From: Janthinobacterium sp. GW456P
GTDB taxonomy: Bacteria > Pseudomonadota > Gammaproteobacteria > Burkholderiales > Burkholderiaceae_D
DNA: 64,000 nt
Assembly: GCF_002127655.1 (NCBI RefSeq)
Contig: NZ_NEHB01000017.1
Location: forward strand, 1-64,000
Direction of reading: 5' to 3'
Both the position numbers and the translations under genes were made by a program. The number at the start of each line of letters is the position of its first letter. Position 1 is the stretch's first letter. Below the pieces are notes generated by a model that did not search any database, had not been told where the DNA came from, and saw only the letters and a program-made list of their open reading frames with translations. Below, piece after piece: positions 1 to 64,000 of this stretch.

Positions 1-138
1 GGTGGCCGGCGGCGGTTTGGCGGGGGGAGTCGACGCGGTGGCGGCCGCCGCTGGTGCAGGCGCAGGCGCCGGGGCCGCGTGGGCGCCAGCGGCAGCGCAC
101 AGGCTGGCCAGCAAGCAGGCGTAGTCAGAGAATTTCAT
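1..138 (-). CDS. N-terminus of an exported Ala/Pro-rich protein (cut by window edge)
   Basis: Reading leftward from an ATG at 138, 46 codons are open to the window edge. The protein starts MKFSDYACLLASLCAAAGAHA, which looks like a Sec signal peptide with a probable cleavage after Ala-His-Ala. A strongly Pro/Ala-rich stretch follows, typical of a flexible periplasmic linker. An AAAGGA Shine-Dalgarno lies just upstream of the ATG. The fragment is too short to name a family. It lies downstream of ribA on the same strand, with a gap of about 75 bp. Confidence 0.55.
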   Translation of the reverse strand, partial: MKFSDYACLLASLCAAAGAHAAPAPAPAPAAAATASTPPAKPPPAT

Positions 139-213
139 GCATCCTTTGTGCGTGAGCAGGAGCGCAGCGGGCCAGCGCCCAGGGAGGCGCGCCGCTGCGC
201 GCCCGCCCGGGAA

Positions 214-879
214 TTACAGGGCACCGTCTTCCAGCGCCGGCGCCGTTTCCGGCGTCATCATGTGGCCCAGCTTGCTTTGCTTGGTATTCAGGTAGTGCTG
301 GTTGAACGCATTGCGGTTGACCAGCAGCGGCACCCGTTCGGCCACCGTGATGCCCAGCGCTTCCATGGCGGCGATCTTGCGCGGGTTGTTCGTCATCAAA
401 CGCAGGCTGTGGATGCCGAATTGCGCAAACATCGGTTTGCACAGGGTGTAGTTGCGCGCGTCGGCCTTGAAGCCCAGCTGTTCATTCGCCTGCACCGTGT
501 CGGCGCCCGCCTCTTGCAGGCGGTAGGCGCGGATTTTGTTGATCAGGCCGATGCCGCGCCCTTCCTGGCGCAGGTACAGCAAAATGCCGCGGCCTTCTTC
601 GGCGATGCGTTTCAAGGCACCTTCGAGCTGGGCACCGCAGTCGCAGCGCTGCGAAAACAGCACGTCGCCCGTCAGGCACTCGGAATGCACGCGCGCCAGC
701 ACCGGTTCGCCGTTGCCGATATCGCCCAGCACCATGGCCAGGTGTTCCTTGCCCGTGGCGTGTTCGACAAAGGCATGCAGGGTGAACTGGGCCCACGGCG
801 TCGGCAGTGCGCAGGAAGTCGTGTAATCCAATTCGCCTGTCGCCAGGATGTCTGCGCCGCTTTGCATGGTTGTGCTCAT
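214..879 (-). CDS. ribA: GTP cyclohydrolase II
   Basis: This 221-residue cytoplasmic enzyme opens the imidazole ring of GTP to give the pyrimidine precursor of riboflavin, releasing formate and pyrophosphate. The zinc-binding segment is intact: [18 protein letters not shown] supplies Cys68, Cys79 and Cys81. It is followed by the GTP-binding stretch RQEGRGIGL and by the conserved TNNPRKI motif. The length fits stand-alone RibA without a RibB domain. The open frame continues upstream, but the ATG at 879 gives the usual RibA N-terminus. No FMN riboswitch is visible; the leader instead carries a strong hairpin at 901-936. Confidence 0.96.
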
Positions 880-900
880 ATAGGTAATTGTCAAAAATAA

Positions 901-936
901 AAGGCGCGCGACACCACTCCGGTGCCGGCGCGCCTT
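901..936 (-). terminator. GC-rich hairpin with U-rich tail in the ribA leader
   Basis: AAGGCGCGC (901-909) is perfectly complementary to GCGCGCCTT (928-936), and an inner CACC/GGTG pairing extends the stem. Read on the minus strand, the stem is followed at once by TTATTTTTG. This fits an intrinsic terminator for transcripts arriving from phoX, placed about 20 bp before the ribA start. It could instead be a ribA attenuator, because no other ribA promoter is obvious between the hairpin and the start codon. Confidence 0.6.
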
Positions 937-1054
937 GCCATCATACCAAAAAGCAGGGAAACGTTTTCCCTGGCTGCCATTCGGTCGTTGCAATGTCTGG
1001 TGATGATGCTTACTTAGGGGCGCTTCCTCCATTTACAAGGTGAATTGCCGGCTT

Positions 1055-1080
1055 TGCCTGGCGGACGGCGCCGCCAGGCA
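1055..1080 (-). terminator. Hairpin just downstream of phoX
   Basis: TGCCTGGCGG (1055-1064) pairs perfectly with CCGCCAGGCA (1071-1080) around a 6-nt loop, just beyond the phoX stop codon. No T-run follows on either strand, so it is more likely an RNA-stabilising or Rho-assisting 3' structure than a classical terminator. Confidence 0.4.
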
Positions 1081-1087
1081 CGGGACA

Positions 1088-3337
1088 TCAGCTGCCGATG
1101 CGGCCGCCGTCGTTCTTGGTGATCACGATGGTGGCCGAGCGGGGGCGCTTGCCGGCGCCATAGCCGGCGTTGGCCGGCCATTGGCTCGTGTATTTGGACG
1201 GGTCGCCGATATTCGCCAGCGCCGTGTTTTCGCCCGGATGCTGGATGTTGATGAACATGGTCTTGCCGTCAGGCGTTTCGCTGATGCCCGTGATTTCCGA
1301 GCCGACCGGCCCCACCAGGAAGCGCTTGAGCGTGTCGGCGCTCGGTTTCTTGCCGATGAAGGTGTCGACCGCCAGGTTGCCGCCGGCCGCCGTGGCGTAG
1401 TTCAGGGTGGATTTGGCGCCGTCGCCGACCTTGCCGGGAATGGCCGCCAGCATCATGCAGTTGGTCACGTCCGTGTACGCGCCATCGTCGGTCTGGATCC
1501 AGCAGATGCCCGTGTAGGGACTGAAGGCCAGGCCGTCCGGGCTCGAGAAATCCTGGTCTGCCGTCAGGTTCGACAGGTTGATCTTGCTGGCGTCGGCGCC
1601 GCTCTCGGCGCCAAACAGGTAGACGTCCCAGGTAAAGCTGGTGGCCGCGGCCGCGCCCGTGCCTTCCTTGAAGCGGATGATATGGCCGTTCGGGTTGCCG
1701 TTCTGCGCGCTGCTGCCCTTCATGTCCGTGTAGGCGCGCGGGTTGGCGCTGTCGGGCGCCAGCTGCGACGAGCCGCTCGGGTTGACGGTGCGGTTCGAGT
1801 TGTTGGTCAGCGTGTAGTAGATCTCGCCGTTGGCCGGGTTGACCGAGCACCATTCCGGACGATCCATTTTTGTTGCGCCCACGGCGTCGGCCGCCAGGCG
1901 GGCATTGACCAGCACGTCGGCCAGGTCGGCGAACTTGTAGCCGGCATAGGCCTGGATCTGCGCGTTCGACAGGGACAGCTCGATCCACTGGCCCGTGCCG
2001 TCGGCGGCCAGCTTGGCCACGTACAGCTTGCCCGAATCGAGGTATTTGTCGCCGGTGGCGATACGATCAAGCGGGTTGGCGTCCGCCGCGGCCCAGACGG
2101 CCGTCGTGACGAATTTGTAGATGTATTCGTTGCGCGAATCGTCGCCCATGTAGACGGCCAGCTGCTGGCCCACGGCCGGCACGCTGAAGGCGGCGCTTTC
2201 GTGCGCGTAGCGGCCCAGCGCCGTGCGCTTGCGGATCGGGCGGGTCTTGTCGTACGGGTCCATCTCGACGATGTAGCCCATGCCGTTCAATTCATTGCGG
2301 TAATCGTCGCTGCCATCGGCGGATGCGCCGATCTTGCTCAGATTCCAGCGCGCGTATTTGTCGTCGCTGCCGCCCGTTTCCCAGCCGTGGCGCGAGGCGC
2401 CGCCCTGGCTGCGGCCATAGCGGTTCAGCGACACCACGGACTTGTCGCCGCGCGCCGCGTTGTCGGTGGCCGAGCGCGTGAAGTAGCCGGCCCAGTTTTC
2501 TTCGCCGGACAGGTAGCTGCCCCAGGGCGACTTGCCCGTGCCGCAGTTGTTGATGGTGCCGCGCGTCTTGGTGCCGGTCGGCGAATACTTGGTCACCACG
2601 AGGGCGTTGCCGCGCACGGGGCCGGCAAGCTCGATGTCCGTCAACGGCGTGACGCGGCGGTTGAAGGCCGAATCGTTGACGGTGGCCCAGGCGCTGCCGG
2701 TTTTTTTGACTTCCACCACGCTCAGGCCGTGGACGGCCACTTCCTTGTCGACTTCGGCGGCGGGGCGCGGCAGCGTGGTGGTGCCGCCATTCACGTGCAG
2801 GAAGTGCGACGACAGTTTTTCATCGGTCGTCGCTTCGTGGTTCATCGCCAGCAAGCCCCGTTCGGCGCCGGAGGCCAGCGGCGCGCCGGCGGCGGACAGG
2901 CCGTAATACTCCATGCCGTCGTGGTGGTCGCCGGCGCGGTTGTCGAAATCGGTATCGCTGCCGTCGTTCTTGTATGCTGGCGTGGCTGCGCGCAGCGAGT
3001 CGCCCAGCGCATACAACGCGGTGGCCGTATAGCCGGCCGGCACCGACACGACGTCGGCCAGGCTTTTCGGCACGGCCGTGAAGGCCAGCAGTTTTTCAGG
3101 CGTCGGCGTTGGCGTTGGCGTCGGCGTGACGGCCGCCGCATCGCTGCCGCCGCCACAGGCGGACAGACCCATCGACCCCATGACGGCGGTAGCGGCCGTG
3201 ACGGCGCTGCCGCGCAGCCAGTTGCGGCGGCTCAGGCGGGCATTCAGGATGCTGTTGAAATGGTTGTCGTGGGACTCTGTGCTGTCAATGTCGTGCAGAT
3301 CGGTGGCGCCGAGGGCCAGATCGTTGGGCTTGTTCAT
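1088..3337 (-). CDS. phoX: PhoX-family alkaline phosphatase, Tat-exported
   Basis: This 749-residue protein belongs to the PhoX family of calcium/iron-dependent phosphomonoesterases, which release phosphate from organic esters outside the cytoplasm. The N-terminus has a twin-arginine motif (SRRNWLRGS, Arg37-Arg38), a hydrophobic segment and then LSAC at 58-61. That looks like a lipobox, so it may be a Tat-exported lipoprotein. A Thr-Pro repeat linker (about 71-80) follows. Family landmarks include DNRAGDHHDGMEYYGL, LLAMNHE, GRSQGGASRHGWETGG and EMDPYDKTRP. A multi-unit Pho box lies directly upstream, so induction by phosphate starvation through PhoB is very likely. Confidence 0.93.
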   Translation of the reverse strand: MNKPNDLALGATDLHDIDSTESHDNHFNSILNARLSRRNWLRGSAVTAATAVMGSMGLSACGGGSDAAAVTPTPTPTPTPEKLLAFTAVPKSLADVVSVPAGYTATALYALGDSLRAATPAYKNDGSDTDFDNRAGDHHDGMEYYGLSAAGAPLASGAERGLLAMNHEATTDEKLSSHFLHVNGGTTTLPRPAAEVDKEVAVHGLSVVEVKKTGSAWATVNDSAFNRRVTPLTDIELAGPVRGNALVVTKYSPTGTKTRGTINNCGTGKSPWGSYLSGEENWAGYFTRSATDNAARGDKSVVSLNRYGRSQGGASRHGWETGGSDDKYARWNLSKIGASADGSDDYRNELNGMGYIVEMDPYDKTRPIRKRTALGRYAHESAAFSVPAVGQQLAVYMGDDSRNEYIYKFVTTAVWAAADANPLDRIATGDKYLDSGKLYVAKLAADGTGQWIELSLSNAQIQAYAGYKFADLADVLVNARLAADAVGATKMDRPEWCSVNPANGEIYYTLTNNSNRTVNPSGSSQLAPDSANPRAYTDMKGSSAQNGNPNGHIIRFKEGTGAAAATSFTWDVYLFGAESGADASKINLSNLTADQDFSSPDGLAFSPYTGICWIQTDDGAYTDVTNCMMLAAIPGKVGDGAKSTLNYATAAGGNLAVDTFIGKKPSADTLKRFLVGPVGSEITGISETPDGKTMFINIQHPGENTALANIGDPSKYTSQWPANAGYGAGKRPRSATIVITKNDGGRIGS

Positions 3338-3379
3338 GGGCTGCGATGTCCTGTGGTTGCGTGATTTAAAGGCAACCGC

Positions 3380-3435
3380 ATGATAGTCAGCGTTTGTGAC
3401 GGCGCCATGTCAGCCTGATGACAAAATGGTGACAG
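3380..3435 (-). promoter_or_regulatory. Pho box array and -10 element of phoX
   Basis: On the minus strand, 7-bp CTGTCAT-like units repeat every 11 bp: CTGTCAC (3435-3429), TTGTCAT (3424-3418), CTGACAT (3413-3407) and CCGTCAC (3402-3396). A weaker CTGACT follows one register further on. A TATCAT -10 hexamer sits at 3385-3380, ten bases past the fourth unit. This is the architecture of a PhoB-activated promoter, where the Pho box replaces the -35 element. Confidence 0.85.
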
Positions 3436-3677
3436 GCTGCCGCCGCAGGACGTATTTGACCTGGCGAAGACCGCGCTGCGCCAGCAGCCGCATGCCGCCG
3501 AAGATGGACAGGTTCTTCAGGAGGTTCGTCAGTTGGTCCTGGAAGTGGGGCGGGCGAGCGCCGCCGGCCACTTCCAGGATGATCACGCCCACCAGCAAGA
3601 TGTTGGCGATAGGCAAGTTCAGCCTGGCCATGTCGCTGGCGCAAAGCGCGACGCGCAGCAGGTTTGGCCAGGCACCA
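3410..3677 (-). pseudogene. doxX-like remnant
   Basis: Directly downstream of the pirin gene, a frame open to the stop at 3410-3412 encodes pieces that resemble DoxX-family membrane proteins: an N-terminal-like PNLLRVALCASD, a middle piece LPIANILLVGVIILEVAGG, and a C-terminal piece HFQDQLTNLLKNLSIFGG. The stretch that normally joins the second and third pieces (about 30-40 residues, including a membrane segment) is missing. The pieces run together without a good start codon or ribosome site. I read it as a decayed gene with internal deletions. A short functional protein starting at the ATG at 3631 (73 residues) cannot be excluded. The phoX Pho box overlaps its 3' end. Confidence 0.5.
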
Positions 3678-4379
3678 TCATTTAGGCAGGTCGAACAGCA
3701 GGAATTCCGCGTCTTCCGGCTGGGTAATGATCACGGCCGCTTCCTGCGTCAGCTTCAGCGCATCGCCCGCTTTCAAGGGCGTGCCGTTGACGACCAGGCT
3801 GCCGCGGATCAGGTGCACATAGGCGAGGCGGCCTTCGTCCAGCGCATGTTCCACTTGCTCGCCTTCCTGCAGGATGCTGGCGTAGATGGCCGCATTCTGG
3901 TGGATCAGCACGGAACCCTGGCGGCCGTCGCCCGAGGCGATCAGGCGCAGCTTGCCCCGTTTGCTTTCCGGCGTGAAGTGTTTCTCTTCATAGCTGGGGG
4001 GAATGCCCGTCACGTTCGGCTGGATCCAGATCTGCAGGAAGTGCAAGCCATCCGTGTTTGAATGGTTGAACTCGCTGTGACGCACGCCGTTGCCGGCGCT
4101 CATGCGCTGCACATCGCCGTAGTGCAGCACGGAACCGGTGCCCATGCTGTCCTTGTGCTCGAGCGCGCCGTCGAGCACATACGAAATGATTTCCATGTCG
4201 CGGTGGCCGTGGGTGCCGAACCCCTGGCCTGGCGTGACGCGGTCTTCATTGATCACCAGCAGGGGGCCAAAGCCCATGTGCAGCGGATCGTGGTAGCTGC
4301 CGAAGGAAAAGCTGTGGTGGGAATTGAGCCAGCCGTGGTTGGCGGCGCCGCGTTCTTCGCTATGACGAATCTGTAACAT
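3678..4379 (-). CDS. Pirin family protein (YhhW-type)
   Basis: This 233-residue bicupin resembles E. coli YhhW, which has quercetin 2,3-dioxygenase activity in vitro. The N-terminal cupin keeps all four metal ligands at the positions of YhhW: His57 and His59 in GTHGHRDME, His101 and Glu103 in GVRHSEFNHS. The physiological substrate of such pirins is usually unknown. The gene is divergent from the LysR regulator at 4547, a common pairing that suggests control by that regulator. Its TGA stop overlaps the start of the doxX-like remnant. Confidence 0.92.
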   Translation of the reverse strand: MLQIRHSEERGAANHGWLNSHHSFSFGSYHDPLHMGFGPLLVINEDRVTPGQGFGTHGHRDMEIISYVLDGALEHKDSMGTGSVLHYGDVQRMSAGNGVRHSEFNHSNTDGLHFLQIWIQPNVTGIPPSYEEKHFTPESKRGKLRLIASGDGRQGSVLIHQNAAIYASILQEGEQVEHALDEGRLAYVHLIRGSLVVNGTPLKAGDALKLTQEAAVIITQPEDAEFLLFDLPK

Positions 4380-4546
4380 GGTGGACTCCGTTTCTAAAGG
4401 TTAATGTGCGATAATTTCGAAGGACCGTTGCCTGGCGCTATGCCGTGGCTTCTTTTCTGCCCTTCGCTGTACGATGAACAAAGTATAGGCGCCCATGCAG
4501 AGAAAGAAAAACGGAAAATCTTGCGACCTATGATCGAAAATATCGA
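4380..4546. promoter_or_regulatory. Divergent promoter region, pirin / LysR
   Basis: This 167-bp, locally A/T-rich stretch separates the two divergent genes. A pair of direct near-repeats, ATCGAAAAT and ATCGAAT, lies just before the LysR start codon and could be part of its operator. No clear -10/-35 pair can be assigned. Confidence 0.4.
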
Positions 4547-5473
4547 ATGTTAAGACTGAGCCTGGAAGCCCTGCAAATCGTCGACGCCATCGACCGCCGC
4601 GGATCGTTCTCGTCGGCCGGCAAGGAGTTGCATAAAGTCCCGTCCACCATTTCCTATACGGTGGCCAAGCTGGAAGACGACCTGGGCGTGCAGGTGTTCC
4701 AGCGCAATGGCCCGAAAGTCATGCTGACGGCGGCGGGGCAGGAATTGCTGAAAGAGGGGCGCTATCTGCTGAAGGCGGCGCAGGACCTCGAGCACCGCGT
4801 GCGCAGGGTGGCGTCCGGCTGGGAAACGGAATTGTCCATCGGCATCGATTCCATGTTTTCCGCCGTGGCCCTGGCTGACGACGTGCGCGCCTTTTACGAC
4901 GTGGCGCAGCAGACGCGCCTGCGCCTGTCGCAAGACACCTTGTCGGGCACCTGGGAAGCGCTGCTGGACCGGCGCGCCGACCTGCTGGTGGGCGCGCCCG
5001 GCGACGGGCCGGCCGGCGGCGGCTATATCGCGCAGCCGATCGGCATGCTCGACTTCGTCTTTACCGTGGCGCCCACGCATCCGCTGGCGCAGGTGCAAGA
5101 ACCCTTGTCGCGCGGCCATTTGCAGCAGCACCGGGCCGTGGTGGTGGCCGATTCGGCGCGCCAGATGGCGCCGCGCACGGTGGGGCTGCTGCTGGGGCAA
5201 GATGCCTTGAGCGTGCCGAACATGCAGGTCAAGTTCGATTATCAGGTGCTGGGCCTGGGCTTTGGCTTCCTGCCGGGACCGTGTGCGCGCGCCGCCATCG
5301 CGCGTGGCTTGCTGGTGGAAAAGGCCGTGGAAGAGCCGAAACCGTCGGAAACGTTTTATCTGGCCTGGCGCGTGGGCGAGGATGGCGCCGCACTGCGCTG
5401 GTGGATGGCGCGCATGCGCGAACCCGATGTGTTTGCCCGCCTGGCGCAGCATCTGCCGGGCCATTCGGCGTAG
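4547..5473 (+). CDS. LysR-family transcriptional regulator
   Basis: This 308-residue regulator has the LysR winged helix-turn-helix at residues 5-65 (GSFSSAGKELHKVPSTISYTV, then LEDDLGVQVFQR) followed by a periplasmic-binding-like effector domain. It sits divergently from the pirin gene and probably regulates it and itself. The effector is not predictable. The effector-domain region around GLGFGFLPG matches the usual LysR core. Confidence 0.92.
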   Translation: MLRLSLEALQIVDAIDRRGSFSSAGKELHKVPSTISYTVAKLEDDLGVQVFQRNGPKVMLTAAGQELLKEGRYLLKAAQDLEHRVRRVASGWETELSIGIDSMFSAVALADDVRAFYDVAQQTRLRLSQDTLSGTWEALLDRRADLLVGAPGDGPAGGGYIAQPIGMLDFVFTVAPTHPLAQVQEPLSRGHLQQHRAVVVADSARQMAPRTVGLLLGQDALSVPNMQVKFDYQVLGLGFGFLPGPCARAAIARGLLVEKAVEEPKPSETFYLAWRVGEDGAALRWWMARMREPDVFARLAQHLPGHSA

Positions 5474-5563
5474 GTCTTAAAATGTTGACATACGCCAACA
5501 CTTTTAAGTTACCATATTCACAGTATTTCCCGCCCGACCTCCACGCCCCACAGGGGGATTTTG

Positions 5564-5635
5564 ATGATTACACACACCGCAGCGCCCCTGATACCTTCCC
5601 CTGACCTGGTCCAAGCGTGGGGTTGCCATGCTTGA
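5564..5635 (+). CDS. Possible 23-codon leader peptide overlapping the phosphodiesterase start
   Basis: An ATG at 5564 with a much better Shine-Dalgarno (CAGGGGGAT) than the downstream gene opens a 23-codon frame, MITHTAAPLIPSPDLVQAWGCHA. It ends at TGA 5633-5635, eight bases past the first base of the phosphodiesterase ATG (5628). The arrangement would let ribosomes ending on the leader re-initiate on the downstream gene. There is no homology to support a function for the peptide itself. Confidence 0.35.
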   Translation: MITHTAAPLIPSPDLVQAWGCHA

Positions 5636-7787
5636 GGCGAAGGTCGCGCTGTGCCTGCGTCTGGCCCAGGATGCCCGTGAACAGGCGGGGCTGCAGCAGG
5701 CCGCCACCCTGGCGCGGCTGGAGGAGGAACTGGAGCGGCTGCGCGGCGCCAGCCGGCCCGTGGTGCGCGTGGCGCCCCCTGACGCCTTGCTGGAAATCGA
5801 TCCCGATGGCTTCTTGATCGGCTGGAACCATGGCGCCGAACAGATGTTCGGCTATTCCGAACTGGAAGCGCTGGGCCAGCACATCCTGTTTTTGTATCCG
5901 GAAGACGACGCGGAAGCGAGCGTGCTGGAGCTGCATTTCACCCAGGGCGACGTGGCCACCGATGTGCGCCGGCGCAAGAAGTCGGGCATGGTGACGTGGC
6001 TGCGCATGCACCGCCACGTGATCCACGACCAGGCGGGCAAGGGCTGCGGCATGGCCGTGCGCCTGTCGGCCATGAGCGAGCCGCTGTCCGACGTTGACAA
6101 GGTCCGCTTGCACGCCCGCATCATCGAAGACAGCGAGCAAGCCGTGCTGATCACGGATGCGGAAGAGCGCATCGTCTCGATCAACAGCTCGTTTTCCCGC
6201 ATCACCGGCTATTCGCCGGCCGAAGCCATCGGCCGCACGCCGGACTTGCTGCGCTCGGGCGTGCACGACCCGGATTTCCGCGCCAAGGTGCGCGCCGCCA
6301 TGCGCGGTCACGGCTCCTGGCGCGGCGAAATCATCGGCAAGCGCAAGAATGGCGAACTGTTCCCGCAAGACGTCACCATCAGCGTCGTGCGCGACGAATT
6401 CGGCGAAATCAGCCATGTATTTTCCCTGTTTTCCGATATCTCGGTGCACAAGGATGCCGAGGCGCGCATGCAGCGCATGGCCAACTACGACAGCTTGACG
6501 GGCTTGCCCAACCGCTGCCTGCTGAACCAATTGGTCGACCAGGGCCTGGCGGAAGCGAAACGCCAGGGCACGCACGGTGCGCTGATGGTCATCGACATCA
6601 GCCGCATCGGTTCCATCAGCGACACCTTGGGACATGAAGTGGGCGACCAGCTGGTGATCGCCATCGGCCAGCTGTTCCGTGGCGCCCTGCGCGACGCCGA
6701 TATCCTGGCGCGCGTCGACAACAGCAAATTCGTCGTGGCGCTGCTGCACATCGAAAAGCGCGAACACGCGGCGAATGTGGCGCAAAAGCTGCTCAACCTG
6801 TTGGAGGCGCCGATCAATATCGATGCGCACGCGCTGCATGTGGGCGCCAGCATCGGCATCACCGTGTATCCGGAAGACGGCCTGGAAGCGCCGGCCCTGT
6901 TCCGCTTTGCCGACGTGGCCGTGGCCAAGGCGGGGCAGACCATCGAATCGACCTTCCTGTTCTATCGCGAAGACATGAACCGCAGGGCCAAGGAGCATCT
7001 GCGCCTGGAAAGCGAAATGCGTTTGGCGCTGGGCGACAAGGAGCTGGAATTGCATTACCAGCCGAAAGTGAGCCTGGCCAGCGGACGCATCGTGGGCGCG
7101 GAAGCCTTGCTGCGCTGGAAGCATCCGATGCGCGGCATGGTTTCGCCCGGCGTCTTCATCCCCGTCGCCGAGGAAACCAGCCTGATTTTGGAGCTCGGCA
7201 CCTGGGTGCTGGACGAGGCCTGCCGCCAGATCCGCAGCTGGGAAGACCGGGGCCTGCACATGCCGGCCATCGCCGTCAACCTGTCGGCGCGCCAGTTCGA
7301 TGAACAGTTGCCGGCGCGCATAGCGGCCGTACTCGAGCGCTACCAGGTGCGGCCCGAGCAGATCATGCTGGAAATCACGGAAAGCCTGTTGATGCGCGGC
7401 GCCGACAAGGTCATCGGCATCATGAACCAGCTGGTGGCCATGGGACTGGCGCTGGCGCTGGACGATTTCGGCACCGGCTATTCCAGCCTCGCCTACCTGA
7501 AGAAATTCCCCATCAGCACCTTGAAAATCGACCGCTCGTTTGTCATCGGCTTGCCGTTCGAGGAAAACGATTGCGCCATCGCCCGCGCCATCGTCACCAT
7601 GGCGCAGCAGCTGCGCCAGGAAATCGTCGCCGAAGGGGTGGAAACGGCCGAGCAGATGCGCTTCCTGCGCGAACTCGGTTGCGACCAGCTGCAAGGCTAT
7701 CTGTTCAGCCCGGCCGTGCCGGCGGCGGAATTCGAGCTGATGCTGGGCGAGGGGCGGCAGTTGCGCCTGGGCGAGGCCGTCGTTTAA
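5628..7787 (+). CDS. PAS-PAS-GGDEF(degenerate)-EAL c-di-GMP phosphodiesterase
   Basis: This 719-residue cytoplasmic signalling protein has a short coiled-coil start, two PAS domains (about 50-160 and 165-285), a GGDEF-fold domain (about 285-455) and an EAL domain (about 465-710). The diguanylate-cyclase signature is destroyed: the GGDEF position reads VDNSKF (363-368). The EAL side is complete, with EALLRW, NLSARQF, ESLLMRG, DDFGTGYSSL, KIDRSFV and EGVET. It should therefore degrade c-di-GMP, with PAS input and perhaps GTP sensing by the dead GGDEF domain. Its stop shares the palindrome TTAA with the convergent LysR gene. Confidence 0.93.
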   Translation: MLEAKVALCLRLAQDAREQAGLQQAATLARLEEELERLRGASRPVVRVAPPDALLEIDPDGFLIGWNHGAEQMFGYSELEALGQHILFLYPEDDAEASVLELHFTQGDVATDVRRRKKSGMVTWLRMHRHVIHDQAGKGCGMAVRLSAMSEPLSDVDKVRLHARIIEDSEQAVLITDAEERIVSINSSFSRITGYSPAEAIGRTPDLLRSGVHDPDFRAKVRAAMRGHGSWRGEIIGKRKNGELFPQDVTISVVRDEFGEISHVFSLFSDISVHKDAEARMQRMANYDSLTGLPNRCLLNQLVDQGLAEAKRQGTHGALMVIDISRIGSISDTLGHEVGDQLVIAIGQLFRGALRDADILARVDNSKFVVALLHIEKREHAANVAQKLLNLLEAPINIDAHALHVGASIGITVYPEDGLEAPALFRFADVAVAKAGQTIESTFLFYREDMNRRAKEHLRLESEMRLALGDKELELHYQPKVSLASGRIVGAEALLRWKHPMRGMVSPGVFIPVAEETSLILELGTWVLDEACRQIRSWEDRGLHMPAIAVNLSARQFDEQLPARIAAVLERYQVRPEQIMLEITESLLMRGADKVIGIMNQLVAMGLALALDDFGTGYSSLAYLKKFPISTLKIDRSFVIGLPFEENDCAIARAIVTMAQQLRQEIVAEGVETAEQMRFLRELGCDQLQGYLFSPAVPAAEFELMLGEGRQLRLGEAVV

Positions 7788-8710
7788 GGCAAGCCCAGCT
7801 TGACCTTTTCCAGCAAGTAATCGAGCATCACGCGTACCCTGGCCGGCACCTGCAGGCCCGGTCCCACGAAGACGGCGTGCACGAGTTCCTTGTCGCCCGG
7901 ATTGTAGTCCTGCAGCACGGGGATGAGTTGGCCTTGCTCGATGTCGCGCTGCACATGCTGGCGCGAAAAGCGCCCGAGACCCATGCCCGCCAGCACCAGC
8001 TGGCGCATGCTTTCACCATCGCTGACGCAGGTATTGCCCTGCGGCGTCACCTGCACGGTGTTGCCCGTCTCATCGCGGAAGGGCCAGGTTTCGTTCTGGC
8101 AGCGGAAGTTGAAGGCCAATAAATTGTGTTCGGATAATTCCTGCGGCGTGCGCGGCAAGCCGTGGCGCGCCACGTAGGCGGGTGCGGCGACGACGACCAT
8201 CGTATCTTCGCCGAGTTTACGCGCCACCAGGTTCGATTCCTTCAGCTGGCCCGTGCGGATGGCGATATCGGTGCGGTCTTCCAGCAGGTCGACGATGGCG
8301 TCGCTGACGACGACGTCGAGCACGATGTCGGGATAGCGCTGCGCGAACTCGGGCAGGATGGGCAGCAGCTGGCGCACGCCGAACGGCACGAAACAGTTGA
8401 TGCGCAAGCGCCCGCGCGGCGCGGCGCCCTGCGATGCTTCGCGCTCGGCGCCATCGATATCGTCGAGGATGCGCTTGCACTGGATAAAAAAGGCGTCGCC
8501 CTCGGGCGTGGTGTGCAGCTGGCGCGTGCTGCGCTGGAGCAGCCGGGCGCCGAGCCGCGCTTCCAGGCGATTGACGAGTTTGCTGATGGCCGACGGCGTC
8601 AGGGCCAGGCGGCGCGCGGCGGCGGAAAAGGCGCCCGTTTCCACCACGGCCACGAACACGGCCATCTCAAACGCGCGGTTGATGTCTTGCCTGGCCATTA
8701 TTGAATCCAT
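7784..8710 (-). CDS. LysR-family transcriptional regulator
   Basis: This 308-residue LysR protein has an N-terminal helix-turn-helix (GAFSAAARRLALTPSAISKLV) and a CrgA/DsdC-like effector domain with the typical SDAIVDLLEDRTDIAIRTG segment. It is divergent from the DHA1 exporter at 8797, and such pairs are normally regulator and target. A second in-frame ATG four codons in (MARQDIN) is an alternative start; neither start has a strong ribosome site. Confidence 0.92.
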   Translation of the reverse strand: MDSIMARQDINRAFEMAVFVAVVETGAFSAAARRLALTPSAISKLVNRLEARLGARLLQRSTRQLHTTPEGDAFFIQCKRILDDIDGAEREASQGAAPRGRLRINCFVPFGVRQLLPILPEFAQRYPDIVLDVVVSDAIVDLLEDRTDIAIRTGQLKESNLVARKLGEDTMVVVAAPAYVARHGLPRTPQELSEHNLLAFNFRCQNETWPFRDETGNTVQVTPQGNTCVSDGESMRQLVLAGMGLGRFSRQHVQRDIEQGQLIPVLQDYNPGDKELVHAVFVGPGLQVPARVRVMLDYLLEKVKLGLP

Positions 8711-8796
8711 TTCATAGGTGTTTCCATTATGAGAGTCTATATCAAAAGTATTTATCCCGATACACTGGCCCGCTTGAACGATTTGTTGGAGCCATC

Positions 8797-10023
8797 ATGA
8801 CCACCGCACCCCCTGTTTCCCCTCCCGCCAGCCGCATGCCGCCTGGCGTCCTGGCGCTGGCCGTCGGCGCTTTTGCCATCGGCGTGACCGAATTCATCGT
8901 CGTTGGCATCCTGCCGGCCATCGCCAAGGATCTGCATATTTCCATCGAATCGGCCGGCTCGCTCGTCAGCCTGTATGCGCTGGCGCTGGCCATCGGCACG
9001 CCGCTGCTGGTGCTGCTGATGTCGCGCCTGCCGCGCAAGGCGGCCCTGCTGGCGCTGATGAGCGTGTTCCTGGCCGGTAATTTGCTGGCCGCCTTGTCGC
9101 ATACGTTTGAGTTCTTGCTGCTGGGGCGTGTCATCACGGCCGTGGCGCACGGCACCTTCTTTGCCATCGGCGCCACCGTGGCCGCCAGCCTGGTCGCCAA
9201 GGCGCAAGCGGGCAGGGCGATTTCCGTGATGTTCGCGGGACTGACCCTGGCCATGGTGATCGGCGTGCCGCTCGGCAGCTTCCTCGGCAACCTGATGGGC
9301 TGGCGCCTGCCGTTCTTTGCCGTCGTCGTGCTGGCTGCGCTGGGATTGGCCGCCATGGCGCGCTGGCTGCCTGCCGGTTTGCAGCAGGGCAAGGGCGGCA
9401 AGGCCATGACGCAGCTGGCGGCCCTCGGCAGCGGCCCTATCCTGACGATGATGGCGGTGACCACGTTCGGTTTCGGCAGCAGCTTTGCCGCGTTCACGTT
9501 TATTACGCCCATCCTGACGGATGTGACGGGTTTTTCCGCCAGCATGGCCAGCGCCCTGCTGATCGTGTTCGGCGTCGCCACCTTTGCCGGCAACCTGGCG
9601 GGCGGCTACCTGACCAGCCACCTGGGCTGGCAAAAGGCGCTGCGATTGATGCTGCTGTTGCTGGCCGCTACGCAAGCGGGCGTGGCCTTGAGCATCAGTT
9701 CGCCCTGGATGATGACGGTGATGCTGTTCGTCTGGGGCGTGTTCGCCTTCGGCCTGTCGCCCGCCTTGCAGGCCGGCATGCTGGCGACGGCCGAGCGCTA
9801 TACGCCGCAGGCCGTCGATTTCGCTTCCGGCCTGAATATTTCCGCGTTTAATCTCGGCATTTCCTTCGGTTCCATGCTCGGTGCGCTGATGGTCTCGCGC
9901 CAGCTGATGGCATCGTCGCCTTGGGCCGGCGTGGCCGCCGCGTTGCTGGCCTTGCTGCCGCTGGCCTGGCTGGCGCGCCGCAAGCTGGCCGCCCATGTGG
10001 CCGGGGCGGGCGCGCCGCATTGA
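8797..10023 (+). CDS. MFS transporter, DHA1 (AraJ/PbuE-like) exporter
   Basis: This 408-residue protein has about 12 membrane segments and belongs to the drug:H+ antiporter-1 branch of the major facilitator superfamily. Signatures are AIGVTEFIVVGILPAIA in the first helix, SRLPRKAAL after helix 2, and DFASGLNISAFNLGISFGSMLG near the end. Family members export sugars, purines or drugs. The substrate here is unknown. The ATG at 8797 is preceded by TTGGAG and gives the normal N-terminus, while the open frame extends 32 codons further upstream. It is probably controlled by the divergent LysR gene. Confidence 0.92.
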   Translation: MTTAPPVSPPASRMPPGVLALAVGAFAIGVTEFIVVGILPAIAKDLHISIESAGSLVSLYALALAIGTPLLVLLMSRLPRKAALLALMSVFLAGNLLAALSHTFEFLLLGRVITAVAHGTFFAIGATVAASLVAKAQAGRAISVMFAGLTLAMVIGVPLGSFLGNLMGWRLPFFAVVVLAALGLAAMARWLPAGLQQGKGGKAMTQLAALGSGPILTMMAVTTFGFGSSFAAFTFITPILTDVTGFSASMASALLIVFGVATFAGNLAGGYLTSHLGWQKALRLMLLLLAATQAGVALSISSPWMMTVMLFVWGVFAFGLSPALQAGMLATAERYTPQAVDFASGLNISAFNLGISFGSMLGALMVSRQLMASSPWAGVAAALLALLPLAWLARRKLAAHVAGAGAPH

Positions 10024-10045
10024 GTCCGGCCCCGTGCGGCCCCGC

Positions 10046-10726
10046 TTATTCCAGCAGCGCGGCGATCGCCAGCGGCGTGGCGCTGGTGAGTACCTGTCCC
10101 GCATCCGCATGCGCATTGAAACGGTAGGCGAAGATACGGAAACCGGCCACGGTGTCGCCGGGAAAGGCGGGGCCGTCCTGCGCCGCCAGCGCGAGCGCCG
10201 CGCCATCGCCGCCCTGGTAGCGCACCTGCGCCGCCTGCGCTCCGGGAAAGGCAAACTGCACGCCGGCGCAGCGCTTGCCGTTCGCCCCGCCTGTGGAGCG
10301 CAGGTAGGCGAGCAGCTGTTCGCAGGCCGTGCGCAGCTCGGCCGCCGCATACACGCCATCGGGGCGCGTGACGATGGAGACCCAGGCGCTCCAGCTGAGC
10401 TGTCCCGGTTTGCGGTTCCAGCTCAGCTCCGCATTGTCGTCATAGGCGGCCCTGGAGAACGGGAAAACGGCGCGGCCCAGGGCATCGAGCGGCAGCGCCA
10501 GCTGCGTGTCCTTGCCGTGCAAGGCCAGGCGCAAGCCGTCCGTGGACACACCGGCGTCGCGCGGACGCAGGCGCAGATGGTTCTGCAGGAATTGCTTGGG
10601 CTTGCCGTACTTCTCGAACCAGATCATCTGGCGGTAGGCGTCGCGATACGCGATCCAGTCGCCCGCTTCCTGCGCGCCGGCGAACGCGGGCAGCAGTGCC
10701 AGGGCGAGTAGCAGGCGTCTGAGCAT
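10046..10726 (-). CDS. Uncharacterised exported protein
   Basis: This 226-residue protein has a clear Sec signal peptide (MLRRLLLALALLPAFAGA, cleavage before Gln19). I do not recognise the family. The mature part begins with a conserved-looking block (YRDAYRQMIWFEKYGKP) and ends with a predicted beta-rich region. It follows the MipA-like gene on the same strand after 5 bp, so the two are probably co-transcribed. That suggests a periplasmic or envelope-associated role. Confidence 0.75.
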   Translation of the reverse strand: MLRRLLLALALLPAFAGAQEAGDWIAYRDAYRQMIWFEKYGKPKQFLQNHLRLRPRDAGVSTDGLRLALHGKDTQLALPLDALGRAVFPFSRAAYDDNAELSWNRKPGQLSWSAWVSIVTRPDGVYAAAELRTACEQLLAYLRSTGGANGKRCAGVQFAFPGAQAAQVRYQGGDGAALALAAQDGPAFPGDTVAGFRIFAYRFNAHADAGQVLTSATPLAIAALLE

Positions 10727-10731
10727 GGCGC

Positions 10732-11520
10732 TTAAAACCGGTAGCCGAGGCCGCTGGACCAGGTGATGACGTGGCGCCGTTCGATGACGGGACTGTGGGC
10801 GGGACCGCTGCCCAGGCGCGTGCCCGTCACGGCGCTGTTGACCAGCCACTTGCTGCTCAGGGCCCAGTTCCAGTTGATGCCCGCCTCGACGGCGGTGACG
10901 CCGCCGGCCGGTCGGTAGTCGCGCGCGCCGCCGGCAGCAAAGCTGACGGCGTAGCGCTCGTCCATCACGGTGCCGCTGGCCAGCGCCACGCCGGCCGACA
11001 AGGTTAGCGTGTGGTGGGGCGCCAGCGAGGGCAGGGTCTTTTGCAGGCCGAGCTGGCCGCGCCAGCCGCGCGCGCTCGTGTCGTACAGCAGCGTCGACGA
11101 GACGCGCGTCCGCTCGTCCAGGTAGTAGCCATAAAAGCCGCCCACGTCGGGCGATCCCTCGATGCGCCGCGTGCCGCGCAGGCGCCGGCCATCTTCCGGA
11201 TCGCGCGCGTTGCTGGCGGCCAGCAGCGGGCCGTATTCGACGCCCGGCGTGGCCGACAGGTGCATGCCCGCCACGCCGCTGGCCGAGACGAACACGCCAT
11301 TGCTCCACTGAACTTGCAGCAGCGGCCGCAGCACGGCGCCGCGCGGCGCGCCATCGTCCGTCGCGGAGCTGCCCGTGACAGCCGCTCCCACGTACATGTC
11401 CCTGCTGCCGTCGGGCATCATCAGCGCGCCGCTGCCGTCGGCCAGCGCCGGGCCGCAGGCGGCCAGCAGCAGCGCCATTGGCAGGAGCGGGGAGGAGGTA
11501 CGGGGAGCGAACGTGTTCAT
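10732..11520 (-). CDS. MipA/OmpV family outer-membrane protein
   Basis: This 262-residue protein has a signal peptide (to about residue 27), followed by alternating amphipathic strands and a C-terminal aromatic residue (GLGYRF), as expected for an outer-membrane beta-barrel. The N-terminal MMPDGSRDMYVGAAV and the middle GFYGYYLDERTRVSSTLLYD match the MipA/OmpV pattern. Members act as scaffolds for murein enzymes or as small-molecule channels. It lies between two other envelope genes and close to a two-component system, an arrangement often seen for mipA-like genes. Confidence 0.85.
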   Translation of the reverse strand: MNTFAPRTSSPLLPMALLLAACGPALADGSGALMMPDGSRDMYVGAAVTGSSATDDGAPRGAVLRPLLQVQWSNGVFVSASGVAGMHLSATPGVEYGPLLAASNARDPEDGRRLRGTRRIEGSPDVGGFYGYYLDERTRVSSTLLYDTSARGWRGQLGLQKTLPSLAPHHTLTLSAGVALASGTVMDERYAVSFAAGGARDYRPAGGVTAVEAGINWNWALSSKWLVNSAVTGTRLGSGPAHSPVIERRHVITWSSGLGYRF

Positions 11521-11530
11521 GTCTTCCTTT

Positions 11531-12109
11531 TTAAAAGCCGAAGCGCACGCCGAGCGCCAGGCGGTTCATGCTGGCATCGAAGCCCTCGTGTCTGACGCTG
11601 GGCGCATGCTCCCATTCGAGCTGCAGCGCCACGTCTTTGCTGATCTGGTAGGCCGCGCCCACGCTCGCGTACAGGCCCGTCTTGCTGGCCGATTCGCCCG
11701 GCGGCGCATTCTTGCCGTCGATGGCGAATTTGACGCGGCTGTGCGCCACGCCGGCCTTGGCGAATAGCGACCAGTCCTCGTCCAGGCGCCAGGTGCCGCA
11801 CGCCGCCAGGTAGGCGGCGCTGGCGCGCACCTCGAGCCGGTAGCCGGGATCGAGATCGAAGCGCGTCGCGCCGCCGCTGGCGCGGTAGCCGCCCTCCAGT
11901 GCCCAGGCCGGCGCCAGCGCGTAGCCGGCGAAGACGCCGAATGGCACGGCCTTGCCGCTGGCGCCGCGCTGGCTCGTCGCGCCGCCGTTGGCAAGCTCGA
12001 TCTTGCCGTCGCTGGATGGGCTGACGTTGGCGCCCAGGTACAGGCCTTCGGCATGGGCCATCGAGGTCGCGGCAAGGGCCAGCAGGGTGCTGCATGCAAA
12101 TTTTTTCAT
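11531..12109 (-). CDS. Outer-membrane beta-barrel protein (OmpA/opacity-like)
   Basis: This 192-residue protein has a signal peptide MKKFACSTLLALAATSMAHA and eight or so amphipathic beta-strands ending in RLALGVRFGF, a typical barrel C-terminus. The strand pattern (YLGANVSPSS, FGVFAGYALAPAWALEGGYR, GLYASVGAAYQISKDVALQLEWEH) fits the small opacity/OmpA-like porin-fold family. It is the first gene of a probable three-gene envelope operon that runs away from the RstAB-like two-component genes, and it is a candidate target of that system. Confidence 0.82.
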   Translation of the reverse strand: MKKFACSTLLALAATSMAHAEGLYLGANVSPSSDGKIELANGGATSQRGASGKAVPFGVFAGYALAPAWALEGGYRASGGATRFDLDPGYRLEVRASAAYLAACGTWRLDEDWSLFAKAGVAHSRVKFAIDGKNAPPGESASKTGLYASVGAAYQISKDVALQLEWEHAPSVRHEGFDASMNRLALGVRFGF

Positions 12110-12197
12110 GTTCGGATTCCGGTTGAAGTAGGAGCCATGAATGTTAGGCAAACCTCGCCCCGGAATCCGCCTGTGTTTGTCCTTGAATTGTCCGCAA

Positions 12198-12238
12198 TTT
12201 GTAGGCCGCGTTTGTATGAAAAGTGTACAAATGTGTAC
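12198..12238. promoter_or_regulatory. Candidate operator between the envelope operon and the two-component system
   Basis: TTTGTA occurs twice in direct orientation (12198-12203 and 12211-12216, 13 bp apart). It is followed by a perfect inverted repeat, GTACA-N4-TGTAC (12225-12238). The 200-bp divergent region is clearly more A/T-rich than its surroundings. A response-regulator or autoregulatory site is a reasonable reading, but no binding protein can be assigned from sequence. Confidence 0.4.
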
Positions 12239-12312
12239 CTGATTGTCGAATATGCCACTTGCGCGCCGCGCTCCACTACAATACCCCACAAAAATGGCGG
12301 CGCGGAGGGGCG

Positions 12313-12990
12313 ATGCAAGCGGTAATGCTGGTGGAAGACGATGCGCGGCTCGCCGCGCTGGTCAAGGAATACCTGGAGCAATACGACTATGCGGTCGACG
12401 TGGTGACGCGCGGCGACCAGGCCATGGCGCGCTTTCGCGATACCCAGCCCGAGCTGGTGATACTCGACCTGACCCTGCCCGGCGTCGACGGCCTGGTGGT
12501 GTGCCGCCAGCTGCGTCAGCTCAGCGCCGTGCCGATCCTGATCCTCACGGCGCGCGAAGATAGCTTCGACGAAGTGTCGGGCCTGGAGCAGGGCGCCGAC
12601 GACTACGTGAACAAGCCGGTCCAGCCGCGCGTGCTGCTGGCCCGCCTGCGCGCGCTGCAGCGGCGCGGCAGCGCGGCGGCCGGCAGCGATATCGTCATCG
12701 GCCAGTTGCGCGTGTCGCGCGCGAACCGCGCCGTGCACTGGCGCGGGCAGGAAATCGCCATGAACAGCGCCGAATTCAAGCTGTTCGCCATCCTGGCCGA
12801 CGCCGCGGGCAAGGTCATGTCGCGCAACGACATCCTCGTGCGCATGCGCGGCATCGAGTTCGATGGCCTCGACCGCAGCATCGACAACTGCATCTCGCGC
12901 CTGCGCCGCAAGTTCGACGACGGTGGCGCCGAACGCATCAAGACGGTGTGGGGCGAAGGCTACCTGCTCACGCCCTCGGCCTGGGAATGA
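12313..12990 (+). CDS. OmpR/RstA-type response regulator
   Basis: This 225-residue two-domain regulator has a receiver domain with the acidic pocket (LVEDDARL) and phospho-acceptor Asp52 in LVILDLTLPGVDG. A C-terminal OmpR-type winged helix follows (MNSAEFKLFAILAD, SIDNCISRLRRKF, KTVWGEGYLL). The ATG at 12313 follows a strong GGAGGGG site. The stop overlaps the kinase start as ATGA, so the pair is translationally coupled. RstA is the closest textbook relative. The divergent porin operon is the likely target. Confidence 0.93.
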   Translation: MQAVMLVEDDARLAALVKEYLEQYDYAVDVVTRGDQAMARFRDTQPELVILDLTLPGVDGLVVCRQLRQLSAVPILILTAREDSFDEVSGLEQGADDYVNKPVQPRVLLARLRALQRRGSAAAGSDIVIGQLRVSRANRAVHWRGQEIAMNSAEFKLFAILADAAGKVMSRNDILVRMRGIEFDGLDRSIDNCISRLRRKFDDGGAERIKTVWGEGYLLTPSAWE

Positions 12991-14285
12991 ACCGCCTGTT
13001 CTGGCGGTTCGCGCTGCTGGTGCTGCTGGCCGTCGCGCTGGGCAGCTGCGTCATTTACTTCACCTTCAGCCGCCTGTTCGGCGATCCGCTCGAGCATATC
13101 GCGCGCGACCAGGCCGCCGGCCAGATCTTCCTGCTGCAGCAGTACGTCGACCAGGCGCCCGCCGACGAATGGCTGCCGCGCCTGAACAAGGTGCGCGAAG
13201 TGTCGGATGTCACCCTGGAACTGCAGCCGCTGGCCGCGGTATTGGCGGCGCTGCCGGCGGCGCAGCGTGCGCCGCTGCTGCAAGGCGCCGTCGTGATGGA
13301 CGTGGGCGGCAAGGCCTTCTACCGCCGCGTGGACGCCACGGGCGCGCGCTATGCCGGCTGCGAGGACGACGTGATCCACGCGCAGAGCCTGCCCATCGAC
13401 ATCGCCCAGGCGCTGCGCATGGAGGCGATCCGCTTTGCCGTCATCGCGCTATGCCTGCTGCTGCCGCTGGGCTGGTGGACGCGCGCGCATGGCCGCAGCC
13501 TGGCCGCGCTGTCGCGCATGGCCGACGATTTTGGCCAGGGCGACCTGACGGCGCGGGCGCAGGTCAGCTCCGCATCGAGCATCGCGCCGCTGGCGGCCCG
13601 CATCAATGACATGGCCGAGCGCATCGCTTCCCTGCTGGAGGCGCGCAAGCATTTGCTGCTGTCGGTCTCGCACGAGCTGCGTACGCCGATCGCGCGCCTG
13701 GAATTCGGTCTGGAACTGCTGGCCGCGCGGCATGCTGAAGGCCAGCCCGACCTGCGGCGGCGCGTCGACGCCATGGGCGCCGATGTCGAGGAACTGAAAA
13801 CGCTGGTCAATGAGCTGCTGGGCCTGATGCAGCTCGATCATGCGCAAGCGTTGCCGCGCCAGCCGTTCGCCGTGGCGCCGCTGCTGCAGGCCTGCCTGGC
13901 CGCCTTGCCGCGGCAGGTGGACGCCGGCATCGCCGCCGACCTGGGCGAAGTACGCGGCGATCCCCGCCTGCTGGCGCGCGCCGTCGGCAACCTGCTCGGC
14001 AACGCCGCCAAATATGCCGTCGCGCGCATCGCGCTGTCGGCCGCGCGCGATGGCGATGCGCTGCGCATCGTGATCGAGGACGATGGCCCCGGCATTCCCG
14101 CCGGCCAGCGCGAACAGGTGTTCGCCCCGTTCTATCGCCTGGCCCGCGAGCAGGACCATGCGACCGCCGGCCATGGCCTGGGACTGGCCATCGCCGCCCG
14201 AGCCGTCGCGCTGCACGGCGGCGCCATCGCCATCGACGACTCGCCGCTGGGCGGCGCGCGCTTCACGATTTATATTCGGGCGTGA
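12987..14285 (+). CDS. RstB-like sensor histidine kinase
   Basis: This 432-residue inner-membrane kinase has a first membrane segment at residues 8-28, a periplasmic sensor of about 120 residues, a second membrane segment (about 148-165), HAMP (about 166-220), HisKA with His229 in SVSHELRTPIARLEF, and an ATPase domain (NLLGNAAKYA, EDDGPGIP, GHGLGLAI). It pairs with the response regulator just upstream. Its last 23 bp overlap the 3' end of the convergent rhtA-like gene. Confidence 0.93.
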   Translation: MNRLFWRFALLVLLAVALGSCVIYFTFSRLFGDPLEHIARDQAAGQIFLLQQYVDQAPADEWLPRLNKVREVSDVTLELQPLAAVLAALPAAQRAPLLQGAVVMDVGGKAFYRRVDATGARYAGCEDDVIHAQSLPIDIAQALRMEAIRFAVIALCLLLPLGWWTRAHGRSLAALSRMADDFGQGDLTARAQVSSASSIAPLAARINDMAERIASLLEARKHLLLSVSHELRTPIARLEFGLELLAARHAEGQPDLRRRVDAMGADVEELKTLVNELLGLMQLDHAQALPRQPFAVAPLLQACLAALPRQVDAGIAADLGEVRGDPRLLARAVGNLLGNAAKYAVARIALSAARDGDALRIVIEDDGPGIPAGQREQVFAPFYRLAREQDHATAGHGLGLAIAARAVALHGGAIAIDDSPLGGARFTIYIRA

Positions 14286-15159
14286 GGGCCGGTGCAGGGC
14301 GCCGCGCGCGCTGCGCCATGTATGAGCTGCCCATCGACGCGGCCATGATCATGGCGATGGCCAGCCACTGCCCGGCACCGAGGCGCTCATCGAGCAGGAT
14401 GTAGGCCAGCATGGCGGCCACTGCCGGTTCCATGCTGCTCATGATGCCGAACGCTTGCGGCGTCAGCCGCTTCAGGGCCACCATTTCCAGCGAGATCGGG
14501 ATGGCGCTGGAAATGAGGGCCACGCCCAGGCCGATGGCCAGGACGACGGGCGAGAGCAGGGCGGCGCCGCTGTGCGCCACGCCCACGGGCACCACCACCA
14601 GCGCGGCCATGGTCAGGCCCAGGGATACCGAATGGCCCGCATGCAGATGGCTGGCGCGCTTGCCGAAGACGATGTACGAGGCCCAGCAGACGGCCGCGCC
14701 CAGGGCGAACAGCACGCCCGTGGGATCGAGATTGCTGACGTCGTGGCCGAGCGGCAGCAGCAGCGCCAGCCCCGCCACGGCCAGGGCCACCCAGACGAAG
14801 TCGAGCGGACGGCGCGAGGCCAGCAGCGCCACGGCCAGCGGGCCGGAAAACTCGATCGCCACGGCGATGCCGAACGGGATCGTGCGCAAGGCCATGTAGA
14901 AGCACAGGTTGGTCAGGCCCAGCGCCGCGCCGTACAGCGCCACCGTGCGCAGGTCGGCGCGGCTCAGTTGCCAGCGCCACGGGCGCCAGAACAGCAACAG
15001 CAGCAGGGCGGAAAAGCCCACGCGCACGGCCGTCGTGCCTTGCGCGCCGACCAGCGGAAACAGGCTGTGCTTGGCCCATGAGGTGCCGAGGCCCAGCGCG
15101 GTGACGGAGCCGAGGATGGCGAGCAGGGGAATGAACGAGGAATAGCGGCGTAATGGCAT
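14263..15159 (-). CDS. rhtA: EamA-family exporter, RhtA-like (threonine/homoserine)
   Basis: This 298-residue protein has about ten membrane helices and two EamA (DMT) repeats. GLGTSWAKHSLFPLVGAQGTTA, FYMALRTIPFGIAVAIEFSGPL and LTPQAFGIMSSMEPAVAA match RhtA, an inner-membrane exporter of threonine and homoserine. It is divergent from an AsnC/Lrp-type regulator, the usual control partner for amino-acid exporters. That supports an amino-acid or analogue substrate. The last codons overlap the convergent kinase gene. Confidence 0.88.
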   Translation of the reverse strand: MPLRRYSSFIPLLAILGSVTALGLGTSWAKHSLFPLVGAQGTTAVRVGFSALLLLLFWRPWRWQLSRADLRTVALYGAALGLTNLCFYMALRTIPFGIAVAIEFSGPLAVALLASRRPLDFVWVALAVAGLALLLPLGHDVSNLDPTGVLFALGAAVCWASYIVFGKRASHLHAGHSVSLGLTMAALVVVPVGVAHSGAALLSPVVLAIGLGVALISSAIPISLEMVALKRLTPQAFGIMSSMEPAVAAMLAYILLDERLGAGQWLAIAMIMAASMGSSYMAQRARRPAPALTPEYKS

Positions 15160-15175
15160 GGAAATAAAAGGCTTG

Positions 15176-15215
15176 ATATCGGAATAGCGAAAGTTTATTG
15201 TGTCTGCTCCGATAT
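15176..15215. promoter_or_regulatory. Inverted-repeat operator between rhtA-like gene and AsnC regulator
   Basis: ATATCGGA (15176-15183) and TCCGATAT (15208-15215) form a perfect 8-bp inverted repeat. Their centres are 32 bp apart, about three helical turns. This suits the wrapping oligomers of Lrp/AsnC regulators. It lies between the two divergent starts and probably controls both genes. Confidence 0.6.
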
Positions 15216-15236
15216 TTGCACTGCATTTTGACCTCC

Positions 15237-15725
15237 ATGACGCAACTTTCGCTCACGCCGTCCCCCGCCCTCGATGCTTTCGACCTGGCCATCCTCGACA
15301 TCTTGCAGCGCGATAACACGACTTCGCAGCGCGAGATCGCCCAGGCCGTGCATTTGTCGGCGCCGGCCGTGCAGCGGCGCATCCGCCGCCTGCGCGAAAG
15401 CGGCGTGATCCGCAAGGAGGTGGCCGTGCTCGACGCGAGCCGCCTGGGCCGCCCGCTGATCTTGACGGTGGAAGTGCATTTGCACGACGAACACCCGCAG
15501 CGCACGGCCGGCATGCGCGCGCGCATCATGGCCGAGCCGGCCATCCAGCAGTGCTACGGCATCACGGGCGAGGCCGATTACCTGCTGGTCATCACGGCCA
15601 GCAGCATGGCCGAATACGAGGCACTGACGGAGCGCCTGTTCGGCGGCGACGACAATATCCGCCGCTACCGCACCTCCGTGGCATTGACCTGCCTCAAGAT
15701 GGGCTTGCACGTGCCGCTGGCATAG
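15237..15725 (+). CDS. Lrp/AsnC-family transcriptional regulator
   Basis: This 162-residue protein has an N-terminal helix-turn-helix (DNTTSQREIAQAVHLSAPAV, RRIRRLRESGVI) and a C-terminal RAM ligand-binding domain (ILTVEVHLHDE, QCYGITGEADYLLVI). These are the features of leucine-responsive-type regulators that sense amino acids. The start at 15237 was preferred over the open frame from 15198 because it gives the standard N-terminus. It probably controls the divergent exporter. Confidence 0.93.
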   Translation: MTQLSLTPSPALDAFDLAILDILQRDNTTSQREIAQAVHLSAPAVQRRIRRLRESGVIRKEVAVLDASRLGRPLILTVEVHLHDEHPQRTAGMRARIMAEPAIQQCYGITGEADYLLVITASSMAEYEALTERLFGGDDNIRRYRTSVALTCLKMGLHVPLA

Positions 15726-15735
15726 GATCGGACAG

Positions 15736-16557
15736 ATGACGATCTCCAACAAGAAGCAAGCGGCCGTGACGGCAGCCATGCCCGCCAGCCTGCGTGCCGC
15801 CGTGGCCGGCTATCGATGGGTGCGCGACAGCGCCGGTGAATCGGACGCGGCCGTCTATCGGCTGCAGGGCAGGGACGGCGCGCCGGACCTGTTTTTGAAG
15901 CATGGCAAGGGTGTTGCCGCCGCCGAGCTCGCCGATGAACTGGCGCGTCTGCGCTGGCTCGCGCCCTACCTTCCCGTACCGCCGGTAGCGCAATTCGCCC
16001 AGGCGGCAAACCCGGACCAGGCATGGCTGCTGACGGCGGCGCTGCCAGGCACAACGGCGTCTGCGCTGCTGGAAGCGAACCCCGCGCTAAGGTCCACCGT
16101 GGTCGACGCGCTGGCAACTTTCCTGCGCCGCCTGCATGCGCTGCCCGTCGATGCCTGCCCGTTCGACGCCAGCCCTGCCGTGCGGCTGGCCCAGGCCCGT
16201 CGTCGCATTGATGCGGGCCTGGTCGATGCCGGCGATTTCGATGTCGCGCGCCAAGGCTGGACGGCGGAGCAGGTGTGGGCGGCGCTGCAGGATTGCCAAC
16301 CCGCCGCGCCCGACCTCGTCGTCACGCATGGCGATTTTTCGCTGGAAAATATCCTCCTGCATGAAGGAACGGTCGTCGGCTGCATCGATGTGGGACGGGC
16401 GGGCATTGCCGACCGTTATCAGGATCTGGCCATCGTCTGGCGTGCTCTCGGTGAGTTGGACACCGCGTTACAATCAAGCTTGTTACAGCAATATGGGATC
16501 CTTGATGCCGATCAAGGCAAGCTGCAATTCCATCTGCTGCTCGACGAACTGTTTTGA
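15736..16557 (+). CDS. APH(3')-type aminoglycoside phosphotransferase
   Basis: This 273-residue protein has the aminoglycoside 3'-phosphotransferase fold. ATP-binding Lys55 sits in LFLKHG, the catalytic loop is VVTHGDFSLENILL (Asp200, Asn205), the magnesium-binding loop is CIDVGRAGIADRYQDLAI (Asp218), and the C-terminus is LLDELF, the hallmark ending of APH(3') enzymes. It is likely to phosphorylate kanamycin- or neomycin-type drugs. It begins 10 bp after the AsnC gene, with base composition like its neighbours and no mobile element nearby. It therefore looks like a resident chromosomal gene. Confidence 0.9.
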   Translation: MTISNKKQAAVTAAMPASLRAAVAGYRWVRDSAGESDAAVYRLQGRDGAPDLFLKHGKGVAAAELADELARLRWLAPYLPVPPVAQFAQAANPDQAWLLTAALPGTTASALLEANPALRSTVVDALATFLRRLHALPVDACPFDASPAVRLAQARRRIDAGLVDAGDFDVARQGWTAEQVWAALQDCQPAAPDLVVTHGDFSLENILLHEGTVVGCIDVGRAGIADRYQDLAIVWRALGELDTALQSSLLQQYGILDADQGKLQFHLLLDELF

Positions 16558-16627
16558 GCACTGCCCGACGCAGTAGCGCCGCCTGCACTCGGGCATAATC
16601 AGCGGGGATGAAGAGGGGAGCACGGGA

Positions 16628-17272
16628 ATGGGGGAGCAGGAAAATGCGCATCTGGCCGATCCAGGCCTGCTGGCCGCCTGGCTGGCGGCACGCTCGATTG
16701 CACGGGGCCTGCCGCCGCCCGTTCCCGATCACGGCGGGTGGCGCGTCGATACAGGCTTGCCGGGCGAAATCCGGCGCCATGTTTTTGCGGGACCGGTTCC
16801 AGGCATCAGCGCGTTGGCAGCCTCGATCCACGGCCCGCATATCTTCATCAAGATGTGTGGCGCCGGGCAGCAATTGCTCGGGCTGTTGCCGCCGCGTTGG
16901 CAACTTTGCCCTGGCGGCTATTTCATGCGCCATGCAGGCAGTCTGCGGGCGCCAGACCTGCCTGCCGGCTATCGGCTGGAAGTGACAACGTCACAGGCCA
17001 TCACGACAGTGCGTATTCTGAGCGGCGATGGCGGTATTGCCGCCAGCGGCCATGCCGTGGAATATGCCGGCGTGTTTGTCTTTGACCGCATCGTTACGGA
17101 AGCGCCACATCGGCGCCGGGGGCTGGGCAGAGTACTGATTGCCGCGCTGGCGGCCCGGCAACGATCGGGCAGCGCGCGCCGCGTGCTCGTGGCAACCGAG
17201 GATGGGGCAAAATTGTACGCGAGCCTGGGTTGGCAAATCGAGTCACCGTATTCGACGGCGACGATTGCTTGA
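16628..17272 (+). CDS. GNAT-family N-acetyltransferase
   Basis: This 214-residue protein has its acetyl-CoA-binding core in the C-terminal half: FVFDRIVTEAPHRRRGLGRVL contains the R/Q-x-x-G-x-G/A-type motif, and KLYASLGW is motif B. The first 110 residues are unlike a standard GNAT and may form a second, substrate-binding part. The start follows an AGAGGGGAG-like site. The substrate is unknown, and adjacency to an APH gene is not enough to call it drug-modifying. Confidence 0.82.
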   Translation: MGEQENAHLADPGLLAAWLAARSIARGLPPPVPDHGGWRVDTGLPGEIRRHVFAGPVPGISALAASIHGPHIFIKMCGAGQQLLGLLPPRWQLCPGGYFMRHAGSLRAPDLPAGYRLEVTTSQAITTVRILSGDGGIAASGHAVEYAGVFVFDRIVTEAPHRRRGLGRVLIAALAARQRSGSARRVLVATEDGAKLYASLGWQIESPYSTATIA

Positions 17273-17324
17273 CGTTGCGATACCGTACTTGCGCATCGTG
17301 GAGGCTGGGCGGCCATGTTGCGGC

Positions 17325-17864
17325 TTATGGCTCGTCACGCTCGGCATCGCGTTCGCGGCAGCTCAAGGACGCGTAATGGCCCTTGGGCAGGCGAGTCTGG
17401 ATGGCAACCTCGCTCAATGCATGCCGGATATCGACGGGGTCGGTCAAGGTGCAGCGCTGGGCGATGGCGAACGCTTGCAGCTTCTGCGTGCTGCCCTGCA
17501 CCTTGAGCGTTACGCCCGCTCCGGGGCTGACGCAGCAGCCGATGTACTGCGTGATGTATTCTTCCTCGATCAGCACCAGTTCATGCCCCATGAAGCTGGC
17601 CGGCTTTTTCAGCAGGTAATAATCGGTGTAATCAAAGCGCTGGTCCGGGCGCTTGCCGATGTAGCCTTCGCGCATGTAAGCGGCGATGGCCTTGCCGGAG
17701 GTGCCGGTTCTTTCCGTCGTGCCCTTTTTCAGGTGCAGCGCCTGGATCAGACCGTTTTCAAGACCGGGATGGGTGGCGAGGGCGCTGGAGCAGCAGGCGG
17801 CGAGTAAAAGCGAGCCGATCAGGCGGCGGGCGCGGCATGCCGGCATGAGAGTGAGTTCTTGCAT
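17325..17864 (-). CDS. Uncharacterised exported protein with a Cys-Cys pair
   Basis: This 179-residue protein has a signal peptide (RRLIGSLLLAACCSSALA). I do not recognise the family. The mature part has a charged amphipathic segment (LKKGTTERTGTSGKAIAAYM), an aromatic stretch (RFDYTDYYLLKKPASFMGHE) and GCC around residues 109-111. The first ATG (17864) and a second one six codons in (MPACRAR) are both possible starts. It is divergent from the glutaredoxin-like gene. Confidence 0.6.
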   Translation of the reverse strand: MQELTLMPACRARRLIGSLLLAACCSSALATHPGLENGLIQALHLKKGTTERTGTSGKAIAAYMREGYIGKRPDQRFDYTDYYLLKKPASFMGHELVLIEEEYITQYIGCCVSPGAGVTLKVQGSTQKLQAFAIAQRCTLTDPVDIRHALSEVAIQTRLPKGHYASLSCRERDAERDEP

Positions 17865-17969
17865 ATATTCAAATGAAGGGGCGGAGTGGCGCAGTGTAGC
17901 CCACGCCCGCCTGTGCGCGTGGCACAATGCGTGATCGGCACGCCACGTGCCACTTGACCCAGGACTTTC

Positions 17970-18353
17970 ATGACCCGCGCCATCCTCGACGAAGCCCAGA
18001 TCCATCCCGCCGCCCGCCCTTTGATCGGCAGCAAGCACCAGGACATCGTGCGCGAGGTGCAGGCCGCCATCGCCGCGCACCAGGTGGTGGTGGTCGGCAT
18101 GGCGCTCAACCCGTTCCCGCGCAAGGCACGCAAGATGCTCGACGTGCTGGGCACGCCCTACCAGTACCTGCAATATGGCAGTTATTTCAGCCAGTGGCAC
18201 CGCCGCAATGCCTTGAAAATGTGGACGGGCTGGCCCACGTTTCCCATGATTTTCGTCAACGGCGTGCTCATCGGTGGCGCCAGCGAGCTGCAAAAGCTCG
18301 TGGAAAATGGCGAGTTCAGCGCCATGCTGGCGAAGAAGGTGCGTGAGTTCTGA
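17970..18353 (+). CDS. Glutaredoxin-fold protein lacking all cysteines
   Basis: This 127-residue protein has the layout of a monothiol-type glutaredoxin. VVVVGMALNPFPRKARKML is the strand and active-site helix, TGWPTFPMIFVNG the cis-proline loop, and LIGGASELQKLVENG the glutathione-site helix. Where the catalytic C-x-x-C or C-x-x-S should lie, the sequence is NPFPRKAR, and there is no cysteine anywhere in the protein. It cannot do thiol-disulfide chemistry itself. A binding or structural role is more likely. Confidence 0.85.
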   Translation: MTRAILDEAQIHPAARPLIGSKHQDIVREVQAAIAAHQVVVVGMALNPFPRKARKMLDVLGTPYQYLQYGSYFSQWHRRNALKMWTGWPTFPMIFVNGVLIGGASELQKLVENGEFSAMLAKKVREF

Positions 18354-18371
18354 GCATCGCATGGCCAGTCT

Positions 18372-19739
18372 CTAGCGTGCCTTGATCTGGCCAAAACTGA
18401 TGAGGGCGCCGATGCCGAGTGCGATACCGGCCAGTAGCAGCGCGACATGCATGCCGGCCAGCAGGTGTGCCGCGCCGCCAGCGACCAGCGAGCCGAATAT
18501 TCCGACGCCGATCACCCCGCCCGTCTGGCGCGCGGCGTTCAGCGCGCCAGAGGCGATCCCCGTGCGTTGCTTGTCGGCAGTGGCGAGTACGGCCGTCGTC
18601 ATGGCGGGAACCGTCAGCGCGACACCGACCCCGGCCGCCAGCAGCGGGCCGACGATGACACCATACGGCGTGGACGCGCCAATGCCGGCCAGCGCCAGAT
18701 AGCCGCAGGCGGCCAGTGCTTGCCCCATCACCATGGGCAGCCGGGGGCCGTAGCGCGCCGTCAGCCGGCCAGACAGCAGATTGGCGAGCGTGACCAGCGC
18801 CGTCATTGGCAGGAAAGCCAGCCCGGTCATCAATGGCGTATACCCCTTGGTCGTCTGGAAAAACAGGCTGAACACGAACATCAGGCCGTAGTAGGCGAAG
18901 TTGGTGAGCAGTCCGACGGCGCAGGAAGCGCTCATCACTGGCGAGCGGAACAAGGCAAGCGGCAGCATCGGGTCGGCGCCCCGCGCTTCGACCAGGATGA
19001 ACAGGGCGCCCGCCACGACGAAGCAGGCAAAACCGGACAGCACCAGCGGGTGCGTCCAGCCCAGTGCGCCGCTTTCGATAAAACCGAGGGTGAGTCCGCC
19101 CAGCGCGAGAATCGCCAGCACTTGCCCGCCCAGGTCCAGGCTCCGTCCGGATGACTTTGAACCCGATGGCGCGTAGGCCAGGGTCAGGCAGATGCCCACG
19201 AGCCCTAGTGGCAGGTTGAGCAGGAAAATGCTGGGCCAGTCGAAACGGTCGACCATGATGCCGCCAACCACGGGCCCGGCCGCCAGCGCCAGGCCGCCCA
19301 CGCCCGCCCAGATGCTCACGGCGCGCGCACGCGCGGCCGCTTCCGGAAAGCTGGCGCTCAGCAAGGCCAGCGAGGCCGGCACGCACAGCGCCGCCCCCAC
19401 TCCTTGGGCGACCCGGCCGGCAATCAGGGCGCCGATGGTGTCTGCCATGCCGCAGGCCAGCGATGCCACGGTAAACAGGGCAAAGCCCATGACGAAGATG
19501 CGTCTGGCGCCGTAACGGTCGCCGATGGCGCCGGCCGTCAGCAGCAGGCTGGCAAAGACCAGGGTGTAGGCGTTGATGATCCATTGCAAGCCGGTCACGT
19601 CGGTGCCCAGCGAAGCCTGGATACGTTCCAGCGCCACGTTGACGACTGTGACATCGAGGATGACAAGCACGAAGCCCAGGCTGGTGGCGAACAGGGTCAG
19701 GCGTGGAGATACGGCGTGCCGCAGTGTCAGGGTAGGCAT
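18372..19739 (-). CDS. MFS transporter, DHA2 (EmrB/QacA-like) exporter
   Basis: This 455-residue protein has about 14 membrane helices. The DHA2 signature LDVTVVNVALERIQ lies in helix 1, GDRYGARRIF after helix 2, and GRVAQGVGAALCVPASLALL in helix 4. Such pumps export lipophilic drugs or metabolites with protons. The ATG at 19739 gives a normal N-terminus, while the open frame runs 25 codons further. It is divergent from the LysR gene at 19880, its probable regulator. Confidence 0.92.
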   Translation of the reverse strand: MPTLTLRHAVSPRLTLFATSLGFVLVILDVTVVNVALERIQASLGTDVTGLQWIINAYTLVFASLLLTAGAIGDRYGARRIFVMGFALFTVASLACGMADTIGALIAGRVAQGVGAALCVPASLALLSASFPEAAARARAVSIWAGVGGLALAAGPVVGGIMVDRFDWPSIFLLNLPLGLVGICLTLAYAPSGSKSSGRSLDLGGQVLAILALGGLTLGFIESGALGWTHPLVLSGFACFVVAGALFILVEARGADPMLPLALFRSPVMSASCAVGLLTNFAYYGLMFVFSLFFQTTKGYTPLMTGLAFLPMTALVTLANLLSGRLTARYGPRLPMVMGQALAACGYLALAGIGASTPYGVIVGPLLAAGVGVALTVPAMTTAVLATADKQRTGIASGALNAARQTGGVIGVGIFGSLVAGGAAHLLAGMHVALLLAGIALGIGALISFGQIKAR

Positions 19740-19879
19740 GAGAAGGAAGTCCCGAAGAGGGTGTTCTGGTTGATGGGAGTCGTCGCGAAAAACGCCGACT
19801 GGTTCCGCTCTCATTGTATTGCCTTGAAAAATTAGATAAACTAGCTTTTTATTGTTTGACTACCTAGAAAATATTGGCA

Positions 19880-20797
19880 ATGGATATCTTCAAGGCGATG
19901 ACCATCTTCATCCGTGTCGTCGATACGGGCAGCTTGACGGCCGCGGCGGCGCAATGCGACCTGTCGCCCACGATGGTGGGCAATCATCTGCAGGCGCTGG
20001 AGGAGCATCTCGGCACGCGCCTCATCAACCGCACCACGCGGCGTCAGCATCTGACGGAATTCGGTAAGGCGTATTACGAACGCTGCATGGAGATCCTCGG
20101 CCTCGTCGGCGATGCCGAGGCGCTGGCGCTGGAAACGCAAAGCAGCCCGAAGGGGCGGCTGCGCGTGACCGCCTCCGCGACATTCGGCACGGAACGGCTG
20201 ATCCCAGCGCTTGCCGACTATACGGCGCGCTATCCCAAGGTGGATATCGACGTGGTCATCACGGACACCGTGGTGGACCTGGCCGAGGATGGCTTCGAGG
20301 CGGCGATCCGCCTCGGCAACCTTGGCGACCAGTACGGGGCCGACCTGGTGGCCCGCCCGCTGGCGCCGTATCATTTGATGCTGTGCGCCGCACCGGCGTA
20401 TCTGGCGCAGCACGGTGAGCCGCAGCGGCCCGAGGATCTGGCGCAGCACAATTGCCTGGCCTATGTCTATTCCTCGCGCTCCGAGTGGCGTTCGGCACAG
20501 CCATCCTGGCGCATGACGGGGCCGGAGGGCGACATCAGCGTGCCGATTGCGGGCAGGATGCGGGTCGACAGCGCGCAAGGCTTGCGGCGGGCGGCGCTGG
20601 CCGGCATGGGGATCGGCATGTTGCCCGAGATTATGCTGTCACAGGATATCGCCGAGGGCCATCTGGTACGCCTGCTGAACGGCTACACGCCGCCCAGCCG
20701 GCCCTTGCATCTCATCTATCTGCGCGACCGGCGCATGTCGTCCAAGCTGCGCAGCTTCGTTGATTTCGTGGTGGAGCGGTTTGGCGCGGCCTTATGA
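19880..20797 (+). CDS. LysR-family transcriptional regulator
   Basis: This 305-residue LysR protein has an N-terminal helix-turn-helix (GSLTAAAAQCDLSPTMVGNHL) and a CrgA-like effector domain (VITDTVVDLAEDGFEAAIRLG). It begins at ATG 19880; an in-frame TTG two codons earlier is less likely. It is divergent from the DHA2 exporter. The 140-bp intergenic region is A/T-rich and should carry the shared operator. Its last 6 bp overlap the convergent DUF3820 gene. Confidence 0.92.
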   Translation: MDIFKAMTIFIRVVDTGSLTAAAAQCDLSPTMVGNHLQALEEHLGTRLINRTTRRQHLTEFGKAYYERCMEILGLVGDAEALALETQSSPKGRLRVTASATFGTERLIPALADYTARYPKVDIDVVITDTVVDLAEDGFEAAIRLGNLGDQYGADLVARPLAPYHLMLCAAPAYLAQHGEPQRPEDLAQHNCLAYVYSSRSEWRSAQPSWRMTGPEGDISVPIAGRMRVDSAQGLRRAALAGMGIGMLPEIMLSQDIAEGHLVRLLNGYTPPSRPLHLIYLRDRRMSSKLRSFVDFVVERFGAAL

Positions 20798-21022
20798 ACG
20801 CGGTCGGTTTTGATGCGTGCGCAGCGGGTCGAGCAAACTGCGCAAATCGTTGTGGTCGAGCTCATACATCAGCGCAATTAAACTGCCCAGTTCGCCCGAG
20901 GGGAAGCCCTCGCGCGCGAACCAGCCCAGGTAGTGTCCCGGCAAGTCGGCCAGCAGCCGTCCTTGATATTTTCCATATGGCATTTCGCGCGTGACCAGCA
21001 GCGCCAGTTTTTCTGAATTCAT
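20792..21022 (-). CDS. DUF3820 family protein
   Basis: This 76-residue protein carries the compact DUF3820 pattern: MPYGKYQGRLLADLPGHYLGWF, then FPSGELGSLIALMYELDHNDL. It is a widespread small cytoplasmic protein of unknown role, sometimes found fused to exonuclease-like proteins. The ATG at 21022 gives the standard N-terminus; a longer frame begins at 21085. It is convergent with the LysR gene by a 6-bp overlap. Confidence 0.82.
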   Translation of the reverse strand: MNSEKLALLVTREMPYGKYQGRLLADLPGHYLGWFAREGFPSGELGSLIALMYELDHNDLRSLLDPLRTHQNRPRS

Positions 21023-21165
21023 GGTGGTGACCCCGTGTGGATGCGGCCAGTGTAGCAGACCATCAAATTGTTGAGTTGGACGCAATTATCTTCTGCCCGA
21101 TCAGGTATTTTTCGGAATAAAGAAAACCCCGATACTGCATGCCAACATCTTTATCGGAGTTTGTC

Positions 21166-22377
21166 ATGCCCATTGCCTTGCTCGCGCTGACCCTCAGCGC
21201 ATTTGCCATCGGAACCACCGAGTTTGTCATCGTCGGGCTGTTGCCCACCATCGCCGCAGACCTGGGCGTCAACCTGCCATCGGCCGGCCTGCTGGTCAGC
21301 CTGTATGCGCTGGGCGTCGCCGTCGGCGCGCCCGTGCTGACTGCCCTGACGGGCAAGATCCCGCGCAAAACCTTGCTGCTGTCCTTGATGGTCTTGTTCA
21401 CCCTGGGCAATTTGCTGGCCTGGAAGTCGCCTGGCTATGACACCCTCGTCGTCGCCCGCATCCTGACGGGGCTGGCGCATGGCGTGTTCTTTTCCATCGG
21501 CTCGACCATCGCCACGTCATTGGTGCCGAAGGAGAAGGCGGCCAGCGCGATCGCCATCATGTTTACGGGCTTGACCGTGGCCCTGGTGACGGGCGTGCCG
21601 CTGGGCACCTTCATCGGCCAGCACTTCGGCTGGCGCGAAACCTTCCTGGCCGTCTCGGCCCTGGGCCTGGTCGCCTTTGTCGGCAGCCTGCTGTACGTGC
21701 CGTCGACCATCAGGCACAGCAAGCCCGCCTCGCTGCTGCAGCAAGTGCAGGTGCTGGGCCAGCCCCGGCTGCTGCTGGTGTACGCCATGACGGCCGTCGG
21801 CTATGGCGGCTCCTTCATCGCTTTTACGTATCTGGCGCCGATCTTGCAGCAAGTGTCGGGTTTCAGCGCCGGCGCCGTGGGCGCGGTGATGCTCGTGTAT
21901 GGCGTGTCCGTGGCGTTCGGCAATATCTGGGGCGGCAAGCTGGCCGACAAGCAGGGCCCGGTGCGCGCCCTGAAACGGATCTTTTTGCTGCTGGCGCTTG
22001 TTTTGCTGGTGCTGACCTTCACTGCGCCGCAGCCGGTGCTCGTCGTCATCACCGTCTTGTTGTGGGGCGCCGTCGCCTTCGGTAACGTGGCTGGCCTGCA
22101 AGTGTATGTCGTGCAGCAAGCGGAGCACTTCACGCCCAGCGCCGTGGACGTCGCTTCGGGCCTGAATATCGCCGCGTTCAATCTGGGCATCGCCGGCGGC
22201 GCCTGGGGCGGCGGCCTGATCGTGGAACACCTGGGCCTCGTGCACACGGGATGGATCGGCGCGCTGGTCGTGCTGGGGGCGTTCGGCTTGACCGTCCTGA
22301 GCGGACGCCTCGACCGTTTGAATCCCATCCCCGTGCGCAGCGGTGGCGAGAAATCGCTGCATGCGGTGGGGCATTAA
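21166..22377 (+). CDS. MFS transporter, DHA1 (AraJ/YdhP-like) exporter
   Basis: This 403-residue protein has 12 predicted helices and closely follows the layout of the DHA1 gene at 8797: AIGTTEFVIVGLLPTIAADLGV, GKIPRKTLL and DVASGLNIAAFNLGIAGGAWGG. A GGAG site precedes ATG 21166. Substrate unknown. Unlike the first DHA1 gene it has no adjacent divergent regulator. Confidence 0.92.
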   Translation: MPIALLALTLSAFAIGTTEFVIVGLLPTIAADLGVNLPSAGLLVSLYALGVAVGAPVLTALTGKIPRKTLLLSLMVLFTLGNLLAWKSPGYDTLVVARILTGLAHGVFFSIGSTIATSLVPKEKAASAIAIMFTGLTVALVTGVPLGTFIGQHFGWRETFLAVSALGLVAFVGSLLYVPSTIRHSKPASLLQQVQVLGQPRLLLVYAMTAVGYGGSFIAFTYLAPILQQVSGFSAGAVGAVMLVYGVSVAFGNIWGGKLADKQGPVRALKRIFLLLALVLLVLTFTAPQPVLVVITVLLWGAVAFGNVAGLQVYVVQQAEHFTPSAVDVASGLNIAAFNLGIAGGAWGGGLIVEHLGLVHTGWIGALVVLGAFGLTVLSGRLDRLNPIPVRSGGEKSLHAVGH

Positions 22378-22462
22378 GCCTGCTTGATCTGCAGGCAAGT
22401 TGCCGGGAAGGGCGGGAGCAGGGTTTACAATGGTGTTTCCTTTTCTCCCGCCCCTACTCACC

Positions 22463-23680
22463 ATGTCCGATACAGCAATGTCCCCGCTGCGCCTGCGCGC
22501 CGCCATCAACCCCAAACCGCTGGGCGTCGCGCTGCTGCTCATCGTGCTCGGCGCCTGCTACCTGGCGCAAACCGTCGGCTTCAAGCTGGCCGCGCTGTAT
22601 GTGGTGGGCGCCTTGTTGGGCATTACCCTGTACCACGCGGCCTTCGGTTTTACGTCAGCCTGGCGCGTCTTCATTGCCGATGGCCGCGGCGACGGCTTGC
22701 GCGCGCAAATGCTGATGCTGGCCGTGGGCGTGGCGCTGTTCTTCCCCGCGCTGTCGGCCGGGACCCTGTTCGGCACGCCGGTGGCGGGCCTGGTGTCTCC
22801 GGCCGGCACCTCCGTCATCTTCGGCGCCTTCATCTTCGGCATCGGCATGCAGCTGGGCGGCGGTTGCGCCTCCGGCACCCTGTACACGGTGGGCGGGGGC
22901 AGCACGCGCATGCTCATCACCCTGGCCGCCTTCATCGTCGGCTCCGTGATCGGCACGGCGCACATGCCATTCTGGACGGCGCTGCCGCAATTGAAACCGA
23001 TTTCCCTCGTCACAAGCCTGGGCTTGCTGCCCGCGCTGGCGCTGAACTGGCTCGTCTTCGCGCTAATCGCCGGCATCACGGTGCTGGTGGAAAAGCGCCG
23101 CCATGGCAAGCTCGTCGCGACGCCATTGCGGGCCGCGCAGTCGTCGCCTTGGCTGCATGGCCCCTGGCCGCTGGTGGCGGGCGCCATCGCGCTCGTCGTG
23201 CTCAATTTCATCACCCTGGCATTGTCGGGCCGGCCGTGGGGCGTGACGTCCGCGTTCGCTCTGTGGGGCGCGAAAGCGGCGTCCTTGATCGGCATCGACA
23301 CGGCCAGCTGGGCCTATTGGTCGACCAAGGCCAACGCGGCCGCCCTGGCCGCGCCCTTGACGCAAGACAAGACTTCCGTGATGGATATCGGCATCGTGCT
23401 CGGTGCCATGCTGGCGGCGGCCCTGGCCGGCCGCTACGCGCCCGTGTGGCGCATCCCGCGCCGCTCGGTCATCGCCGCCGTCGTCGGCGGCTTGCTGCTC
23501 GGCTACGGCGCGCGCCTGGCCTACGGCTGCAATATCGGCGCCTATTTCAGCGGCATCGTCTCGGGCAGCCTGCATGGCTGGCTGTGGCTGGTCTGCGCTT
23601 TCCTCGGCAATATCGTCGGCACGCGCTTGCGCCCGTGGTTCGGCCTGGAAGTGGAAAAAGTCAAACCGAGCGGCTGCTGA
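22463..23680 (+). CDS. YeeE/YedE family transporter (thiosulfate/sulfur uptake type)
   Basis: This 405-residue membrane protein has two internally similar halves, each with a conserved cysteine loop: GMQLGGGCASGTLYTVGGGS and ARLAYGCNIGAYFSGIVSGS. YeeE (TsuA) of this family imports thiosulfate, and the cysteines line its path. The protein also ends in Ser-Gly-Cys. A TACAAT element at about 22425-22430 looks like a -10 box, which favours ATG 22463 over the in-frame ATG 22430. Confidence 0.88.
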   Translation: MSDTAMSPLRLRAAINPKPLGVALLLIVLGACYLAQTVGFKLAALYVVGALLGITLYHAAFGFTSAWRVFIADGRGDGLRAQMLMLAVGVALFFPALSAGTLFGTPVAGLVSPAGTSVIFGAFIFGIGMQLGGGCASGTLYTVGGGSTRMLITLAAFIVGSVIGTAHMPFWTALPQLKPISLVTSLGLLPALALNWLVFALIAGITVLVEKRRHGKLVATPLRAAQSSPWLHGPWPLVAGAIALVVLNFITLALSGRPWGVTSAFALWGAKAASLIGIDTASWAYWSTKANAAALAAPLTQDKTSVMDIGIVLGAMLAAALAGRYAPVWRIPRRSVIAAVVGGLLLGYGARLAYGCNIGAYFSGIVSGSLHGWLWLVCAFLGNIVGTRLRPWFGLEVEKVKPSGC

Positions 23681-23690
23681 CGCCGGCATA

Positions 23691-23724
23691 AACAGGGGCT
23701 TTGCTGTATATTTCTGCCCCTGTT
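23691..23724. repeat. Inverted repeat between yeeE-like gene and symporter
   Basis: AACAGGGGC (23691-23699) and GCCCCTGTT (23716-23724) form a perfect 9-bp inverted repeat around an A/T-rich 16-nt loop. No T-tract follows on the plus strand. It could be a terminator-like 3' structure for the upstream gene or an operator for the symporter, whose start is 25 bp further on. Confidence 0.5.
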
Positions 23725-23748
23725 CACCTTGCCGCCAGCGTATCGTCC

Positions 23749-25227
23749 ATGTCGCCCCCCATCCTGTTTGCCGTCGTCCTCGCGTATTTCCTGATACTGC
23801 TGGGGGTAGCCTGGCGCACCTCGCGCCACGCGACCAACGACAGTTTTTTCATCGGCAACAAGAACAGCCACTGGATGCTGGTGGCCTTCGGCATGGTCGG
23901 CACCACGCTCACTGGCGTGACCTTCATCAGCGTGCCCGGCGCCGTGGGCAGCAACGGCTTCGGCTACGTCCAGCTGATGCTCGGCTATGTGCTCGGCTAC
24001 CTGGCCATCACGTTTATTCTGCTGCCGCTGTACTACCGGCTGCAGCTGACCTCCATCTACCGCTACCTGGAACTGCGCCTGGGCCGGCGTTCCTACCAGA
24101 GCGGGGCCGCGTTTTTCATCGTCTCGCGGCTGCTGGGAGCCACGGCGCGGCTGTACCTGGTGGTCAATATCCTGCAGGCGACGATACTCGACAGCTTCGG
24201 CGTGCCGTTCTGGGCTACCGCCAGCGTCGTGCTGCTGCTGATCCTGCTGTACACGTATGAGGGCGGCGTGAAAACCATCGTCTGGACCGATACCCTGCAA
24301 ACGGCGTGCATGCTGGCCGGTCTCGTCATCTGCAGCGTGTTTTTGCTGCGCGCCATGGACCTGTCCATCGTCGACAGCCTCGAGCGCATGCGCGCGCAAG
24401 GCCTCACGCGCATGTTCAATCTCGACCCGGACAGTCCCGCCTATGTGTGGAAGCACATCGTGGCCGGCATGTTCATCACTGTCGCCATGACGGGCATGGA
24501 CCAGGAAATGATGCAAAAGAATATCTCCGTGCGCACCTTGCGCGACTCGCAAAAGAATATGCTCAGCCTGACCGTGGTGCTGACCGGCGTGCTGCTGCTG
24601 TTCCTCTTCCTCGGCGGCTTGCTGCACCTGTATGCGCCGCTGGCCGGAATCACCGCCACGGGCGACAAGCTGTTCCCGGCCGTGGTGCTGGGTCACTTTC
24701 CCGCCGCGGCGCAGCTGATCTTTTTCATCGCCCTCGTTTCCGCCCTGTTTCCCAGCGTGGACGGGGCGCTCACGGCGCTGACGTCCACCTTCTGCATCGA
24801 TATCCTCGGCTTGCAGCGCAGGGCGGATCTCAGTGCAAGTGCACAGATGCGCTGGCGCCGCCGTGTGCACCTGGGCTTTGCCGCGCTGTTCCTGATCCTC
24901 ATCATGGCCTTCAAATGGCTGGACGACCCCAGCATGATCGGCGTGATCCTGAAGCTGGCCAGCTACACCTATGGTCCGCTGCTGGGCCTGTTCGCCTTCG
25001 GCCTGCTGAGCCGGCGCGGCGTGCGCGACCGCTGGGTACCGCTGGTGGCCGTGGCCGGGCCGCTGCTGTGCGCGCTGATCGAGCAGGAGCAGGCGCGGCT
25101 GTTCGAGCACTACCGCATCGGCCTGGAATTGCTGATATTGAACGGCGCGCTGGTGCTGGCCGGCCTGTTCCTCATTTCCACGCCGCCAAGCCAGGGCGGC
25201 CAGGGCGCGCAATACTTGTCAAAATAA
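23749..25227 (+). CDS. Sodium:solute symporter (SSS family)
   Basis: This 492-residue protein has about 13 membrane helices. SSS-family landmarks are SFFIGNKNSHWMLVAFGMVGTTLTG, the sodium-site region SVPGAVGSNGFGYVQLMLGY, and GMDQEMMQKNISVRTLRDSQ. The family takes up sugars, amino acids, pantothenate and others with sodium. It is closest in feel to the putative solute symporters of Bacteroidetes and Proteobacteria, and the substrate is not predictable. ATG 23749 gives the usual short periplasmic N-terminus. Confidence 0.88.
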   Translation: MSPPILFAVVLAYFLILLGVAWRTSRHATNDSFFIGNKNSHWMLVAFGMVGTTLTGVTFISVPGAVGSNGFGYVQLMLGYVLGYLAITFILLPLYYRLQLTSIYRYLELRLGRRSYQSGAAFFIVSRLLGATARLYLVVNILQATILDSFGVPFWATASVVLLLILLYTYEGGVKTIVWTDTLQTACMLAGLVICSVFLLRAMDLSIVDSLERMRAQGLTRMFNLDPDSPAYVWKHIVAGMFITVAMTGMDQEMMQKNISVRTLRDSQKNMLSLTVVLTGVLLLFLFLGGLLHLYAPLAGITATGDKLFPAVVLGHFPAAAQLIFFIALVSALFPSVDGALTALTSTFCIDILGLQRRADLSASAQMRWRRRVHLGFAALFLILIMAFKWLDDPSMIGVILKLASYTYGPLLGLFAFGLLSRRGVRDRWVPLVAVAGPLLCALIEQEQARLFEHYRIGLELLILNGALVLAGLFLISTPPSQGGQGAQYLSK

Positions 25228-25302
25228 GACGAATCCCAAGGCGATCGCGGCCATTTTCAGCTATATTGGTTTCCTTTAGGTACATAACCTCACGGAGCAT
25301 CA

Positions 25303-27177
25303 ATGTCACTGAACCCCTTCCCGCCGCTGCGCCGCGGCTTTGGCGCATTCTGGCGCGCGCTGGACGCCACCCGCCGCGCGGTCATCAATCTGATTTTCCT
25401 GCTGATCGTCATCGCCATCCTGATCGCCCTCTTCGGCGGCGGCGCCAAGCCGCTGGCGGAAAAGACCACCCTGGTGCTGGACTTGCAAGGCCCGCTGGTC
25501 GAGGAAACCCCGGGCGGCGTGCGCGAGGCCGTGCTGGCCAATGTCAGCGGCGAAGTCAAGAAAAGCGTGCAGCTGCGCGACGTGCTGGCCGTGCTCGACA
25601 CGGCGGCCAAGGACAAGAACATCGGCTCCATGGTCATCCTGCTCGATGAATTGCAGGGCGGCGGCCTGGCCTCGCTGCGCGAAGTGGCGGCGGGCGTGGA
25701 ACGCTTCCGCGCCACCGGCAAGAAAGTGACGGCCTGGGGTTCGAGCTACAACCAGCGCCAGTACCTGGTGGCGGCCAAGGCCGACGAGGTATTCCTGCAC
25801 CCCATGGGCGGCGTCATGCTGGAAGGCTTTGGCCGCTACCGCAATTACTACCGCGACGCGCTCGACAAAGTGGGCGTCACCGTCAACCTGCTGAAAGTGG
25901 GCACGTATAAGAGCGCGGCCGAGCCTTTCATCGCCAACGGCCCGTCCGACGCGGCGGCAGAAGCGGACCGCTACCTGAACAATGGCCTGTGGACCACCTA
26001 CACGACGGACGTGGAAAAGGCGCGCAAACTGCCGGCCGGCGCCATCATGCAAGCGATCGACGCGCTGCCCGCGCTGATGACGGCGGCAGGCGGCGACATT
26101 GCCAAGCTGTCGCTGGACGCCAAGCTGGTCGACGGCCTGAAAACGCGCGATGAACTGCGCCAGTTCATGATGGCGCGCGGCGCGAAGAATACGGAAGGCA
26201 CGAACTTCCGCCAGGTGAACTACACCGATTACCTGGCGCGCCTGCGTCCCGTGCACGTCGGCGACGCTGTCGGCGTGGTCATCGCCTCCGGCGAAATCGG
26301 CGACGGCATCGCGCCGCCGGGCGCCATCGGCGGCCTGTCCACCTCGCGCCTGATCCGCCAGGCGCGCGAAGACAAGTCGATCAAGGCCGTCGTGCTACGC
26401 GTCGATTCGCCGGGCGGCAGCGCCTTCGGCTCGGAACTGATCCGCCGCGAACTGGAATTGACGCGCGCCGCCGGCAAGCCGGTGGTCGTCTCGATGGGCA
26501 ACGTGGCCGCTTCCGGCGGCTACTGGATCAGCACCTCGTCCGATGAGGTGATCGCCGACGCGGCCACCATCACCGGTTCCATCGGCGTGTTCGCGATTCT
26601 GCCGACGGCCGACAAGGTGGTGGAAAAGTTGGGCATCCACACGGCCGGTTCGCCGACCACCTGGCTGGCTGACGCGGGCAATCCATTGCGCCCGCTCGAC
26701 CCGCGCTTCGCGCAAGTGATCCAGGGCTCGATCAACCACGTGTATGGCGACTTCCTGGGCCTGGCCGCCAAGGCGCGCAAGACGACGCCGGAAAAGATCA
26801 ATGAGGTGGCGCAGGGCCGCGTCTGGACCGGCTTGCAGGCGAAAGAGCGCAACCTGGTCGACCGCATCGGCAGCTATGGCGACGCGCTGGCCTCGGCCGC
26901 CAAGCGCGCCAAGCTGGGCAGCGACTACCGCGTGACCTACCTGGAGCAGGAAACGTCGAACGTGGACCGTCTGATCGGCATGTTCGGTTCCAAGGCCATG
27001 GCTTCGCTGGGCCTGGGCGAGCACGTGAAGCTGGGCCTGGCCGGCACGGGCTTGCCGGCCGACGCGGCGCTGGGCATGGCGCAGGACCTCTCCTGGCTGT
27101 CGGGGATCACGCGCGAACGCAAACCGTTCATGGCGCTCACGCACTGCCTGTGCGAGGTGCCCCTGGGCGGCAAGTAA
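25303..27177 (+). CDS. sppA: Signal peptide peptidase SppA, 67-kDa type
   Basis: This 624-residue membrane-bound serine protease degrades cleaved signal peptides. It has an N-terminal membrane anchor (about 27-46) and two tandem SppA domains, as in the E. coli enzyme. The Ser/Lys dyad is split between them: Lys203 in LLKVGTYKSAAEPF (first domain) and Ser404 in MGNVAASGGYW (second domain). DSPGGSAFGSE and TITGSIGVFA are also intact. It is monocistronic, with a good terminator at 27200-27227. Confidence 0.96.
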   Translation: MSLNPFPPLRRGFGAFWRALDATRRAVINLIFLLIVIAILIALFGGGAKPLAEKTTLVLDLQGPLVEETPGGVREAVLANVSGEVKKSVQLRDVLAVLDTAAKDKNIGSMVILLDELQGGGLASLREVAAGVERFRATGKKVTAWGSSYNQRQYLVAAKADEVFLHPMGGVMLEGFGRYRNYYRDALDKVGVTVNLLKVGTYKSAAEPFIANGPSDAAAEADRYLNNGLWTTYTTDVEKARKLPAGAIMQAIDALPALMTAAGGDIAKLSLDAKLVDGLKTRDELRQFMMARGAKNTEGTNFRQVNYTDYLARLRPVHVGDAVGVVIASGEIGDGIAPPGAIGGLSTSRLIRQAREDKSIKAVVLRVDSPGGSAFGSELIRRELELTRAAGKPVVVSMGNVAASGGYWISTSSDEVIADAATITGSIGVFAILPTADKVVEKLGIHTAGSPTTWLADAGNPLRPLDPRFAQVIQGSINHVYGDFLGLAAKARKTTPEKINEVAQGRVWTGLQAKERNLVDRIGSYGDALASAAKRAKLGSDYRVTYLEQETSNVDRLIGMFGSKAMASLGLGEHVKLGLAGTGLPADAALGMAQDLSWLSGITRERKPFMALTHCLCEVPLGGK

Positions 27178-27199
27178 CACCCACATCAACAGCATATCC

Positions 27200-27227
27200 A
27201 AGCCGGCTTCGCCCGGCTTGTTTTTCT
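27200..27227 (+). terminator. Intrinsic terminator of sppA
   Basis: AAGCCGG (27200-27206) pairs with CCGGCTT (27213-27219) around a 6-nt loop and is followed by GTTTTTCTT. Confidence 0.88.
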
Positions 27228-27240
27228 TCAGGAGCAGACT

Positions 27241-27786
27241 ATGGCAAGCGACATGAGTGCACCGACGGGTATCACCATCCGCCCTTGCATCAAGGGCGAT
27301 GAACAGGCGCTGGCGCTGGTGGGGCAGGCGACGTTTCTCGAGGCCTTCGCCGGCATCCTCGATGGCGCCGATATTCTCGCCCATTGCCAGCGCCAGCACG
27401 ACGCGCAGCTGTACCGCGACTGGCTGGCGCTGCCGGCCCTGCGTTTATGGCTGGCCGAGGCCATGCCGGGCGGCGCGCCCGTCGGTTATCTGGTGCTCAG
27501 TCCCGCCAGTCTGCCGCTGGCGGACCCGCGTCCGGACGACCTGGAAATCAAGCGCATCTACCTGCTGCACCGCTTCCAGGGCCAGCGCGTGGGCCAGCGC
27601 CTGATGCAGGCGGCGCTGAGCCAGGCGCGCGCCAGCGGGGCAGGGCGCGTGCTGCTGGGCGTGTACGCGGAAAACCACGCTGCGCTGGCGTTCTATGCGC
27701 GCTGCGGCTTTGCGCAGGTGGGACGGCGCGCCTTCCGCGTGGGCCGCACCGACTACCAGGATGTCATCCTCGGCATGACCTTGTAA
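27241..27786 (+). CDS. GNAT-family N-acetyltransferase
   Basis: This 181-residue acetyltransferase has an intact acetyl-CoA loop (RFQGQRVGQRLMQAAL), motif B (NHAALAFYARCGFAQVG) and an N-terminal GITIRPCIKGDEQAL strand-helix. A CAGGAG ribosome site lies 6 bases before ATG 27241. Its substrate is unknown; the general pattern is that of ribosomal-protein or small-amine acetyltransferases. It is separated from sppA by a terminator. Confidence 0.9.
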   Translation: MASDMSAPTGITIRPCIKGDEQALALVGQATFLEAFAGILDGADILAHCQRQHDAQLYRDWLALPALRLWLAEAMPGGAPVGYLVLSPASLPLADPRPDDLEIKRIYLLHRFQGQRVGQRLMQAALSQARASGAGRVLLGVYAENHAALAFYARCGFAQVGRRAFRVGRTDYQDVILGMTL

Positions 27787-28220
27787 ATCCAGGTAAAGAA
27801 TCGCGGCCGTCCGTGACCACTTGAGCCCCGGCGGCGCCAGGTCAAGGCGGCTGGCGGGAGATTTGTAGCGAGTTTGTATCTGCATGCGAGTCGCCCGCGT
27901 CCGCCGCACGCCGGGCGATGACGCCCCGCAAGCCTGATTTTTCCACCATTACCCCACAGGGTCGGCGTGCCTGCCGGCCTGCCTGCTCCTCCCATGTCTG
28001 CCAGGCTGTGTGTAATTGTTTCAGGCAGAAATGAAACAGTTACATGACTATGCTAGAGTCTTTTCACGCCAGGGAGCGATGTTTTTTCAGCTGACTTTCA
28101 GCTCTTGACTCCCCCGCCGTGTACCGAAACAACCCCGAAAACGGTCGTCCTGCCTGAGTGTGTTCCACCTCGGCCGGCGCCACAGACTCGCCGTGCCAGC
28201 GGCCACTACAAGGATAAGCG
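27787..28220. promoter_or_regulatory. 434-bp region upstream of the RND pump operon
   Basis: No gene is visible in this stretch on either strand. Its right half holds a perfect inverted repeat, TGTTTCA-N8-TGAAACA (28017-28038), shortly followed by a possible -10 element TATGCT (28049-28054). This is the likely promoter and operator of the mdtABC-like operon. The 170-nt leader from there to the start codon shows no recognised riboswitch. Confidence 0.5.
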
Positions 28221-29576
28221 ATGGATTCGCAGACTACACCCCATACCCCGCGGCGCAGCCGCCGTTCGAAAATCGTCGGCACGGTCATCGCGCTGGCCGT
28301 GATGGCTGCGCTGGGGGGCGGTGCCTGGTACCTGACCCACGCCGGCAGCAGCGCGCCGGGCGGCCCCGGCATGGCCGGACCCGGCGGGCCGGGCGGACCC
28401 GGTGGCCCCGGCGGGCGCCGCGGCGGCCCTTCGACCACCGTCGGCGTGGCCACGGCCGTGAAGTCCGACCTGCCCGTGGTGCTCGATGCGCTGGGCACGG
28501 TGACGGCCGCCTCCACCGTGACGGTGCGCCCGCAAGTGTCGGGCATTTTGAAGGAGCTGAAATTCAAGGAAGGCGGCATGGTCAAGGCGGGCCAGGTGGT
28601 GGCGCAGATCGACCCGGCCCAGTTCGAGATGGCGCTGATGCAGGCCACGGGCCAGCGCCAGCGCGATGAAGCGCAGCTGGAAAACGCGCGCCTGACCCTG
28701 AAACGCTATCAAACCCTGCTGGGCCAGGATTCCATCGCGCGCCAGGATGTCGACACGCAGGCCGCCCTGGTGAAACAGCTGGAAGGCACGGTGATGACGG
28801 ACCGCGCGGCCGAAGGCACGGCCAGGCTGAACCTGGGCTACACCAAGGTGGTGTCGCCGATCAGCGGCCGCGCGGGCCTGAAGGTGGTCGATATCGGCAA
28901 CCTGGTGAGTACCAGCGATGCGGGCGGCGTGGTGGTGGTGACGCAGCTCTCGCCCATCGACGTGGAATTCTCCGTGCCGCAAGATAAAGTGCAGACCATC
29001 CAGGAGCGCCTGAATGGCGGCGCGGCCCTGGCCGCGCTGGCGCTGGACCGCACGCGCACGCATGCGCTGGACCAGGGCGGCTTGACGGCGCTGGACAACC
29101 AGGTCGACGTGCAGACGGGCACCGTGCGTGCCAAGGCCCGCTACAGCAATGACAAGATGGCGCTGTTCCCCAGCCAGTTCGTCAACGTACGGCTGGAACT
29201 GGGCAATATCACGGGCGCCGTGCTGGTGCCCGTCACGGCCCTGCGTCACAGTAACAATGGCGACTTCGTGTATGTGCTGAAAGCCGATAAAACCGTCTCC
29301 GTGCGCATGGTCACGCGGGGCCAGGCCACCACCGATATGGTGGAAATCCGTGCCGGCCTGGAAGCGGGCGAGCAAGTCATCACGGAAGGCGCCGACCGCC
29401 TGAAGGAAGGCGCGAAAGTCACCCTGGCGGGCGACAAGCCGGCCATGGGCGGCGGTGGCGCGGGGGCGAACGGCGAACGCCGCCACCGCCGCCAGCATCC
29501 TGACGGCGCATCGGCTTCCGCCTCCGCGCCGGCCAGTGCGCCAGCCACGGCGCCGGCGAAGGGCGCGGCGCAATGA
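28221..29576 (+). CDS. mdtA: RND efflux periplasmic adaptor (MdtA-like)
   Basis: This 451-residue membrane-fusion protein links the inner-membrane RND pumps to the outer-membrane channel. It has an N-terminal anchor (about 18-40), a Gly/Pro-rich linker (about 46-70), a lipoyl/barrel-sandwich domain (VRPQVSGILKELKFKEGGMVKAGQ) interrupted by an alpha-hairpin (about 140-190), then beta-barrel and membrane-proximal parts (LDNQVDVQTGTVRAKARY). The C-terminal 40 residues are low-complexity Ala/Ser/Pro. Its stop overlaps the next start as ATGA. Confidence 0.93.
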   Translation: MDSQTTPHTPRRSRRSKIVGTVIALAVMAALGGGAWYLTHAGSSAPGGPGMAGPGGPGGPGGPGGRRGGPSTTVGVATAVKSDLPVVLDALGTVTAASTVTVRPQVSGILKELKFKEGGMVKAGQVVAQIDPAQFEMALMQATGQRQRDEAQLENARLTLKRYQTLLGQDSIARQDVDTQAALVKQLEGTVMTDRAAEGTARLNLGYTKVVSPISGRAGLKVVDIGNLVSTSDAGGVVVVTQLSPIDVEFSVPQDKVQTIQERLNGGAALAALALDRTRTHALDQGGLTALDNQVDVQTGTVRAKARYSNDKMALFPSQFVNVRLELGNITGAVLVPVTALRHSNNGDFVYVLKADKTVSVRMVTRGQATTDMVEIRAGLEAGEQVITEGADRLKEGAKVTLAGDKPAMGGGGAGANGERRHRRQHPDGASASASAPASAPATAPAKGAAQ

Positions 29577-32500
29577 GTCCGTCGACGCCATTCATCCAGC
29601 GCCCCGTCGCCACGGCGCTGCTGATGCTGGCCATCGTGCTGGCGGGGCTGGTCGGCTTCAAGTTCCTGCCGCTGGCCGCCTTGCCGCAGGTGGACTTCCC
29701 CACCATCCAGGTGCAGACCCTGTATCCGGGCGCCAGCCCCGAAGTCATGGGCCAGACCGTGACGGCGCCGCTCGAGCGCCAGTTCGGCCAGATGTCGGGT
29801 TTACAGCGCATGAGTTCCACCAGCGCGGCCGGCGTCTCCCTCATCACCCTGCAATTCACCCTGGGCCAGACCCTGGACGTGGCCGAGCAGGAAGTGCAGG
29901 CCGCCATCAACGCGGGCGGCTCGCTGCTGCCGACGGACTTGCCGGCGCCGCCCGTGTACGCGAAGATCAACCCGGCCGATGCGCCCGTGCTGACCCTGGC
30001 CATCACGTCGGACACGATGCCGCTGACGCAGGTGCAGAACATTGTCAACACGCGCCTGGCGCTGAAGATCAGCCAGGTCAACGGCGTGGGCCTCGTGTCG
30101 CTGTCGGGCGGCCAGCGTCCCGCCGTGCGCATCCAGGGCGATACCAAGCTGCTGGCGTCCTACGGCCTGGGCCTCGACAGCCTGCGCACGGCCATCGCGG
30201 CGGCCAACGTCAACAGCGCCAAGGGCAGTTTCGACGGCCCTACGCGCTCGTTCACCATCAACGCCAACGATCAATTGGTGACGGCGGAAGACTACAAGCG
30301 CCTGATCATCACGTATAAAAACGGCGCGCCCGTGCGCCTGGCTGACGTGGCGAATGTGGTCGACAGCGCGGAAAACACGCGCCTCGGTGCCTGGTCGGGC
30401 AAGCAGCCGGCCATCATCCTGAACGTGCAGCGCCAGCCCGGCGCCAACGTCATCAAGACGGTCGACGCCATCAAGGCCCTGCTGCCTGACCTGCAGGCCA
30501 GCCTGCCGGCGGCCATGAAGCTCGACGTGCTGAGCGACCGCACGACGGGCATCCGCGCCTCGGTCGAACACGTGGAAATGGAACTGTTATTGTCGGTGCT
30601 GCTGGTGGTGCTGGTGATCTTCGCCTTTTTGCACAGCCTGCGCGCCACGGTGATCGCCAGCCTGTCCGTGCCGATCTCGCTGATCGGCGCCTGCGGCGTC
30701 ATGTATCTGCTTGGCTACAGCCTGAACAACCTGTCGCTGATGGCCCTGACGATTGCCACCGGCTTTGTCGTCGATGACGCCATCGTCATGATCGAAAATA
30801 TCGCCCGCTACATCGAGGAGGGCGAAACGCCGATGGCCGCCGCATTGAAGGGCGCGTCGCAGATCGGCTTTACCATCATCTCGCTGACGGTGTCATTGAT
30901 CGCCGTGCTGATTCCCCTGCTGTTCATGGGCGACGTGGTAGGCCGGCTGTTCCGCGAATTCGCCATGACCCTGGCCATCACGATCCTCATTTCCGCCGTG
31001 GTCTCGCTGACGCTGGTGCCGATGATGTCGGCGCGCTGGCTGAAAAGCCACGCCGATGAAAAAATCAGTGCCACGGGCCAGCGCATCCAGGCTTTCCTCG
31101 ACAAGGTCATCCATCAGTACGACCTTGCGCTGGTGTGGGTGCTGAAGCGCCAGGGATTGACCCTGCTGGTGGCCCTGGCCACCTTGCTGCTCACGGTGGT
31201 CTTGTACATCACCATCCCGAAAGGACTGTTCCCCACGCAGGACACGGGCCAGCTGCAGGCGCGCATCGAAACCTCGCAAGCCGTCTCGTACGCACGCATG
31301 GCCGCCTTGCAGCAGGCCGCCGCCAGCGCGCTGCTGGAAGACCCCGCAGTCGATACCCTGAGTTCCCTCGTCGGCGTCGACGCGGCCAACAACACCATGC
31401 TGCACACGGGCAGCATGCTGATCAACCTGAAGCGTCCGCGCAGCGGCAGCCAGGACGAGATCATGCAGCGCCTGCGCGAGCGCGTGGCCAAGGTGGCTGG
31501 CGTCACCCTGTACCTGCAGCCGACGCAGGATTTGACCATCGATGCGGAATCGGGCCCGACGCAATACCGCGTCTCGCTCGAAGGGGCCGACACGGCCACC
31601 GTCACCGAGTGGGCCGGCAAGCTGGCAGTCCGCATGCGCGAGCAATCGCAGCTGCGCAACGTCGTCACGGATGCGGGCGCGACGGGCGCCGCCGTCACGG
31701 TGGCCATCGACCGCGACAGCGCCGCGCGCATGTCCGTCACCACGGCCACCGTCGACGACGCGCTGTACAACGCCTTCGGCCAGCGCATCATCTCGACGAT
31801 TTTCACGGAAACCAACCAGTACCGCGTGATCCTCGAAGCGCAGCCGGGCATCGTCACCACGCCGTCCGACCTGTCGGACCTGCAGGTGCGCACGGGGTCC
31901 GGCAAGTCGACGCCGCTGTCGGCCTTTGCCAGCGTCAGCGAAAAGCAGGCGCCGCTGCAGATCACGCACGTGGCGCAGTACCCGGCCACGACCCTGGGCT
32001 TCGACACAGCGCAGGGCGTGGCGCTGGGCAGCGCCGTCGACGCCATCCGCCAGGCGGCGAAGGACATCGCCTTGCCGCCCTCGGTGACGTTGACGTTCCT
32101 GGGCGCGGCCGGCGCGTATGAAAACTCGCTGTCGAACCAGCTGTGGCTCATTCTCGCCGCCGTCGTCTGCGTCTACATCGTGCTCGGCGTGCTGTACGAA
32201 AGCTATATCCACCCGCTGACGATCCTGTCGACCCTGCCGTCGGCCGGCGTGGGCGCCTTGCTGGCGCTGATGATCTCGGGGCAGGACCTGGGCGTGATCG
32301 GCATCATCGGCATCATCCTCCTGATCGGTATCGTCAAGAAGAACGCCATCATGATGATCGACTTCGCCATCGAGGCCGAGCGCGATGAAGGCAAAAGCCC
32401 GCAGGAAGCCATCCACCAGGCGGCGCTGCTGCGTTTCCGTCCGATTTTGATGACGACCCTGGCGGCGCTGTTCGCGGCCGTGCCGCTGATGCTGGGCTGG

Positions 32501-32704
32501 GGCGAGGGCGCCGAGCTGCGCCGTCCGCTGGGCCTGGCCATCTTCGGCGGCCTGATCGTCAGCCAGGTGCTGACCCTGTTTACCACGCCCGTCATCTACC
32601 TGGGCTTCGACCGCCTTGGTCAACGCTTTGCGGGCAAAGGGAAGAACGCTGTCAGTCTCGATAAACCGCGGGACCGCCTGGAAGACAAGGGGAGCGCCGC
32701 GTGA
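29573..32704 (+). CDS. mdtB: RND efflux pump subunit (MdtB-like)
   Basis: This 1043-residue inner-membrane proton-driven pump has 12 transmembrane helices and two large periplasmic loops. It begins SPSTPFIQRPVATALLMLAI, and the proton-relay aspartates are present in GFVVDDAIVMIEN. In E. coli MdtB and MdtC assemble as a B2C heterotrimer that exports bile salts, novobiocin and related compounds. The presence of two distinct pump genes in a row fits that arrangement. It overlaps both neighbours by 4 bp. Confidence 0.95.
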   Translation: MSPSTPFIQRPVATALLMLAIVLAGLVGFKFLPLAALPQVDFPTIQVQTLYPGASPEVMGQTVTAPLERQFGQMSGLQRMSSTSAAGVSLITLQFTLGQTLDVAEQEVQAAINAGGSLLPTDLPAPPVYAKINPADAPVLTLAITSDTMPLTQVQNIVNTRLALKISQVNGVGLVSLSGGQRPAVRIQGDTKLLASYGLGLDSLRTAIAAANVNSAKGSFDGPTRSFTINANDQLVTAEDYKRLIITYKNGAPVRLADVANVVDSAENTRLGAWSGKQPAIILNVQRQPGANVIKTVDAIKALLPDLQASLPAAMKLDVLSDRTTGIRASVEHVEMELLLSVLLVVLVIFAFLHSLRATVIASLSVPISLIGACGVMYLLGYSLNNLSLMALTIATGFVVDDAIVMIENIARYIEEGETPMAAALKGASQIGFTIISLTVSLIAVLIPLLFMGDVVGRLFREFAMTLAITILISAVVSLTLVPMMSARWLKSHADEKISATGQRIQAFLDKVIHQYDLALVWVLKRQGLTLLVALATLLLTVVLYITIPKGLFPTQDTGQLQARIETSQAVSYARMAALQQAAASALLEDPAVDTLSSLVGVDAANNTMLHTGSMLINLKRPRSGSQDEIMQRLRERVAKVAGVTLYLQPTQDLTIDAESGPTQYRVSLEGADTATVTEWAGKLAVRMREQSQLRNVVTDAGATGAAVTVAIDRDSAARMSVTTATVDDALYNAFGQRIISTIFTETNQYRVILEAQPGIVTTPSDLSDLQVRTGSGKSTPLSAFASVSEKQAPLQITHVAQYPATTLGFDTAQGVALGSAVDAIRQAAKDIALPPSVTLTFLGAAGAYENSLSNQLWLILAAVVCVYIVLGVLYESYIHPLTILSTLPSAGVGALLALMISGQDLGVIGIIGIILLIGIVKKNAIMMIDFAIEAERDEGKSPQEAIHQAALLRFRPILMTTLAALFAAVPLMLGWGEGAELRRPLGLAIFGGLIVSQVLTLFTTPVIYLGFDRLGQRFAGKGKNAVSLDKPRDRLEDKGSAA

Positions 32705-35700
32705 ACCTGTCCGAACCGTTCGTCAAGCGTCCCATCGCCACCGTGCTGCTGACCATCGGCATCGCGCTGGCGGGCATCGGCGCCTTCTTCGTGCTGCCCG
32801 TCTCGCCGCTGCCGCAGGTCGATTATCCGACCATTTCCGTCAGCGCCAGCCTGCCCGGCGCCAGCCCCGCGACCATGGCCACCTCGGTGGCCACGCCGCT
32901 GGAACGGCGCCTGGGCGTGATCTCGGGCGTGAACGAGATGACGTCGTCGTCGGGCACGGGCTCGGCGCGCATCAACCTGCAGTTCGACCTGAACCGCAAG
33001 ATCGATTCGGCCGCGCGCGAAGTGCAGGCGGCCATCGCCGCCGCGCGCGTGGACTTGCCGGCCACCCTGCGCAGCAACCCGACCTACCGCAAGGCCAATC
33101 CATCCGACGCGCCCGTGATCATCCTGGCGCTGACGTCCAAGACGCGCACGCCGGGCCAGATCTACGACGCCGTGTCGAACCTGGTGCAGCAAAAGGTGGC
33201 GCAAGTGAAGGGCGTGGGCGACGTGGAACTGGGCGGCGGTTCGCTGCCGGCCGTGCGCGTGGAACTGCTGCCCTACCAGCTCAATCACTATGCCGTGTCG
33301 ATGGAAGACGTGCGCGCGGCCATCCAGGCCAGCAACGCCAACCGCCCGAAAGGGGCGATCTCCGGCGACGAGCGCAGCCTGCAGATCTACTCGGGCGCGG
33401 CGACGGCTTCGGGCGGGCGTAGCGCGGCCGATTACCGCAGCCTGGTGGTGGCCTGGCGCGACGGCGCCGCCATCCGCCTCGACGACGTGGCCGAAGTGCA
33501 GGACGGGGTGGAAAACAACAATACCCTGGGCCTGTTCAACGGCGACCCGGCCGTCATCGTGCTGATCACGCGCCAGCCCGGCGCCAACGTCATCGCCACG
33601 GTGGACGGCGTGCGCGCGCTGCTGCCGCAACTGCAGGCGCAGCTGCCCGGCGACATCAAGCTGCAGGTGGCGTCCGACAGCACCAATTCCATCCGCTCGT
33701 CCCTGCACGAGATCGAGTTCACCCTGATCCTCTCCATCGTGCTCGTCGTGCTGGTGGTCAGCGCCTTTTTGCGCAGCGTGCGCGCCACCATCATTCCCGC
33801 CGTGGCCACCATCGTCTCGCTGCTGGGCACCTTCGGCGTGATGTACATGCTGGGCTTTAGTCTGAACAACCTGTCGCTGATGGCGCTCACGGTGGCCACC
33901 GGCTTTGTCGTCGACGACGCCATCGTGGTGCTGGAAAACACGCAGCGCCACATCGAGGCGGGCATGGACCGCTTCAAGGCGGCCCTGCTGGGCGCGCGCG
34001 AAGTGGGCTTTACCGTGCTGTCGATCAGCCTGTCGCTGGTGGCCGTCTTCATCCCGCTGCTGTTCATGGGCGGACAGGTGGGGCGGCTGTTCCGCGAATT
34101 TGCCGTGACCCTGTCGGCCGCCGTGATGATTTCGCTGGTGATCTCGCTCACGACCACGCCGATGATGTGCGCCTGGCTGCTGAAAAGCGGGCAGCAGCAT
34201 AAAAAGCCGGGTGCCGTCGCGCGCTGGTTCGAACGCGGCTTCGACCGCATGCTGAGCATCTACGAACATTGCCTGGACTGGGCGCTGTCGAGTGCCGCGC
34301 TGGTGATGACCATCCTCGTTTTCGTCGTCGGCCTGAACGTGTACCTGTTCGCGGCCGCGCCCAAGGGCTTCTTCCCGCAGCAGGATACGGGCCAGATCAA
34401 CGGCGGCATGCGCGCCGACCAGAGCATCTCGTTCCAGGCCATGCAGAGCAAATTGCGCCAGCTGGTCAACATCATCAAGGACGATCCGGCCGTCGCCACC
34501 GTCGTCGGCTTTACGGGCGGCGGACGGGCAGGGGGCGGCTTCATGTTCATCGACCTCAAACCCGCCTCGCAGCGCACCGACAAGGGGCAGGCCGTGATCG
34601 CGCGCCTGCGCCCGCAGCTGGCCAAGGTGACGGGCATCTCGCTGTTCCTCAACCCCGTGCAAGATTTGCGCATGGGCGGGCGCTCGAGCAATTCGACCTA
34701 CCAGTACACGCTGATCAGCGATAACCAGGCGGACCTGAAGAAATGGGCGGCGAAGCTGGCCGACCAGATGAAGCTGCAGCCGGCCCTGATCGACGTGGAC
34801 ACGGACCAGGCGGAAAACGGCGTGGAAACCTTCGTCTCCATCGACAAGGACCGCGCCACGCAGCTGGGCGTGCAGGTGCGCGACATCGACAATGCGCTGT
34901 ACAACAGCTTCGGCCAGCGCCAGGTGGCGACCATCTACGATGAGCTGAACCAGTACCACGTGATCATGGAAGTGGCGCCGCGCTATGCGCAAAGTCCGGA
35001 AGCGCTGCGCTCCGTGTACGTGCCGGCCTCGAATGCGGCGGCCGTCGCCGCCAGCGCCACGACCGCCACGGCCACGACCGCCACGACCGCGGCCACGGCG
35101 GCATCGAACACGACGGCAGCGCGCGACCCGTCCAGCGGCTCGGCCCTGTCCACCACCCTGGCGCACATGGTGCCGCTGTCCTCGTTCAGCAGCTTTGCCG
35201 AAAGTTCGACGGCGACCTCGATCAACCACCAGGGCGGGGAACTGGCCACCACCGTGTCGTTCAACCTGGCCGATGGCTATCCGCTCAGCGACGGGCAGGC
35301 CGCTGTGGCCCAGGCGGAGTCGGAAATCGGCATGCCCGTGAACGTGCGCGGCAGCTTCCAGGGCTCGGCGAAGAGCGCGCAGGACAGCAACAAGGAGCAG
35401 CCGCTCTTGATCCTGGCGGCCATCGTGGTGATCTACATCGTGCTGGGCATCCTGTACGAAAGCCTGATCCACCCCGTCACCGTGCTGTCGACCTTGCCGT
35501 CGGCGGGGGTGGGCGCCGTGCTGGCCTTGCTGCTGTTCCGCATGGAGTTTTCCATCATCGCCCTGATCGGCGTGTTCCTGTTGATCGGTATCGTCAAGAA
35601 AAATGCTATATTGATCATCGACTTCGCGCTGGAGGCCGAGCGTTCGCGCGGCTTGAGTGCAGTGGAGGCGGTGCGCGAGGCATGTCTGCTGCGTTTCCGC

Positions 35701-35949
35701 CCCATTCTGATGACCACCCTGGCGGCGGCGCTCGGCGCCTTGCCGCTGGCGATCGGTTTCGGCGAGGGGTCGGAGCTACGCCAGCCCTTGGGGGTCGCCA
35801 TCATCGGCGGCCTGATCGCCAGCCAGTTACTCACATTGCTGACCACCCCGGTGGTCTACATCCTGCTCGACAAGCTGCGCACGCGCAGCGCCGACGAGCA
35901 GCAATTGAGCCGCATTCCTGGGCCAGATAACCCGAGCACACAATCATGA
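32701..35949 (+). CDS. mdtC: RND efflux pump subunit (MdtC-like) with an Ala/Thr-rich insert
   Basis: This 1082-residue RND pump starts with GTG (the GTGA overlaps the mdtB stop). It has NLSEPFVKRPIATVLLTIGI at the N-terminus and the relay motif GFVVDDAIVVLEN. It is longer than usual (E. coli MdtC is about 1025 residues) because of a low-complexity Ala/Thr/Ser segment at about residues 776-818 in the second periplasmic loop, just before the conserved MVPLSSF region. The rest, including NHQGGELATTVSFNL and the C-terminal helices, is normal. Confidence 0.95.
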   Translation: MNLSEPFVKRPIATVLLTIGIALAGIGAFFVLPVSPLPQVDYPTISVSASLPGASPATMATSVATPLERRLGVISGVNEMTSSSGTGSARINLQFDLNRKIDSAAREVQAAIAAARVDLPATLRSNPTYRKANPSDAPVIILALTSKTRTPGQIYDAVSNLVQQKVAQVKGVGDVELGGGSLPAVRVELLPYQLNHYAVSMEDVRAAIQASNANRPKGAISGDERSLQIYSGAATASGGRSAADYRSLVVAWRDGAAIRLDDVAEVQDGVENNNTLGLFNGDPAVIVLITRQPGANVIATVDGVRALLPQLQAQLPGDIKLQVASDSTNSIRSSLHEIEFTLILSIVLVVLVVSAFLRSVRATIIPAVATIVSLLGTFGVMYMLGFSLNNLSLMALTVATGFVVDDAIVVLENTQRHIEAGMDRFKAALLGAREVGFTVLSISLSLVAVFIPLLFMGGQVGRLFREFAVTLSAAVMISLVISLTTTPMMCAWLLKSGQQHKKPGAVARWFERGFDRMLSIYEHCLDWALSSAALVMTILVFVVGLNVYLFAAAPKGFFPQQDTGQINGGMRADQSISFQAMQSKLRQLVNIIKDDPAVATVVGFTGGGRAGGGFMFIDLKPASQRTDKGQAVIARLRPQLAKVTGISLFLNPVQDLRMGGRSSNSTYQYTLISDNQADLKKWAAKLADQMKLQPALIDVDTDQAENGVETFVSIDKDRATQLGVQVRDIDNALYNSFGQRQVATIYDELNQYHVIMEVAPRYAQSPEALRSVYVPASNAAAVAASATTATATTATTAATAASNTTAARDPSSGSALSTTLAHMVPLSSFSSFAESSTATSINHQGGELATTVSFNLADGYPLSDGQAAVAQAESEIGMPVNVRGSFQGSAKSAQDSNKEQPLLILAAIVVIYIVLGILYESLIHPVTVLSTLPSAGVGAVLALLLFRMEFSIIALIGVFLLIGIVKKNAILIIDFALEAERSRGLSAVEAVREACLLRFRPILMTTLAAALGALPLAIGFGEGSELRQPLGVAIIGGLIASQLLTLLTTPVVYILLDKLRTRSADEQQLSRIPGPDNPSTQS
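35055..35100 (+). repeat. Imperfect GCCACGACC-type repeat inside mdtC
   Basis: The coding sequence alternates GCCACGACC, GCCACGGCC and similar 6-9-mers for about 45 bp, encoding Ala/Thr repeats. Such tracts can gain or lose units by replication slippage without a frameshift, because the unit lengths are multiples of three. Confidence 0.65.
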
Positions 35950-37364
35950 AGCAAGTAAAACCTATCGTTTCGACCATGCCAGCACGCCACCTGCTGGCGC
36001 TGGCGGCAGCCGTCCTGCTGGCCGGCTGCGCCGTCAGCCCCGCGTATGAAACGCCGACGGCCGCCGCGCCGCAAACGTTCAAGGAGGCGGCCGGCTGGCA
36101 GCCGGCCGCGCCGGCCGACACCCTGGAGCGGGGGCCGTGGTGGACCCTGTTCGGCGACGCGCAGCTGAACCAGCTGGCCGCCAGCATCGACATCTCGAAC
36201 CAGAACGTGGCGGCCGCCGTCGCCGCGTACGAGCAGGCGCGCGCGCTGGTGCGCGAACAGCGCGCCTCGCTGTTCCCCACGGTGAACCTGACGGGCAGCG
36301 GCGCCCGCTCCGGCGGCGGCGAGCAGCAGACGAACAACAACTTCAAGGCCGCCATCGGCGCGTCGTGGGAACCGGACGTGTGGGGCAAGCTGCGCGCCGG
36401 CGTGACGGGCGCCGATGCAAGCGCGTCCGCCAGCGCGGCGGACCTGGCCGCGGCGCGCCTGTCGGCGCAGGGCGAGCTGGCCACCAATTACTTTTCGCTG
36501 CGCCAGAGCGATGCGCAGATCGCGCTGCTGAACGCCACCATCGATGGCTACAAGCGCGTGCTCGAGATCACCGGCAACCGTTTTAATGCCGGCATCGCCG
36601 CCAAGTCCGACCTGCTGCAGGCGCAGACGCAGCTTGCCAATGCGCAGATCGACCGGTCGAGCCAGATCCGCGCGCGCGCCCAGCTGGAGCACGCGATCGC
36701 GATCCTGCTGGGCCGCGCCCCGTCCGACTTCAGCCTGGCCGTGGCGCCGTGGACCTTGACCGTGCCCGAGGTGCCGCTGGGCGTGCCATCGACCCTGCTG
36801 CAGCGCCGTCCCGACATCGCCGCCACCGAGCGCCGGGTGGCCGTGGCCAACGAGCAGATCGGCATCGCCCGCTCGGCCTACTATCCAAGCCTGAACCTGA
36901 CGGGTTCCTATGGTTCCGGCGCCAGCCGTGTGGGCGACCTCTTCAATGCATCGTCGAGCCTGTGGTCCTTGGGCGTGTCGGCCGCGCAAACGCTGTTCAA
37001 CGCGGGCGCCACCACGGCCAGCGTGGATGCGGCCAAGGCGGGCCATGAGGCGGCCGTGGCGCGCTACCGCCAGACGGTATTAAGTGCCTTTGGCGCCGTG
37101 GAAGACCAGTTGTCGGCCACGCGCGCGCTGGCCGAGCAGCTGGCACTGCGCCAGCAGGCGTCGGCGGCCGCCGACCAGGTCGAGCAGCAGATGCTGAACC
37201 GCTACAACGCGGGCCAGGTCGGCTATACGGACGTGGTGACGGCGCAAGTGACGGCCCTGTCGGCGCGCCGCTCGCTGGTGCAGGCGCAGGCGGACCGCCA
37301 GACGACGGCCGTGGCGCTGATCCAGGCGCTGGGCGGCGGCTGGCACACGCCGCCGACGCAGTAA
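35946..37364 (+). CDS. NodT-family outer-membrane efflux lipoprotein
   Basis: This 472-residue TolC-like outer-membrane factor is the last gene of the pump operon. The lipoprotein signal ends in LLAGC (Cys at about residue 27), then VSPAYETPTAA and the two OEP repeats (PWWTLFGDAQLNQL, FNAGIAAKSDLLQAQTQLANA, RPDIAATERRVA, GYTDVVTAQ). Together with the MdtA- and MdtBC-like proteins it makes a complete tripartite efflux system in one transcript. It starts at an ATGA overlap with mdtC. Confidence 0.94.
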   Translation: MKQVKPIVSTMPARHLLALAAAVLLAGCAVSPAYETPTAAAPQTFKEAAGWQPAAPADTLERGPWWTLFGDAQLNQLAASIDISNQNVAAAVAAYEQARALVREQRASLFPTVNLTGSGARSGGGEQQTNNNFKAAIGASWEPDVWGKLRAGVTGADASASASAADLAAARLSAQGELATNYFSLRQSDAQIALLNATIDGYKRVLEITGNRFNAGIAAKSDLLQAQTQLANAQIDRSSQIRARAQLEHAIAILLGRAPSDFSLAVAPWTLTVPEVPLGVPSTLLQRRPDIAATERRVAVANEQIGIARSAYYPSLNLTGSYGSGASRVGDLFNASSSLWSLGVSAAQTLFNAGATTASVDAAKAGHEAAVARYRQTVLSAFGAVEDQLSATRALAEQLALRQQASAAADQVEQQMLNRYNAGQVGYTDVVTAQVTALSARRSLVQAQADRQTTAVALIQALGGGWHTPPTQ

Positions 37365-37370
37365 GGGGGC

Positions 37371-37393
37371 GGCGCGGGGAAAACCCGCGCGCC
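37371..37393 (+). terminator. Hairpin after the RND operon
   Basis: GGCGCGGG (37371-37378) faces CCCGCGCGCC (37384-37393) just after the stop codon of the outer-membrane factor gene. The following sequence is only moderately T-rich (AAATTCGCGTTTTG), so termination strength is uncertain. Confidence 0.4.
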
Positions 37394-37486
37394 AAATTCG
37401 CGTTTTGCCGCGCATCTTGAGTGCTAGAATGCAAGATTATCAATTCCCAGTCCGGCGTCCTTGCCGTGGCTGCTTTCTTGCAGACG

Positions 37487-40081
37487 ATGACACGCAGCAA
37501 ACACAGCAATACAGCAGTTCCCGAGGTGGCCGCCATCGTCTTTCCCGTGGTGGCCATCGGCGCTTCCGCCGGCGGACTCGATCCTATCGTCGCCTTCCTC
37601 GCCAATGTGCCGCAGGAAAGCGGCATCGCCTACGTGGTCATCCAGCATCTTGATCCGACGCAAAAGGCCATGCTGCCGGAATTGCTGCAGCGCGCCACCA
37701 GCATTCCCGTCACGGAAATCACGCACCAGGCGGAATTGCGTCCGAACCACATCTATGTGATACCGTCGAACGCCGACCTGACCCTGTCGAAGGGGCGTTT
37801 CGTGCTCAGCGAGCCGCTGCAGCTGCGCGGCCACCGCTTGCCCATCAATACCTTTTTCGAGAGCCTGGCCAGCGAGCTGGGCGAACTGGCCGTGGGCGTG
37901 GTATTTTCCGGCATGGGCAGCGATGGCACGCGCGGCTTGCAGGCGATCAAGCAGGCGGGCGGCCTGACGCTGGCGCAGCATCCCGATACGGCCAAATTCG
38001 ACATGATGCCGCAAAGCGCGATTTCCGCCGAAGTTGTGGACCTCGTCGATTTTCCCGACAAGATGCCGGACAAGATCATCAGCTATTTGTTCCGCAGCAG
38101 CTTTCTCAGCCTGCCTGGCAGGGAACCGAACGGGCGCAATTCCCTACAGGAAATCGTTGCCCTGCTGACTGAACATACGGGCAACAGTTTTACGGATTAC
38201 AAGATCAATACGGTGCTGCGCCGCATCGAACGGCGCATGAGCTTGTACCAGATGACGTCGATGGAGCAGTACGTGCCCTATTTGCGCGCCAACCCCGGCG
38301 AAATCGACTTGCTGTTCAAGGAATTGCTGATCGGCGTGACGAGTTTCTTCCGCGACCAGAAGGTGTGGGAATACGTGAAGATGGTGGTGATTCCGCAGAT
38401 GCTGGCCGCCCATCCCGACGGGCGCGCCTTCAAGGCCTGGATACCGGCCTGTTCCACAGGCGAGGAGGCGTATTCGCTGGCCATGGTGTTCCATGAAGTC
38501 GTCGCCAGCATCAATCCGCCATCCAAATACAGCCTGCAGATCTTCGCCACCGACCTGTCGGCCGACGCCATCGACCGCGCGCGCCAGGGACGCTTTCCGC
38601 ACAGTATCAGCAGCGACGTCTCGGCCGAGCGCCTGCAGCGTTTCTTCCTGCGCGACAAGAGCGAATACCATGTGAAAAAAGAGATCCGCAACACGATCAT
38701 CTTTGCCCAGCAAAATATCATTTCGGACCCGCCATTTACCAAGCTCGACATCCTGTGCTGCCGCAATTTGCTGATTTACCTGAATGCCAAGCTGCAGCAG
38801 CGCCTGATTCCCCTGTTCCACTACGCGCTGAACCGCGATGGCGTGCTGTTGCTGGGCAGCGCCGATACGCCCGGGCATTTTTCCGACCTGTTTGCCCCCC
38901 TGACCACGTCGACGCGGCTGTATCGCCGCCTCGACAACCTGGCGCGCCAGCGCCTGCCGACCTACTTTCCCACCAAGGTATCGTTGGCATCCCCCCCTAC
39001 ACCTAGCGACACGAGAGAAGTCAGCATGACTGGAAAGATACAATCGCATGTCGAGCAATTATTGCTCCAGAAATATTCGCCGGCCGCCGCGCTGCTGAAC
39101 CAGGACGGCGACATCCTGTATATCAATGGCCGCACGGGCGCCTTCCTGGAGCCGGCGGCCGGCAAGGCCAACTGGAATATCCACGCCATGGCGCGCGATG
39201 GCTTGCGCTATGAACTGGCCGGCCTGATCAAGCAGGCCCTGCAAAGCGAGAGCGTCGTGCGGCTGAAGGGCCTGGTCGTCAAGGACCATGCGGGCCAGTC
39301 GCTGGGCGTGGACATGAGCGCGGAGGCGCTGAGCCAGCCCGAATCCTTGCGCGGCATGGTCTTCGTCACGTTTTCCAGCGTGCCTTTGGTGGCCGAGGCG
39401 CGGCGCGGCCGTTCGCCCAATCCCAAGGTGCTGGAGCTGGAGCAGCAACTGGCCCAGGCGCGCAATGAAATCCAGGCCGTGCGCGACGAGATGCAGACCT
39501 CGCGCGAAGAGCTGAAGTCGGCGAACGAGGAATTGCAGTCGACCAATGAGGAATTGCAATCGACGAACGAGGAACTGACCACCTCGAAGGAAGAGATGCA
39601 GTCGCTCAACGAGGAGTTGTACACGGTCAATGCCGAACTGCAATCGAAGGTCGATGATTTGTCGCTGGTGAACAGCGACATGAAGAATCTGCTCAACAGC
39701 ACCGATATCGCCACCATCTTCCTCGACAGCGACCTGCGCATCCGCCGCTTCACGGCGCCGGCCACGCAAATCTATAAGCTGATCCAGACGGATTTGCGCC
39801 GTCCGCTCAGCGATATCGTCAATGACCTCGACTACCCAAATCTGGAAGTCGATGCGCTGGAAGTCATCCGCAGCCTGGTATTTTGCGAGCGCCAGGTGGA
39901 GACCAAGAATGGGCGCTGGTACAACGTGCGCATCATGCCGTACCGCACCATTGAAAACGTGATCGACGGCGTCGTCGTGACGTTCATCAACATCACGGAA
40001 TCGAAGCTGCTGGAAGCCCAGCTGCGCCAGATGCAGTCCGGCGCCGTGGCTGGCGGCACGACGGGGGAGAGCGTCCCATGA
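37487..40081 (+). CDS. CheB-CheR-PAS fusion protein (chemotaxis-type methylesterase/methyltransferase)
   Basis: This protein has about 864 residues. The CheB methylesterase domain (about 20-200) has a full catalytic triad: Ser27 in GASAGG, His54 in IQHLDP and Asp146 in GMGSDGTRG. It lacks the receiver domain of classical CheB. A CheR methyltransferase domain (about 215-475) follows, with STGEEAYSLAM and LDILCCRNLLIYL. Then come a PAS-like segment, a long coiled coil built from NEELQSTNEELQ-type heptads, and a final PAS domain. The open frame begins at GTG 37421, but a TAGAAT -10-like element overlaps it, so ATG 37487 is preferred. It overlaps the kinase gene as ATGA. Confidence 0.9.
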   Translation: MTRSKHSNTAVPEVAAIVFPVVAIGASAGGLDPIVAFLANVPQESGIAYVVIQHLDPTQKAMLPELLQRATSIPVTEITHQAELRPNHIYVIPSNADLTLSKGRFVLSEPLQLRGHRLPINTFFESLASELGELAVGVVFSGMGSDGTRGLQAIKQAGGLTLAQHPDTAKFDMMPQSAISAEVVDLVDFPDKMPDKIISYLFRSSFLSLPGREPNGRNSLQEIVALLTEHTGNSFTDYKINTVLRRIERRMSLYQMTSMEQYVPYLRANPGEIDLLFKELLIGVTSFFRDQKVWEYVKMVVIPQMLAAHPDGRAFKAWIPACSTGEEAYSLAMVFHEVVASINPPSKYSLQIFATDLSADAIDRARQGRFPHSISSDVSAERLQRFFLRDKSEYHVKKEIRNTIIFAQQNIISDPPFTKLDILCCRNLLIYLNAKLQQRLIPLFHYALNRDGVLLLGSADTPGHFSDLFAPLTTSTRLYRRLDNLARQRLPTYFPTKVSLASPPTPSDTREVSMTGKIQSHVEQLLLQKYSPAAALLNQDGDILYINGRTGAFLEPAAGKANWNIHAMARDGLRYELAGLIKQALQSESVVRLKGLVVKDHAGQSLGVDMSAEALSQPESLRGMVFVTFSSVPLVAEARRGRSPNPKVLELEQQLAQARNEIQAVRDEMQTSREELKSANEELQSTNEELQSTNEELTTSKEEMQSLNEELYTVNAELQSKVDDLSLVNSDMKNLLNSTDIATIFLDSDLRIRRFTAPATQIYKLIQTDLRRPLSDIVNDLDYPNLEVDALEVIRSLVFCERQVETKNGRWYNVRIMPYRTIENVIDGVVVTFINITESKLLEAQLRQMQSGAVAGGTTGESVP

Positions 40082-42192
40082 GCGAACCATTCGACGAGGG
40101 GAACGTGCCGGCCAGATTGCGAGAGCAAGCCGAGCAATTGGCGGCGCAGCAGCGCCAGCCCGTGCCGCAGTCGAATGAAGACGTGATGCGCCAGCTGCAT
40201 GAGTTGCAGGTGAGCCAGATCGAGCTGGAAATGCAGAACGCGGCCCTGGCCGAGCTGGAGCAGCTGAAGAATGCATTTGAAAGCAGCCGCGACCGATATG
40301 CGCAGCTGTACGAGCAGGCGCCCGTCAGCTATTTCTCGCTGGCGCGCGAAGGCGTCATCACGCGCGCCAACGTGGCGGCCTGCGGCTTGCTGCGGCGCGA
40401 CAAGAACCAGTTGCTGGGGCGGCGCTTCGAGCAGTTCATCGCGCCGCAGGCGCAAGGCGGCTTCCGCCGCTTCCTCGATACCGTCTTTAGCAGCGGCGCG
40501 CGCCAGGTGCTCGAGGCGCAGCTGTTCCAGGGCGAGGTGGGCGGCATGGTGCGCATCGAGGCCAATTTTGACGCCGCCAGCGACAAGGCGCGCATGCTGG
40601 TGACGGACCTGGGCGACGAGCTCGAACGTGAATCGGTGTTGCGGCGCGCCTTCGTCATCCTCGACTCCATCCGCGAAGGCGTGCTGGTCACCGATAGCGC
40701 GAACCGCATCATTTCCGTCAACCCGGCCTTCACCACCATCACCGGTTACCAGGCGGAAGAGGCGATCGGGCGCGATCCGTCCTTCCTTGGCGGTGGCACG
40801 CATTTGCCGCATTTTTATGAAACCATGTGGCGCAGCCTGCACGAGGATGGCAGCTGGTACGGCGAACTGGTGAACCGGCGCAAGAATGGCGAGCGCTTCG
40901 TCGAATCGCTGTCGATCACGCCCATGCGCAGCCCGGACGGCGCCATCAGCCACTTTGTCGGCGTGTTTTCCGATATCACCGAGCGCAAGCTGGCCGAGGC
41001 GGACTTGCGTGAACTGCACCGCGAACTGGACCAGAGGGTGGTCGACCGCACGGCCGAATTGCTGCGCGCCAACCAGCATCTGCAGCTGGAAGTGCACCAG
41101 CGCGAGCGGGCGCAGGAAGCGTTGCGCGATGCCGAGCGCTTCTTTCACGCCACCATCGATTCGCTGACGGACCGGGTGCTGGTGCTGGACCAGGCGGGCA
41201 GCGTCGTGCATGCCAACCAGGCGTGCCTGGCCTTCGTCGGGAAAACGTCGCCGCCGCTGCAGTACCTGGAATTTTGCGAGACGGATGCGCGCTGGCAGCG
41301 CAGCGCCGGGCGCGAGCTGGCCGCCGGCATCCGCGCCGTCATCGCCGGCACGGCCGATGCGTACGCGCTCGAATATGAATTTGCCACGCGCTCGGGACCC
41401 CGCTGGTCGCAGGCCAGGGTCAGCCGTTTTCTCGGCGAAGGGCCGCTGCGCGTGGTGGTGGCGCACACGGACATTACCGAACGCAAGCTGATGGATGGTG
41501 CGTTGCGCCAGTCGCATGCGCAGTTGCGCCAGCTGGCCCTGCACCTGGAAACGGCCAAGGAAGACGAGCGCAAACGGATCTCGCGCGATATCCACGATGA
41601 ACTGGGGCAAAACCTGCTGGCGCTGCGCATCGATATTTCCATGCTCAGCGCCCGCACGGAAGGTTCCCATCCGCGCCTGCACCGCCGGGTTGGCGCCGTG
41701 CTCAGCAATGTTGACACGACCATCAAGAGCGTGCGCGGCATCATGAACGAACTGCGCCCGATGGCGCTGGACCTGGGCTTGCAGGCCGCCATCGAATGGC
41801 AGGTGAGCGACTTCCGCAAGCGCAGCGGCGTCGCCTGCCGCCTGCTGATACGCGACGAGGCGCTGTTTGCCGCCATCGGCAGCCCGGCCGAGATCGTGCT
41901 GTTCCGCATCGTGCAGGAAGCGCTCAGCAACGTCATGCGCCATGCCCAGGCCAGCCAGGTCGAGATCGAGCTCAGTTCGGATGCCTGCGCCGTGTACCTG
42001 GCCATCAGCGACAATGGCATCGGCATCACGCCGCAGCAGCAGCGCAAGAAACAGTGCTTTGGCCTGATCGGCATCGCCGAGCGGGTGACGGCGCTGGGCG
42101 GCCACTTCGAGGTGGGCGTGCCGGCATCGGGCGCGGGTTGCCGGCTGGCCCTGCAGATTCCCCTGCAAGGCGCGGAACGGCCAGCCGCCTGA
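40078..42192 (+). CDS. Multi-PAS sensor histidine kinase (HisKA_3, NarX/UhpB type)
   Basis: This 704-residue kinase has no membrane segment. An N-terminal coiled coil (about 10-75) precedes three PAS domains (about 75-180, 190-315, 350-480). A HisKA_3 dimerisation domain follows with His506 in RISRDIHDELGQN, then a GHKL ATPase (EALSNVMRHAQAS, ISDNGIGI). It is translationally coupled to the CheB-CheR-PAS protein, so the two likely work together. No response regulator is adjacent; HisKA_3 kinases normally use NarL-type partners, which must lie elsewhere. Confidence 0.92.
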   Translation: MSEPFDEGNVPARLREQAEQLAAQQRQPVPQSNEDVMRQLHELQVSQIELEMQNAALAELEQLKNAFESSRDRYAQLYEQAPVSYFSLAREGVITRANVAACGLLRRDKNQLLGRRFEQFIAPQAQGGFRRFLDTVFSSGARQVLEAQLFQGEVGGMVRIEANFDAASDKARMLVTDLGDELERESVLRRAFVILDSIREGVLVTDSANRIISVNPAFTTITGYQAEEAIGRDPSFLGGGTHLPHFYETMWRSLHEDGSWYGELVNRRKNGERFVESLSITPMRSPDGAISHFVGVFSDITERKLAEADLRELHRELDQRVVDRTAELLRANQHLQLEVHQRERAQEALRDAERFFHATIDSLTDRVLVLDQAGSVVHANQACLAFVGKTSPPLQYLEFCETDARWQRSAGRELAAGIRAVIAGTADAYALEYEFATRSGPRWSQARVSRFLGEGPLRVVVAHTDITERKLMDGALRQSHAQLRQLALHLETAKEDERKRISRDIHDELGQNLLALRIDISMLSARTEGSHPRLHRRVGAVLSNVDTTIKSVRGIMNELRPMALDLGLQAAIEWQVSDFRKRSGVACRLLIRDEALFAAIGSPAEIVLFRIVQEALSNVMRHAQASQVEIELSSDACAVYLAISDNGIGITPQQQRKKQCFGLIGIAERVTALGGHFEVGVPASGAGCRLALQIPLQGAERPAA

Positions 42193-42244
42193 GACAGAAA
42201 ATTGCAATGGGATAATTTTTGCCGGCCAGGCAGGCAGGACAGGC

Positions 42245-42250
42245 TATACT
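42245..42250 (+). promoter_or_regulatory. Possible -10 element of the S46 peptidase gene
   Basis: TATACT lies about 35 bp before the proposed TTG start. A TTGCCG at 42219 is a poor -35 candidate because the spacer would be 20 bp. Confidence 0.35.
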
Positions 42251-42279
42251 TTCGCCTGCTTTTTATGGAGGAGCAAATT

Positions 42280-44433
42280 TTGTTCAAGACAATCGTATTA
42301 CCAGTCGCCTTGATGGGCGCGTTCGCCGGCGCACACGCCGACGAAGGGCAGTGGCAACCACACCAGCTGCCACAGCTGAAAGCCGAGCTGAAACGGGTCG
42401 GCATTGAAATTCCCGCGGAAAAGCTGGCCGACCTGAGCAAGCACCCGATGAGCGCTATCGTGTCGCTGGGCGGTTGCTCGGCCGCCTTCGTCTCCGACGC
42501 GGGCCTGGTGGTGACGAACCACCATTGCGCCTATGGCGCCGTGCAGCGCAATTCCACGCCGGAACACAATTACATCACCAACGGCTTCCTGGCCAAGACG
42601 CGCGCCGCAGAGCTGCCGGGTGGTCCGAACAGCCTCGTGTATGTGACGGACAAGGTGGAGAACGTCAGCGACCGCGTGCTGAAAGGCTTGACGGCCGACA
42701 TGAGTGGCCGCGCGCGCCACGAAGCCGTGGAAAAGCGCGTCAAGGACCTGATCGCCGAATGCGAAACGGACAAGATGTACCGCTGCTCCGTGCCCGCCTT
42801 CCACCGCGGCCTCGAGTACTACCGCATCCGCCAGATGATGATACGCGACGTGCGCCTGGTGTATGCGCCATCGGACAAGATCGGCAACTTCGGCGGCGAC
42901 ACCGACAACTACGAATGGCCGCGCCATACGGGCGACTACTCGTTCCTGCGCGCCTACGTGGGCAAGGATGGCCGTCCGGCCGACCCGTCGCCCGACAACG
43001 TGCCGTACCAGTCGAAGGATTTCCTGGTGGTCTCGGCCGAAGGCTTGAAGGCCGGTGACGGCATCTTGCTGGCGGGCTATCCCGGCCGCACCAGCCGCTA
43101 CAAGCTGCCGGCGGAAATCCGCTTCGCGCGCGATACGGCCTTCCCCCTGAAAGTGTCGGAACTGCAAGCGGACCTGGCCGTGATGGCCGAGGCGACGCAG
43201 GGCGATGCCGCCTCCGCCGTGCGTTATGCCAGCGTGGTGAAAAGCATCAATAACGTGCTGAAGAAAACCCAGGGTTTGCTTGACGGTTTCGCCCGCAAGG
43301 ACATCGCCGCCATCAAGGACGTGCAGGATGCCGAGTTCCGTGCCTGGTACGCGAAGCAGCCGAACGTCTCGCCGACTCTGCTGGCGGAACTGGACGCGGC
43401 GATCGCCAGCGACATGGCCTTGAGCGAAGAGGAGTTCGCCTGGAGCGTGGCCACCAACAGCGATATGCTGAAAAGCGCGCGTACCATCTACCGTTTGTCG
43501 CTGGAGCGCCAGAAAGCCGATGCCGAGCGCGAATCGGGCTTCCAGCAGCGCGATCTGGCCTTCATCAAGGCCCGTCTGGCCCGTTTGGAACAGTCGTATG
43601 TCAACAAGGTCGACCAGGCGCGTTTTGAAGCGGGCCTGAAGCGCTACGCGCAGCTGGCGGCGAAGAGCCATCCGCAAGGCCTGGACGCGCTGCTGCCGGC
43701 GCCAAACGCCGTGGCGGCCCTGTACCAGCGGACGCAACTGGCCGACACGGCCAAGCGCCTGGCCTGGCTGGAAAAGGACCAGGCCGCCGTGGTTCAGTCT
43801 GACGACGCCTTCATGCAGCTGGCCGTCAAGCTGCATCCGGTGGAACTGGCGCTGGAAGAGCGCCGCAAGGAAATTGACGGCAACCTGGAACGCGTGATTC
43901 CGCAATACATGCAAGCCGTGATTGCCTGGAAGAAGTCGCAAGGCAAGCCGGTCTATCCTGACGCCAACTCGACCCTGCGCGTGACCTACGGCACGGTCTC
44001 GCCGTACTCGCCGCGCGACGGCCTCACCAAGGGTCCGTTCACGACCGTGGAAGGCATCGTCGAAAAGGTCACGGGCAAGGCCCCGTTCGAAGCGCCGCAA
44101 GGCTTGATCGACGCCGTCAAGCAAAAACGCTACGGCCAGTTCCGCGATCCTGTGCTGGGCACGGTGCCCGTCAACTTCCTGACCAGCGCCGACACCACGG
44201 GCGGCAACTCCGGCTCGGCCGTGATGAACAAGCGTGGCGAACTGATCGGTCTGAACTTCGATTCGACCTATGAATCGATCACCAAGGACTGGTACTTCGA
44301 CACGGCCATCACGCGCGCCATCCACCTCGACATCCGCTACATGCTGTGGGTGATGAAGGAAGTGGACCACGCGGACAACTTGCTGCAGGAAATGACCATC
44401 AAGTATCCGAAAGCAGTCAAAGCCGCGAAGTAA
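42280..44433 (+). CDS. Dipeptidyl-peptidase, S46 family (DPP7/DPP11-like), probable TTG start
   Basis: This 717-residue exported serine peptidase of family S46 removes dipeptides from peptide N-termini in the periplasm. The catalytic triad is visible: His82 in VTNHHC, Asp in GGDTDNYEWPRHTGDYS, and Ser in TTGGNSGSAVMN. The ATG at 42265 lies inside the ribosome site; GGAGGAG at 42267-42273 points instead to TTG 42280, six bases on. That start gives a clean signal peptide, MFKTIVLPVALMGAFAGAHA. The substrate-pocket region reads NFDSTYES, with Ser where DPP7 has Gly and DPP11 has Arg. A strong terminator follows. Confidence 0.93.
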   Translation: MFKTIVLPVALMGAFAGAHADEGQWQPHQLPQLKAELKRVGIEIPAEKLADLSKHPMSAIVSLGGCSAAFVSDAGLVVTNHHCAYGAVQRNSTPEHNYITNGFLAKTRAAELPGGPNSLVYVTDKVENVSDRVLKGLTADMSGRARHEAVEKRVKDLIAECETDKMYRCSVPAFHRGLEYYRIRQMMIRDVRLVYAPSDKIGNFGGDTDNYEWPRHTGDYSFLRAYVGKDGRPADPSPDNVPYQSKDFLVVSAEGLKAGDGILLAGYPGRTSRYKLPAEIRFARDTAFPLKVSELQADLAVMAEATQGDAASAVRYASVVKSINNVLKKTQGLLDGFARKDIAAIKDVQDAEFRAWYAKQPNVSPTLLAELDAAIASDMALSEEEFAWSVATNSDMLKSARTIYRLSLERQKADAERESGFQQRDLAFIKARLARLEQSYVNKVDQARFEAGLKRYAQLAAKSHPQGLDALLPAPNAVAALYQRTQLADTAKRLAWLEKDQAAVVQSDDAFMQLAVKLHPVELALEERRKEIDGNLERVIPQYMQAVIAWKKSQGKPVYPDANSTLRVTYGTVSPYSPRDGLTKGPFTTVEGIVEKVTGKAPFEAPQGLIDAVKQKRYGQFRDPVLGTVPVNFLTSADTTGGNSGSAVMNKRGELIGLNFDSTYESITKDWYFDTAITRAIHLDIRYMLWVMKEVDHADNLLQEMTIKYPKAVKAAK

Positions 44434-44457
44434 TCAGTTTTAGCAAGCGCTGGAACA

Positions 44458-44493
44458 AAGCCGCATCCGCCGCAGGGCCGATGCGGCTTTTTT
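44458..44493 (+). terminator. Strong intrinsic terminator after the S46 peptidase
   Basis: AAGCCGCATC (44458-44467) pairs perfectly with GATGCGGCTT (44480-44489) and runs into TTTTTT. It insulates the T6SS island from the peptidase gene. Confidence 0.92.
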
Positions 44494-44580
44494 GCGTCTG
44501 GGCAACTAGCTTGAGTTCCATCAATACGCCCGCGCTCGCCATGGTTAGCATGAGCGATGGAGTCATGTCCGAGGGGCAAT

Positions 44581-47355
44581 ATGGATGATGGCAGGCTGGC
44601 AGCCGATCTGGCGCGCCTTTTCGCAGCAGGCGGTCAAGTGCAGGAGAGCCGCTTGCTGCGCATGGATTTTCCGCACGAGGACGGCCCGCCCGATACCGCG
44701 CTGCTGGTCAACAGCTTGCGCGCGCACGAGGAAATGTCGCGCGACTTCCGTTTCGACGTCGAATTGCTGTCCGACAATCTCCACGTTCCCCTGACAGCGA
44801 TGATGGGCCGCATGGTCACGATTTCCATGGTGCGCGATGACGGCAGCTTGCGCCATTTTAATGGTTATGTCGGCGAATTCCGCATGTTGCGCAGCGATGG
44901 CGGTTTCGCGTTCTACCAGATGGTGTTGCAACCCTGGCTGGCGTTTTCCAGGCTGCGCATGGACAGCGTCTCGTTCCACGAACGCACGGTCATCGAGATC
45001 AGCGAAACGACCTTCGAGCATTATTTGCAGCGCGACTGGCAAAACCGGCTGCATGAGGAAAGAGCCATATTAAGCTGCGCCAACCAGCACAATGAAACCG
45101 ATTACAACCATCTGCACCGGCGTTGGGAAGACCAGGGACTCCATTATTGGTATGAACACCGTGCCGACGGTCATACCCTGTGTTTGGGCGACAATACCTG
45201 GCTGAGCGACAGCATCGATGCATGCGACGGTCATGCCAGCGAAGCCGACGAGATGGCGTTTCGCAGCGGCGCCGGTTCGCTGGAGTGCGATGGCATCAGC
45301 GATTGGCAGGCAGTGCGCAAGATCGCTTCAGGCTCGCTCACGCTGGCCAGCTTCAACTACAAGCATCCCTATGCCAGCCGCGCCAGCGGCTATGCGCTCA
45401 ACGAGCAGGGCGATGTATTTGCCCATGAACTATATCAAAACACCGGCTACGGCTATGCCGGCATGGGCGAGGGCGAAGCGCTGGCGCAACGCCGCCTGGA
45501 GGAAAGCAACTGCAAGGCGCAATATTTCGAAGCTGGCGGCAATCACCGCTGCGCCCAGGCCGGGCGCAGTTTCACGCTGGGCGGCCATTTCAGCGGCCAG
45601 CAAGCGATGCCGGCCCGAGGTGAAGCGGCGCGCCCGGACGTCGGCGCGCGCGAATACCTGATCCTGTCGGTCGACCATGTCGCCAGCAACAATTTTCAGG
45701 CAGGAACGGGCGCCAAGTCGCACTATGAAAACCGCTTCAGCTGCATCCGCAAGAGCATCCGCTGGTATCCGGGGCGGCGCTTCAACAGTGCGCCGTGTGC
45801 GCCGCCCGGCGTGCAGACGGCGATTGTGACCGGGCCGGCAGGCGAAACCATCCATACCGACGGGCTGGGCCGGGTGAAGGTGCAATTCCACTGGGACCGG
45901 CTGGGCAAGTTCGACGCCGGCAGTTCGCCATGGATCCGGGTCATGACGCCATGGGCGGGCCAGGCGTTCGGCCAAGTCGCGTTGCCGCGCATCGGCCAGG
46001 AAGTGCTGATCCAGTTTCTCGACGGCAATATCGACCATCCCGTCATTGTCGGCGCGGTGTACAACGGCAACCATGCGCCACCGTGGAATTTGCCGGGGCA
46101 ATGCATGCTGGGCGGCTGGCGCAGCGCCGAGCTGATGCCTGGCGGCGGCCACGGCGTGCGCGGCAACCAGCTGGTGCTCGATGACACGCACCAGCGCATC
46201 CAGGCGCAACTGAAAAGCGACCATCAGCATAGCCAGTTATCGCTCGGCTGCATCAACCGCATCGAGGACGCCAGCGGGCGCAAGGATGCGCGCGGCGAGG
46301 GCTGGGAACTGGCGTCGGACGCCTGGGGCGTAGCGCGCGCCGGCCGCGGCATGCTGCTGACCACCGAAGCGCGCCCTGGCGCCGCCGCGCATATCAAGAG
46401 CATGGATGAAACCGTGCAGCGGCTGGCCGAGGCCGCTGAGCGGCACAAGGCGTTTGCCGCGCTGGCGCAGCAGTATGGCGCGCAAGAAAGCGCCGCCCAG
46501 CAAGGCGCCGCCGCCGATGGGCTGAAAGCCCAGCATGCCGGCATCAAGGGCGTTGCCGGTAGTGGCGCAAACGCGTTTCCCGAATTGTCCAGGCCGCATC
46601 TGGTGCTCGCCAGTGCGGCCGGCATCGCCACGACGAGCGCTCAATCGACGCACATCGCCAGCGCCGACGATACCGGCTTGACTGCCGGGCGCAATCTGTC
46701 GATGGCGGCCGGCGGCGGCCTGTTCGCCAGCCTCGGCGCGGCGTTCCGCCTGTTCGTTCACAAGGCTGGCATGAAACTGATCGCTGCGGCCGGCCCGGTG
46801 CAGATCGCGGCGCAAACCGATACGGTCGAGATCGTCGCCAACAAGGTACTGGAATTGATCAGCCAGGCCGACTGGGTGCATATTCGCGGCCGCAAAGGCG
46901 TGCGCCTGCACGGCGCCGATTGCATGCTTGAAATTAGCGACAAGGTGCAGTTTTTCACGTCCTCGCCGACGCTGTTTCATGGCAACCTCGAAACGCTGGC
47001 GCCGAAGAACCGGCCGCAAGCGGAGGTGGAACCGCCCATCGCACCGGTCGCGGGGCAATTGCAGCATACCATCCAGGCGCATGCGGACGGCGGTCACTAC
47101 GCGAACGTGCCGTACACGCTGTATCAGGGGGAATCCGAAGTCGAGCAGGGCTTGACTGATGAATTTGGCCGCATCCTGATCGCGCACCAGGACGGCACGC
47201 CGCGCTACCGTGTCGTCCTTGGCAATGGCGAGGAGTTTGACTTGCAGGCCAGCGCGAGCTTCGACGCCAGCGCGGCGCCGGACGGCGAACAGCGCCTGTC
47301 GAACCGCGGCCTGCGTGCGCTCGACGCTACCGGCGACGGCCGTTCGTGGCGATGA
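44581..47355 (+). CDS. vgrG: Type VI secretion tip protein VgrG with C-terminal adaptor domain
   Basis: This 924-residue spike protein caps the T6SS Hcp tube and carries effectors. It has the gp27-like base (about 30-390), the gp5 OB-fold (GPAGETIHTDGLGRVKVQFHWD, PRIGQEVLIQFLDGNIDHPVIVGAVYNG), a DUF2345 beta-helix region (about 650-800), and a C-terminal transthyretin-like adaptor (YTLYQGESEVEQGLTDEFGRIL) of the kind that docks phospholipase effectors. The GAGGGG site favours ATG 44581 over ATG 44557. The effector gene follows after 22 bp. No structural T6SS genes lie in the window, so this is an accessory VgrG island. Confidence 0.94.
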   Translation: MDDGRLAADLARLFAAGGQVQESRLLRMDFPHEDGPPDTALLVNSLRAHEEMSRDFRFDVELLSDNLHVPLTAMMGRMVTISMVRDDGSLRHFNGYVGEFRMLRSDGGFAFYQMVLQPWLAFSRLRMDSVSFHERTVIEISETTFEHYLQRDWQNRLHEERAILSCANQHNETDYNHLHRRWEDQGLHYWYEHRADGHTLCLGDNTWLSDSIDACDGHASEADEMAFRSGAGSLECDGISDWQAVRKIASGSLTLASFNYKHPYASRASGYALNEQGDVFAHELYQNTGYGYAGMGEGEALAQRRLEESNCKAQYFEAGGNHRCAQAGRSFTLGGHFSGQQAMPARGEAARPDVGAREYLILSVDHVASNNFQAGTGAKSHYENRFSCIRKSIRWYPGRRFNSAPCAPPGVQTAIVTGPAGETIHTDGLGRVKVQFHWDRLGKFDAGSSPWIRVMTPWAGQAFGQVALPRIGQEVLIQFLDGNIDHPVIVGAVYNGNHAPPWNLPGQCMLGGWRSAELMPGGGHGVRGNQLVLDDTHQRIQAQLKSDHQHSQLSLGCINRIEDASGRKDARGEGWELASDAWGVARAGRGMLLTTEARPGAAAHIKSMDETVQRLAEAAERHKAFAALAQQYGAQESAAQQGAAADGLKAQHAGIKGVAGSGANAFPELSRPHLVLASAAGIATTSAQSTHIASADDTGLTAGRNLSMAAGGGLFASLGAAFRLFVHKAGMKLIAAAGPVQIAAQTDTVEIVANKVLELISQADWVHIRGRKGVRLHGADCMLEISDKVQFFTSSPTLFHGNLETLAPKNRPQAEVEPPIAPVAGQLQHTIQAHADGGHYANVPYTLYQGESEVEQGLTDEFGRILIAHQDGTPRYRVVLGNGEEFDLQASASFDASAAPDGEQRLSNRGLRALDATGDGRSWR

Positions 47356-47377
47356 CCGTGTACTGACTGGAGAGACC

Positions 47378-49435
47378 ATGCCCGATACGACCAAGCGCAC
47401 CGAAACCACCCACATCGACGAAGTCAGCCGCACTGCCACCAGTTCGCTCCAGTGGCTGCTGGAAAACCGCAATCTGAAAGGCAATGCCAGCCACCCGATT
47501 ACGCACAACAACAAGCTGACGCTGTTCATTTGCGGACAGGAAGGGTTCGCCGACATCGCCGGCGAGATCGCCAAGGCTAAACATTCGATCGACCTGTGCT
47601 GCTGGGGTTTCGACCCGGGCATGGAACTGGTGCGCGGCAACAGCGCCACCTGGCCGCGCGGCAACACGTTTGGTGACTTGCTGATCGCCGCCGCACGGCG
47701 TCACGTCAGGGTGCGCCTGCTGATCTGGTATGACCGGCTCGGTTCGCCGATGGTGCGCAGTATGCCAGGCTATTCGCATGACGCATCATCATGGAAAGCC
47801 GATGGACAACGCTTTGATGACATCAGCGCAAAAGCCAGCCTGGCGATGTTGCACGATGCGGTTAAAAAAAAGAAACATATTTTAGGCAACGGTTATTGGG
47901 GCGAGTACCTCCGGCCCGAGAATATTCCCATGATGGCGCGTCAAGAATACTGCCACAGCTGGTATGCAGCCGCGTTCCATGGCTTGTTGGAGGGCCTGGA
48001 GATCCGCTTGCGGCACGGCGACAGCACCGCGATCGGCAAGAGTATCGCGACCGAAATAAGCCAGCCGCACGGCTTGACGATGGGAGAAATCGAAAAGCCC
48101 GGCATGCAATACCTGGGCACGCACCACCAGAAGCCGGTCCTGATCGATTTCGATCACGAAGAGGGAGCCAAGGCCGTCGGTTACGTGATGGGCTTGAACT
48201 CGGTGACCGATTATTGGGATACGACGGCCCATCTGCTCGACGATACGCGCCGCGAACAGGGTGGCGTCAACGAGCGGCGCGAGTGTTTGCAGGGAATGGC
48301 CGCGGACGGCGGCTTTGCCACCTTGAAGCCGTACCAGGATTATGCCTGCCGCATCGACGGCGGCCGTGCGCTCATCGCGCTTTACAATAATTTCGTGAAG
48401 GCATGGGATCGCGCGATCGACGACCGCACGCGTTCGGCTTCCACCGACTGTGTTAGCCGGGAGTTGCCATGTGGCAGCCCACCGGCGCGGCTGTTGGATA
48501 AGGCCGAACCAAGCGACTCCACCGTGCAGATCGTCCTGACGCAACCCGAGGAGCAGGACAAGACGATCAAGGAAATCTATTTTCGCGCCGTGACCCAAGC
48601 CAGCCTGGCGGCCGGCTACCTGTATGTGGAAAACCAGTATTTCCAGTATGAGGAATGGGCACAGCATTTGCTTGCCGCGCGCAAGAAGGTGGTTGCCGCC
48701 TGGAAGGCCGGCAGTGTCAAAGCGGGCAAGAGTCTTGAAGATATGCCGGTCATGCACGTATTCATTGTCATTCCCGTGCCGGAGCGCGCGCAGATGGTGC
48801 CGCGCACCCACGACACGCTGGCGGCGCTGGGCCAGCACGCTGGCATGACGGGGCAAAACACCATGATCGACGACTACAACAAGCGGCCGAAAACCCAGCG
48901 TGTCAGGACAGGATTCGGCATTTCCGCCGAGGTGGAAGTCAAGTTGCCCGACGTGGTGCAGCATTCCAACGGCATCAACAAACCCGGGGCGATGACGCTT
49001 GAAAGCGAATTCGGGCTGAAGGTATCGGTGGCCATGCTCAATGTCAGCGCGTTTGACAAGGACCGCTGGCGCTACCGTGAAATCTACATCCATTCCAAAT
49101 TGATGCTGGTCGACGACGTATTCATGACCTTGGGCAGCGCCAACCTGAACCAGCGCAGCATGGCCGTCGACAGCGAAATCAATATCGCCACCGTCGATTC
49201 CCGCGTGGCCCGCGATTTGCGCAAGCGGGTGTGGCGCATGCTGAGCGGCGGGCTGGTGGATGGCGGGGGAGGGACGAAGGGGGAGATTGTGGATGCTTAC
49301 GGGAACTGGGTGAAATTAATGAAAGATAACCGCCGGAAAAAAAATTCGTATTCTGAAAATTTTGCAGATAAAAAAATGACCGGTTTTTTGCTGCCATTGG
49401 AAGATAAACGCAGCTCCACGATACGTTTGGGGTGA
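47378..49435 (+). CDS. tle5: Tle5-type phospholipase D T6SS effector
   Basis: This 685-residue antibacterial lipase effector hydrolyses phospholipids of target cells. Both HKD motifs are intact: His250-x-Lys252 in GTHHQKPVLIDF, and His572-x-Lys574 in YIHSKLMLVDD followed by GSANLNQRSM. There is no signal peptide, as expected for cargo delivered by VgrG. GGAGAG precedes ATG 47378. The last ~40 codons are strikingly A/T-rich (KDNRRKKNSYSENFADKK), unlike the rest. The stop TGA overlaps the first lipoprotein gene's possible GTG. Confidence 0.92.
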   Translation: MPDTTKRTETTHIDEVSRTATSSLQWLLENRNLKGNASHPITHNNKLTLFICGQEGFADIAGEIAKAKHSIDLCCWGFDPGMELVRGNSATWPRGNTFGDLLIAAARRHVRVRLLIWYDRLGSPMVRSMPGYSHDASSWKADGQRFDDISAKASLAMLHDAVKKKKHILGNGYWGEYLRPENIPMMARQEYCHSWYAAAFHGLLEGLEIRLRHGDSTAIGKSIATEISQPHGLTMGEIEKPGMQYLGTHHQKPVLIDFDHEEGAKAVGYVMGLNSVTDYWDTTAHLLDDTRREQGGVNERRECLQGMAADGGFATLKPYQDYACRIDGGRALIALYNNFVKAWDRAIDDRTRSASTDCVSRELPCGSPPARLLDKAEPSDSTVQIVLTQPEEQDKTIKEIYFRAVTQASLAAGYLYVENQYFQYEEWAQHLLAARKKVVAAWKAGSVKAGKSLEDMPVMHVFIVIPVPERAQMVPRTHDTLAALGQHAGMTGQNTMIDDYNKRPKTQRVRTGFGISAEVEVKLPDVVQHSNGINKPGAMTLESEFGLKVSVAMLNVSAFDKDRWRYREIYIHSKLMLVDDVFMTLGSANLNQRSMAVDSEINIATVDSRVARDLRKRVWRMLSGGLVDGGGGTKGEIVDAYGNWVKLMKDNRRKKNSYSENFADKKMTGFLLPLEDKRSSTIRLG

Positions 49436-49437
49436 GC

Positions 49438-51030
49438 ATGAAAAAGTATAAAAATTTCCCCTTCCCCCTGCCTTTTTTTATCTTGGCAGTTTTCCTGATT
49501 TTCACTTTAGGCGCCTGCAAAATGTCAAACGACAAAGTCCTGCCACGCAACCAAAGCCTGCCACTTTTCAATCCCCATGTAGCGGATTTTGTCTGTGAAA
49601 CCGAGGCGAGCAAAGTGCCGCCCATCGATGCGCAAGCCGAGGACTGGTTTCTTGAAGCGCGCGCGCTGGAAGATCCTGAAATTTTCGTGGAAGACCGCGA
49701 TTACAAGAAAATCGTCGATCTGACGCGCCAGGCGGCGCAGCGCTTGCACTGGAAGGCGATGCTCAATCTGGCCAGCCTGTATGTGGAGGGACGCGACCCC
49801 TTGCGTGGAGAGGAAGAAGCGGTGCAACTGGTGGAAAAGGCGATGCAACTCGGGATACCGGCAGCTTATGATCGGATGGGGACGTTTTATGCTAATAGCA
49901 CGGGCGTTGACGGCGACATCACTCGCGCCTATGCATTCTGGCAAAAGGCTGCTGTCATGGGAAATCCTCAGGCGATGGTATTTTTGGCAGATAAATTAAA
50001 TGTTGGACCCGCCAGTGAGGGCGCGGGTTATTGGTCGAATATTCCCGTCGCTACCAACATGTTGGAATGTGCATTTGGACAAGGATATGGTCCCGCAGCA
50101 TTTGATTTGCATTATTTGTATGAGTCTCCACGGGCTGCCAATGGGAAAATAAATGGTTCGCGTAACGCTGAAACAAAAAATCGTGCATTAAAGGTATTGC
50201 ATGAAGGCGTCAAGTTTGGCTGTGAAGACTGCGCAAATTCATTGGCAATTGAGTTCGGTTCACCTTTTGATCTTGCCGATATGCTGGCGCCCTATGTGGA
50301 CAAGGCTCGTGGAGAGCGATATCGTATGCTTAGTAACGCCCTCGGCTTCAACCCCAATCGCCGCTTTCCCAACCTCGATAAAGTCCTGCCATTGCCACCT
50401 GCCGATCTGCCGCCGTGGGATGGTCAACGAAAGAGCCTGCTTGACGCGGCCATGGGCGTGCGTCCGCCGCCAGCCGTCCCGCAGCCAAGCGCCGCCGCGC
50501 TGTTGCAAGCACCGTATTTCCTGGCCGCCGACTATGCGCTGCGTCCTGCCGGCTGGCACAGCGATGCGCCGGCTGCGCCATTTTCCGCGTATTGGCAGCC
50601 GGCGCAAGGGCAGGGCGTGACGGAGCCGGCCCGATTGGTCCAGCAAGACGAACCCTTCCGCCATTTCAGCGTGCTCGGCGCCGATGGCAACAGCCGATAT
50701 GGCGCCGTGAGCTGGGAGCCGTGCCTGACGATACGCCATGACCATGGCGCCGTGCAGCCGCGCGCGGCGCGCGGCTTGCTGCGCGAGGTGGCGCGGCCCG
50801 AGCCCTGGTTGAGCCGTGCTTGCGGACAAGCCTGTCCGGTCAGCGGCGTCTGGCAACCGTGGGTGTCGCCCGACCATCCGCTGCAGGCCATCGTCAACCA
50901 GTACTGGCGCCAGGCCTGGCTGAGCCAGGGCACGCCGTTCCCGCAGCCGCGCCGCGACTGGCTGCTCGATTTGCCGGACGACGAAGTGACGTGGCATTTG
51001 ATGGACGCGTCCACTGCCGATATCGGATAA
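49438..51030 (+). CDS. Sel1-like lipoprotein, probable Tle5 immunity protein (full-length copy)
   Basis: This 530-residue protein has a lipoprotein signal peptide with lipobox LGAC (Cys27), placing it in the periplasm where a Tle5 immunity protein must act. Residues about 90-290 form Sel1/TPR-like helical repeats (WKAMLNLASLYVEGRDPL, PAAYDRMGTFYANS, ITRAYAFWQKAAVMGNPQAM). A Pro-rich linker (LPLPPADLPPW, RPPPAVPQP) leads to a separate C-terminal domain of about 150 residues. GGGG before ATG 49438 favours it over GTG 49432. Position after the effector and a paralogue next door support an immunity role; this is inference. Confidence 0.82.
   Translation: MKKYKNFPFPLPFFILAVFLIFTLGACKMSNDKVLPRNQSLPLFNPHVADFVCETEASKVPPIDAQAEDWFLEARALEDPEIFVEDRDYKKIVDLTRQAAQRLHWKAMLNLASLYVEGRDPLRGEEEAVQLVEKAMQLGIPAAYDRMGTFYANSTGVDGDITRAYAFWQKAAVMGNPQAMVFLADKLNVGPASEGAGYWSNIPVATNMLECAFGQGYGPAAFDLHYLYESPRAANGKINGSRNAETKNRALKVLHEGVKFGCEDCANSLAIEFGSPFDLADMLAPYVDKARGERYRMLSNALGFNPNRRFPNLDKVLPLPPADLPPWDGQRKSLLDAAMGVRPPPAVPQPSAAALLQAPYFLAADYALRPAGWHSDAPAAPFSAYWQPAQGQGVTEPARLVQQDEPFRHFSVLGADGNSRYGAVSWEPCLTIRHDHGAVQPRAARGLLREVARPEPWLSRACGQACPVSGVWQPWVSPDHPLQAIVNQYWRQAWLSQGTPFPQPRRDWLLDLPDDEVTWHLMDASTADIG
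49546..50605 (+). repeat. Large direct repeat, copy 1 (partner at about 51172-52234)
   Basis: The two lipoprotein genes share a direct repeat of about 1.06 kb at an offset of 1626 bp in the 5' part and 1629 bp in the 3' part, a one-codon indel apart. Blocks such as the first 250 bp and the Pro-rich linker are nearly identical at the DNA level, while the Sel1 middle has diverged. Recombination between the copies would delete one of them. Confidence 0.8.
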
Positions 51031-51057
51031 GGCAACACTGCAGCGATGGAGGAGACC

Positions 51058-52389
51058 ATGGTCAGCAATCACTGCAGCAGGTTTGTCATGAGAAGACGGC
51101 TCGCATCGGCGTTCTTTTTGTGCGGTCTTTTTTTGCCGGCCTGCACAATGCAGAACGAAGAAGTCCTGCCGCGCAACCAAAGCCTGCCACTTTTCAATCC
51201 CCATGTAGCGGATTTTGTCTGTGAAACCGAGGCAAGCAAGGTGCCGCCCATTGATGTGCAAGCCGAGGACTGGTTTCTCGAAGCGCGCGCGCTGGAAGAT
51301 CCTGAAATTTTCGTGGAAGACCGCGATTACAAGAAAATCGTCGATCTGACGCGCCAGGCGGCGCAGCGCTTGCACTGGAAGGCAATGCTCAATCTGGCCA
51401 GCCTGTATGTGGAAGGGCGCGACCCCCTGCATGGCAATGAAGAGGCGGTGCAACTGGTGGAAAAGGCGATGCGGCTGGGCATACCGGCAGCCTATGACTG
51501 GATGGGGACGTATTATGCGAACAGTACCGGCGTGAACGGCGACATCACGCGTGCTTATGCGTTCTGGCAAAAGGCGGCGCAGATGGGTAATCCACAAGCA
51601 ATGGCGTTCTTGGGCGAAAAATTGACTGCAGGGAAAGATCATCCGGGGATTGATATGTGGGACAACATTCCTGTTGCAACCAAAATGCTGGAATGTGCGG
51701 TTGCTCAGGGTTATGGCCCAGCGGCATATGATTTGTATTATTTATATGCTGCGCCACGAACTGCAGATGGCACAATAATCGGCGATCACCGGACACCAGA
51801 AACAAAAGATCGAGCGCTAAAAATTTTACATGAAGGTGTCCGCCTTGGTTGCGCGCAGTGCGCACGCGATCTCTCGATAGAGTTCAGTCAACCTTTTAAT
51901 TTGTCCGATATGTTAGTGCCGTTCATTGACAAGGCTCGCGGTGAACGTTATGCGGTACTTAATCGAGAACTAGGATTCAATCCCAATGCGCGCTTTCCAA
52001 ATCTGGACAAGGTATTGCCGCTCCCGCCCGCCGACCTGCCGCCCTGGAATGGCGACAGGGATACCTTGCTGCATGCGGCCAAGGGCGTCCGCCCGCCGCC
52101 AGCCGTCCCGCAGCCAGGCGCCGCCGCGCTGTTGCAATCGCCGTATTTCCTGGCCGCCGGCTATGCGCTGCGTCCTGCCGGCTGGCACAGCGATGCGCCG
52201 GCTGCGCCATTTTCCGCATACTGGCAACCCGCCGGTTTGCGGTCCCGGCATGGCCTGCACTGTTCAAGCGCCACGGCCTGCCGCATTGGTTGTGCCAGGT
52301 ATAATTTCCGCACTATCCACCGCTATTCTTTTTCGAAAGGCCTCCATGCCCCAGACTCCCGATTTGCCGCCGGATTGGCAGGCGTTTGA
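51058..52389 (+). CDS. Second Sel1-like lipoprotein, truncated and reading into the next gene
   Basis: This is a tandem paralogue of the preceding gene, 443 residues as read. The lipobox is LPAC (Cys29), preceded by MRRRLASAFFLCGLF. From LPRNQSLPLFNPHVADFVCE to FSAYWQPA the two copies align throughout, with long identical stretches. After that, homology ends abruptly at about 52230. The C-terminal domain of copy 1 is absent, and the frame runs about 50 residues out of phase into the next gene. The final residues are therefore probably not native. GGAGGAG lies before ATG 51058. It could still be functional if the Sel1 part alone binds the effector. Confidence 0.75.
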   Translation: MVSNHCSRFVMRRRLASAFFLCGLFLPACTMQNEEVLPRNQSLPLFNPHVADFVCETEASKVPPIDVQAEDWFLEARALEDPEIFVEDRDYKKIVDLTRQAAQRLHWKAMLNLASLYVEGRDPLHGNEEAVQLVEKAMRLGIPAAYDWMGTYYANSTGVNGDITRAYAFWQKAAQMGNPQAMAFLGEKLTAGKDHPGIDMWDNIPVATKMLECAVAQGYGPAAYDLYYLYAAPRTADGTIIGDHRTPETKDRALKILHEGVRLGCAQCARDLSIEFSQPFNLSDMLVPFIDKARGERYAVLNRELGFNPNARFPNLDKVLPLPPADLPPWNGDRDTLLHAAKGVRPPPAVPQPGAAALLQSPYFLAAGYALRPAGWHSDAPAAPFSAYWQPAGLRSRHGLHCSSATACRIGCARYNFRTIHRYSFSKGLHAPDSRFAAGLAGV

Positions 52390-52879
52390 AACGGCCTACG
52401 ACGTCGAAGCAAGCTGGTTCAGGCTGGCCAACGCATCGCTGGCATTGCTGGGTGCGTCCGCTTTCAAGGATCAGGCATTTTCAGCCTTTGCCTTCAATGC
52501 CGTCTCCTTTCCGTCCATTTCGCTGAGCTTTGACACCGATCCCGCTAACCGGGAGCGCGATTTCTATCCTCCGGACTGGTCGAACGAGTGCATGGAAGCC
52601 GACGTGCCGGAAATCGGCCAGCTGTGGGAGGAGGGCCATGCAAGGATAGAAGGCGCGCTGAGCGAGCTGATCGACGCTGCCGATGACGCGCTGCTCTGCG
52701 CCATCGAGGAAGGCTATCTGCACAGCCTCAGGAAAACCATGGTGCGGCTGGAAATGCACCATGCTTTCGACCAGATCAAGACGTGCGCGCCGTTCTGGAC
52801 CGTGGTCACGCAAATCGATGCCGATACGGATGAAGAGGAGCGCCTGCTTGAACAGGTGCGTCTAGACCTTCTGGCGTGA
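52346..52879 (+). CDS. Uncharacterised protein at the end of the T6SS island
   Basis: This 177-residue protein is acidic and has no signal peptide. I do not recognise a family with confidence. Segments such as AFKDQAFSAFAFNAV followed by DTDPANRERDFYPPDWSNE recall DUF4303-type or small immunity-like cytoplasmic proteins. Its first 44 bp are overlapped out of frame by the run-on tail of the truncated lipoprotein, which suggests the deletion joined it to that gene. The ribosome site (AAAGGCCTCC) is moderate. Confidence 0.68.
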   Translation: MPQTPDLPPDWQAFETAYDVEASWFRLANASLALLGASAFKDQAFSAFAFNAVSFPSISLSFDTDPANRERDFYPPDWSNECMEADVPEIGQLWEEGHARIEGALSELIDAADDALLCAIEEGYLHSLRKTMVRLEMHHAFDQIKTCAPFWTVVTQIDADTDEEERLLEQVRLDLLA

Positions 52880-52882
52880 GCG

Positions 52883-53374
52883 CTATATCAGGGCTTGCCA
52901 GGCCCTGACTTCTTCGTCTGTGAGCGTCGGCCCCCAGCCGCCGCGCAACGCCGCATCGTGCTGCACGTAGTCCTTCAGCTGCGGCACGGCCACATCATGC
53001 CGGACGCAGATGTCAAAGACGGCTTCCAGCTGGCGCCGGCTTGCCGCAAGGTCATCGCCATGCCAGGTACAGGCGCTCGTTTCCAGCACATGCTGCACCA
53101 GTTCTTCCAGCGTGCCGGGCAGGTGCCCGGGCATGGCCATGCGCACCTCGTCCGGCCAGGGATCGCCCATGCCCGTCACGGCCAGGGACGCAAAGCCCCG
53201 TTCCCAGGCAGCAAAATCCCCAGGCGCGACCTGCGCCAGTTTCCACACATGAGCGGCGAACGCGGACAGGGCGGGATGATCAATGTCGAAGCGCCGGCAA
53301 AAGCGTTGCAGGCACGTGACGGCAATGCATTGCCTGGCGATCACGGAGAGCGTGTCTATCGATATATTGTGCAT
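52883..53374 (-). CDS. Uncharacterised protein
   Basis: This 163-residue protein has no signal peptide or membrane segment. It has a CAGGAGC ribosome site before ATG 53374. It is predicted mostly helical, with four cysteines and several tryptophans (HVWKLAQ, FAAWERGF, DPWPDEVR). No family recognised. It is convergent with the preceding gene after a 3-bp gap. A helical immunity-type protein is possible given the location but unsupported. Confidence 0.65.
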   Translation of the reverse strand: MHNISIDTLSVIARQCIAVTCLQRFCRRFDIDHPALSAFAAHVWKLAQVAPGDFAAWERGFASLAVTGMGDPWPDEVRMAMPGHLPGTLEELVQHVLETSACTWHGDDLAASRRQLEAVFDICVRHDVAVPQLKDYVQHDAALRGGWGPTLTDEEVRAWQALI

Positions 53375-53413
53375 GAGTCAAAGCTCCTGAGGTGGTATCT
53401 GCCGGTAACCGAG

Positions 53414-54061
53414 TCAATTTGACTGGATGACGTTTGTGCCGCCTGGCGAGGCAGCCTGCCGCAGCGCCTCCACCGGCAACTGAAAAAAGCGCGGCACCAT
53501 GGCCGGTGACAGCTCATCGCCGCCGTCCGTCATGGCCAGGCGACCGCTCAGCAGCAGCATCACGTAGCCGTGGCCCAGCGACCAGCCGGCGCTGGCGGCG
53601 GCCTTGTCCCAGCGCGGGTCGAGGCCCGCTTCGCGCACAGCCGCGCCGGCCGTCTGCAGCACGTACTGGAAGCACGCTTGCGCCGCCTCCTGCAGTGCCG
53701 GGAACTGGCGCACGTCCTGGTGCTCGAACATCAGCCGGTAGTGGGCCGGCGCGGCCAGGGCGAATTCGATGTATTGCTGGCCCAGCAATTGAAAGCGCTG
53801 TTCGGCGGGCAGGCTGCCCGGCGGCGGCAGCTGCGTTTCCCATTTCTGTATCAGGCTGGCGAAACCGGCCGCGGCCACCTCGGCCAGCAGGGCCTCCTTG
53901 CTGGGGAAGTGGCGGTACACGGCGGCGACCGAGACGCCCACCGTGCGCGCCAGTTCGCGCAGCGAGAGGGCCGCATCGCTCTGCTGCGCCAGTTGCGCGA
54001 TGGTGGCGGCGACCAGGGTGTCGCGCAGCTTGCCGTGGTGGTAAGTGCTGGTGCTTGTCAT
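53414..54061 (-). CDS. TetR-family transcriptional regulator
   Basis: This 215-residue repressor has an N-terminal TetR helix-turn-helix (LRELARTVGVSVAAVYRHFPSKEALL) and a C-terminal WHG/TetR_C_33-like ligand domain (FALAAPAHYRLMFEHQD). It is divergent from the DUF2867 gene, and direct repeats in the shared promoter are the likely operator. The inducing ligand is unknown. Confidence 0.93.
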   Translation of the reverse strand: MTSTSTYHHGKLRDTLVAATIAQLAQQSDAALSLRELARTVGVSVAAVYRHFPSKEALLAEVAAAGFASLIQKWETQLPPPGSLPAEQRFQLLGQQYIEFALAAPAHYRLMFEHQDVRQFPALQEAAQACFQYVLQTAGAAVREAGLDPRWDKAAASAGWSLGHGYVMLLLSGRLAMTDGGDELSPAMVPRFFQLPVEALRQAASPGGTNVIQSN

Positions 54062-54064
54062 CGT

Positions 54065-54112
54065 ATGTTATCGCTGTTCACATTGTCGTGTATGATGGGC
54101 ATGTTATCACTG
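54065..54112. promoter_or_regulatory. Duplicated ATGTTATCRCTG operator between tetR and DUF2867 gene
   Basis: ATGTTATCGCTG (54065-54076) and ATGTTATCACTG (54101-54112) are direct repeats 36 bp apart, one abutting each start codon. The second is part of a near-palindrome, GTTATC-ACT-GAAAAC. This fits paired TetR-type binding sites repressing both genes. Confidence 0.6.
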
Positions 54113-54128
54113 AAAACATGGAGAGCAC

Positions 54129-54647
54129 ATGCATGAGATGAACATTGCCGTCCGCACCGTGGACTTGCCGCCAGGCGCCAGCATCGCCCCCTTGTATCCC
54201 GGCAGTAACTTGGCCGATGCGTATGCCGTCGACTTGCCCACCGCACAGGCGCGGCAGATGGACATGCAGAGCCTGGCGCGCCAGCTGCTGGGCAAGCAGC
54301 CGGGCTGGGCGCGCAAGCTGATGGTGCTGCGCGACGCCATCGTGGCGCGCTTCGGCATCCGCACGGCAAAACAGATGGAAGCGCGGCCTGGCAAGCGCAT
54401 CGGCATCTTCCGCATCTATGCCGTCAGCGACGACGAGATCATCCTGGGCGAGGACGACAGCCACCTCGATTTTCGTTTGTCCGTACTGCGCAACCGCGAC
54501 GCGGGGCGCCATGGCAGCGTGACCGTCTCCAGCGTCGTGCATTGCCACAACCGGGTGGGGCGCGCCTACATCATGCTGATCCGACCGTTTCACAAGCTGA
54601 TCGTGCGGCATTCGCTGGCGCGCGCGGCCAGGGCCGGCTTCGCCTGA
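54129..54647 (+). CDS. DUF2867 family protein
   Basis: This 172-residue protein matches the DUF2867 pattern: ADAYAVDLP near the N-terminus, ARKLMVLRDAIVARFGI, the central FRIYAVSDDEIILGEDDSHLDFR, and VHCHNRVGRAYIMLIRPFHKLIV at the end. The function of the family is unknown; the fold is probably a lipid- or ligand-binding START-like barrel. It is divergent from, and probably repressed by, the TetR gene. Confidence 0.85.
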   Translation: MHEMNIAVRTVDLPPGASIAPLYPGSNLADAYAVDLPTAQARQMDMQSLARQLLGKQPGWARKLMVLRDAIVARFGIRTAKQMEARPGKRIGIFRIYAVSDDEIILGEDDSHLDFRLSVLRNRDAGRHGSVTVSSVVHCHNRVGRAYIMLIRPFHKLIVRHSLARAARAGFA

Positions 54648-54733
54648 GGCGGGGAGGGGGCGGACGGCAAGGGCAATCTTGCTTATTCATGGCCGGTATT
54701 GCATACTGCACCACCAGCCTCATCACGATTCCC

Positions 54734-55345
54734 ATGAACGATACGCTTCTCCTGCTGGGTTTTGCCACCACGCCGCTTGAACTGATTTCCTTTGTCCTGG
54801 CACTGACAACCGTTGCGCTGAACATCCGCCAGAACCACTGGGCGTGGCTGTTCGCCATCATTTCCTCGGCCGCCTACGGTTTCGTGTTTTTCGAGTCGCG
54901 CCTGTATGGCGACATGGCCTTGCAGCTGCTGTTCATCAGCGTCTCGTGCTGGGGCTGGTATCAGTGGCTGCATCCGTCCAGTGGCGGCAAGACCCTGCCG
55001 GTCACGCGGCTCGATGGCCGTGGCTGGCTGGCCTGCGCGGCGGGCTGGCTGCTGGGCTTCCTGCTCATCGCCTGGCTGCTGACGACGACGGACACGGACG
55101 TGCCCCACGCGGACGGCTTCCTCACGGCAGGCAGCCTGGTGGGGCAATTCCTGCTGTCGCGCAAGAAACTGGAAAATTGGGTCGCCTGGATCGTCGTCGA
55201 CGTGCTGTATGTGTGGCTGTATGTGCACAAGGGCCTGACCCTGACGGCCGTGCTGTACGCCTTCTTCGTGGTGATGGCCATCATCGGTTTGCTTGCATGG
55301 AAAAAGTCGGCACCGGCCGCGCCTGACGCCATGGTCCTCAAGTGA
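54734..55345 (+). CDS. pnuC: PnuC-family vitamin transporter (PnuT-type suspected)
   Basis: This 203-residue protein has about 7-8 membrane helices with the PnuC core: TPLELISFVLALTTVALNIRQNHWAW, the WGWYQWLH motif on the substrate path, and SRKKLENWVAWIVVDVLYVWLYVHKG. PnuC proteins let nicotinamide riboside, thiamine (PnuT) or riboflavin (PnuX) diffuse in, and a kinase then traps the substrate. The kinase gene follows with a GTGA overlap. The convergent TonB receptor with a TPP riboswitch suggests thiamine. ATG 54734 gives the usual length; an upstream in-frame ATG exists at 54689. Confidence 0.88.
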   Translation: MNDTLLLLGFATTPLELISFVLALTTVALNIRQNHWAWLFAIISSAAYGFVFFESRLYGDMALQLLFISVSCWGWYQWLHPSSGGKTLPVTRLDGRGWLACAAGWLLGFLLIAWLLTTTDTDVPHADGFLTAGSLVGQFLLSRKKLENWVAWIVVDVLYVWLYVHKGLTLTAVLYAFFVVMAIIGLLAWKKSAPAAPDAMVLK

Positions 55346-55893
55346 CGGCGCCTTGCGTGCGCGTGGCGATCCTGGGCGCGGAATCGTCGGGCAAGTCGAC
55401 TTTGGCGGCAGCCCTGGCCGAGCGCTACGACACCGTCTGGGTGCCGGAATACTTGCGTGAATTTGTCGAAACGCAGGGCAGGGTGCCGGTCGCGCAAGAC
55501 CAGTACGGCATCGCGCTGACACAAGTCGAACGCGAGGCCGCCGCCGCCGCGCAAGCGCGCGGCTTCCTGTTCTGCGACACGACGCCCTTGATGACGGCTG
55601 TGTACAGCCGCCATTATTTCGATGGCGCCGATGCGCCGCTGGCCGCGCTGGCGGACGCCACGCGCTACGACTTGACCCTGGTGACGGCGCCCGACAGCCC
55701 GTGGGTGGCCGACGGCTTGCAGCGCGAATCGGAAGCCGTGCGCCAGCTGATCTACCGCTACCTGCTCGACGCGCTCGACGCGCGCGGCATCGCCTATCAC
55801 GTGCTGCGCGACAGTCTGGAGGCGCGCCTGGAACAGGCGGCGCCCCTGCTGCAACAGGCGCTTGCCGCAGCGCCTGTTATTTCCCTCAATTAA
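55342..55893 (+). CDS. P-loop kinase (NadR-C/nicotinamide-riboside-kinase-like)
   Basis: This 183-residue ATP-binding protein starts with GTG in overlap with the transporter stop. The Walker A is GAESSGKST (12-20). WVPEYLREFVETQG and FCDTTPLMTAVYSRHYF are the conserved blocks of the NadR C-terminal kinase family. It probably phosphorylates the vitamin imported by the PnuC-type protein, either nicotinamide riboside by family or thiamine by gene context. Its stop shares TTAA with the convergent TonB receptor gene. Confidence 0.85.
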   Translation: MTAPCVRVAILGAESSGKSTLAAALAERYDTVWVPEYLREFVETQGRVPVAQDQYGIALTQVEREAAAAAQARGFLFCDTTPLMTAVYSRHYFDGADAPLAALADATRYDLTLVTAPDSPWVADGLQRESEAVRQLIYRYLLDALDARGIAYHVLRDSLEARLEQAAPLLQQALAAAPVISLN

Positions 55894-58037
55894 AAGTCGA
55901 ACTGCGCCGACACCTTGAACGTGCGGCTGGCGCCCGGGTACAGATAGCCATCGGACTCCGGCGTCACGTCGCGCCAGTAGAACTTGTCGGCCACGTTGTT
56001 GACGCTAGCGCGCAGCACGGCGCGCGTGCCGGCGATGCGCGTGGCGTAAGCGGCGCCCAGGTTGAACACGTGGTACGACGGCACGAAGGTGGTGTTGTTG
56101 TACTCGAATGCCTTCTTGCCGGCAAACTCCCAGCTGCCATTGACGCTCAGGCCCGCCACCTGCTGCACCGCGTAGTCCGCATGTACGGCCGCCTTGAAGG
56201 CGGGCACGTTCGGGACGCGTTTGCCGTCGAGGTCGGCATTGCCGGTGCCCGACTGCTGGCTGTTCAGGGCCGTCACGGAGGCACCCAGGCTCAGGCTGGA
56301 CGATGCCTTGCCCTGTGCCGACAATTCCAGGCCGCGGTGCTGGGCCTGGCCTTCGCGCACGAAGTAGCCGGCCGTGTTCTGGAATTCCAGGCCCTTGCGG
56401 ATCTGGAACAGGCTGGCCGCCACCATGAAGTCCGGCGTCACATCCATCTTGGCGCCCAGTTCGATCTGCTTCGAGCGGCTCGGTGACAGTTCTTCATTGG
56501 CATTCATCGCCTTGCGGTCGGCCGTGCCGCCATGTTCCATGCCCTGTGAATAGGCCACATACACGGAGACATTGTCGAGCGGGGTGTAGACGAGCGAGAC
56601 GTTGGGCAGCAGGAAGTCGTGCTTGGCGCGCACTTCCTTGTCGGCCTTCAGCACATACTGGTAGCCATCGACATCGATATGGCGCAAGCCGCCATGCAGC
56701 TTCCAGTTCGGCGCCAGGCTGACGATGTCCTGCACGAAGACGGCGTTTTCCGTATCTTTGCGCACCAGGCGCACGGGACCCGTGACGCCGGGCGACGTGC
56801 CGACGATCTGCGGCTGGTAGATGTTGCTTACGCCGACCCAGTCATATACGTACAGGCCGGCGCGGTCCTTGCGGCGGAAGGTCGACACGCCGGCCGTGAA
56901 TTCATGGCGCAGCGAACCGGTGGCGAACTTGCCCTGGATCATGGCTTGCGCGCTCAGCGGCTTTTTCGTCTCGCCCAGGCTGCGGTAGTCGTATACGTCG
57001 TAGTCGCCATTGCCGCAGAAGCCGGGGTACAGGTCCTGTCCGCTGCAGCCGTACGGGAAGGCCGTGTAATCGTCGCGCTTGAACGAGTGCTGGTTGGCCG
57101 ACACGGTGGCGCGCCAGTCGTCATTGAAGGCGTACTGGAAGCGCAGGCCGATATTGCTGGTGACGGTTTCCACGGGGCGCGTCCATGGCTGCAGGTTGAG
57201 CATGGCGTCGGCGCTGATGCCGGTCGGCAGGGTCTTATTGTTCAGCAGCTGGAAGCCCGGCGCCGTCGCCTGTGCCTTGTCCTGGTAGTCGGCATCGAGC
57301 TGCAGCAGCGCTTGCGGCGAAATCTGCCAGTCGAAGGCGCCGGAAATGAACTTGCGGTTGCCGTCCGCGCCCTTGATGTAGGAGCGCAGGCGCTCGGCCG
57401 CCACGTTGATCCGGTAGCCGAAGCGCGTGTCGTCCAGGCGGCCGCCCAGATCGACGGCGCCGTACAGGGTGCCCCGCTCGCGCGTTTCCACGGTGACCGT
57501 GCGCAGCGGTGCGGCGGTCGGGCGCTTGACGATGAAGTCGATCACGCCGCCCGGCGCGGCCACGCCTGCCTGCAAGCCTGCCAGGCCCTTCAGCACTTCG
57601 ATGCGTTCCTTGTTTTCCAGCGGAATTTGGGTGTCGCCAGGAATGGCCACGCCATCCTTGCGGTAGCTGGAATTGTTGTCGAGCTTGAAGCCGCGGATCG
57701 TGAACTGTTCCGCATAGCCGACGGCGTTGTAGGCATCGTTGATGCTGGCATCGAGCTTGGCGGCATCGCTGAGATTGCGGATCTGTAAATCCTGCATGTC
57801 TTTTTGCGAGATGACGGTGACGGACGCCGGCGTCTGCAGCAGCGGCGCATCGCTAAAGCCGCCGACGGAGGCGCGCCTGGCGGCCGGCGCCTTGCTGGCC
57901 GTGACGACGACTTCGGCCATGCTCGGCGCCTGCGGGTCGGCGGCTGCGGTGCTGTCATTCGCGGCGAAGGCAGGCGCGGCAAACGCGTGCAGGATGGCCA
58001 GGGTCAAAACAGAAACGGATAAATTCGGTGTGGACAT
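55890..58037 (-). CDS. TonB-dependent receptor, probably for thiamine compounds
   Basis: This 715-residue outer-membrane receptor has a signal peptide ending AAPAFAAND, a TonB box (MAEVVVTAS), a plug domain (QTPASVTVISQKDM, TIRGFKLDN, IEVLKGLAGLQAGVAAPGGVIDF) and a 22-stranded barrel ending in FKVSAQFDF. In overall style it resembles siderophore receptors. The TPP riboswitch in its leader shows it is repressed by thiamine pyrophosphate, so thiamine or a thiamine derivative is the likely ligand. ATG 58037 was chosen for its normal signal peptide over TTG 58118. Confidence 0.93.
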   Translation of the reverse strand: MSTPNLSVSVLTLAILHAFAAPAFAANDSTAAADPQAPSMAEVVVTASKAPAARRASVGGFSDAPLLQTPASVTVISQKDMQDLQIRNLSDAAKLDASINDAYNAVGYAEQFTIRGFKLDNNSSYRKDGVAIPGDTQIPLENKERIEVLKGLAGLQAGVAAPGGVIDFIVKRPTAAPLRTVTVETRERGTLYGAVDLGGRLDDTRFGYRINVAAERLRSYIKGADGNRKFISGAFDWQISPQALLQLDADYQDKAQATAPGFQLLNNKTLPTGISADAMLNLQPWTRPVETVTSNIGLRFQYAFNDDWRATVSANQHSFKRDDYTAFPYGCSGQDLYPGFCGNGDYDVYDYRSLGETKKPLSAQAMIQGKFATGSLRHEFTAGVSTFRRKDRAGLYVYDWVGVSNIYQPQIVGTSPGVTGPVRLVRKDTENAVFVQDIVSLAPNWKLHGGLRHIDVDGYQYVLKADKEVRAKHDFLLPNVSLVYTPLDNVSVYVAYSQGMEHGGTADRKAMNANEELSPSRSKQIELGAKMDVTPDFMVAASLFQIRKGLEFQNTAGYFVREGQAQHRGLELSAQGKASSSLSLGASVTALNSQQSGTGNADLDGKRVPNVPAFKAAVHADYAVQQVAGLSVNGSWEFAGKKAFEYNNTTFVPSYHVFNLGAAYATRIAGTRAVLRASVNNVADKFYWRDVTPESDGYLYPGASRTFKVSAQFDF

Positions 58038-58140
58038 AGATTGCTCGTGGTTCAAGCCGACTCTGTACAGAGCACGGCAGGCTGCTTGTTCGGCTGGCGC
58101 CAACGCAGGAGCTATCAAAGGAGGGAAGGTACTTTGCGCT

Positions 58141-58221
58141 TTCCTTCGCTGGCATTATCCAGATCAGGTACGAAGGGTATCTCTCACCCGGATGACTGCT
58201 CCAGGACCCCTAGCGAAATGA
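58141..58221 (-). ncRNA. TPP riboswitch (THI element)
   Basis: On the minus strand the aptamer reads AGGGGTCC, GGGTGAGAGATACCC, ACCTGATCTGGATAATGCC, then AGCGAAGG, which are the conserved THI-box blocks. P1 forms between TTCGCT (58217-58212) and AGCGAA (58150-58145). The usual CTGAGA is GTGAGA here. It precedes the TonB receptor by about 100 nt. Control is probably translational or by early termination; the downstream CCCTCC can pair with purine-rich ribosome-site-like sequence, but the expression platform cannot be settled by eye. Confidence 0.93.
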
Positions 58222-58288
58222 CAGCTTAGCATGAAGCACGGCCCGCTGTCCCACCCGGCTGACCGTTTTACAACACTGTGACGCGAAT

Positions 58289-59446
58289 CTACAAACTGAG
58301 TTCGAGCACCTTGCGGCTGACGGCGGGCGTCACTTCGCGCTGTTCGCCCAGCGCCGTCATGCCGTGCCCTTCCAGGGCGGACACGACGGCGTCCACGCTC
58401 GCATGGTTCAGGCCGTAGTCGGCCAGGCGCGTCTTGACGCCCATGTGGCGGAAGAAGAATTCCGTGCGCGCGATGGCCGCCTCGATACGGCCATCCTCGT
58501 CGCCGCCATCGAGGCCCCACACGCGGGCTGCGTATTGCAGCAGCTTGGCGCGCTTGGCCTGCTTGCGCACGCGCAGCATGCTGGGCAGGATGATGGCCAG
58601 CGTCTGCGCATGGTCGAGCTCGTACAGGGCCGTCAATTCGTGGCCGATGGCGTGCGTGGACCAGTCTTGCGGCACGCCCACGCCGATCAGGCCGTTCAAG
58701 GCCAGGGTGGCGCTCCACATCACGTTGGCGCGCACGTCGTAGTCGTTCGGGTGCGACAGCGCTTTCGGGCCTTCCTCGATCAGGGTCAATAAAATGCCTT
58801 CGGCGAAGCGGTCCTGTACGGACGCGTTCACGGGGTAGGTCAGATACTGTTCCATCACATGCGCGAACGCATCGACGACGCCATTGCCCACCTGGCGCAG
58901 CGGTAATGTGAAGGTCTTCGACGGGTCCAGCACGGAGAATTTCGGATATACCTTGCGGCTCATGAACGAGCGCTTTTCCTGCGTGGCCTTGCGCGTAATC
59001 ACGGCCGAGCCGTTCATTTCGGAACCCGTGGCCGGCAAGGTGAGCACCGTGCCGAAGGGCAGGGCGGCCTCGACGATCTTGCCGCCTTTCGCCAGGATAT
59101 CCCACGCTTCGCCCTCGTGCAGGGTGGCGGCGGCGATGAACTTGGTGCCGTCGACCACGGAGCCGCCGCCGACGGCCAGCAGGAAATCGATGCGCTCGCT
59201 TTTCACGAGGGCCACGGCCTGCATCAGGGTTTCATAGCTGGGATTGGGTTCGATGCCGGAAAATTCCAGCACCGTGTGGCCGGCCAGCGCCGCCCTGACT
59301 TCATCGTAGACGCCGTTCTGCTTGATGCTGCCGCCGCCATACGTCATGAGCACTCGGGCCTGCGGCGGGATCAGCGCCGTGATGGCGGCGATCTGGCCCT
59401 GGCCGAAGAGGATTTGCGTCGGATTGTAAAAATCGAAATTGAACAT
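58289..59446 (-). CDS. yqhD: NADPH-dependent aldehyde reductase / iron-type alcohol dehydrogenase YqhD
   Basis: This 385-residue cytoplasmic oxidoreductase reduces short-chain and toxic aldehydes with NADPH. The dinucleotide site is GGGSVVDGTKFIAAA (94-108). All four metal ligands align with E. coli YqhD: Asp192, His196 (VDAFAHVMEQ), His265 (DWSTHAIGHE) and His279 (ELDHAQTLA). Its promoter region is shared with the divergent small ferritin-like gene. Confidence 0.94.
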   Translation of the reverse strand: MFNFDFYNPTQILFGQGQIAAITALIPPQARVLMTYGGGSIKQNGVYDEVRAALAGHTVLEFSGIEPNPSYETLMQAVALVKSERIDFLLAVGGGSVVDGTKFIAAATLHEGEAWDILAKGGKIVEAALPFGTVLTLPATGSEMNGSAVITRKATQEKRSFMSRKVYPKFSVLDPSKTFTLPLRQVGNGVVDAFAHVMEQYLTYPVNASVQDRFAEGILLTLIEEGPKALSHPNDYDVRANVMWSATLALNGLIGVGVPQDWSTHAIGHELTALYELDHAQTLAIILPSMLRVRKQAKRAKLLQYAARVWGLDGGDEDGRIEAAIARTEFFFRHMGVKTRLADYGLNHASVDAVVSALEGHGMTALGEQREVTPAVSRKVLELSL

Positions 59447-59588
59447 GTGGCTCCCGCTGCCGAGGTGTAGGCTGTTGCTGAGCCATGATTATGGCCGAAC
59501 GGGTGAAATTGTGTCGTGGACGCTTGAGCTTTTCGTCCGCGCGGTGGAGAATGCAGCCGATGTCACCACCACGCGAAAAGGAATGCGC

Positions 59589-59894
59589 ATGACCACCGTC
59601 CCACTGGAAGAATCCGGCTTGCCGGCCACCGCGCTCGACATGCACCGCGCCATCGGCGCCACCATCGCCGCGCTGCAGGCGTTGGACTTGAACAGCCAGC
59701 GTTTCGAGGCGTGCACGGATCCGGAACTGCGCCGCGTGCTCGCGCATGCGGGTGACACCAGCCGCAAGGAAGCGGCCATGCTGCTCGAATGGATGCGCCG
59801 CCGCGACGCGCGCCTGGACGCGGCCTTGAAGGAAGCGCTGTTCAAGGCGGGGCCAATTGTTGCTCAGTATCACTATGACGAGAAAATATTGTAA
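59589..59894 (+). CDS. Small helical protein related to encapsulated ferritin (EncFtn), without ferroxidase ligands
   Basis: This 101-residue protein has two long helices. From memory of the Rhodospirillum rubrum EncFtn sequence, residues 19-90 align without gaps, sharing HRAI, the QR-x5-TDPEL turn, LAH, AAM-x-LEW-x-RR-x-DA and GPI. The ferroxidase ligands Glu32, Glu62 and His65 of that protein become Ala28, Ser58 and Glu61, and the entry-site residues Glu31, Glu34 and Trp38 become Ala27, Gln30 and Leu34. It cannot oxidise iron in the known way. No encapsulin gene and no encapsulin-targeting tail are visible. AAAGGA is spaced correctly for ATG 59589. It may be cotranscribed with the Imm26 gene (93 bp on). 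Confidence 0.72.
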   Translation: MTTVPLEESGLPATALDMHRAIGATIAALQALDLNSQRFEACTDPELRRVLAHAGDTSRKEAAMLLEWMRRRDARLDAALKEALFKAGPIVAQYHYDEKIL

Positions 59895-59987
59895 CTATTG
59901 GTTTGTTGTCGTGGCGTACCATGCGCCATTTAACCTTTGCTTCGCGTAGACTGTGCCCCGAACACGATTTTGGGGGAGTCTGCAGAA

Positions 59988-60470
59988 ATGAAATCATTAC
60001 CATACCGAGAAGGCAGCTGGTTTGCCGTGCCCCTGCCGGGCGGCGGTTATGCCGTCGGCGTGGTGGCGCGCAGGGCGCCTGCCGGGCGCATCATGCTGGC
60101 GTATATGTTCGGGCCGAAGCGCGACAGCTTGCCCACACTGGAAGAGCTGGAAGGCTTGCGGCCGGAACAGGCCGTTCGCCGCCTGCGCACGGGCGACATG
60201 GCGCTGCTCAACGAGCGCTGGCCCCTGCTGGGTGACAGCCGTCACTGGGAGCGCGACGCCTGGCCCATGCCGGCCTTTATCCGCCGCAATGAATCCCTGC
60301 AGCGCGCCTGGCGCGCCAGCTATGCGGACGCCGATCCTGCCAAGCTGAACCGAGAGGAGTCAATCCCCTTCGACACGCCAGGCATGGAAAGCGATTCCCT
60401 GTACGGCTATGGGGCGACGGAATTGTTGATGAGTAAATTGCTGGCGCAGGAGCAGGCATCAACGGCGTAG
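59988..60470 (+). CDS. Immunity protein 26 (Imm26) family protein
   Basis: This 160-residue cytoplasmic protein has the Imm26 pattern: YREGSWFAVPLPGGGYAVGVVARR, then YMFGPKRDSLPTLEEL, RLRTGDMALLNERWPLLG and WPMPAFIRR. Imm26 proteins neutralise toxins of contact-dependent and type VI/VII systems. No toxin gene lies beside it, so it is an orphan that may defend against other cells. The GGGGGAG site is spaced for ATG 59988. Its stop codon lies inside a REP-like palindrome. Confidence 0.8.
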   Translation: MKSLPYREGSWFAVPLPGGGYAVGVVARRAPAGRIMLAYMFGPKRDSLPTLEELEGLRPEQAVRRLRTGDMALLNERWPLLGDSRHWERDAWPMPAFIRRNESLQRAWRASYADADPAKLNREESIPFDTPGMESDSLYGYGATELLMSKLLAQEQASTA

Positions 60471-60557
60471 GTCGGATTAGGCCGGCAGGCCATAATCCGA
60501 CAACATTGTTGGCTATTTTTGTCGGATTACGCGGTTCCCGCTAATCCGACCTACGCC
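60464..60557. repeat. REP/BIME-like palindromic element
   Basis: The outer arms GGCGTAGGTCGGATTAG (60464-60480) and CTAATCCGACCTACGCC (60541-60557) are a perfect 17-bp inverted repeat. Inner arms TAATCCGACA (60493-60502) and TGTCGGATTA (60520-60529) let each half fold into its own hairpin, giving two opposed units. This is the layout of a bacterial interspersed palindrome. It probably serves as a bidirectional terminator for the two convergent genes. Each gene's TAG stop lies within an outer arm. Confidence 0.85.
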
Positions 60558-61909
60558 GCTGGCAAGCTGATCTGAAACGCCAGGCCGCCGCCTTCGCGGT
60601 TGCGCACCTGCAGTTCGGCACCGTGGCGCAGCAGCACGCGGTCGACGATGGCCAGGCCAAGGCCGGCGCCATTGGCCTGCCCGCGTGCCGTGTCGAGGCG
60701 GGTGAACGGCTTCATCAATTGCTCGATCTTTTCCGCCGGCACGCCCGTGCCGTGGTCCTGTACCTCGATGATCACCTTTTTCGCGCCGTGGCTGGTGCGC
60801 ACGTGGCAGACGATGTCGATTTCCGTCATGTCGCTGCCCGGCGTCTTGCCATAGCGGCGCGCATTTTCGATCAGGTTGTTCAGCACGCGGCGCAGGTCGG
60901 TGGGGTTGCCCATCGCATGCGCGCCGTCGGCGATGCTGGCGTTGACCTTCACGTCCGGCAGGCGCATCGCTTCGCGCGTCATGTCGTGGAGCAGGCCGCT
61001 GAGGTCGACATCGGTAAAGCTCGACGCTTCCGTCGGCTTGGCGTAGTCGAGGAACTGGCCGATGATGGCGTCCATCTGCCCGATATCGGACTGGATGCCT
61101 TCGCGCGCCTCGTCCGACAGGTTGGCCATTTCCACTTCCAGCTGCATGCGCGCCAGCGGCGTGCGCAAGTCGTGCGAAATGCCGGCCAGGATCACGGCGC
61201 GGTCCGATTCCACCTGTTTCAGATCATCGACCATCTGGTTGAAGCTGCGGTTCGCCTCGATGATTTCGATCGGTCCCTTTTCCGGCAGCGGCGCCGGCTG
61301 CTTGCCCTTGGCGATGTCGCGCGCGGCCGCCGTCAGACGCGACAGCGGCAGATTGATCAGGCTGGAAATGATGGCTGCGCCCAGCAGCGACAGCAGCGAT
61401 ACCAGGCTGGCCCAGCCCAGCCACTGGAAGCCCGTGAGGCCGCGCAGGCGCTCGCGGTCCAGCATCAGCCAGTACTCGTCGTCGTCGATCTTGAAGCTGA
61501 CCCAGAAGCCGGCCACGCCGTTGACGCGCGCGGAAAAGCGCGTGTCCTTGCCCAGCTTGGCTTTCACCAGTGCCTCGATCTCGGGCATCAGGTAATTGTC
61601 GGGCGGCGGCTCGATGCGGTCGTCCTCTTCCAGCGAGAAGATGCGGATGCCTTCGTTGCTGACGAGGTCGAACAGCAGCTCGCGGCGCAACTCGGGCGCC
61701 GAGTGCGTCAGTGCCGCATGCGTGATGGTGACGACGGAAATGATCTGGGCGGAAATCTGCTGCGCCTGCGGCTCGCGCTGGATGACGGAAATCATGCCGA
61801 TCCAGGTGATCATGCTGACGGTGGTCAAAGTACCCAGCAGCAAAAAGGTGCGCCAGAACAGGCCGCTTTTCAGCCGCGCCAGGCTGATATCGGGAACAAG
61901 CTTCATCAT
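60551..61909 (-). CDS. envZ: EnvZ-like sensor histidine kinase
   Basis: This 452-residue inner-membrane kinase has a first membrane segment (about 20-42), a periplasmic sensor of about 120 residues, a second membrane segment (about 162-186), HAMP, HisKA with His246 in AGISHDLRTPLARMQLE, and an ATPase domain (NNLIENARRYG, VQDHGTGVP, GAGLGLAIVDR). It follows ompR with a 13-bp gap, the usual osmotic and envelope-responding pair that controls porins. Its stop codon is supplied by the REP-like repeat. Confidence 0.93.
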   Translation of the reverse strand: MMKLVPDISLARLKSGLFWRTFLLLGTLTTVSMITWIGMISVIQREPQAQQISAQIISVVTITHAALTHSAPELRRELLFDLVSNEGIRIFSLEEDDRIEPPPDNYLMPEIEALVKAKLGKDTRFSARVNGVAGFWVSFKIDDDEYWLMLDRERLRGLTGFQWLGWASLVSLLSLLGAAIISSLINLPLSRLTAAARDIAKGKQPAPLPEKGPIEIIEANRSFNQMVDDLKQVESDRAVILAGISHDLRTPLARMQLEVEMANLSDEAREGIQSDIGQMDAIIGQFLDYAKPTEASSFTDVDLSGLLHDMTREAMRLPDVKVNASIADGAHAMGNPTDLRRVLNNLIENARRYGKTPGSDMTEIDIVCHVRTSHGAKKVIIEVQDHGTGVPAEKIEQLMKPFTRLDTARGQANGAGLGLAIVDRVLLRHGAELQVRNREGGGLAFQISLPAA

Positions 61910-61922
61910 GCCTCGCCAGCGA

Positions 61923-62693
61923 TCAGCGCGGCTGTCCGTCCGGGATGAAGACGTAGCCGAGGCCCCACACGGTCTGGATGAAGAGCGGGCTCGACGGATC
62001 TGGTTCGATCAGCTTGCGCAGGCGCGAAATCTGCACGTCCAGGCTGCGGTCGAACACTTCGTATTCGCGTCCGCGCGCCAGTTCCATCAGTTTTTCGCGC
62101 GACAGCGGCTGGCGCGCATGGCGGGCAAACACTTTCAGCACGGAAAATTCTCCCGTGGTCAGCGGCACCGTTTCGCCATTCTTTTTCAAGGTGCGCGTGC
62201 CCAGGTCGAGCACGAAGTCGCCGAACTCGAAGGTTTGCGGCGTTTCCGACGGCGCGCCCGGGATTTCATCGGGACCCTTGCGGCGCAGCACGGCGCCGAT
62301 GCGGGCCACCAGTTCGCGCGGATTGAACGGTTTCGGCAGGTAGTCGTCGGCACCCATTTCCAGGCCCACGATGCGGTCCACGTCCTCGCCCTTGGCCGTC
62401 AGCATGATGATCGGCGTCTGGTCGCCCGCGCCGCGCAGGCGGCGGCAGATCGACAGGCCGTCTTCGCCGGGCAGCATCAGGTCGAGCACCAGCAAGTCGT
62501 AGCGTTCGCGCAGCCACAGCTTGTTCATGGCCGTCGCGCTCTCCGCCGTGAAGACATTGAAACCCTGTTCGGTCAGGTAGCGCCGCAGCAGGTCGCGCAG
62601 GCGCACATCGTCATCGACCACCATGATTTTTGCCTGGTGGCCATGGATCGATTGCGTTGTTGTATTGCTGCCGGTAGTGGAGGTTGTGGTCAT
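61923..62693 (-). CDS. ompR: OmpR-type response regulator
   Basis: This 256-residue regulator has a receiver domain with acidic VVDDD, phospho-acceptor Asp71 in LLVLDLMLPGEDG, and KPFNPRELVARIGAVLRR. A winged-helix DNA-binding domain follows (LTTGEFSVLKVFARH, SLDVQISRLRKLIEPD, IQTVWGLGYVFIPDG). The N-terminus is about 20 residues longer than E. coli OmpR and is Thr/Ser-rich. It is the first gene of the ompR-envZ operon. Confidence 0.94.
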   Translation of the reverse strand: MTTTSTTGSNTTTQSIHGHQAKIMVVDDDVRLRDLLRRYLTEQGFNVFTAESATAMNKLWLRERYDLLVLDLMLPGEDGLSICRRLRGAGDQTPIIMLTAKGEDVDRIVGLEMGADDYLPKPFNPRELVARIGAVLRRKGPDEIPGAPSETPQTFEFGDFVLDLGTRTLKKNGETVPLTTGEFSVLKVFARHARQPLSREKLMELARGREYEVFDRSLDVQISRLRKLIEPDPSSPLFIQTVWGLGYVFIPDGQPR

Positions 62694-62887
62694 TTAGGGT
62701 GTCGTGTTATCTTATATTAGTTGCTATAGTAACGCCTCGCGCGGCGTCGGCAAGGGGCTGTGGCGACCCATTACAAAGTGTTACAAACTTTACCCAATTA
62801 CTCTTACTGCACCGTGTAAAGCATCATACACTGGGGCCACAGTGGAAATCAGCTTTAGTTTATACGGCATCGCGGAAGAGGAACTCA

Positions 62888-63277
62888 ATGAATATCTTTA
62901 CTAAAAAAATTCACGCCGCTCCCAGCGCAGCTATCGCCGCACGTACGACTGTGCTGTCCGCATTTGCCGTTTGTTCCGTGTTTGCCGCCAGCTTGGCGCT
63001 GGCGCAAAACCAGCCGCCGCCACGCCGTGACGACCAGCAGCAAATGCAGGCCCAGCGGTATGAGCAGGTACAGCGCAGCAATAGCAATGATACGCGACTG
63101 CGCGAACAGCGCGACGCACGCAGTTTCGACACCCGCGCCGAAGAGCAGCGCCGCGCCAACGAGGGCGCGGACGCCTCACGCCGCACGGGCCGCATGACGC
63201 CCGACGAACGGCGCGACCTGCGCCGCCAGATCAACGAAGTGGGCCAGGATATTTACTCCAACCCGCCACGCCGTTGA
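62888..63277 (+). CDS. Uncharacterised exported Q/R-rich protein
   Basis: This 129-residue protein has a signal peptide ending ASLALAQN. The mature part is highly hydrophilic and rich in Gln, Arg, Asp and Asn (DDQQQMQAQRYEQVQRSNSN, RLREQRDARSFDTRAEEQRR). The C-terminal block MTPDERRDLRRQINEVGQDIY is the most regular part and recurs in small periplasmic proteins of this bacterial group. It is likely disordered and perhaps envelope-stress related. It is divergent from ompR. The site AGAGGAAC lies before ATG 62888. Confidence 0.72.
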   Translation: MNIFTKKIHAAPSAAIAARTTVLSAFAVCSVFAASLALAQNQPPPRRDDQQQMQAQRYEQVQRSNSNDTRLREQRDARSFDTRAEEQRRANEGADASRRTGRMTPDERRDLRRQINEVGQDIYSNPPRR

Positions 63278-63278
63278 T

Positions 63279-63398
63279 GACATCCGGCAATACCTACTGC
63301 GCGTCGCGACTTGTGGCCTGCGATGCTCACTGTACTAAAGTACAGTTCCGCTTCTCGGCCACAATTCACTTCCGCTCGCTACGGTCTTGCCAGATGTC
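63279..63398. repeat. 120-bp nested inverted repeat
   Basis: The outer arms GACATCCGGCAA (63279-63290) and TTGCCAGATGTC (63387-63398) match with one mismatch. Middle arms are TTGTGGCC (63311-63318) and GGCCACAA (63357-63364). The core ACTGTACT-AA-AGTACAGT (63329-63346) is perfect. The whole stretch can fold into one long imperfect cruciform. It has no reading frame and starts right at the preceding stop codon, as expected for a miniature or REP-like repeat and terminator. Confidence 0.75.
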
Positions 63399-63544
63399 GT
63401 GACTGTACCTGAAACATCCATCTCCATTTTCCCCCCATGTTTGTTGCGTCAGGATTATGCTGATCCGGCACACCGCCACGCCCCGTGATATTGTTCTAGT
63501 GCACTGAGACAATTCTCTGAATGTGTTGCAGGGGGAGGCAAGGC

Positions 63545-64000
63545 GTGAGCGACGACGACACACCCGTTCCTGATGCGGCCCCCGCAGGCGGCTTGCCGTA
63601 CGGCCTGGTCCAGCGCGACGGGGGCGTGTTCCTTGACCTGTCGCTGGCGCCGGCGCAGCTGCGCGCCGCCGTCGACCAGCTGTTCCAGTCGGGGCAGTTG
63701 CTGGCTGGCCTCGATTACGGTTTGTTCCTGCTGACCCTGTTCCATGCGCCCACGCCCCGCGCCGCGCCCAAGGGCGAGGCCTTGCTGCGCATCGCCGTGC
63801 GCGTGGCGCCATTTCCGCCCCCGCGCCGCGCCCTGTATAAACAGGTCAAGATCCACGGCGACAGCGCCGAGTTTTACTTTGAAGCATTGCTTCCTGACGC
63901 GGATGGCCAGGTGCCTGCGCGCCGCGAGTTTGACGAGCTGGTGGCCGACCTGTGGTGCAAGGGGGTGCACTACGGCATCGATAGTGTGGCCGTGCGCGCC
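63545..64000 (+). CDS. FapA/DUF342-like protein, N-terminal part (cut by window edge)
   Basis: From GTG 63545, preceded by GGGGGAGG, 152 codons are open to the window end. The fragment contains GDSAEFYFEALLPDADG and then FDELVADLWCKGVHYGID, the N-terminal pattern of the FapA/DUF342 family (flagellar-assembly-protein-A-like polymerising proteins). The first 15 residues are acidic and probably disordered. The minus-strand frame across the same bases has no comparable pattern. The name rests on this short region only. Confidence 0.68.
   Translation, partial: MSDDDTPVPDAAPAGGLPYGLVQRDGGVFLDLSLAPAQLRAAVDQLFQSGQLLAGLDYGLFLLTLFHAPTPRAAPKGEALLRIAVRVAPFPPPRRALYKQVKIHGDSAEFYFEALLPDADGQVPARREFDELVADLWCKGVHYGIDSVAVRA

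Follow-up and report, generated by a model that had tools for sequence, protein, structure and literature searches.

The locus

The window, by which we mean the whole 64,000-nucleotide stretch of Janthinobacterium sp. GW456P DNA that was analysed, contains at 59589..59894 on the + strand a gene for a ligand-less EncFtn-like protein of 101 amino acids, which starts with ATG and has the sequence AAGGA 6 bases upstream. The gene is flanked on the - strand by a divergent iron-containing alcohol dehydrogenase (58289..59446), identified by Pfam and synteny, and by a RisS-type sensor kinase with its response regulator (60551..62693), for which the kinase was identified by Pfam, the regulator by eye, and both by synteny. 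The gene for an Imm26-like protein (PF15428, Pfam 5.2e-8) follows after a gap of 93 bases, also on the + strand (59988..60470). The terminator-like hairpin that follows it (60497..60512, + strand) is no evidence by itself, one having been found against a mean of 1.2 in shuffled sequences. A PnuC transporter, a NadR-like AAA_28 protein and a TonB-dependent receptor are grouped at 54734-58118, here and at most related loci, in what looks like a cluster for nicotinamide riboside or NMN uptake.

Orthologues with intact ligands are found in the same surroundings. In Massilia glaciei (L113), such an orthologue adjoins the same alcohol dehydrogenase, TonB receptor, NadR-like and PnuC genes, and in Herminiimonas and Glaciimonas (L114, L116, L117) the same RisS-type kinase and regulator lie downstream. 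Since intact orthologues occupy the same locus, the ligand loss most likely took place in a gene passed on by vertical descent.

For comparison, 130 loci were reduced to 90 distinct proteins, labelled as ligand-bearing or ligand-less by positions 32, 62 and 65 (Rhodospirillum rubrum numbering). Short strings served to select a main ligand-less group of 47 sequences, with L110 and L045 admitted via a match outside the C-terminal tail. Upstream of the gene is a conserved promoter-like site, TTGAGC-N17-GAGAAT (59524..59552, + strand), which a general promoter scan did not list. The pattern TTGANN-N17-NANAAT, derived from nine of these same loci, occurs upstream in 44 of 47 main-group members (44 of all 53 ligand-less) and in 3 of 37 ligand-bearing ones, with a shuffle rate of 0.0016.

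The protein ends in a tail, AQYHYDE (59862..59882, + strand), whose motif A-x-[YF]-x-Y belongs to the later part of the ligand-less clade. It is found in 45 of 47 main-group and in none of 37 ligand-bearing proteins; its absence from the remaining six ligand-less sequences is partly built in by the selection of the main group. The two main-group proteins lacking it are L110 and L045. L110 is a metagenome assembly labelled Janthinobacterium lividum and is probably misnamed, as its EncFtn-like protein is unlike that of the genus and the neighbour genes of the genus are absent. The loci with the tail motif are the same 45 that have the Imm26-like gene, a co-occurrence that may reflect one shared ancestry. 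At these 45 distinct loci with both genes, the Imm26-like gene lies 9-212 bases downstream on the same strand. This gene, of an immunity-protein family by its Pfam name, occurs in all 27 genomes sampled from the genus and in 25 from the Duganella group (Duganella, Pseudoduganella and Rugamonas), and no toxin-like gene was found beside it among the neighbours scanned.

Family and fold

An earlier note on this DNA had described the protein as a relative of the encapsulated ferritins, and both the profile and the predicted fold bear this out. The protein scores 77.2 bits against PF22277 (EncFtn-like), for which the curated cut-off is 27, and the single-chain prediction shows the two long helices and the C-terminal helix of an EncFtn chain. 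Its scores against TIGR04535 (encapsulin-associated ferritin-like protein; 60.5 bits, NCBI curated cut-off 125) and against the EncB family NF058679 (30.1 bits, cut-off 90) fall below the thresholds. In size it agrees with the s-FLP class, which has about 100 residues and lacks a long tail or targeting peptide. The chain stops 11 residues past the GPI motif, and at its C-terminus no targeting peptide was seen by eye and nothing resembles the entries in table 2 of PMC11202242, where that of the s-FLP class is itself putative only. A literature search that reached few subscription journals found no published report of a ligand-less EncFtn branch.

The former metal sites

The window protein aligns without gaps to R. 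rubrum EncFtn, position n of the latter corresponding to window residue n-4. In R. rubrum, the di-iron site is described as Glu32, Glu62, His65 and Tyr39, the inner site as Glu31/34 and the outer site as His57/Glu61/Glu64 (PMC5012862). Together with Trp38, included because the earlier note named it, these make ten columns (31, 32, 34, 38, 39, 57, 61, 62, 64, 65), which read E31 E32 E34 W38 Y39 H57 E61 E62 E64 H65 in the wild-type structure (5da5) and A A Q L N H T S K E in the window protein (codons 27-61, 59667..59771, + strand). The six substitutions listed in that note, from Glu32, Glu62 and His65 (the di-iron ligands, ExxH) to Ala, Ser and Glu and from Glu31, Glu34 and Trp38 to Ala, Gln and Leu, are all correct when compared with 5da5. 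Beyond these, Tyr39, Glu61 and Glu64 are also gone, and His57 is the sole published metal-site residue left. The description of Trp38 as an entry-site residue finds no support in the available text of PMC5012862 or PMC11202242, and the ligand-keeping protein NE0167 has a leucine there.

The bacterial EncFtn signature is given as HxxxEExEH (PMC11202242); the corresponding window stretch is HAGDTSRKE. Glu62 is missing from all 47 main-group sequences. Ligands regained through another alignment register were considered and rejected, as 46 of the 47, the window protein included, have no ExxH anywhere. All 37 ligand-bearing proteins have a net charge of -6 over the ten columns; in the main group the charge is 0 for 35 of 47.

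One clade with stepwise loss

The residues EEEWYEH at positions 31, 32, 34, 38, 39, 62 and 65 are found in 37 of the 90 distinct locus proteins. The other 53 have lost one (2 proteins), two (12) or three (39) members of the triad 32/62/65. Among the 120 database relatives listed and the window protein, only P0111 and P0112 have EEEWYEH.

A tree of 80 rows was made from 60 of the 90 locus proteins (<95% identity) and 20 chosen from the 120 database proteins. All ten metal columns were left out, and the tree rests on 91 columns, leaves 17 forks open and includes one long row (Massilia TS11). All 49 ligand-less rows lie beyond one branch (support 96/85, found in 96% of bootstrap trees), nested within ligand-bearing Oxalobacteraceae, and with the ligand columns checked on this phylogeny the ligand loss is one change. 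Two independent losses, suggested by Sapientia-type sequences that read EKARCEN, are not supported, the tree needing a single change. Being common to the whole clade, the loss goes beyond chance. With the profile and fold match and the lack of a family-1 encapsulin gene in the genome, this supports the non-catalytic EncFtn branch that had been proposed, where the want of catalysis is read from the ligands.

The residues were not lost together. Trp38 and Glu61 are absent from 49 of 49 ligand-less rows, with one change each on the tree. Others remain in part of these rows: Glu62 and Glu64 in 5 each, Glu34 in 9, Glu32 and His65 in 13 each, Tyr39 in 15, Glu31 in 20 and His57 in 27. The different numbers of rows retaining each residue point to a stepwise loss.

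In a phylum-wide sample of 398 genomes, in which 12 sub-cut-off matches were left unclassed, the Pfam cut-off is exceeded by 20 relatives in addition to the window protein. The seven residues are intact in each of the 20, with deviations at positions 57 and 64 in four. A diverged EncFtn-like protein found in four genomes (L160-L163), all from a single genus that lies outside the class, retains the ferroxidase ligands, and its outer site carries Asn57 and Lys64. Within this sampling, only one lineage shows ligand loss, and its members go by the names Janthinobacterium, Duganella, Pseudoduganella, Rugamonas, Massilia and Sapientia; the scan of named genomes relied on patterns taken from an alignment made up mostly of ligand-less sequences and is biased towards the ligand-less clade.

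Conservation of the scaffold

Invariance of columns 32, 62 and 65 in the ligand-bearing group is built in by the labelling, and a first five-column test had included these three. The seven metal columns outside the labelling show no variation among the 37 ligand-bearing proteins, and every one of them varies among the 47 main-group proteins. Their mean entropy gain is 1.72, compared with -0.03 for all columns, and none of 100,000 random draws was as high. In sets thinned to 22 versus 22, invariance was lost in 7 of these 7 metal columns and in 18 of 37 invariant non-metal columns (Fisher p 0.014; p 0.003 with all ten metal columns). Columns 28, 29, 33, 35, 58 and 66 likewise lost invariance. 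Eight columns, 17, 47, 49, 50, 76, 90, 93 and 96, are newly invariant in the ligand-less set, although its diversity is the greater (mean identity 0.68, compared with 0.81 for the ligand-bearing set).

Outside the metal columns, pooled Nei-Gojobori dN/dS is 0.091 in 22 Janthinobacterium-type and 0.142 in 15 Pseudoduganella/Duganella-type sequences; for 28 ligand-bearing sequences it is 0.146, from 50 usable of 378 pairs, the rest being too diverged. Within the metal columns it is 0.224 and 0.442 for the two ligand-less types, so these columns are relaxed but not free. The ligand-less branch is real and, as far as the tree tells, of single origin, and its scaffold is under purifying selection.

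Shell genes

No family-1 encapsulin shell gene (PF04454) was matched in the whole genome, so that the absence of a shell gene noted earlier near the locus extends genome-wide for this family; the same search matched in 3 of 14 control genomes. The family 2A profile (encap_f2a) had no match in the genome, and none in the control genomes either. PF04454 matched in 0 of the 294 genomes of the bacterial family, and the absence is not peculiar to ligand-less members, as their ligand-bearing relatives in the same family are without a family-1 shell too. The s-FLP class was first classed as non-encapsulated (PMC11202242), with which these ligand-bearing relatives agree.

Assembly and role

Apo-EncFtn of R. 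rubrum is monomeric, and its assembly takes place with Fe(II) (PMC5012862). The same work reports that the E32A and E62A variants form decamers in solution without iron, which was attributed to lost repulsion, that H65A is monomeric in solution, and that every mutant is decameric in the crystal. E62A abolishes activity, and E32A and H65A lower it by 40-55%. The C-terminal helix belongs to the other, more extensive interface, and the C-termini are placed around the ring circumference (PMC5012862).

Against this background, we consider the window protein to belong to the EncFtn family as a member without a shell, which would hold no ferroxidase-site iron, would have no ferroxidase activity, would assemble iron-free and would serve a structural or binding role. 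This reading has a probability of about 0.6. In R. rubrum EncFtn, the negatively charged interface glutamates of the four-helix bundle repel apo subunits until Fe(II) bridges them. With the ten columns at charge 0 and not -6, a ring, or at least the extensive non-ferroxidase dimer, would form without iron, by analogy with the published E32A and E62A mutants. The family, the chain fold, the ligand loss with its single origin on the tree, the purifying selection and the conserved promoter-like site are shown by the data; that activity was lost, that assembly needs no iron and that the assembled protein has a structural or binding role is inferred. Iron-free assembly is not certain, because H65A is monomeric in solution and the window protein lacks His65 too, and because the decamer of the triple mutant 5l8f is a crystal result. 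The activity that E32A and H65A retain also speaks against this reading.

The least certain step is the docking of a partner. Since the C-termini lie on the ring circumference, the C-terminal tail could dock one, and it would then sit at the rim, at the place where, in encapsulated relatives, the cargo peptide exits the ring; we take this as a lead only. In its fullest form, the proposal would be that an iron-gated ring turned once, in steps, into a constitutive metal-free scaffold whose new docking tail at the rim holds a partner, for example the adjacent Imm26-like protein, which we think unlikely.

It is possible, though doubtful, that the protein remains a non-ferroxidase antiparallel dimer and that no decameric ring closes. 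On an interpretive reading, most columns that are invariant in the main group are located near the ends of the helices or in the C-terminal part, which contributes to the more extensive interface, and the central portions of the two long helices, which is the location of the ferroxidase interface, have turned variable. The looser interface around the former iron site (columns 28, 29, 33, 35, 58 and 66) would also fit a dimer without a ring. Against this stands the behaviour of E32A and E62A, both decameric in solution.

Gene retention

A second alternative to iron-free assembly in a structural or binding role is slow decay, in which the iron function was abandoned and a protein with no task is being lost lineage by lineage. 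Stepwise ligand loss would suit it, and so would the distribution in the Duganella group: of 25 genomes with the Imm26-like neighbour, the EncFtn-like gene is present in 12 and absent from 13, with no remnant at E 0.1, and is thus dispensable there. In these 13 (L173-L185), the flanking genes are in place on both sides in 10 and on the downstream side only in 3. The Imm26-like gene and the kinase/regulator pair are retained in all of them. Imm26-like proteins are 53-61% identical to the window's in genomes without the EncFtn-like gene and 56-62% in genomes with it; the idea of an obligate partnership between the two genes is weakened by the 13 genomes.

Decay is nevertheless improbable given the scaffold dN/dS of 0.09-0.14, the eight newly invariant columns despite greater diversity, and the promoter-like site in 44 of 47. 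No internal stop occurs among the 78 matches listed. All 27 genomes sampled from the genus have the gene, as judged from the order of a listing in which 197 genomes are not displayed and no displayed genome without a match belongs to the genus; it is no pseudogene in these genomes. It is present in 77 of 294 family genomes, 29 with intact ligands by the loci read; 42 of the 47 low-scoring genomes were read, G289, G092, G123, G179 and G146 were placed by score alone, and G215 is unclassed.

Slightly less probable still is a new binding site for heme, another metal or a small molecule, replacing the di-iron site through His23, Cys46 or the His-Tyr tail. In the main group, every sequence has His23 and 46 of 47 have Cys46, and most tails displayed have a His between aromatic residues. 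However, neither His23 nor Cys46 is new, the former being invariant in the ligand-bearing group as well and the latter the commonest residue there (25 of 37), and the former iron site has no new invariant ligand set.

In human L ferritin, a lysine stands in place of Glu62. That the protein here is a similar light-chain-like subunit, forming mixed assemblies with an active EncFtn in the way that ferritin L chains do with H chains, is very improbable: although L-type subunits likewise lack the ferroxidase centre (PMC7557750) and 4 of 49 ligand-less rows have a Glu32-Lys62-His65 core, the genome has one EncFtn-like gene beside three ferritin genes of the classical Pfam family, which also makes the partner role floated in the earlier note unlikely in heteromeric form, and each of the 77 positive family genomes has a single match, except G215 with two contig-end fragments.

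Comparison with known systems

EncFtn has been described as a ferroxidase with iron-dependent ring formation (PMC5012862). The ligand-less protein is probably a former iron enzyme retained for another job. A natural branch without ligands, in which the scaffold is selected, suggests that the assembly is useful apart from iron oxidation, and sequences from intact to fully ligand-less offer a natural series for testing the published charge-repulsion model of assembly.

The ferritin light chain functions in mixed shells with an active chain; in the window's genome, by comparison, no active EncFtn partner gene was found. Like the window protein, it is a ferritin relative without a ferroxidase centre (PMC7557750). 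Nitrosomonas europaea NE0167 (3k6c), of the short class s-FLP of PMC11202242, is among the closest known systems. That class has an ExxH di-iron site, which the window protein lacks, and in the alignment NE0167 retains Glu31, Glu32, Glu34, Tyr39, Glu62 and His65, whereas the window protein has none of these six. R. rubrum EncFtn, Rru_A0973 (5da5), has two irons bound at its dimer interface, carries a targeting peptide and is the cargo of an encapsulin (PMC5012862, PMC11202242); the window protein has neither the ligands nor the targeting peptide, and its genome has no family-1 shell gene. The R. rubrum E32A/E62A/H65A mutant (5l8f), with 10 chains in the crystal, is likewise an EncFtn scaffold without ferroxidase ligands and is the laboratory counterpart of the window protein, but the natural protein has additionally lost Glu31, Glu34, Trp38, Tyr39, Glu61 and Glu64.
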